Origin: a virus
Reading direction: 5' to 3' (one strand)
IMG/VR virus record: IMGVR_UViG_3300025645_006292
Location: 1-24,312 of that record
DNA length: 24,312 nucleotides
Within the stretch, counting starts at the first letter, position 1. Each line of letters begins with the position of its first letter. Below the pieces are notes generated by a model, which worked only from the letters and a program-made list of their open reading frames with translations, was not told the DNA's origin and did no database searches. Shown in pieces: positions 1 to 24,312 of the stretch. The position numbers and the translations under genes were made by a program.

Positions 1-350
1 TTTTGTTTTATTTCGTCAAAATGCTTTGCACCGTTTCTGTTTTTTGAGTAGTCTTTAAAATACTTTTCTTTAACAGGATCAACGCCACCGTTCTTTTCCG
101 CTCTAGTTTCACTAAGTTCTTTGCTATAGTCCATCATATCGCCATAGCTTCCTTTTTTGTGTTCTGTCTTTTGTATAAACTCTTTTGAGCTATACGGGTC
201 CACACAGGTGTCGATGGATGCGTTTGGTATAGTGAATACCCTTTTCCATTCCAGGCCCTCAGAATCGAAGTATACGTGCTTATCGTTCATCCCTTGAACA
301 ATCTCTTTGTATTTTTCTCCGTCTGGAGATTTATAAATGTATATAGGCAT
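1..350 (-). CDS. FmdB-like small protein, partial at window edge
   Basis: Reading the minus strand from the ATG at 350-348 gives an open frame of 116 codons that runs off the window, so the C-terminus is missing. The N-terminus (MPIYIYKSPDGEKYKEIVQ, then GMNDKHVYFD and WKRVFTIPNA) follows the layout of FmdB-type putative regulatory proteins: a short MPxYxYxC-like strand, a middle turn, and an RxF(S/T) segment. The two CxxC knuckles that bind zinc in that family are replaced by SPDG and DSEG, so zinc binding is unlikely. The rest (about residues 50-116) is charged and low in hydrophobics (KKGSYGDMMDYSKELSETRAEK), probably helical. It is the last gene seen in the minus-strand run and has its own promoter-like element directly upstream. 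Function is unknown; the FmdB relation is from recall of the family pattern. Confidence 0.6.
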   Translation of the reverse strand, partial: MPIYIYKSPDGEKYKEIVQGMNDKHVYFDSEGLEWKRVFTIPNASIDTCVDPYSSKEFIQKTEHKKGSYGDMMDYSKELSETRAEKNGGVDPVKEKYFKDYSKNRNGAKHFDEIKQ

Positions 351-355
351 ATTCT

Positions 356-384
356 ATTATAGAGAAACAGGGGCAGTATTTCTA
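356..384 (-). promoter_or_regulatory. Promoter-like element TAGAAA-N17-TATAAT for the FmdB-like gene
   Basis: On the minus strand a perfect -10 TATAAT (plus positions 356-361) lies 5 bases before the ATG at 350-348. Seventeen bases upstream of it is TAGAAA (plus 379-384), a 4/6 match to TTGACA. A start site 6-7 bases after the -10 would fall on the start codon, giving a leaderless message. The -35 lies inside a hairpin (368-393). The same TAGAAA/TATAAT pair, spaced 16, precedes the gene at 23495. Confidence 0.45.
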
Positions 385-393
385 CCACCCCTG
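368..393. terminator. Hairpin between Hsp20 and FmdB-like genes, possible terminator
   Basis: CAGGGG (368-373) pairs with CCCCTG (388-393). An inner GTA/TAC pairing closes a TTTC tetraloop after a 2x2 CA/CA internal loop. On the minus strand the hairpin follows the Hsp20 stop by about 27 bases and is followed by TTTCTCT, a weak U-tract. On the plus strand it is followed by CTTTTTATTT, a better U-tract, so it could work both ways. It is the only GC-rich stem in this AT-rich gap. The minus-strand promoter -35 sits in its loop. Confidence 0.5.
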
Positions 394-420
394 CTTTTTA
401 TTTATTTAATAATGGTTTGG

Positions 421-741
421 TTATTGGATTTTAATTTCCACCGACTCTTTAATCACCTTTTTGGGCATAACAATGCTTAATAGACCATTAGACATTTTTG
501 ATGTAATTTCTAACGGACACACTAAGTCATTTAAAGCAATGGAGAAGGTTTTTTCTTTTTCTCCTTTTTTGGCTGTGACCTTTATTACGTCGTTGTTTGC
601 CGTAATGTTTACTTCTTTTTTAGAGAAACCAGCCAATTCTAATTCAGCTGTATAAACGTCGTCACTGCTTTTAATCCATTTGCATTCTTTTGGATAAGCC
701 CTGCTATCTGGTTTGAATAATTCTTCAAATAATGTAGTCAT
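421..741 (-). CDS. hsp20: Small heat shock protein, Hsp20/alpha-crystallin family
   Basis: The product is 106 aa, an almost bare alpha-crystallin domain. Residues 27-100 show the family pattern: DVYTAELELAGFSKKEVNIT (the E-x-PGF-like beta strand pair), DVIKVTAKK, and the signature NGLLSIVMPKK at 85-95, equivalent to G-V-L-x-V-x-x-P-K. The C-terminal IKI (103-105) matches the IxI motif that docks neighbouring dimers. The N-terminal arm is only about 20 aa. Hsp20 proteins are ATP-independent holdase chaperones. Phage copies are known, especially in T4-like cyanophages, where a role in virion assembly or stress is assumed rather than proven. It lies 39 bases after the glycosyltransferase stop, with its own short upstream region and no clear Shine-Dalgarno site. 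Confidence 0.9.
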   Translation of the reverse strand: MTTLFEELFKPDSRAYPKECKWIKSSDDVYTAELELAGFSKKEVNITANNDVIKVTAKKGEKEKTFSIALNDLVCPLEITSKMSNGLLSIVMPKKVIKESVEIKIQ

Positions 742-754
742 AATATGTTTCTAT

Positions 755-770
755 TGCATGTTTTGTGCCA
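755..770 (-). promoter_or_regulatory. Sigma54-like -24/-12 match before Hsp20 (weak)
   Basis: The minus-strand sequence TGGCACAAAACATGCA matches the sigma54 consensus TGGCACRN4TTGCW at all but one of the defined bases, with the required GG-N10-GC spacing. The predicted start lies about 3 bases before the Hsp20 ATG. A match this good is expected by chance about once in tens of kilobases, and no sigma54 activator site is recognisable, so this is only a candidate. Confidence 0.2.
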
Positions 771-780
771 AGTGAAAAAC

Positions 781-1839
781 CTAGGAAATATGGGCTAAAA
801 TGCCATCAACTGTATTTGAATACGACATTTTTTCCGCTAATTTTTGTCCCTCTGTGTTAACTTGTCCCACTTTCTTCTCGGCCTGTTCCATTGCAGCTAT
901 CATTGTTTCTTCATTACAATCAAAGAATTCACCTTGATTAAATGCGTGTCCTTTGATGAAAAATCTATTGTCATAACAATCCATTCTTCCAGTTGGCTCG
1001 ACTATAATTGCATTCTTATCATTTGCCCAATCTTTATGGGATGTGGCGTTAAGAACAACACTCCATTTTCCTAGGCAAGTTGCGTTAAAAGATGGAAGAT
1101 TCCAACCTTCAGCACCAGAAAGACCAGTTAAATCAATATCTATTGCGTTAAGAAGTTCATTGACTTCTGAATTTTTCTTAAGAAACGGAAGGAAGTTTAT
1201 GTTCGTGTACCTTTCTCCTTCTAGAACTGCATTAATAACATGGGACATTTCATCTTCCTTAAAGAACGGATTGGAAATACAGCAAGTAAGCTGATACTTG
1301 TTGTTGTTTCCATATTTTTTTGCCCAAGCTTTAATAATTTCTCCTGTGTGCTTTCTTTTTTCAAATTTTCCCATTAAGCCAAAATGTATCACTCCATCAA
1401 GATATGTCTTTTGTGTTCGATGAAAATCTTTATCAAATCCAAGAGGGACAAAATCAGCCCCAAAAAGACCAGAAGAATAAGAAGAGCTAAAAATTGTTTT
1501 AGTTTGTGCGTCGCAGATTTTCTTTTCTACTTCAGTAGGTTCGCTACATTCATAAAAGGTATATAAATACTGGTTTGCGTTCTTCCTGTCTTCAGAACCG
1601 TTTAGGTGCCAAATCTTTAATGCTGGAATATCTTCCGATAGATAATTGAACCTATTGTTAATCGATTCCTGAATTTTATTATTCAAATCATCTGGAACAT
1701 CATAAGCAGAAAGATCAACATTTTGCCCTATTGGAAAAATTCCTACATCATGCCCCTTATCGAAGAGTTCTCGGATAATGTTATAACTAACATTACCGAA
1801 ACTCAACGAATTAAGAGCTGCCTCTACAAGAATTTTCAT
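781..1839 (-). CDS. Glycosyltransferase, GT-B fold, GT4-like
   Basis: The product is 352 aa, a normal size for a GT-B enzyme. The N-terminal half begins MKILVEAALN and has a G-rich loop followed by an amphipathic helix (NVSYNIIRELFDKGHDVGIF), as in GT4 acceptor domains. The C-terminal half holds FGLMGKFEKRKHTGEIIKAW (about 152-171, the start of the donor domain, with the basic K/R of the phosphate-binding region). The nucleotide-sugar segment GAEGWNLPSFNATCLGKWSV aligns with the family's EGFGLPxxEAMACGxPV; its first Glu is kept and the second is Asn. It probably moves a hexose from a nucleotide sugar to an unknown acceptor, either phage DNA, a virion protein or host glycan. The ATG directly follows the SSB stop codon (TAAATG), so translation is likely coupled. 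Confidence 0.8.
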   Translation of the reverse strand: MKILVEAALNSLSFGNVSYNIIRELFDKGHDVGIFPIGQNVDLSAYDVPDDLNNKIQESINNRFNYLSEDIPALKIWHLNGSEDRKNANQYLYTFYECSEPTEVEKKICDAQTKTIFSSSYSSGLFGADFVPLGFDKDFHRTQKTYLDGVIHFGLMGKFEKRKHTGEIIKAWAKKYGNNNKYQLTCCISNPFFKEDEMSHVINAVLEGERYTNINFLPFLKKNSEVNELLNAIDIDLTGLSGAEGWNLPSFNATCLGKWSVVLNATSHKDWANDKNAIIVEPTGRMDCYDNRFFIKGHAFNQGEFFDCNEETMIAAMEQAEKKVGQVNTEGQKLAEKMSYSNTVDGILAHIS

Positions 1840-2214
1840 TTAAAATGGTACGTCTTCTTCTTGCGAACTTGTTGCTTTTGATGATGCTGTTCCACCACTA
1901 GAGTCTTCATCTTTAGATGAAACATTCAAGAATTGGAAACTTTGACCAGCAATAAATACCTTGGTATTCTTCTTTCCATCCTTTTCCCAAGAAGAAGATC
2001 GAAGCTCTCCTTGTGCGATAATGCTGCGGCCCTTTTTGAGGTACTCTTCAGCGATTTCTGCCTGTCGGCTCCAGAACTCTACGTCCATGAAACAAGGCTC
2101 TTTTGCTCTATTAGAAGAGATGCAAAGGCGAACCTTGCAAAATTTCTTTGAACTAACTTCCCTAACCTCTGGATCAGAGACTAGGTATCCTGCTGCTACT
2201 ACTGTGTTATACAT
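1840..2214 (-). CDS. ssb: Single-stranded DNA-binding protein, bacterial type
   Basis: The product is 124 aa with the bacterial SSB architecture. One OB-fold spans residues 1-98 (MYNTVVAAGYLVSDPEVR, then CKVRLCISSNR, FMDVEFWSRQAEIAEEYLKKG, IIAQGELRSSSW, VFIAGQSFQFL). A short Ser-rich linker (100-117) follows, then the acidic tip EEDVPF, equivalent to the DDIPF tail that recruits replication and repair partners. The protein would coat single-stranded DNA during phage replication. It is of the same type as host SSB and unlike T4 gp32. That fits the bacterial-type DnaB, DnaG and PolIII genes elsewhere in the window. Its start overlaps the end of the sigma-like gene by 8 bases, so expression is probably coupled. 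Confidence 0.95.
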   Translation of the reverse strand: MYNTVVAAGYLVSDPEVREVSSKKFCKVRLCISSNRAKEPCFMDVEFWSRQAEIAEEYLKKGRSIIAQGELRSSSWEKDGKKNTKVFIAGQSFQFLNVSSKDEDSSGGTASSKATSSQEEDVPF

Positions 2215-2782
2215 AATTGTTATCGAATTTGTGTTTTACTTTTTTAATGAATTTATTGTGGATGTTTATACAACCTTGAATGCTTAATTTTAATTCCTCG
2301 GAAGCCGTTCTCCACGGTACAAGTCTATTATTGGTGGTGTTGTAACGAATGTCAATGATTTTTTTTACTCTTGGGTCGTTTTCTTGTTCTAGCATACTAT
2401 TAAAAACGTCGAAAGCCTCCATTTTAGAAAGGATTTCGCATGAATCATCTTCATCAGAAATTTTATTATAAACTTTGTCTATACTTGAAAACCTCTTGTT
2501 TTTCATGGCATTAATCGCATTTAAACACTTCCACTTTGTCTGGTTAGCTAAGAATGTCGAGAACTTACTGTTCTTGTCTGGGTTGTAGTCTAACGCTGAC
2601 TGATATATTGTATAGTCTTTATCATCCAATATAAAGTCCCTATTAACAACAGAATTTTTGTGTTTGGTATATTTGTCCACAATATAAACATATATTCCAG
2701 AGTGCCTATTAATAAGCTCAATTAGACAACTATCGTCGCCGTCTGATTTTATTTTGTTTATGAGTGACAGGTCGCTTTCCAT
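2207..2782 (-). CDS. Sigma70-family-like factor (regions 2 and 4)
   Basis: The product is 191 aa. Residues 48-90 resemble sigma region 2: an acidic segment (DFILDDKDYTIYQSALDYNPDK), then NSKFSTFLANQTKWKCLNAI, matching the family's FxPxxGxKFSTYAxxxIRxAI. Residues 135-185 resemble region 4, with a helix-turn-helix at about 157-182 (WRTASEELKLSIQGCINIHNK) matching the pattern EIAxxLGxSxxxVxxIxxxAxxKL. There is no region 1.1 or 3. This is the minimal layout seen in ECF-type and phage sigma factors, so it may direct host RNA polymerase to phage promoters. It overlaps the dNMP kinase by 25 bases upstream and SSB by 8 bases downstream. Divergence is large, so an adapter or DNA-binding protein that only looks like sigma is possible. 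Confidence 0.7.
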   Translation of the reverse strand: MESDLSLINKIKSDGDDSCLIELINRHSGIYVYIVDKYTKHKNSVVNRDFILDDKDYTIYQSALDYNPDKNSKFSTFLANQTKWKCLNAINAMKNKRFSSIDKVYNKISDEDDSCEILSKMEAFDVFNSMLEQENDPRVKKIIDIRYNTTNNRLVPWRTASEELKLSIQGCINIHNKFIKKVKHKFDNNYV

Positions 2783-3342
2783 ATATCGTAAGTTTCTTGG
2801 TTAATTAGTGAGTTTAGAATTTCGTTGGCGGTTAATTGTATAAGTTTGTCATCATCAAAATTGCCTATTTCGAACTCAAGGTCTACTTCTTTTGCCATGT
2901 TTTTATTGTGGAGTTCTTCATATTCGTTTGCTGGTTTTATACCATCCCTCTTTATAAGCAAGGAAAAACCATTGTTTTTTTTAATCCACCTAAGCTCATT
3001 TGGGAATCTTAAGTCAGTTATAATGTTTACTTGATTATCATACAGACTAGGCTCTATTTTTTCAATCCAAATATTATCATTCAACTTTCTCATTATATCT
3101 GTGCCCCAGCAAACAAGCAGCGGCCTAATCAAATCCTTTTCATTTTTGTCCTTTGTAAAAGCGGAGATACCTGTTTCTTGAATCAAGAACTCATCCAAAG
3201 ACTTTCTGAGTTCAAATGCAAACGACAACCTTTGTGCTTTTATTCCCTGGTCAGCCAGTATCTTTTCGAAGTTTTCACCTAAGGTGTCCTTTCCAGATCC
3301 AGCGTTACCAGCAATCCCTATTATTTTATAATCTAAGTTCAT
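2758..3342 (-). CDS. Deoxynucleoside monophosphate kinase, phage type
   Basis: The product is 194 aa. The N-terminal P-loop GNAGSGKDT (12-20) follows a hydrophobic strand (KIIGIA). The segment NIITDLRFPNELRWIKKN (about 106-123) is the conserved (I/V)xDVRFPNE motif of T4 gp1-like dNMP kinases. CWGTDIMRKLNDNIWI matches the family's GTDxxRxxxxxxxW substrate region. The enzyme phosphorylates dNMPs to dNDPs in the cytoplasm, feeding dNTP synthesis together with the reductase encoded across the divergent region. It is the first gene of the minus-strand run. A promoter and an AAGG Shine-Dalgarno site (3347-3350 on the minus strand, 4 bases before the ATG) support the chosen start. Confidence 0.88.
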   Translation of the reverse strand: MNLDYKIIGIAGNAGSGKDTLGENFEKILADQGIKAQRLSFAFELRKSLDEFLIQETGISAFTKDKNEKDLIRPLLVCWGTDIMRKLNDNIWIEKIEPSLYDNQVNIITDLRFPNELRWIKKNNGFSLLIKRDGIKPANEYEELHNKNMAKEVDLEFEIGNFDDDKLIQLTANEILNSLINQETYDIWKATCHS

Positions 3343-3364
3343 AATACCTTACTGCTTAAACACT

Positions 3365-3392
3365 AGTTTAACACATAGATATTTAGAGTCAA
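3365..3392 (-). promoter_or_regulatory. Sigma70-like promoter for the minus-strand operon
   Basis: On the minus strand, TTGACT (plus 3387-3392) and TAAACT (plus 3365-3370) are separated by 16 bases. Transcription would start near 3358, leaving a leader of about 16 bases that carries AAGG before the dNMP kinase ATG at 3342. Two palindromes overlap it: TTAAAC-ACTA-GTTTAA at 3356-3371, over the -10 and start site, and CAAGAT-GTTT-ATCTTG at 3390-3405, over the -35. Such placement is typical of operators, though no repressor is identified. Confidence 0.55.
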
Positions 3393-3430
3393 GATGTTTA
3401 TCTTGTTTTATTAATAAAAAATATTAATCT

Positions 3431-3536
3431 AATACTGCTTATTAAATAGACTCGTAAAGTACTACTATACGGTAACGTATTTGGTTACCCTTGATTAAAC
3501 ACTTATCGATTAGTAATCTATTTAATAAGTAGTATT
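3431..3536. repeat. 20-bp imperfect inverted repeat with nested palindromes
   Basis: The left arm 3431-3450 and right arm 3517-3536 are reverse complements at 19 of 20 positions, and the mismatch would be a G-U pair in one RNA strand. The 66-base spacer has its own small dyads: AGTACT at 3458-3463, TACG-GTAA-CGTA at 3469-3480, GGTAAC/GTTACC at 3471-3476 and 3484-3489, and GATTA-g-TAATC at 3508-3518, which runs into the right arm. It could form a cruciform or a branched RNA. The function is unknown; origin or regulator binding are the obvious options. Confidence 0.75.
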
Positions 3537-3734
3537 TCTTATCTTATAGTATTTCTAATAGAAGTTCTATAGGATTCCTTATTTTCAATCGTCGAGCACT
3601 TGATTTACGATGATCTTTTTGCTTCCCGTTTTTTTATTATAGTAATCGTTCCACATTTTTTCCAAAAAAAGTTCATTTTTTTTCAACTAAAAAAAGTTAC
3701 TATATTTTCTGGTTGACTGTGACCGAGGAAATGT

Positions 3735-3740
3735 TAAGGT
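3735..3740 (+). promoter_or_regulatory. Shine-Dalgarno site of nrdB
   Basis: AAGGTG lies 7 bases before the ATG at 3748. This is one of very few recognisable ribosome binding sites in the window and supports the nrdB start chosen. Confidence 0.6.
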
Positions 3741-3747
3741 GTAATTT

Positions 3748-4794
3748 ATGTCAGCGACTATATTCGGGGCTAATTCGCGGCCAAAAAACCAATCAACAAT
3801 AACCAAAAAAATAAAAATGAGCATATTCGAGGAGCAAATATCAAGAAAACCTAATCATTATCCGTGGGCAGAAGAATTTATTGAGGTGATGCATAATGGT
3901 TTTTGGACTGATAAGGAATTCAGTTTCTCGTCCGATGTTCAAGATTTCCATATTACAATGGACGATCAACAAAGGGAAATCATAATTAGAACGTTATCAG
4001 CAATCGGTCAGATCGAAGTTGCTGTTAAGAAATTCTGGGCTAAATTAGGAGACAATCTCCCTCACCCATCCCTTACTGACCTTGGTTATGTAATGGCAAA
4101 TGTAGAGGTAATACACAACAATGCTTACGAAAGACTGTTGAAGGTCCTTGGTTTGGAGGATGTATTTGAAGAGAATCTTAAATTAGATTTTATCGAAGGT
4201 AGGGTGAGCTACTTGCGCAAATACACCCATAGGTTTTACAAAGACTCTAAGAAACAATACCTATATGCACTTACATTGTTTACCCTGTTTGTGGAAAATG
4301 TGTCTTTGATGAGTCAGTTCTACGTTATTAATTGGTTCTCAAGAAACAAAAACGTATTAAAAGATACAGAGCAACAGGTTAGATATACAAGGAACGAAGA
4401 AAACATTCATGCTCAAGTTGGAATTAAGATCATAAATACAATAAGAGAAGAGCATCCAGAGCTATTTGATGCAGAACTTGAGGAGAGAATTATTCACGAA
4501 GCTAAAGAAGCTTATATAGCAGAGGCTAAGATTATTGATTGGATGGTTAACGGTATTAATGAGAAAGGTCTCAGCGCTCCAGTGCTTAAAGAATTTATTA
4601 AAGCTAGAATAAATGAATCCCTAGAACAAATTTCATTTAAAAAGGCATTTGATATTGACAACGATCTAATTAAAGATACAATGTGGTTTGAAGAGGAGTT
4701 GATGGGTAACAACTCTACAGATTTCTTCCATTCTCGTCCCGTAGAATATTCAAAAAAATCACAAACATTTGACTTAGATAGCGTATTTGCATGA
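3748..4794 (+). CDS. nrdB: Ribonucleotide reductase class I, beta subunit
   Basis: The product is 348 aa, full length for this four-helix ferritin-like subunit. It holds the metallocofactor that starts radical transfer to the alpha subunit. Visible metal ligands are E120-x-x-H123 (ANVEVIHNNAY), E183 (FVENVSL) and E218-x-x-H221 (NEENIHAQ). The first ligand is most likely E90 in GQIEVAVKKFW, a Glu where E. coli NrdB has Asp. Y127, four residues after H123, sits where the radical tyrosine lies, so the radical site appears kept. The C-terminus FDLDSVFA is the acidic/aromatic tail expected to dock on the alpha subunit. The first 25 residues are an extra basic, low-complexity stretch. The stop overlaps the nrdA start (ATGA), implying coupled, balanced expression. 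Which metals it uses cannot be told from sequence. Confidence 0.95.
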   Translation: MSATIFGANSRPKNQSTITKKIKMSIFEEQISRKPNHYPWAEEFIEVMHNGFWTDKEFSFSSDVQDFHITMDDQQREIIIRTLSAIGQIEVAVKKFWAKLGDNLPHPSLTDLGYVMANVEVIHNNAYERLLKVLGLEDVFEENLKLDFIEGRVSYLRKYTHRFYKDSKKQYLYALTLFTLFVENVSLMSQFYVINWFSRNKNVLKDTEQQVRYTRNEENIHAQVGIKIINTIREEHPELFDAELEERIIHEAKEAYIAEAKIIDWMVNGINEKGLSAPVLKEFIKARINESLEQISFKKAFDIDNDLIKDTMWFEEELMGNNSTDFFHSRPVEYSKKSQTFDLDSVFA

Positions 4795-6461
4795 AAAAAT
4801 ATTATTGGAACAACGAAACTTCGCAGCAGATCTTAAACAGGGGGTATCTTGATGGCGAAAGCTTGATTGGCAGGGTGTTGAGTGTAGGGGAAGCATTTCA
4901 AAAAGACTTCGTATCTCGCGCTCCTGCAGAACATAAAAATAAATTTTCTGGTCTATGTGAGAAATTCGAGCATTACATGTCTCTTGGTTTTTTCTCTTTA
5001 TCTAGTCCTGTCTGGGCTAACTATGGAAGAGATAGGGGACTGCCTGTTTCCTGTAATGGTGTGTTTGTACCAGATACAATGGAGGGAATTCTGACAAAAC
5101 AGTCTGAGGTTGGTATGCAAACCAAACACGGGGCTGGAACTTCTGGTTATTTTGGTGAGCTTAGAGGCAGGGGTAAGTCAATTAGCACAGGAGGAAGCTC
5201 ATCTGGCTCGGTTCACTTCATGGAGTTATTTGACAAGGTGACTTCAGTGGTATCTCAGAGTAGTGTGAGAAGAGGTTCTTTTGCTGCTTATCTCCCTGTC
5301 GACCACCCAGATATCGAAGAGTTTCTCCGTATCAGGTCTGATGGACACCCTATTCAGGATTTATCGTTTGCTGTCACCATTACAGACGAATGGATGGAGG
5401 GCATGAAAGGCGGTGACATTGACAAGCGAAAGATCTGGGCGAAGATTGTTCAGAAGAAGTTTGAATCTGGCTATCCATATTTATTCTTCCAAGATACCGC
5501 AAATAAAAATGCGCCTCAAGTTTATAAAGATAAAAATATGAAGATCTATGCTTCAAATCTTTGTAACGAAATTGCGTTACCTTCCTCACCAGAAGAGTCG
5601 TTTGTCTGTTGTTTATCTTCTCTTAATTTGGAGAGGTGGGATGAGATTGTTAAGACCGATGCTATTGAAACAATGGTTTACTTTCTTGATTCTGTAATGG
5701 AGGAATACATTAATAAGACTGAGGATATTCCTTATATGGAATTTGACCACAACTTTGCAAAGCGTCACAGAGCTTTGGGGATGGGTGTTCTTGGCTGGCA
5801 TTCTTACTTGCAGGACAACATGATTTCTTTTGAGAGTATGGAGGCTAAAATGAAAAATGCAGAAATCTTCAGAACAATCAGAGAAAGAGCAGACAAGGCT
5901 ACAGAAGAACTAGCTAAAATATTTGGAGAGCCAGAAGTCTTAAAAGGCTACGGTCGCAGGAATACAACAACAATGGCCGTTGCCCCAACTACCACAAGTT
6001 CTCTTATTCTCGGTCAGGTATCTCAAGGCATCGAGCCAACTGTCAACTATTATACAAAGAATTCAGCCAAAGGAAAATTCACAATCAGAAGTCCACATTT
6101 AGAGAGACTTCTTGAATCTAAAGGCAAAAACACAGAAGCTGTATGGAAATCCATCTTGGTTAGGGACGGCTCAGTTCAACATCTTAATTTTCTAGACGAA
6201 CACGAAAAAAATGTATTTAAAACATTTTCAGAAGTATCGCAGAAAGAAATTGTAATACAAGCGTCTCAACGTCAAAAGTACATTGATCAAGGGCAATCTT
6301 TAAATTTGATGGTTCACCCCAAAGCTTCTCCAAAGGAAGTCAGTGATCTTATGATTTTAGGTTGGGAAATGGGTCTTAAGGGGTTTTATTACCAAAGAAG
6401 CACAAACCCTAGCCAAGCACTAGCACAATCTATTATGGAATGTACCTCTTGCGAAGGTTGA
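4791..6461 (+). CDS. nrdA: Ribonucleotide reductase class I, alpha subunit (no ATP cone)
   Basis: The product is 556 aa, the catalytic subunit reducing NDPs to dNDPs. Catalytic N256-x-C258-x-E260 (NLCNE) carries the thiyl radical cysteine. C88 (PVSCNG) and C273/C274 provide the reducing pair, Y533-Y534 (GFYYQRS) relay the radical, and C551-x-x-C554 near the C-terminus would take electrons from thioredoxin or glutaredoxin. The Gly/Ser-rich specificity loop is at 134-142 (GGSSSGSVH). It is shorter than the roughly 760-aa E. coli NrdA because the N-terminal ATP-cone is absent. Overall activity would then not be shut off by dATP, as expected for a phage that needs large dNTP pools. The start overlaps the nrdB stop by 4 bases. 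Confidence 0.95.
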   Translation: MKKYYWNNETSQQILNRGYLDGESLIGRVLSVGEAFQKDFVSRAPAEHKNKFSGLCEKFEHYMSLGFFSLSSPVWANYGRDRGLPVSCNGVFVPDTMEGILTKQSEVGMQTKHGAGTSGYFGELRGRGKSISTGGSSSGSVHFMELFDKVTSVVSQSSVRRGSFAAYLPVDHPDIEEFLRIRSDGHPIQDLSFAVTITDEWMEGMKGGDIDKRKIWAKIVQKKFESGYPYLFFQDTANKNAPQVYKDKNMKIYASNLCNEIALPSSPEESFVCCLSSLNLERWDEIVKTDAIETMVYFLDSVMEEYINKTEDIPYMEFDHNFAKRHRALGMGVLGWHSYLQDNMISFESMEAKMKNAEIFRTIRERADKATEELAKIFGEPEVLKGYGRRNTTTMAVAPTTTSSLILGQVSQGIEPTVNYYTKNSAKGKFTIRSPHLERLLESKGKNTEAVWKSILVRDGSVQHLNFLDEHEKNVFKTFSEVSQKEIVIQASQRQKYIDQGQSLNLMVHPKASPKEVSDLMILGWEMGLKGFYYQRSTNPSQALAQSIMECTSCEG

Positions 6462-6502
6462 GATTTCATTATTATAAAATTTTAGTGTAATCAATTGATA
6501 TA

Positions 6503-7375
6503 ATGGAATACGATTTTTCTAAACAAATCAAAGATCTAAATAAGGATCTTCAGGACAATTATTTAAGCCCATCAGAGGCTTCTGAAATAATAGCTTCCAT
6601 TATTTCTGGAAAGGCTCAGAAACACAATGATCATTACGAGAATCAAGTATCAGAAGATCAATTGAAGAGAGTTTATTTGAGGGGTTCCGATTCCTATAAT
6701 TCTACTCATAGAGTTGGCAAAACCAAAAGCCAGTGGGCTATAGCCAGGGTTAATATGTTCTTAAAGATGAACAGAGGTGAAAATGTCGATCAACAATATA
6801 TTGAATCCGAAAAAGACATTATATCTAACGATTACTGCGAAGAAGACGAAAATGAATGTTCATTCTTTTCTTTTTCTGATCTAGACTTGAACTTAGCAAA
6901 TTTAGATTTAATTAAAGCTGGTTTAGAAAAATGGGATCAAGATACTGAATGCGAAGAACTATTCTATTCAGAAGCTGAAAAAAAGACACTCAACAAACCC
7001 TTCAGACTAAAAGGAGAAAAAAAGAAATTTGGTGTTTATGTTAAAAGCCCCAAAACAGGCAACGTTATTGTAGTTAAGTTTGGTGATCCAAATATGGAGA
7101 TCAAAAGAGACGACCCAGATCGCCGTCGCAGTTTTAGAGCTAGACACAAGTGTGATACGGCTAAAGACAAAACTACACCTCGTTATTGGTCTTGTAAGAT
7201 GTGGAGCAAAAAGCCAGTAAACAAATCAGTCTCCTCTGAAGCTTTAGAGTGGGACGAAGAAGAATTGATCAGCGAGTGGGGCTGGGACGAATCTTCTGTT
7301 ATCGAAGATAAAGATTATTTCAAAGACTTCGATCACCTAAAAGATTGCAAAATAGTTGAAGAAGAAGACGTTTGA
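6503..7375 (+). CDS. Phage hypothetical protein with two conserved-looking modules
   Basis: The product is 290 aa and acidic. Two stretches look like domains I recall from other environmental phages. Residues 53-88 (QLKRVYLRGSDSYNSTHRVG, then KSQWAIARVNMFL) resemble a short Arg/Trp-rich module with the pattern xVYxRGxGAxxxxHRPGxxxxxWAxARVNxFL. Residues 175-235 (FGVYVKSPKTGNVIVVKFGD, then DDPDRRRSFRARHKCD and PRYWSCKMW) form a beta-rich Arg/Cys module with invariant-looking C217 and C231. An acidic linker (108-160) separates them and the tail is again acidic. Function is unknown; similar modules occur in virion or head-associated proteins, but I cannot confirm that here. It is preceded by a 41-base AT-rich gap with no clear Shine-Dalgarno site. 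Confidence 0.7.
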   Translation: MEYDFSKQIKDLNKDLQDNYLSPSEASEIIASIISGKAQKHNDHYENQVSEDQLKRVYLRGSDSYNSTHRVGKTKSQWAIARVNMFLKMNRGENVDQQYIESEKDIISNDYCEEDENECSFFSFSDLDLNLANLDLIKAGLEKWDQDTECEELFYSEAEKKTLNKPFRLKGEKKKFGVYVKSPKTGNVIVVKFGDPNMEIKRDDPDRRRSFRARHKCDTAKDKTTPRYWSCKMWSKKPVNKSVSSEALEWDEEELISEWGWDESSVIEDKDYFKDFDHLKDCKIVEEEDV

Positions 7376-7383
7376 TATATAAT
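7356..7383 (+). promoter_or_regulatory. Promoter TTGAAG-N16-TATAAT at the glycosyltransferase start
   Basis: TTGAAG (7356-7361) and a perfect TATAAT (7378-7383) are 16 bases apart, and the GTG start codon follows after 5 bases. The predicted transcript starts at or beside the GTG, giving a leaderless message. The element overlaps the end of the upstream hypothetical gene and heads the sugar gene block. Confidence 0.6.
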
Positions 7384-7388
7384 CATGT

Positions 7389-8108
7389 GTGATTGATTCT
7401 CCACGCGTTAGTATTATAACATCTGTTTATAAGTGTTCAGACTTCTTGTTTGAATTCTTTTTGGACGTAAAAAGACAAAGCATTTTTACAGAGTGTGAAT
7501 TGTTAATAATAGACGCTAACGAAGATGTTGACAACGAAGATTACAAAATAATTTCTCAATTTTTAAGTCTACCAAACATCAAATATAAGCATGTTGGCAA
7601 ATGCTCTGTTTACGAAGCTTGGAATATAGGAATCAAGCTGGCCAAATCTGAAATCTTAACAAACTGGAATACCGATGACAGGAGAAAATGGAACTCTCTT
7701 GGTTATCAAGTTGAGTATCTAGAAAATAATAAAGAAGTTGATCTTTGTTATGGTTTATTAAAGATAAGTAATTGTAAAAACGAACTCTTCGAAGATTGTA
7801 ATACTGGTAAAGTTTGGGCGAGTCTTGATGGTAATTTAGAAAATCAACTCAAACATAACTCGCCTCATTGTATGCCCGTGTGGAGAAAAGATGTTCACGA
7901 TAAATTTGGAATGTTCGATGAATCTTATTTCTCTGCTTCTGATTATGATATGTGGTTTAGAATTTTAAAAGGCGGCGGTAATCTAAAAAAATTGGATAAA
8001 CTAGTAGGTGTTTATTACGAAAACCAGAAATCAATATCTAGAAACAGAAAAACCCTTGAAAAAGCAATGGACGAAGTCCGTTCTGTAGTAGAAAAATACA
8101 CAGTATGA
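7389..8108 (+). CDS. Glycosyltransferase family 2, GT-A fold (GTG start)
   Basis: The product is 239 aa. It opens with the GT2 pattern PRVSIITSVYKCSDFLFEFF (5-24), then CELLIIDANEDVDNE for nucleotide binding, and SVYEAWNIGIKLAKSEIL before the metal-binding NTDDR (94-98), which stands in for DxD. The acceptor side includes FSASDYDMWFRIL, the usual (E/S)DxxxWxR motif with D in the base position. It would transfer a sugar from a nucleotide donor. GTG at 7389 is the only start that keeps the N-terminal strand; an ATG at 7385 is out of frame and stops after three codons. A perfect -10 lies 5 bases upstream. The stop overlaps the next gene by 4 bases. Confidence 0.85.
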   Translation: MIDSPRVSIITSVYKCSDFLFEFFLDVKRQSIFTECELLIIDANEDVDNEDYKIISQFLSLPNIKYKHVGKCSVYEAWNIGIKLAKSEILTNWNTDDRRKWNSLGYQVEYLENNKEVDLCYGLLKISNCKNELFEDCNTGKVWASLDGNLENQLKHNSPHCMPVWRKDVHDKFGMFDESYFSASDYDMWFRILKGGGNLKKLDKLVGVYYENQKSISRNRKTLEKAMDEVRSVVEKYTV

Positions 8109-8770
8109 ACATCATATCATTTAGCTTGTGGGGCAACAAACCAAAATACTGTATTGGTGCTGTTAAAAACGCAGAATTAGCCAAGGACTTTTACCCAGAT
8201 TGGGAGTGTGTTTTTTATGTGTCAAACGACGTATCAGAAAAGTATACAAAACAACTCAAAGATCTTGGGGCTAAGTTAATATACATCAACGAAAAGCCGA
8301 ACTTCTCATTTAATGCTAATAGATTTTTAGCTATGGATCTTGAGGGTGTTAATCACGTTATATTCAGGGATACGGATTCTCGTTTTTGTCAAAGAGAAGT
8401 TGACGCAGTTAACGAATGGGTGGAAAAAGGTACAGCGCTTCATATAATGAAAGATCATCCATACCACGGAAACTTCCCAATTTTAGCTGGTATGTTTGGC
8501 TTAAATAAATCCAAGTTTCCATATTCAATGGGTGAGTCGTTAAGGTTTTTTAGAAATCAAACACAAGGAAGATTTAATGGAGAATATTATTTTGATCAAA
8601 TTTTCCTTAGAGATTTTATATGGAATAATTTTAATGAAGATAGTACCATTCATGACGAATTTTTTCATTTTAGACCTTTTCCAAGTGGAAGAGTTGACAA
8701 AAGATTTATTGGAGAATCCTTCGAAGAGGACGATAGCAGAAACGAGGAGCACTTAAAGTTTATTAGATAA
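8105..8770 (+). CDS. Putative glycosyltransferase, GT-A-like with RDTDSR motif
   Basis: The product is 221 aa. After an N-terminal strand (MNIISFSLWG) and a WECVFYVSNDVSEKY segment, it carries NHVIFRDTDSR (83-93), in which D89-x-D91 fits a metal-binding DxD. It is followed by REVDAVNEWVEKGTALHIMKDHP and the PILAGMFG turn (125-132). This DxDSR-WL-HxMRDHP-GGM series is familiar from small glycosyltransferase-like proteins of viruses and surface-glycan loci. The donor and acceptor are unknown. It is translationally coupled to the upstream GT2 gene (ATGA) and ends with TAA TAA just before the next ATG. Confidence 0.7.
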   Translation: MNIISFSLWGNKPKYCIGAVKNAELAKDFYPDWECVFYVSNDVSEKYTKQLKDLGAKLIYINEKPNFSFNANRFLAMDLEGVNHVIFRDTDSRFCQREVDAVNEWVEKGTALHIMKDHPYHGNFPILAGMFGLNKSKFPYSMGESLRFFRNQTQGRFNGEYYFDQIFLRDFIWNNFNEDSTIHDEFFHFRPFPSGRVDKRFIGESFEEDDSRNEEHLKFIR

Positions 8771-8772
8771 TA

Positions 8773-9549
8773 ATGAAAAGCCCATTTTGTATAGATAGAT
8801 CAATACTAGTATTAAATAATAATCCTACGTATTTAGATTTTTGGGAATATTCTTCAAGGATATGGAAAAACAACTTCGGTATACTACCAACTTTGTTTTT
8901 TGTGGGGGAGCCCCCAAAGAGCTTAAACAAACAATTCGGAGAAGTTTACGTTATCCCTCAGATTGACGATGTAGTTGTAAACCCAAGTAGGGATTGGTCA
9001 GTAACATGGGCTTTGTTTTGGGGGGCATCTCAATTCACAAATGACATATGTATAACACACGGAATAGACCAAGTACCATTGTCAGACAATTTCTTTAGGG
9101 GTGTGGAAAAGTTTGACTACAATAAAGATTATGTAATTGGTTTGGCCGATGCCTATAACCGTTCAGATTGGTTCGTCTCTTCGCATCATGTGGCTAAAGG
9201 TTCAACGTTTAAAAAGGCACTATCAATAAACGAAGACTGGGAAAAAGAAATTACAAAGGTTTTTTCTCATAGAGAGGATTATGGAGACATGTATGGAGGC
9301 GGTGATTTTTGGGGGCTCGATGAATTACATTCATCTTTTTTATTAAAAGACTTTAAAAACCTCAAACCATATAATGGGTTTTCTGATTTAAGAAACAGAA
9401 GAATAGATAGGGCTTATCATAACAGTTTCGATCCAGAAATACTAAAAAGCGGAGGTTATTCAGAAATCCACGCTCATCGCCCATACAACAAACATAAAAA
9501 CTTCCTGGATTCTATTTCTAGGCTTACACCAAACTATTTAACAAAATGA
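8773..9549 (+). CDS. Hypothetical protein of the sugar block, possibly glycosyltransferase-like
   Basis: The product is 258 aa with no signal peptide or membrane segment. The start (SILVLNNNPTYLDFWEYSSR) and FVGEPP strand resemble a Rossmann-like nucleotide-sugar domain. ITHGIDQVPLSDNFF sits where a GT-A enzyme would place its acidic metal site. GGGDFWGLDELHSSFLL looks like an acceptor-binding helix, and the C-terminal HAHRPYNKHKNFLDSI is His/Arg rich. No family is recognised with certainty, and the glycosyltransferase idea rests mainly on its place between glycosyltransferase genes and an acetyltransferase. It overlaps the acetyltransferase start by 4 bases. Confidence 0.6.
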   Translation: MKSPFCIDRSILVLNNNPTYLDFWEYSSRIWKNNFGILPTLFFVGEPPKSLNKQFGEVYVIPQIDDVVVNPSRDWSVTWALFWGASQFTNDICITHGIDQVPLSDNFFRGVEKFDYNKDYVIGLADAYNRSDWFVSSHHVAKGSTFKKALSINEDWEKEITKVFSHREDYGDMYGGGDFWGLDELHSSFLLKDFKNLKPYNGFSDLRNRRIDRAYHNSFDPEILKSGGYSEIHAHRPYNKHKNFLDSISRLTPNYLTK

Positions 9550-10028
9550 ATTATTTTGCTCACTCATCATCAGTAATAGACGAAGGCTCCGTGATCGGAG
9601 AAGGTACCAAAATTTGGCACTTTTCTCATATTTGCAGCGGGGCTAAGATAGGCAAAAATTGTAACATAGGTCAAAATGTATTTATAGCACCAAATGTTGT
9701 AATAGGGGATAATGTTAAAATTCAAAACGGAGTAAGCTTATATACTGGGGTAGAGGTAGAAGACTACGTTTTTCTTGGGCCTCATTGTGTTTTTACTAAT
9801 GATTTATATCCAAGAGCATACGGAGATTGGTCAATTACTCCGACAAAAATAAGGAAAGGAGCCTCTGTTGGAGCTAATGCCACAATCTTATGTGGAATAG
9901 AACTTGGTGAGTTTTCCATGGTCGGTTGTGGCTCTGTAGTAACAAAAGATGTTCCTCCAAAAACATTAGTTCTAGGAAATCCAGCGAAAGTAAAAAGAGT
10001 TTTAAAAGACGAAAACAAAGAAATATAA
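9546..10028 (+). CDS. Sugar-nucleotide N-acetyltransferase, left-handed beta-helix (WbpD/WlbB-like)
   Basis: The product is 160 aa. It is built of hexapeptide repeats, [LIV]-G-x4 type, from residue 8 to about 145 (VIDEGSVIGEGTKIWHFSHI, AKIGKNCNIGQNVFI, VVIGDNVKIQNGVSLY, and later turns). HFSHIC and the FTNDLYPRA loop are typical of the WbpD/WlbB family, which acetylates UDP-2-acetamido-3-amino-glucuronate using acetyl-CoA. The PPKTLVLGNPAKVKRVL tail is the usual end of hexapeptide acyltransferases. It probably works as a trimer in the cytoplasm. The substrate is inferred from family likeness only, and a related amino sugar is equally possible. It sits between a glycosyltransferase-like gene and gmd, pointing to surface sugar synthesis. 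Confidence 0.85.
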   Translation: MNYFAHSSSVIDEGSVIGEGTKIWHFSHICSGAKIGKNCNIGQNVFIAPNVVIGDNVKIQNGVSLYTGVEVEDYVFLGPHCVFTNDLYPRAYGDWSITPTKIRKGASVGANATILCGIELGEFSMVGCGSVVTKDVPPKTLVLGNPAKVKRVLKDENKEI

Positions 10029-10041
10029 ATTTAATAAATAA

Positions 10042-11070
10042 ATGAAAAAAGTAATTATCACGGGAGTAACTGGTCAAGATGGAAGCTTAATGGCTGACTA
10101 CTTATTAGCAAATACACAACACACAGTCATCGCTGGTGTGCGTCGCTTAAGCGTAAAGAACCACGACAATATAAAACATCTAGAAGACAACCCAAGATTT
10201 AAACTTATTGATTTAGATGTAACAGACCAACATAATGTTGACAGGGTTATTGCTGAAGAAAAACCAGATTATTTCATCAACTTCGCTGCCAATTCATTTG
10301 TAGGAACAAGCTGGAAGATGCCCGTCAACCACATGGAAACAAACTGTATGGGAGTTTTATACCAACTTTGTGCTATAGCCGCACACGCCCCCAAATGCCG
10401 ATATTACAACGCAGGAAGCTCGGAAGAGTTTGGGGATATTGTAGTGACTCCACAAGACGAGACTCATCCACTGCGCCCCAGAAGCCCTTATGGGGCATCT
10501 AAAGCTTCTGCGAGACATCTTGTAAAGGTATGGCGTGACTCTTATAATCTTTACGCCGTACAAGGATGGCTTTTTAACCACGAAGGGGTTCGTAGAGGCG
10601 AAGAATTTTTGACAAGAAAAGTTACAAAAGGTGTTGCAGATATTTTTAAAAAATCAAGAGACGGGGAGAAAACAAAACCACTTCAACTAGGAAACTTAGA
10701 AGCCAAAAGAGATTGGTCTGACGCAGAAGATTTTGTAGATGGCATCTGGAAGATGCTAAACCAAGACGAGCCAAAAGAATATGTCTTGGCTTCTGGTGAA
10801 ACACACACCATTAGGTCGTTTGTAGAGGCGGCTTTTTCCTGCGCTGGATTTGGTGCAGAAGAGTGTAGGTGGGTTGGAGAGGGAATTAACGAGAAGTATT
10901 TTCATGGTAATGATGTATTAGTTGAGATTAACCCTGAATTCTATAGACCTGCAGAAGTCGAGCTCTTGTTAGGAGACCCCTCTAAGGCGGAAGCAGAGCT
11001 TGGTTGGGTAAGAAAAACAAACTTTGCAGGTCTTATTAAAAAGATGGTTGACAAAGACATCAATCTTTGA
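10042..11070 (+). CDS. gmd: GDP-mannose 4,6-dehydratase
   Basis: The product is 342 aa, full length for this extended short-chain dehydrogenase. The NADP-binding GVTGQDG is at 8-14. The catalytic set is S126 (in place of Thr) and E128 in AGSSEEFG, with Y150-x3-K154 in SPYGASKAS. NHEGVRRGEEFLTRKVT is the hallmark substrate segment of GMD, and GNLEAKRDWSDAEDFVDGIW follows as expected. The reaction is GDP-D-mannose to GDP-4-keto-6-deoxymannose, the branch point to GDP-fucose, rhamnose or perosamine. No epimerase or reductase that would finish such a sugar is in the window, so the host or another part of the genome must supply it. It follows the acetyltransferase after 13 AT-rich bases. Confidence 0.93.
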   Translation: MKKVIITGVTGQDGSLMADYLLANTQHTVIAGVRRLSVKNHDNIKHLEDNPRFKLIDLDVTDQHNVDRVIAEEKPDYFINFAANSFVGTSWKMPVNHMETNCMGVLYQLCAIAAHAPKCRYYNAGSSEEFGDIVVTPQDETHPLRPRSPYGASKASARHLVKVWRDSYNLYAVQGWLFNHEGVRRGEEFLTRKVTKGVADIFKKSRDGEKTKPLQLGNLEAKRDWSDAEDFVDGIWKMLNQDEPKEYVLASGETHTIRSFVEAAFSCAGFGAEECRWVGEGINEKYFHGNDVLVEINPEFYRPAEVELLLGDPSKAEAELGWVRKTNFAGLIKKMVDKDINL

Positions 11071-11076
11071 TACTAT
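11048..11076 (+). promoter_or_regulatory. Consensus promoter TTGACA-N17-TACTAT heading the replication block
   Basis: A perfect -35 TTGACA (11048-11053) lies 17 bases before TACTAT (11071-11076). The gmd stop codon TGA (11068-11070) supplies an extended -10 TGn. The ATG of the Zn-ribbon gene follows after 6 bases, so the predicted start site is the A of the ATG. This promoter would drive the tightly coupled Zn-ribbon, recA, nuclease, helicase and primase genes. Confidence 0.75.
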
Positions 11077-11082
11077 TCTTTT

Positions 11083-11553
11083 ATGCCAAGAGGAAAAAAA
11101 AGATGTCCATTATGCAATGTTTTTGTAGGAGCAAGGTCTTCTTCTTGTGATTGCGGCTTTAAATTTCAGAAGCCAACCAAAATACAAGAGGTAAAAAACA
11201 AAAAACCCCCAAAGCTCAAAATAAACAAAAAGGAAATACTCATTCGATTGGTAGAAGTGCCAAATACGGAGAAGAGGTTCTTTTTTGCTAGGGAAATGAA
11301 AATGCTTAACGATCTATGTGATCGTTACTCTCTTGAGTTTATGAATATAGTTAGCTTCTACAAGAAGCTAGACTCATTAGCCTACCTTGTTAGCCCTAAG
11401 TTAAAAGCTGTATTGGATCAAAAGTTCAGGGCATTCAATTATGTGGTTGACAAAACCAAATACCCTACGTATACTATAGGAGATAAGTGCGGCGATGATA
11501 AGAAAATCGCCAAGAAAATGAAAACAACAAAAGACTTCTTAGATGAGCGATAA
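11083..11553 (+). CDS. Phage protein with N-terminal zinc ribbon
   Basis: The product is 156 aa. Residues 8-24 (CPLCNVFVGARSSSCDCGF) form a C-x2-C ... C-x-C zinc ribbon of the kind seen in small phage proteins with the pattern CPxCxxxVGxRxxxCxCGxxF. A Lys/Pro-rich linker (30-50) follows, then a helical domain of about 90 aa (KRFFFAREMKMLNDLCDRYS and onward) and a basic tail. Function is unknown. It is first in the replication transcript and overlaps recA by 11 bases, so it may be a DNA-binding accessory or regulator. The start is set by the ATG directly after a consensus promoter, with no Shine-Dalgarno site. Confidence 0.75.
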   Translation: MPRGKKRCPLCNVFVGARSSSCDCGFKFQKPTKIQEVKNKKPPKLKINKKEILIRLVEVPNTEKRFFFAREMKMLNDLCDRYSLEFMNIVSFYKKLDSLAYLVSPKLKAVLDQKFRAFNYVVDKTKYPTYTIGDKCGDDKKIAKKMKTTKDFLDER

Positions 11554-12661
11554 ATTAAATTCAAAAAACCTACTAGACAACTTCTTAAAAGCAAATAAAG
11601 AAGACCATTACAATTTCGAAGAAGAGATTGACTATAAAATTTCAAGCGGGTCACTTCAATTTGACCTGCACTTAGGAGGTGGATTCGGTCCAGGTCTCCA
11701 TAGATTTTGCGGGATGAACGAAGGAGGCAAAACATCGGAAGCCTTAGAGGTTATGAAGAACTTTCTAATTACCCTGCCAAACTCAAAAGCTGTGTATTTC
11801 AAAGCAGAAGGAAGACTCTCTCCAGAAATGAGGAAAAGATCTGGAGTTAAGTTTGTTACAAAGACAGAAGACTGGGCTGACGGTACCTGCTTTGTTTTTG
11901 AGTCGAACATTTATGAGACAGTTGTTGATTTAATGAGACAGTTAGTTTCTAATAATGATGATAAGACTAAGTATTGTTTCTTGCTTGACTCTGTTGACGG
12001 GTTGATTTTAAAAAACGACATGGATAAACCTTTTGAGGATTCGTCAAAGATTGCTGGCGGCGCAGTTGTTGCTGGAACCTTTATGAAAAAAATGTCTATA
12101 GCGCTAGCCAAAAGAGGTCACATGGCAATCTTTATTTCGCAAGTCAGGGCGGACATTAAATTAGATCCATATAGTAAAGCTCCCATTAGGCAAACAAGCG
12201 CTACAGGAGGAAACGCTTTGTTACACTTTGCTAACTGGATCATAGAGTTTGAGGCTAGATATAATAAAGATATGATTTTAAAAAACCCATCAATTAAAAA
12301 GATGGACTCTCAAAAAAACCCAGCAATAGGCCACTTTGCAAGTGTAACTGTAAAGAAATCCCCAAACGAAAAAACAAACACAAGGATTATTTATCCGATT
12401 CGATACGGAAGGTCTGACGGAACTTCTATATGGATTGAGAAAGAGATAGTAGACTTACTGTTTGCTTGGGAGTTCTTAGTAAAGAAAGGTTCTTGGATAA
12501 AAGCTACAGAAGAATTTCTAGAAATCATGTCAGAAAACAAATTAGAGTTTCCAGAAAAAATACAAGGAGAAAACAACGTGTTCAAAGCTATCGAGGATAG
12601 TGAAGAGTTGTCCAACTTCTTAGTGGATTATTTCAAGAAGGCCATTGGTGAGTTAACATGA
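11543..12661 (+). CDS. recA: RecA/UvsX-like recombinase
   Basis: The product is 372 aa. It has the RecA core: the lead-in ISSGSLQFDLHLGGGFGPGLHRF, Walker A GMNEGGKTS (57-65), the strand VYFKAEGRLSPEMRKRSGV with the catalytic Glu position (E89), Walker B CFLLDSVDGL (D149), and a FISQVRADI motif matching RecA/UvsX NQxRxxI. ATGGNALLHFANWIIEF is the loop-2 and following strand, expected to bind DNA. The Walker A lacks the usual PESS residues of bacterial RecA, so it lies nearer to phage UvsX-type proteins. It should form filaments on single-stranded DNA and drive recombination-dependent replication and repair. The C-terminal 80 residues are specific to this protein. It overlaps both neighbours and must be coupled to them. 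Confidence 0.9.
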   Translation: MSDKLNSKNLLDNFLKANKEDHYNFEEEIDYKISSGSLQFDLHLGGGFGPGLHRFCGMNEGGKTSEALEVMKNFLITLPNSKAVYFKAEGRLSPEMRKRSGVKFVTKTEDWADGTCFVFESNIYETVVDLMRQLVSNNDDKTKYCFLLDSVDGLILKNDMDKPFEDSSKIAGGAVVAGTFMKKMSIALAKRGHMAIFISQVRADIKLDPYSKAPIRQTSATGGNALLHFANWIIEFEARYNKDMILKNPSIKKMDSQKNPAIGHFASVTVKKSPNEKTNTRIIYPIRYGRSDGTSIWIEKEIVDLLFAWEFLVKKGSWIKATEEFLEIMSENKLEFPEKIQGENNVFKAIEDSEELSNFLVDYFKKAIGELT

Positions 12662-13065
12662 AGTTTTTAGATCCATTAGGTAAGCAAAGAAACCTAAAGG
12701 GTGCTAAAAAATATTTGATTGATTGGGACGCCAAAAGCAGAAGCAAGTTTCAAAAAAACGTCAAAGATTTTTTAAAAGATTATTGGCTTCATGATATTGT
12801 TTTTGAAGAATTCCGAATTGTAGGGACAAGGATGTCTTTAGATTTTTATAACGCAAATAAGAAGGTTGCTATAGAAGTCCAAGGGCAACAACACACTAAG
12901 TATGTCAAGTTTTTTCACAAGAATAGGCTCAAGTATTTAGAACAGTTAAAGAGAGACCAGAAGAAGCTTGACTTCTGTGATTTAAATGATATAAAGCTGG
13001 TAGAGATTTATCCTACCGATGTAGTTAACGCTTCACTATTTACAGATCAAGATATATATTTATGA
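12658..13065 (+). CDS. PD-(D/E)XK endonuclease-like protein
   Basis: The product is 135 aa. FEEFRIVGTRMSLDFY (49-64) and KKVAIEVQGQQH (68-79) match the restriction-fold core: E50 or E51 on the first helix, D62 before a strand, then E73-x-Q75 with the GQQH turn. This is the L-x-D-F-Y...IEVQGxQH form known from Vsr-like and other small nucleases. A helical segment with basic residues (KNRLKYLEQLKRDQKK) follows, as in family members that recognise DNA ends or branches. It may be a structure-specific or recycling nuclease of the recombination machinery. It is a stand-alone small protein, coupled by 4-base overlaps to recA and to the next gene. Confidence 0.78.
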   Translation: MKFLDPLGKQRNLKGAKKYLIDWDAKSRSKFQKNVKDFLKDYWLHDIVFEEFRIVGTRMSLDFYNANKKVAIEVQGQQHTKYVKFFHKNRLKYLEQLKRDQKKLDFCDLNDIKLVEIYPTDVVNASLFTDQDIYL

Positions 13066-13289
13066 AAGAAGAAGAAGATATAGAGTTTTCAATACCAGAT
13101 AATTTTATTGAACAAATTTATGAACTCAGCGGTGGCGCTGATAAATATAAAGGAATGGTATTGGCTTTATGCACAGAGAATGGGGCCCCAATGATTTATT
13201 CAAAGTACGATTCTTCCATTGTTGAATTAGGTCTTAGACAATCAATTATTAACTTCATAGAAGGCAACGTCGAACAATCTTCAAAATGA
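13062..13289 (+). CDS. Small acidic hypothetical protein
   Basis: The product is 75 aa. It begins with an acidic stretch (MKEEEDIEFSIPDNFIEQIY) and continues with a compact region (GADKYKGMVLALCTENGAPMI, then SIVELGLRQSIINFIEG), probably an alpha/beta fold. No motif is recognised. It is real by context: 4-base overlaps link it to the nuclease before it and the helicase after it. That suggests a partner of one of them, for instance a helicase loader or adaptor, though no sequence feature proves this. Confidence 0.65.
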   Translation: MKEEEDIEFSIPDNFIEQIYELSGGADKYKGMVLALCTENGAPMIYSKYDSSIVELGLRQSIINFIEGNVEQSSK

Positions 13290-14800
13290 TTTATAACCTA
13301 GAATTAGAAAAACAACTACTTGCTGGTCTTATTAAAGAGCCAGATAGTTTCACAGATATATCTAGCTTTATAGATAATGATGATTTCTATTCACAAGAAA
13401 GTAATCTTCATAAAACAATCTTCACAATAATTAGGCAAGCCGCTCAAAGCGGCGATGATGTTGATGAAGTTATTATTGCTCAAAGAATAGCAAGCATGGG
13501 TTTGTCTTTTCAAGACAACCTCAACCCCTCTGACTACATTAAGTCCTTAGCCTTGAGAAAGGTTCCTAAGGGCAATGTTGCCAAAACAGCTAAAGAGCTT
13601 AAAAAGATATCTGTAAGAAGGGGTATATACAAAGCCGCTCAAGACATAGCTAGGGAGATGAAAAACATTTCCCCAGAAACCGCGTATCATGAGATAGTCG
13701 AAAAAGCGGACCATGTTTATAACTCAAAAATAAATCTATATGAAACTGGAGATGACCTTCCAGTTAACATCTACGATGAGATGGAGGATGTGATAGAGGA
13801 CAGAGGCAACAACCCTGTCACCGAGTTTGGTATGATGGGTCCCCACAAAAAGACTAACCAAATGTATGGTTCTCTTCTTCGCCCAGGAAATATAACTGTC
13901 GTTGTAGCTAGGTCTGGAGTAGGAAAGACTCAGTTCTGTATGCATTATGCAAGCTGGGTAGGCGCAAAGTATGACATCCCTATTCTTCACTTCGATAACG
14001 GGGAGATGAGTAAAGAGGAACTAATAATGAGGCAGTGTTCTTCTATGTCTGGCATACCCATGCATCTTCTTGAGAGCGGAAAGTGGAGGCAAGCTGGCCC
14101 AGATGTTGTTCAGAAAGTAAGGGAAACTTGGGAAAAAATAAAGAAGCTCAAATTTTATTATTACAATGTTGGTGGCATGGATGTAGATGCGATGGTTAAC
14201 ACACTAAAACGCTTCTATCTTGCAAAGGTTGGGAGAGGAAACAAAATGGTATTCTCTTTTGACTATATTAAAACCACAAGCGAAGGCTCTGGAAACAAAA
14301 ACGAATGGCAGCTTGTCGGCGAGATGGTTGATAAATTTAAGAAATGTGTCCAAAAAGAAATTCTGCACGAAGGGGAACCAATCATTCCAATGATAACGTC
14401 CGTACAATCAAACAGGTATGGAATAACAAATAACCGAACAGCGCAAAACATAGTTGATGACGAAAGTATTGTTTCTCTATCTGATAGGATTATTCAGTTC
14501 TGTTCTCATATGTTTATTTTGAGAAATAAGACCGCTGATGAAATAGAAATTGAAGGCAATCAATTTGGCACTCACAAGTTAGTCAATATTAAAAGCCGAC
14601 ATTTAGGCGAGGATATAGCTGGGGCATTAAATCCAGTTCAAGTCGGCGACTCTTTAAGAAAGAACTTTATTAATTTAAACTTCCACAACTTTAAGATAAC
14701 AGAGTGCGGAGACCTCAGAGATATAGTCCGATCCACAGAAGGTGGCGCGGATTTAGACGATTCGGAAACAGAAGAAGTCCCAGATTTTGACCAGTTCTAG
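13286..14800 (+). CDS. dnaB: Replicative DNA helicase, DnaB family
   Basis: The product is 504 aa. The N-terminal helical domain (1-150) includes the opening LELEKQLLAGLIKEPDSF, typical of DnaB. The RecA-like motor has Walker A ARSGVGKTQ (208-216), the catalytic Glu in FDNGEMSKEE (E240, equivalent to SLEMS), Walker B FSFDYIK (D326), a Q-containing ITSVQSNR motif at about 376-383, and LSDRIIQFCSHMFILRNK near the arginine finger region. It is a hexameric 5'-3' helicase that unwinds the fork and binds primase. The C-terminal 60 residues are acidic and end VPDFDQF, an SSB-like tail perhaps used for contacts. Primase is encoded right after it, as in many phage replisomes. Confidence 0.94.
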   Translation: MIYNLELEKQLLAGLIKEPDSFTDISSFIDNDDFYSQESNLHKTIFTIIRQAAQSGDDVDEVIIAQRIASMGLSFQDNLNPSDYIKSLALRKVPKGNVAKTAKELKKISVRRGIYKAAQDIAREMKNISPETAYHEIVEKADHVYNSKINLYETGDDLPVNIYDEMEDVIEDRGNNPVTEFGMMGPHKKTNQMYGSLLRPGNITVVVARSGVGKTQFCMHYASWVGAKYDIPILHFDNGEMSKEELIMRQCSSMSGIPMHLLESGKWRQAGPDVVQKVRETWEKIKKLKFYYYNVGGMDVDAMVNTLKRFYLAKVGRGNKMVFSFDYIKTTSEGSGNKNEWQLVGEMVDKFKKCVQKEILHEGEPIIPMITSVQSNRYGITNNRTAQNIVDDESIVSLSDRIIQFCSHMFILRNKTADEIEIEGNQFGTHKLVNIKSRHLGEDIAGALNPVQVGDSLRKNFINLNFHNFKITECGDLRDIVRSTEGGADLDDSETEEVPDFDQF

Positions 14801-14804
14801 TAAT

Positions 14805-15830
14805 ATGAAGGAGGTCCTTGAAAGCATGGGCTACAAGCTTATAGATAATGGCGACCATTGGAGGACTAATGCCCTTTATAGAGACGGGGATAATCCTACC
14901 GCTGTTAAAATTTATAAGAATACAGGGGTATGGAGCGACTTCGTTCGCTTTGAAAGCCCCAAGCCGCTTGAACTCCTGGTAAAACTTACCCTTGAAGGAG
15001 ATAAAGAAAAACTAACTACCGTCTTAAAATCCTTAAACTCTAACGATAACGAAATCACAGAGTACAAACAAAACACATTAATACAAATGGAAAAGACTTA
15101 CGAAGATTCGGTTTTGGATAAACTATTTCCCAATTATAATTTTTATCTAGATAAAAACATATCAGAAGATACCCAAAAAGCATTTAAAGTTGGGCTTGCT
15201 GGCGGCGGAAACATGTATAGAAGAATGGTATTTCCGATATACAATGAACATTCTCAAATAATTGGCTTCTCTGGAAGGAAGGTTGATGACAATGATTATG
15301 CCAAGTGGAAACATTTAGGCAAGAAAAACAACTGGATATATCCAGCTTATTTACCAAACAAAGAAACAGTAGATTCTGTTATAGACGAGAAGTGTGAGGT
15401 TTATCTTGTAGAAAGTATTGGCGACGCTATGTCTTTGTATCAACAGGGCATTAAAAACGTATTAGTTATATTCGGTCTGTCTGTCAGTTCTTCTATTATA
15501 ACATACTTGTCTAGCAAAAAAATTGACAGAGTTATACTAGCTGGAAACAACGATTTTAATTTCAAGGAAAACAGAGGTTTAATGGCTTCCATAAAAAACT
15601 ATTTAAAATTAAGCAATTACTTTGATCTAGATGCTCTGTGCATCAAGAACCCACCAAAAGGTTTTAACGATCTTGGCGATGCTCATTTGAAAGAGATTAA
15701 TTTGGCTTCTTGGTCCAAAGAAATCCCAGACAGCAAAGAACAAAGAAAGTTCATATCTGATTTTGTTGCAGATAACGAAATGAAGTTTTCTAAAACACAT
15801 ATAAGAAAGGCATCTAAATTAAATGAGTGA
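14805..15830 (+). CDS. dnaG: DnaG-like primase with Toprim domain, zinc cysteines lost
   Basis: The product is 341 aa from ATG 14805, just after the dnaB stop; an upstream TTG at 14787 lies inside dnaB and is less likely. Residues 1-60 resemble the DnaG N-terminal CHC2 region (HWRTNALYRDGDNPTAVKIY, GVWSDFV), but the cysteines and histidine are replaced, so no zinc is held. Residues 128-182 match the catalytic core lead-in (FKVGLAGGGNMYRRMVFPIY, IIGFSGRKV). The Toprim fold follows with E203 (VESIGDAMSL). Its metal DxD appears as N248-x-D250 (AGNND). The enzyme makes RNA primers at the fork with DnaB. There is no distinct helicase-binding C-terminal domain. It overlaps the next gene by 8 bases. 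Confidence 0.85.
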   Translation: MKEVLESMGYKLIDNGDHWRTNALYRDGDNPTAVKIYKNTGVWSDFVRFESPKPLELLVKLTLEGDKEKLTTVLKSLNSNDNEITEYKQNTLIQMEKTYEDSVLDKLFPNYNFYLDKNISEDTQKAFKVGLAGGGNMYRRMVFPIYNEHSQIIGFSGRKVDDNDYAKWKHLGKKNNWIYPAYLPNKETVDSVIDEKCEVYLVESIGDAMSLYQQGIKNVLVIFGLSVSSSIITYLSSKKIDRVILAGNNDFNFKENRGLMASIKNYLKLSNYFDLDALCIKNPPKGFNDLGDAHLKEINLASWSKEIPDSKEQRKFISDFVADNEMKFSKTHIRKASKLNE

Positions 15831-16845
15831 ACCAGTAACAACATTGTCGGCAAGCAGAATTAAAACAGCAGAGAGTTGTTCTTGGTTGTATTGGTCTAAG
15901 TATAAACTAAAACTTCCAGACAGGAGTAATGACGGAGCTAGACGAGGTTCTATATGTCACTTGATCTTTGAAGTGTTGGGGGAAAAAAGAAGGAAGCATT
16001 ATTTTGATGAGATCATCAGGACTCTCGATGTATTTAGTGTGCCTTCTATTAAAAGGTTGATAATGAAACACGCTATTAAGGAGGGTGTTGATGACGAAAC
16101 TAACGTTCAAATGATGAAGGAGATGACTCTTAATGGCTTGATGTATGACTTCTTCGGCAACACAGATCAAGAACCTACTGAAGAACATTCTGAGAAAGAT
16201 TTTCATATTGTTGTTAATGATGGTGTTGTAAAATATAAAATCAGAGGGTTTATAGACAAACTATTTTTATACAAAGATAAAAAATATGCCTTAATTAGAG
16301 ATTTCAAAACCAGCAAAGAAACATTCAAAGGTAAAGATGCGGAAGACAATATGCAGGACTTGATGTACAGTCTTGCCGTCAAGCATTTGTTTCCAGAGTA
16401 CGAAACAAAACAAAGCGAGTTTTTGTTTCTTAAGTTTGACTTAATACCAGATATTAAGAAAAGCGGTATCGTAAGAATGGAACCTCTGGACGAGCATGAC
16501 CTTCATGGTTTTGAACATCACCTCACAGAAATACAAAAGTATTTAGACAATTTCACAGAAGAATCTGCCACCAAAAACATGGCAGCATACAAAGGTTTCC
16601 CTAGCGATGGTTCGTTCAGTTGTAAACTTCTTTGTGGCTTCGCTAAAGAGAAGGGTCAACTCAAAAAAGACGGGACACCTATGTGGCATTGCGGAATGAA
16701 GTTTGATTTCTTTTATTATGATATTAAAAATTCCGAAGGCAATTTTCACAAATCTTGTTTTGACGACGAGTTTTCTGAGGATATGGTCCCAGAGGGAGGC
16801 TCGTATGAAATGAAACATTACCCAGGATGCCCTGCTCATAGATAA
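15823..16845 (+). CDS. RecB/Cas4-like PD-(D/E)XK exonuclease
   Basis: The product is 340 aa. It has the RecB-nuclease order: LSASRIKTAESCSWLYW (8-24), R41-GSICHLIFE with H46, KIRGFIDKLFLY with D145, ALIRDFKTSK with D160-x-K162, and the helix motif QDLMYSLAV (Q178, Y182). C19 together with C267, C271, C290 and further C-terminal cysteines resembles the one-plus-three arrangement that binds a 4Fe-4S cluster in Cas4 and AddB, so a cluster is possible. It would resect DNA ends for recombination or process replication intermediates. No cas1 or CRISPR array is nearby, so a CRISPR role is not implied. It ends the first replication transcript; a new promoter follows. Confidence 0.85.
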   Translation: MSEPVTTLSASRIKTAESCSWLYWSKYKLKLPDRSNDGARRGSICHLIFEVLGEKRRKHYFDEIIRTLDVFSVPSIKRLIMKHAIKEGVDDETNVQMMKEMTLNGLMYDFFGNTDQEPTEEHSEKDFHIVVNDGVVKYKIRGFIDKLFLYKDKKYALIRDFKTSKETFKGKDAEDNMQDLMYSLAVKHLFPEYETKQSEFLFLKFDLIPDIKKSGIVRMEPLDEHDLHGFEHHLTEIQKYLDNFTEESATKNMAAYKGFPSDGSFSCKLLCGFAKEKGQLKKDGTPMWHCGMKFDFFYYDIKNSEGNFHKSCFDDEFSEDMVPEGGSYEMKHYPGCPAHR

Positions 16846-16861
16846 TGCTGTTCATTTAGTC

Positions 16862-16889
16862 TTGACGTAGGCTATTTATTTGGTATGAT
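16862..16889 (+). promoter_or_regulatory. Promoter TTGACG-N16-TATGAT for the split polymerase genes
   Basis: TTGACG (16862-16867) and TATGAT (16884-16889) are 16 bases apart, with TGG before the -10 giving an extended -10. The GTG start of the PHP-like gene lies 6 bases on, exactly where transcription should begin. It is one of the few intergenic gaps in the plus-strand block and would drive the PHP, exonuclease, polymerase and clp genes. Confidence 0.72.
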
Positions 16890-16895
16890 TGTGGT

Positions 16896-17609
16896 GTGAT
16901 AAAACCTATTTTCAAATCAACCTATTCAGTAGGCAAGAGCATATTGACTATCGATGAGATAGTTCAGATATGTAAAGACAAAGATTTTAAAAGTCTTACC
17001 CTTGTTGAGGACAACTTGACCAGCTTTATGAAGGCTTTTCATGCTTGTGTAAAAAACGGCATAGATCTGACATACGGCCTGAGGATTACTCTCTGCAATT
17101 CTGTAGAATGCGAAGACTCAGATCACAAGTGTGTTATATTTGCTTTGGACGACAAAGGCTGCAAGCTGATGAATAAGATTTATTCTAAGGCGTTCGTTGA
17201 TAATGGAGGCAAAATAACATACGAAGAGCTTCGATCATTTTGGGACAATGATTGCCTTTCTTTTGTAGTTCCTTTTTACGATAGCTTTATTCATCAGAAC
17301 AACTTATTTTTAAAGAATTGTATACCAGAGCTTGAAGGTTTTAATCCTAGATTTTGGGTTGAGAAAAACAACCTTCCTTACGACAGGCTTATTGAGCAGA
17401 AAGTTTTAGAGTTCACCGATGGTAATTTCCCTATTAGTTTCGTAAAGTCAATATATTATAAAAACAAAGAAGATGTCGAAGCTCTCCAAACTTACAAAAT
17501 TCTCTGCAACCGAAGCTTCGGAAGACAAGCTACATTATCCTGTCCAAATTTAAATCACTTCTCTAGTGATGAGTTTTGCTTGGAATCCTATATAGAAAAA
17601 ACAAAGTAA
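16896..17609 (+). CDS. Stand-alone degenerate PHP domain of DNA polymerase III alpha
   Basis: The product is 237 aa from a GTG codon. Residues 1-66 follow the PolIII alpha N-terminus: a strand plus YS (IFKSTYS for HLxxHSxYS), ILTIDEIVQICKDKDFKSLTL for the helix and (A)LTD strand, DNLTSFMKAFHACVKNGID for the GNLxGxxxFYxxCxxxGI segment, and YGLRITL for GxEx. Near the C-terminus, FVKSIYYKNKEDVEALQTYK matches the A-T-NDVHYL-x-x-EDA segment, and CPNLNHFSSDEFCLESYIE matches the end of the PHP domain. Every metal-binding His/Asp of an active PHP domain seems to be missing. It probably acts as a structural subunit that joins the polymerase core encoded two genes later. It overlaps the exonuclease gene by one base (TAATG). 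Confidence 0.8.
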   Translation: MIKPIFKSTYSVGKSILTIDEIVQICKDKDFKSLTLVEDNLTSFMKAFHACVKNGIDLTYGLRITLCNSVECEDSDHKCVIFALDDKGCKLMNKIYSKAFVDNGGKITYEELRSFWDNDCLSFVVPFYDSFIHQNNLFLKNCIPELEGFNPRFWVEKNNLPYDRLIEQKVLEFTDGNFPISFVKSIYYKNKEDVEALQTYKILCNRSFGRQATLSCPNLNHFSSDEFCLESYIEKTK

Positions 17610-18241
17610 TGAACGACGACCTACTAAGATATAATAGAAAACAAAAATATATTATTTTTGACACAGAGACGGAAGGTTTAAATTTGGTAAAATCAAAACC
17701 TTGGCAAGCGGCTTGGATTGTTGCGGAAGGAAACAAGGTAATTAAAAAATATGACAAACTAATCAAATGGGATGACCTTAGCGTTTCTAAAGATGCGGCA
17801 AGGATCACTGGTTTCAATAAGGCTGAGTACGAAAAGAAAGCCGAAGACCCTAAAAAGGTTTGGGATGAATTTTCTAAGTATTTATATGACGACTCCTATA
17901 AGATTGTGGGTCAAAACCTTTTGGGTTTCGATGTTTATATGATAGATGTATGGAGGAAGCTTATTGGAGAACCTCTGCATCAAGACTATATCAATAGAAT
18001 CATTGACACTAAAGCGATAGCTACTGCCATTGTAAAAGAATCTCCAGTAAATAAAAAAGAATTTATATATTGGCAGTATAGGTGGCTTAATTATAGAGAA
18101 AGAGGTTTAAAGACTTCTCAATTAACACTCCTCAAAAAATACGATATTGACTTTGACAAAGACAGGCTGCATGATGCTTTATACGACATCGAAATGAATT
18201 TCGAAATATTCCACAAACAACTTTACGACATCGAACTATGA
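17609..18241 (+). CDS. dnaQ: DnaQ-like DEDDh 3'-5' exonuclease
   Basis: The product is 210 aa from ATG 17609; an upstream in-frame TTG at 17576 lies inside the preceding gene and adds nothing family-like. ExoI is IIFDTETEG with D18 and E20, ExoII is GQNLLGFDVYMID with N103 and D108, and ExoIII is RLHDALYDIE with H188 and D193, the DEDDh type. It would proofread for the family C polymerase, whose gene starts in the last 4 bases of this one (ATGA). The gene order PHP, exonuclease, polymerase recalls Gram-positive PolC, where the exonuclease is inserted in the PHP domain of a single chain. An unrelated repair role is less likely given this coupling. Confidence 0.9.
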   Translation: MNDDLLRYNRKQKYIIFDTETEGLNLVKSKPWQAAWIVAEGNKVIKKYDKLIKWDDLSVSKDAARITGFNKAEYEKKAEDPKKVWDEFSKYLYDDSYKIVGQNLLGFDVYMIDVWRKLIGEPLHQDYINRIIDTKAIATAIVKESPVNKKEFIYWQYRWLNYRERGLKTSQLTLLKKYDIDFDKDRLHDALYDIEMNFEIFHKQLYDIEL

Positions 18242-20781
18242 GATACAAAAACCCATTTCCAGTAGGAGTTAAATTACCAGAGATCGTCGTTCCAGACGAT
18301 ACACTAGAGTCCCTCGGTCTCAAACATGGTAGTTCTAGCTTGGAGATACTGAAGCAGTTATGCAGAAAAGGCCTTAGAGACAAATCTTTGACTAAAGCTG
18401 AAAACAAAAAGGACTACTATGATAGGGTTCAGATGGAAATCGACATTCTGGATGATCTCGGTTTTGTGGACTATATACTTCTCAACTGGGACATTATGGA
18501 TTACTGCCAAAGAAGTAAAATCCCTACTGGTGCTGGAAGGGGAAGTGCGGCTGGTAGTTTGGTTTTATTTCTTCTCGGTGTAACTAATATAGACCCAATT
18601 AAATATGAACTATTTTTTGAAAGATTTGTCTCTAAAAGCAGAGCAAGGAAAATTGAGCATGAGGGAGAAGTGTTTCTTGACGGTTCTTTACTCGCTGATA
18701 TTGATAACGATATTTCTTATGATCGCAGGGCTGAAGTTATTAAGTATATTGAAGACAAGTACGAAGGAAGAACTTCCAAGATTTTAACTCTTAACACACT
18801 AAGTTCGAAGCTATGCATGAAAGAATGCGGAAAGATAGTGGAAGAATTATCTGAAATGGATGTCAACCAGATTAGTGACACTATACCTAAGCATTTTGGC
18901 AAAGTCGCAAAATTAGATATTGCTTACGACGAAAGCGAATCTTTTAAAAAGTTTGCTGATAAGCATGAGAGATGTTATAAAATAGCAAAAAAATTAGAAG
19001 GCTTAATTAAAAATACAGGAGTTCACCCTTCTGGAATTTCTATTAGTTATTACAACCAAGAGGATATAATGCCTCTCCAAAAAACGAATGATGGAGCTTT
19101 GGTTTCTGGTTATGATATGGATGACGTTGCCAGCCTTAGCGTTAAGTTCGATATACTTGGACTGAGGACGCTTTCGGTGGTTAATGATACCTGTAACCAA
19201 ATAGGCATCAAAGCCTCTGAGATCGACCCTAGCGACGAAAGCATCTATGCTGCGTTAGCTTGCCTACAGCAACCCAAAGGCTTGTTCCAAATCGAAGCTG
19301 ATGTAAACTTCAAAGTATGCAAGCAGGTTGCCCCCAGAAACCTAGAACAGCTTTCCGCAGTTGTGGCTATTGCCAGACCAGGAGCTTTAGATTTTAAGGA
19401 CAGTTACGCTGAATATGTAAGAACTGGAGAGTTTAATTGTGTGCATGAATTTTTTGATGATATACTTAGTTATACAGGGGGCATTCCTCTTTACCAAGAG
19501 CAGTTAATGAAAATGGCTGTTAAGGTTGGCTTTAGCCTAGATGAGTCAGAGCAGCTTAGAAGGATAGTCGGAAAGAAGAAGGTTGAGGATATGCCAGCTT
19601 GGAAAGCCAAGATTGAAGAAAAAATCAAAGAGAAAAACCTAGATCCAGTTATAGGGGAGGTTTTGTGGAAAGTCGCAGAAGATTCTGCTAATTATTCGTT
19701 TAACAAATCCCACAGTATTTCTTACGCTTACTTGGCGGCGATAACTATCTACCTTAAATTTAACCATCCACAGGAATTCTTTCTTAGTTTACTTAAGATG
19801 GCAAGGTTCGAACCTAACTCTCATGAAGAGATAGCTAAAATATCTCAAGAGCTTTCGTTTTTTGATATAACACTTTTGCCACCAGACTTAAACCTTTCTG
19901 ATTTTGATTTTAAGATCGAAGGCAAAAATATAAGATACGGATTAAACTCCATTAAAGGTGTTTCTGGTAAGATTATCGAATCTCTAATCGAGTTTAGAGA
20001 AAACAACTTTGAAAACAAATATGATATATTTACAGCTGCTAAAGATTGTGGAGTTAATATAGGCACTATGTCTGCGTTTATCCAAGCTGGGCTATTAGAT
20101 TCTTTTGTTACGACTGATCGTTGTAGATTAGTTCTTGAGGCTCAAAGCTTTAATATATTAACGGACAGAGAAAAAAGGAACATAATTGAAGTTGGTGATC
20201 GCTTTAATTATGACGTATTAAATACAATACAGCACTTTAGACAAGAGAATGCTCCAGCTGACGACGGCAGAATTCTATTCGCTGACAGAAGGTTTGGAAC
20301 GTTCAAAAAGAAGTATGATCAATATAAAAAAATATATGAGCAAAACACAAGTCACATAAAATATGCTAACTGGTTCTTTGAAGAAAAACTACTTGGTTAT
20401 AGTTATTCTCACACAATAAGGGATATCTTTAGCGCTGGAGATTCTGTCTCATTTAACACATCAGAGGACATAAGGCGATCATCTTCTAGGAGAAGAGTTA
20501 AATTTGTTGGAACCGTCGTAGATATAACAAAGAGGACAAGCAGAAACGGAAACAAGTACGCTAGATTAGAAATGCAGGATGATTTAGGTCCAGTTTGCGG
20601 CTTGTTTCTCGATTCCGATAGAAATGAAAGGTTGACAGAATATATAAGTTCTGGTAAAAAGTTACCTAAGAAGGGTGACGTCACCATTATTACTGGAGAC
20701 GTTGGAGATGATATTGTGTTTGTAGATTCAATAAACACAATCGAAGAAAAAATTTATATGAAATTATCTGAACTAAAATGA
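18238..20781 (+). CDS. dnaE: Family C DNA polymerase (PolIII alpha core), lacking PHP domain
   Basis: The product is 847 aa, short of the roughly 1,100-1,200 aa of DnaE because the PHP domain is absent; residue 1 falls just after it. The palm has PTGAGRGSAAGSL (97-109, for GPGRGSxAGS), the catalytic pair D156-x-D158 in ADIDNDIS, and the third aspartate D305 in VKFDILGLR. GVHPSGISI (261-269), PLYQEQLMKMA, and FNKSHSISYAYL are the fingers signatures. A helix-hairpin-helix-type region (GLNSIKGVSGKIIESLIEF) precedes a C-terminal OB fold (about 755-835: VKFVGTVVDITKRT, KYARLEMQDDLGPV). About 18 residues (133-150) are inserted before the catalytic pair. I see no clear clamp-binding peptide. Expressed in one unit with the PHP and exonuclease proteins, it is the replicative polymerase. 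Confidence 0.95.
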   Translation: MRYKNPFPVGVKLPEIVVPDDTLESLGLKHGSSSLEILKQLCRKGLRDKSLTKAENKKDYYDRVQMEIDILDDLGFVDYILLNWDIMDYCQRSKIPTGAGRGSAAGSLVLFLLGVTNIDPIKYELFFERFVSKSRARKIEHEGEVFLDGSLLADIDNDISYDRRAEVIKYIEDKYEGRTSKILTLNTLSSKLCMKECGKIVEELSEMDVNQISDTIPKHFGKVAKLDIAYDESESFKKFADKHERCYKIAKKLEGLIKNTGVHPSGISISYYNQEDIMPLQKTNDGALVSGYDMDDVASLSVKFDILGLRTLSVVNDTCNQIGIKASEIDPSDESIYAALACLQQPKGLFQIEADVNFKVCKQVAPRNLEQLSAVVAIARPGALDFKDSYAEYVRTGEFNCVHEFFDDILSYTGGIPLYQEQLMKMAVKVGFSLDESEQLRRIVGKKKVEDMPAWKAKIEEKIKEKNLDPVIGEVLWKVAEDSANYSFNKSHSISYAYLAAITIYLKFNHPQEFFLSLLKMARFEPNSHEEIAKISQELSFFDITLLPPDLNLSDFDFKIEGKNIRYGLNSIKGVSGKIIESLIEFRENNFENKYDIFTAAKDCGVNIGTMSAFIQAGLLDSFVTTDRCRLVLEAQSFNILTDREKRNIIEVGDRFNYDVLNTIQHFRQENAPADDGRILFADRRFGTFKKKYDQYKKIYEQNTSHIKYANWFFEEKLLGYSYSHTIRDIFSAGDSVSFNTSEDIRRSSSRRRVKFVGTVVDITKRTSRNGNKYARLEMQDDLGPVCGLFLDSDRNERLTEYISSGKKLPKKGDVTIITGDVGDDIVFVDSINTIEEKIYMKLSELK

Positions 20782-23210
20782 GTGTATTTAACAACGTGAT
20801 ATTTAAAGACTTTAACTTAACGCCTAGAGCTAAAAAAGCTTACAAATCCGCCTTTGATCTTTCTAAAGAGATGGGGCATAACAATGTCAATAATTTACAT
20901 GTCGTATTCGGTTGTGCTGAAAACATGTCTGGGACCTTAAAAGATCTTATAGAAGATATAGGTTTTAAGTTTAAACCAGAAGACATAGTTGATAAAATAA
21001 ACCAACTCGAAGAAAGGGCAGGAATGAGTGAAAAGTTCTATGCTAACAAAAATTCAGACCCTTGGCATAAAGAAGTTTTAGATGCAATGAATTCTGCTAA
21101 TAAAATTTCGCAGAAGCTTGACCATCATTATGTTGGAATTGAACATATCCTTCTTGGAATATTAGACACATCAATGTATGTTTTCCCAGATATAGGAATC
21201 CAAAGCTTTAGTGATACCTTGGAAAACTATGCCAAGGGAGATCAATCTAATAATCCAGACCCATTATCATTGGACGATTTGTTGGGGGACCTTTCTGACT
21301 TTGTTGAAATTTCAGACCCTCCTAATGAAGAACCTAATAAAATACCTTCTTTTTTAACAAGCTTAAACGATCTTTATTCGGAAGGAAAGCTCCCAGATGT
21401 ATATGGAAGGGACGAGGAAATCAAACTCCTCATAGAAACCATCTCTAAAAAGAACAAAAGTAATGCAATATTAACTGGTGACGCTGGCGTTGGTAAAACA
21501 GCTATAGTAGAAGCTTTGGCTACTAAAATTTGCCAAGCAGATGTTTCCTCTAACCTTTTAGGAATGGAAATTATGAGCGTTGATATTGCTTCTATGTTGT
21601 CTGGCACTCAGTATAGAGGTCAGTTTGAAGCTAAGTTCAAAGACCTCCTTGAAATGGCCAAACAAAACCCCCACATCATTCTTTTCTTTGATGAGATTCA
21701 TACTATATTTGGTGCAGGAGGAAACCAAGAAGGAAGCATCGATGCGGCAAACATGCTAAAACCAATGCTCGCCAGAGGAGAGATTAAATGCATAGGTTCT
21801 ACGACGTCAGACGAATACGAAAAGATATTCAAGAAAGACTCGGCAATGAAAAGAAGGTTTTTTAATATAGAGGTGTCAGAACCTTCGGTAGAGGATACAA
21901 AAAAAATATTATATAATTGCAAATCCAGATACGAAGACTTTCATAATGTTAGATATAGCAAAACAATTATTGATTGTGTTGTAGATTTATCCTCCAACTT
22001 GGTTAGCAATAAAAATTTCCCAGATAAAGCTTTTGATATAATAGACCAAGTAGGTTCTAGAATAAAAATAAAAAATTCTAAGCCGTCCGATGAGCTAGTA
22101 AACAGCCACAAAGAGTTTGTAGACTTTTTATCTAAGGGAGACCAAGATGTTGAAGATGTCAAAGAAAAATTCAACTTGTTTCTCTTGGACTTAAAAAGAT
22201 TAAATGAAGAATCTTATTTAGATCCAGTAACCATTAAAAAGAGCGATATCCTTGAGATTATTTCTGAACATGGAAAAGTTTCTGTTGACCAGATAAAAGA
22301 AAGCAGACAAGGCTTTTCTTCTTTCTCCCAAAGAATGTCTAAGGAAATTTTCGGGCAAGACTCTGTTATTAACAAGGTTAATGACCTACTCAGTTGTGCT
22401 AAAGCTGGATTCACGGATGAAGATAAGCCTTTAGCCAGCATGTTCTTTGTTGGTCCGACCAGTGTCGGGAAAACATACACAGCAAAGAAAATAGCCAAAA
22501 ACTTTTTTGGTAATGAAAATGCCATTATTCAGATAAACATGAGTGAGTTGTATGACAAGACAGGTATTAGCAAACTTATTGGCTCTAATTCTGGCTATGT
22601 CGGCTATGAAGAAGGAGGAATGCTTACTAAGTTTGTTAAGGACAATCCAAACTGCGTTGTTCTTTTTGACGAAGTAGAGAAGGCCGACCCACAAGTTTTA
22701 AACTTATTGCTCCACCTTTTAGATGAGGGTTACATAGAAGACAACAAGCACAACAAGGTTGACTTTTCTAAGTCTATAGTTATTTTAACAAGTAATATAG
22801 GGCACGAAAAAGCCAACAAGCCGAGCATGGGATTTGTTCAAGACGAAGGAGTTAAGTCTGATTCTTACAAGGAGTCAGTAAAGGGAAAGCTTAAACCAGA
22901 ACTTCTTGCTAGAATAAATGATGTACTGGTTTTCGATGACCTTGGAGACTCCGACATCAAAAGAATTATAAAATTTGAGCTTGACAAGATAAAAGATAAA
23001 TTAAAAAAGAAAAACATAAGCATAATTGTTAAAAACACCTCTATAGATTGCATTTTTAACGATATTAAAAACAAAAAGATGCACGTAAGGGATGTAAAAA
23101 GATACGTCAAAGAAAAAGTCCAAGTTCCAATTGCAAAACTAGTTGTCAAAAACTCAAAAACATCAGAGATAATGCTAAAAAGTGTTGACAATAAAATAAG
23201 TATATGCTAA
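20778..23210 (+). CDS. ClpC/ClpA-type AAA+ unfoldase with ClpP-docking loop
   Basis: The product is 810 aa, full length for class 1 Clp/Hsp100. The N domain (1-150) contains two Clp-N repeats (LTPRAKKAYKSAFDLSKEM; HHYVGIEHILLGIL). D1 has Walker A GDAGVGKT (234-241), pore loop GTQYRGQFE and Walker B ILFFDE (301-306). D2 has Walker A GPTSVGKT (559-566), pore loop GYVGY (606-610) and Walker B VVLFDE (627-632). The D1-D2 linker (432-515) is like the short ClpC middle domain and far from the long ClpB one. After SNIG the sequence PSMGFVQDEG places MGF (684-686) where ClpA IGL and ClpC VGF bind ClpP. No clpP is in the window, so it may work with host ClpP or alone. Coupled to the polymerase by ATGA. 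Confidence 0.92.
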   Translation: MSVFNNVIFKDFNLTPRAKKAYKSAFDLSKEMGHNNVNNLHVVFGCAENMSGTLKDLIEDIGFKFKPEDIVDKINQLEERAGMSEKFYANKNSDPWHKEVLDAMNSANKISQKLDHHYVGIEHILLGILDTSMYVFPDIGIQSFSDTLENYAKGDQSNNPDPLSLDDLLGDLSDFVEISDPPNEEPNKIPSFLTSLNDLYSEGKLPDVYGRDEEIKLLIETISKKNKSNAILTGDAGVGKTAIVEALATKICQADVSSNLLGMEIMSVDIASMLSGTQYRGQFEAKFKDLLEMAKQNPHIILFFDEIHTIFGAGGNQEGSIDAANMLKPMLARGEIKCIGSTTSDEYEKIFKKDSAMKRRFFNIEVSEPSVEDTKKILYNCKSRYEDFHNVRYSKTIIDCVVDLSSNLVSNKNFPDKAFDIIDQVGSRIKIKNSKPSDELVNSHKEFVDFLSKGDQDVEDVKEKFNLFLLDLKRLNEESYLDPVTIKKSDILEIISEHGKVSVDQIKESRQGFSSFSQRMSKEIFGQDSVINKVNDLLSCAKAGFTDEDKPLASMFFVGPTSVGKTYTAKKIAKNFFGNENAIIQINMSELYDKTGISKLIGSNSGYVGYEEGGMLTKFVKDNPNCVVLFDEVEKADPQVLNLLLHLLDEGYIEDNKHNKVDFSKSIVILTSNIGHEKANKPSMGFVQDEGVKSDSYKESVKGKLKPELLARINDVLVFDDLGDSDIKRIIKFELDKIKDKLKKKNISIIVKNTSIDCIFNDIKNKKMHVRDVKRYVKEKVQVPIAKLVVKNSKTSEIMLKSVDNKISIC

Positions 23211-23213
23211 TAT
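23185..23213 (+). promoter_or_regulatory. Consensus promoter TTGACA-N17-TAATAT for the small basic protein
   Basis: A perfect TTGACA (23185-23190), a 17-base spacer, and TAATAT (23208-23213) preceded by TGC form an extended -10 promoter inside the 3' end of the clp gene; the TAA stop of clp is the first three bases of the -10. The predicted start near 23220 leaves about 3 bases before the ATG at 23223. By sequence it is one of the two best promoters in the window. Confidence 0.78.
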
Positions 23214-23222
23214 ATTTCTTAT

Positions 23223-23447
23223 ATGAACAAAACACAACAAAACAAAATCATGAAAGCAATCCGTAGCAGCAAGGGCCGTTTCTTCGGTCTTTATACTAAA
23301 GCTGGTGAGGCTGTGAACGCTCAGTTCGTTTCTGAAAGCCCACTTTACGTGACTGTTTATGATCGAAATGCGAAGAATACTCGCAAGTTTGCTAAAGCTA
23401 GCCTTAAAGGTTTGAGTCTTAAGGGTCAGAAAATTGGTGCCGCCTAG
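23223..23447 (+). CDS. Small basic phage protein, SH3-like beta-barrel candidate
   Basis: The product is 74 aa, strongly basic, with a helix (QQNKIMKAIRSSKG) then strands GRFFGLYTKAGEAVNAQFVS, YVTVYDRN, and ARKF-like KNTRKFAKASLKGLSL. This resembles small phage proteins with the pattern GxFFxVxFxKxDGxxRxxxxxF...LxVxDxxxxxYRxVxLxxI, often annotated as SH3-like beta-barrel. That link is from memory and moderate. Codon use differs from the neighbours: CGT, GGT, GCT, AAG and GGC are frequent and the DNA is visibly richer in G+C, as in highly expressed genes. With a consensus promoter and almost no leader, abundant expression is likely. It may be a nucleic-acid-binding or virion-packaged protein. 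It is a single gene flanked by two promoter-like elements. Confidence 0.7.
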   Translation: MNKTQQNKIMKAIRSSKGRFFGLYTKAGEAVNAQFVSESPLYVTVYDRNAKNTRKFAKASLKGLSLKGQKIGAA

Positions 23448-23460
23448 ATATTTAGCAAAA

Positions 23461-23488
23461 TAGAAAACTCAAGCCCTTCCAGTATAAT
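23461..23488 (+). promoter_or_regulatory. Promoter-like element TAGAAA-N16-TATAAT before the kinase-like gene
   Basis: A perfect -10 TATAAT (23483-23488) lies 6 bases before the ATG at 23495, so the predicted start site is the ATG itself. TAGAAA (23461-23466), spaced 16, is a weak -35 by sigma70 rules and equals the -35-like hexamer before the FmdB-like gene. The -10 lies inside the inverted repeat 23471-23528. Confidence 0.5.
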
Positions 23489-23528
23489 TAGTAGATGAAC
23501 GCGTCGCAATTATTTTCTGGAAGGGCTT
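23471..23528 (+). repeat. 12-bp perfect inverted repeat enclosing -10 and start codon
   Basis: AAGCCCTTCCAG (23471-23482) and CTGGAAGGGCTT (23517-23528) are exact reverse complements. An inner ATAATT/AATTAT pairing (23484-23489 with 23508-23513) extends the stem and leaves an 18-base loop that contains the ATG. In a read-through RNA from the gene upstream this would be a very stable hairpin. A transcript starting at the ATG would lack the left arm. No U-run follows, so it is not a classical terminator. The right arm is coding sequence (SGRAY). Confidence 0.8.
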
Positions 23529-24312
23529 ACGCTTTTGACACCGAAAAAATAGTAGATAAAAACGAAGCTGCTTACGAGATTATTAAGGAAGTGATATCAA
23601 AGTCCAACACAGATATCAAAATAGATTCGTTGGTAGAGCTTTTTGGAAATGAGAACTTTGATAACTACAAAATAATTAGCGGGGATCTTTTATACTCTAT
23701 CAAAATTTCTCTCGATGACGATTGTTTCGTTCTAAAAAACGAGTCGGAGTTTCTAAAAAATAATAAATCTCCACTAATTCCTTACTTTCTAGACTCAGGA
23801 AAAATCAGGATAGGAAACGACATACTGTTTTTGCTCTCTGCTCATGATGAAGGTTATGATATAAGAGGCGAAGGCATAGCGTCCGTCATAGAAAATGATG
23901 AATCTTTTTTTTACACCCTATACCACTTTAGCAATCTAAAAAGCAAAATCTCTTGCCGTGAATATCTAGACATGTTTCTAAACAAAACAAAAATAGAAGA
24001 GCAGTCTAAAATTTTAAAAGAGAGTATATCTTCCATTCATAAAATAGGCAAAATAAAAAAAGTTTTTTCCCTTCTTTACGAAGAAGTCTTCTCAAATTAT
24101 GACGAAACGATTCTTGAGGGAGACAGAGCTTGTCATGGACATTTTGAGTTAGACAATATAATAACTAGGCACGGTTTATATAAATACAAGAATTTAGGAT
24201 TCAATTTCTCTGGTAATCCAGTTTTCGATGTTTGTTATTTTGCTGTTAGCTCTGGCCTTAGCAAAAGATCTTCCCTTTTATTTTTTAAAAAATACTGCGA
24301 TTTCAATAAAAA
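23495..24312 (+). CDS. Aminoglycoside-phosphotransferase/kinase-like protein, partial, catalytic Asp missing
   Basis: An open frame of 272 codons from ATG 23495 runs off the window, so the end is missing. The first 90 residues (MNASQLFSGRAYAFDTEKIV and onward) are not recognised, though SIKISLDDDCFVLKNESEF could be the small lobe of a kinase fold. Near residues 217-245, GDRACHGHFELDNIITRHGL, YKNLGF and GNPVFDVCYFAV follow the APH/choline-kinase order HGDxxxxNxL, (I)DFG and GxPxxDLA. The catalytic Asp of HGD is His here (HGH), the Asn is kept (N225), and DFG reads NLG. If the likeness holds it is probably an inactive or altered kinase. The fold assignment is tentative. Start chosen because a perfect -10 lies 6 bases upstream. 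Confidence 0.55.
   Translation, partial: MNASQLFSGRAYAFDTEKIVDKNEAAYEIIKEVISKSNTDIKIDSLVELFGNENFDNYKIISGDLLYSIKISLDDDCFVLKNESEFLKNNKSPLIPYFLDSGKIRIGNDILFLLSAHDEGYDIRGEGIASVIENDESFFYTLYHFSNLKSKISCREYLDMFLNKTKIEEQSKILKESISSIHKIGKIKKVFSLLYEEVFSNYDETILEGDRACHGHFELDNIITRHGLYKYKNLGFNFSGNPVFDVCYFAVSSGLSKRSSLLFFKKYCDFNK

Follow-up and report, generated by a model that had tools for sequence, protein, structure and literature searches.

In lambda-type replication origins, iterons and an AT-rich region are activated by transcription. Phage operator regions lie between divergent early promoters and carry palindromic sites, and NrdR boxes are palindromes in front of nrd genes, arranged in pairs with a spacing of 31–32 bp. 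To our knowledge, origins are hardly known for uncultured phages of ~90–140 kb with their own DnaE-type polymerase, and no description of a replication origin for the lineage studied here was found in the open-licence literature. The origin of the PLE satellite has semi-palindromic repeats bound by RepA_N, according to the part of PMC7145576 used here, and for non-RepA mycobacteriophage prophage origins the corresponding part of PMC7157519 describes a non-coding, transcribed (RNA) phage region that is required for replication.

The DNA analyzed here, referred to as the window, is a 24,312-bp fragment of an uncultured tailed phage, in which a divergent non-coding region separates a dNMP kinase gene from nrdB (Table 1). 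The locus resembles a lambda-type origin in having promoter, repeats and AT-rich stretch in that order, at a single place near replication genes; it differs in being non-coding, whereas the lambda iterons lie inside the O gene, in the lack of a known O-like protein, and in the wide dyad that takes the place of direct repeats in the window. Phage operator regions likewise place palindromes between divergent operons, but here the sites are downstream of promoters and accompanied by a wide AT-rich dyad. The 16–17-bp palindromes before nrdB recall NrdR boxes; however, they are spaced by ~17–21 bp (by eye), lie ~200 bp from the nrdB promoter, and their motif changes wholesale between relatives, and NrdR boxes were set aside on position and spacing. 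With the PLE origin, as presented in that part of PMC7145576, the locus shares a non-coding region with semi-palindromic repeats, those of PLE being bound by the initiator, but RepA_N was not found here and PLE is a satellite rather than a phage. Similarly, a non-coding transcribed phage region is common to this locus and the mycobacteriophage origins in the portion of PMC7157519 considered, but those belong to prophage plasmids and lie beside parABS, which was not seen here. By analogy with these portions of PMC7145576 and PMC7157519, parts of the kind present in the window can make an origin, neither system being a demonstrated relative.

The record nearest to the window is a 44.8-kb IMG/VR contig, identical across the first 6,500 window bases compared, and the DNA of the intergenic region has no match among GenBank phages. 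Leftward genes encode Hsp20, a glycosyltransferase, SSB, a sigma-like protein and the dNMP kinase, and rightward genes encode NrdB, NrdA, a RecA/UvsX-type protein, a DnaB-type helicase, primase and a DnaE-type polymerase. The divergent AT-rich setting described in the initial annotation holds, the region, at 405 bp, being longer than any other ORF-free stretch in the window (next 70 bp). The same is true in four of four close-group contigs of 45–99 kb (405, 449, 416 and 386 bp), where the next stretch measures at most 316 bp at a contig end and otherwise at most 177 bp; in three contigs outside the close group, the corresponding region is not the largest. A composition switch near 3500 reflects the boundary of a short minus-strand block. 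Judged from its profile, the sigma-like protein is a strongly diverged sigma-factor relative: the best PDB match of profile A6 is ECF sigma region 2 (E 0.002), Sigma70_r2 matched weakly in 5 of 14 members, and the protein itself has no Pfam or PHROG match and nothing among GenBank phages. To judge from relatives, the conserved start of nrdB is probably the ATG at 3817, not 3748; the leader at 3748–3819 has the elements CAGCG ... TCGCGG in common with loci L084 and L087, and GCGA and TCGC could pair.

Table 1. Features of the divergent region and its neighbours in the window
Feature	Position	Strand	Details
SSB gene	1840–2214	−	
Diverged sigma-factor-like protein, 191 aa	2207–2782	−	profile against PDB
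Deoxynucleoside monophosphate (dNMP) kinase	2758–3342	−	phrog_139
Divergent non-coding region between dNMP kinase (−) and nrdB (+)	3343–3747		405 bp, GC 27%
Promoter-like TTGACT-16-TAAACT, dNMP kinase operon	3365–3392	−	promoter scan
Left arm of main dyad	3431–3450	+	AATACTGCTTATTAAATAGA
Alternative arm, competing with main stem	3457–3466		pairs with 3528–3537
CG-centred site 1, TACTATACGGTAACGTA	3463–3479		relatives have TACTATACCGTATAGTA here; alignment
Small inner palindrome GGTAAC-GTATTTG-GTTACC	3471–3489		arms 3471–3476/3484–3489
CG-centred site 3, CACTTATCGATTAGTA	3500–3515		relatives: TACTAATCGATAAGTA / TACTAATCGTAAAGTA
Right arm of main dyad	3517–3536	+	TCTATTTAATAAGTAGTATT; complementary to left arm at 19/20
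Promoter-like TTGGAA-18-TATAAT, leftward through dyad	3636–3665	−	promoter scan
Probable nrdB promoter TTGACT-16-TAAGGT	3713–3740	+	by eye; not called by scanner
nrdB	3748–4794	+	

The intergenic region contains a 20-bp inverted repeat with a 66-base spacer, as had been noted earlier, and the only unpaired position of its arms is a G opposite a T. Including an inner extension of lower quality, the dyad comprises 27 nt at 85%. Its score of 17 was reached by none of 1000 dinucleotide shuffles of the 405-bp region (best 15, mean 8.1), and it is the top-ranked inverted repeat both of the 24-kb window and of the near-identical 44.8-kb contig, with a DNA fold z of −4.2. The smaller palindromes reported for the spacer are represented by the GGTAAC/GTTACC palindrome, and the alternative pairing said to compete with the main stem is likewise present (Table 1). 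A search for further copies of the dyad sequence GGTAACGTATTTGGTTACC found none in the window at up to three mismatches and none in the genome contigs searched; among viral contigs, it matched only the near-identical contig and one coding sequence. This last match, a second exact copy of the window's 19-mer at L253 535–553, lies in what by eye is a microvirus-type capsid gene and was rejected as a meaningful second site, being by the same judgment a coding coincidence.

Three CG-centred near-palindromes within the dyad align among the window, L004, L006 and L009, the second being the most degraded in the window. A strong promoter match runs leftward through these sites, and no terminator was found in the window's intergenic region. 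The probable nrdB promoter is backed by 86% conservation of the stretch 3676–3724 in L005, L007 and L008. In each of six contigs scanned, the repeat motifs are nearly confined to the intergenic region, with scattered single weak matches elsewhere: GGATACGTA occurs once in contig G009, within the region, TACTNNNCGNNNAGTA has two exact occurrences in G004, both within the region, and one further place outside at one mismatch, and at one mismatch there is none in G005.

Among the close relatives, the dyad is a conserved feature whose position is kept while its sequence turns over. A wide dyad (spacer 35–85) occupies the same place in all seven close-group intergenic regions, with different arm sequences. 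The initial annotation had named a lack of conservation in relatives, together with a skew minimum elsewhere, as refuting its proposal; of these two, the lack of conservation is not what is seen. It is the best wide repeat in the window, L004, L005, L006 and L009, and the second best in L084 and L087. Of 200 shuffles, 0 (window), 38 (L004), 1 (L005), 0 (L006) and 26 (L009) reached the best repeat, so that the wide dyads of L004 and L009 taken alone are not significant; the counts for L084 (1) and L087 (4) refer to another repeat of the same region. BLAST against the close relatives found almost no alignable DNA in the dyad region, the matches being the stretch adjoining nrdB. L006 has a 30-bp match to window 3453–3482 in inverted orientation (90%), which includes CG-centred site 1.

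Wider relatives were taken from 80 of at least 598 NrdB loci and 80 of 238 dNMP-kinase loci, with regions read in part of these, and have an equivalent transcribed unit, in which a strong sigma-70-type promoter is followed by iteron-like repeats or CG-centred palindromes, an AT-rich dyad and a stop. Two types can be distinguished. In type A, a minus-strand promoter reads through palindromes toward a sigma-like or dNMP-kinase gene; in type B, the nrdB promoter is preceded by a unit that starts with a plus-strand promoter and continues with repeats, an AT-rich stem-loop and a terminator-like hairpin, and in which no ORF was seen by eye. The type-B structure is maintained through compensating changes, with four compensated pairs (three in the AT stem, one in the terminator-like hairpin; 17 cells) and a covariation score of 0.247 versus 0.089 in shuffles, none of 500 reaching 0.247, in an alignment of 12 sequences, some of them closely related. 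The type-B model R1 matches L028, L010 and L011, all outside model building, and does not match the window. A pseudoknot joining the type-B loop to repeats upstream of it, examined by eye, was not supported in all members.

The kind of element follows the type of sigma-like gene. Among 89 regions (88 loci and the window; several are near-duplicates and hence not independent), 62 have a type-A and 22 a type-B sigma-like gene, and in 5 none was found. R1 matched 0/62 type-A and 20/22 type-B regions, missing L035 and L039, while all type-A and 9 of the type-B regions matched a minus-strand promoter at 10/12 or better; the full 12/12 was reached in 40 and 0, respectively, that of L009 being probably the dNMP-kinase promoter. 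Because L010 and L011 combine a window-like nrdB (89%) with a sigma-like gene and an element of type B, the element travels with the left gene block. This co-segregation could be due simply to physical adjacency.

To distinguish DNA from RNA function, we compared fold z values of transcribed strands and their complements. The mean difference was +0.50 for type B (15 regions) and −0.05 for type A (17 regions), the transcribed strand folding no better. Since the fold has no strand preference and the repeats are nearly confined to this region, a protein-binding DNA element is favoured, rather than a structured RNA or a regulon-wide operator; in the latter case, the same sites would recur at other promoters.

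The intergenic region is thus tentatively viewed as a candidate replication origin or initiator-binding module, a cis-acting, protein-binding element at the DNA level, with a probability somewhat below even. In such a module, with the AT-rich wide dyad enclosing the CG-centred sites, a phage-coded protein would bind these, and the strong sigma-70-type promoter would read through them. Transcription and protein binding together could then open the dyad, so that the DnaB-type helicase, the primase and the DnaE-type polymerase that the phage itself encodes in the window could load. The neighbouring SSB and dNTP-supply genes were counted for this reading, and no candidate initiator was found among the 20 window proteins scanned.

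Tests of origin properties gave mixed results. The initial annotation had pointed to cumulative GC skew, which lends the proposal no support: among 12 contigs, G009 alone has its detrended minimum at the region (50 bp off), the other 11, including the closed circle G010, having it 24–62 kb away. The ends of G009 (L188–L193) and G010 (L194–L200) overlap, giving circles of 111,103 and 139,274 bp, and as these are the only closed circles among the 12, detrending is unsafe in ten. In most contigs GC skew simply tracks gene strand, and the GC3 skew of same-direction genes shows no consistent change across the region (six contigs). An AT-rich, easily melted segment, typical of iteron-type theta origins, is found in type A (ranks 2–50), whereas type-B regions do not stand out in ease of melting. 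The region ranks 2 in the window's 44.8-kb contig; the remaining three close-group contigs give ranks 2, 13 and 50, the other four type-A contigs 2, 4, 10 and 37, and five type-B contigs 92–279. Significant iteron-like direct repeats, with 0/60 shuffles as good, occur in 8 of 26 regions (one, L041, of low complexity), spaced by 26 bp in L101, L212, L080 and L028, 13 bp in L211 and 20 bp in L097. No direct repeat of the window reaches significance (14/60 shuffles as good). Of the origin proposed earlier, the dyad and its conservation in place stand, while the skew minimum coincides with the region in a single contig and a regulator site is nearly as likely.

That regulator site would be an operator, its palindromes being the targets of a phage regulator (the sigma-like protein, perhaps, or another early protein). 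By blocking or timing the leftward early promoter, this regulator would control the divergent operons. The operator reading ranks just below the origin or initiator module, and we regard it as a serious possibility at around one chance in three. The minus-strand promoter match throughout type A, complete in most of these loci, agrees with such control, as does the way in which the element kind tracks the sigma-like gene type even in L010 and L011, and strong, fast-changing palindromes with a motif nearly limited to one locus would suit autoregulation. However, in type B the promoter upstream of the repeats is on the plus strand and directed away from the sigma-like gene, with a terminator-like hairpin at the end, so the repeats would not control that gene; in addition, adjacency may account for the co-segregation, and an operator has no need for an AT-rich wide dyad.

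If the unit were transcribed and its fold acted as RNA, in a structured small RNA or 5′ leader, one would expect what type B has, namely a promoter, a covarying stem-loop whose loop is conserved, and a terminator-like hairpin; the RNA fold z of −6.2 on the plus strand in the window would also be expected. This is unlikely, as complements fold as well as transcribed strands, the better-folding plus strand of the window is opposite to the TATAAT promoter adjoining nrdB, an Rfam scan of the window and 8 relatives found nothing, and the window has neither a terminator in this region nor an R1 match. A packaging start, partition site or recombination site would fit a single-copy, palindromic, non-coding locus, but seems improbable: no integrase, ParAB or terminase was among the 20 window proteins scanned, which are part of the window's genes, and in the loci read the locus adjoins RNR and dNMP kinase or sigma-like genes. 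Consideration of telomere-resolution, attachment and packaging sites brought no positive evidence. Finally, a chance fold of AT-rich DNA might be suspected from the dyads of L004 and L009, but the 1000 shuffles, the constant position in the seven regions and the type-B covariation leave it hardly credible.

Should the candidate origin be correct, a positional rule (the divergent region beside nrdB and sigma-like/SSB genes) would make origins nameable and testable across many phage contigs; should the region be an operator, it would indicate where the early switch of these phages lies. A more speculative and rather doubtful extension is a class of transcription-coupled phage origins with a constant architecture, running from a promoter through palindromic or iteron repeats and an AT-rich dyad to a stop. 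Their sequence, and even the strand that is transcribed, would change in step with the adjacent sigma-like factor, as if the site and its initiator or sigma co-evolved as one exchangeable module.

Two further stretches were recorded in passing. G010 has 1.7 kb without ORFs of at least 60 aa at 19822–21518 (L194/L195). In L101, where the gene on the right is a different one (a class II RNR, by eye), the equivalent place at 3671–4000 contains two-and-a-half 26-bp repeats and an AT-rich stretch.
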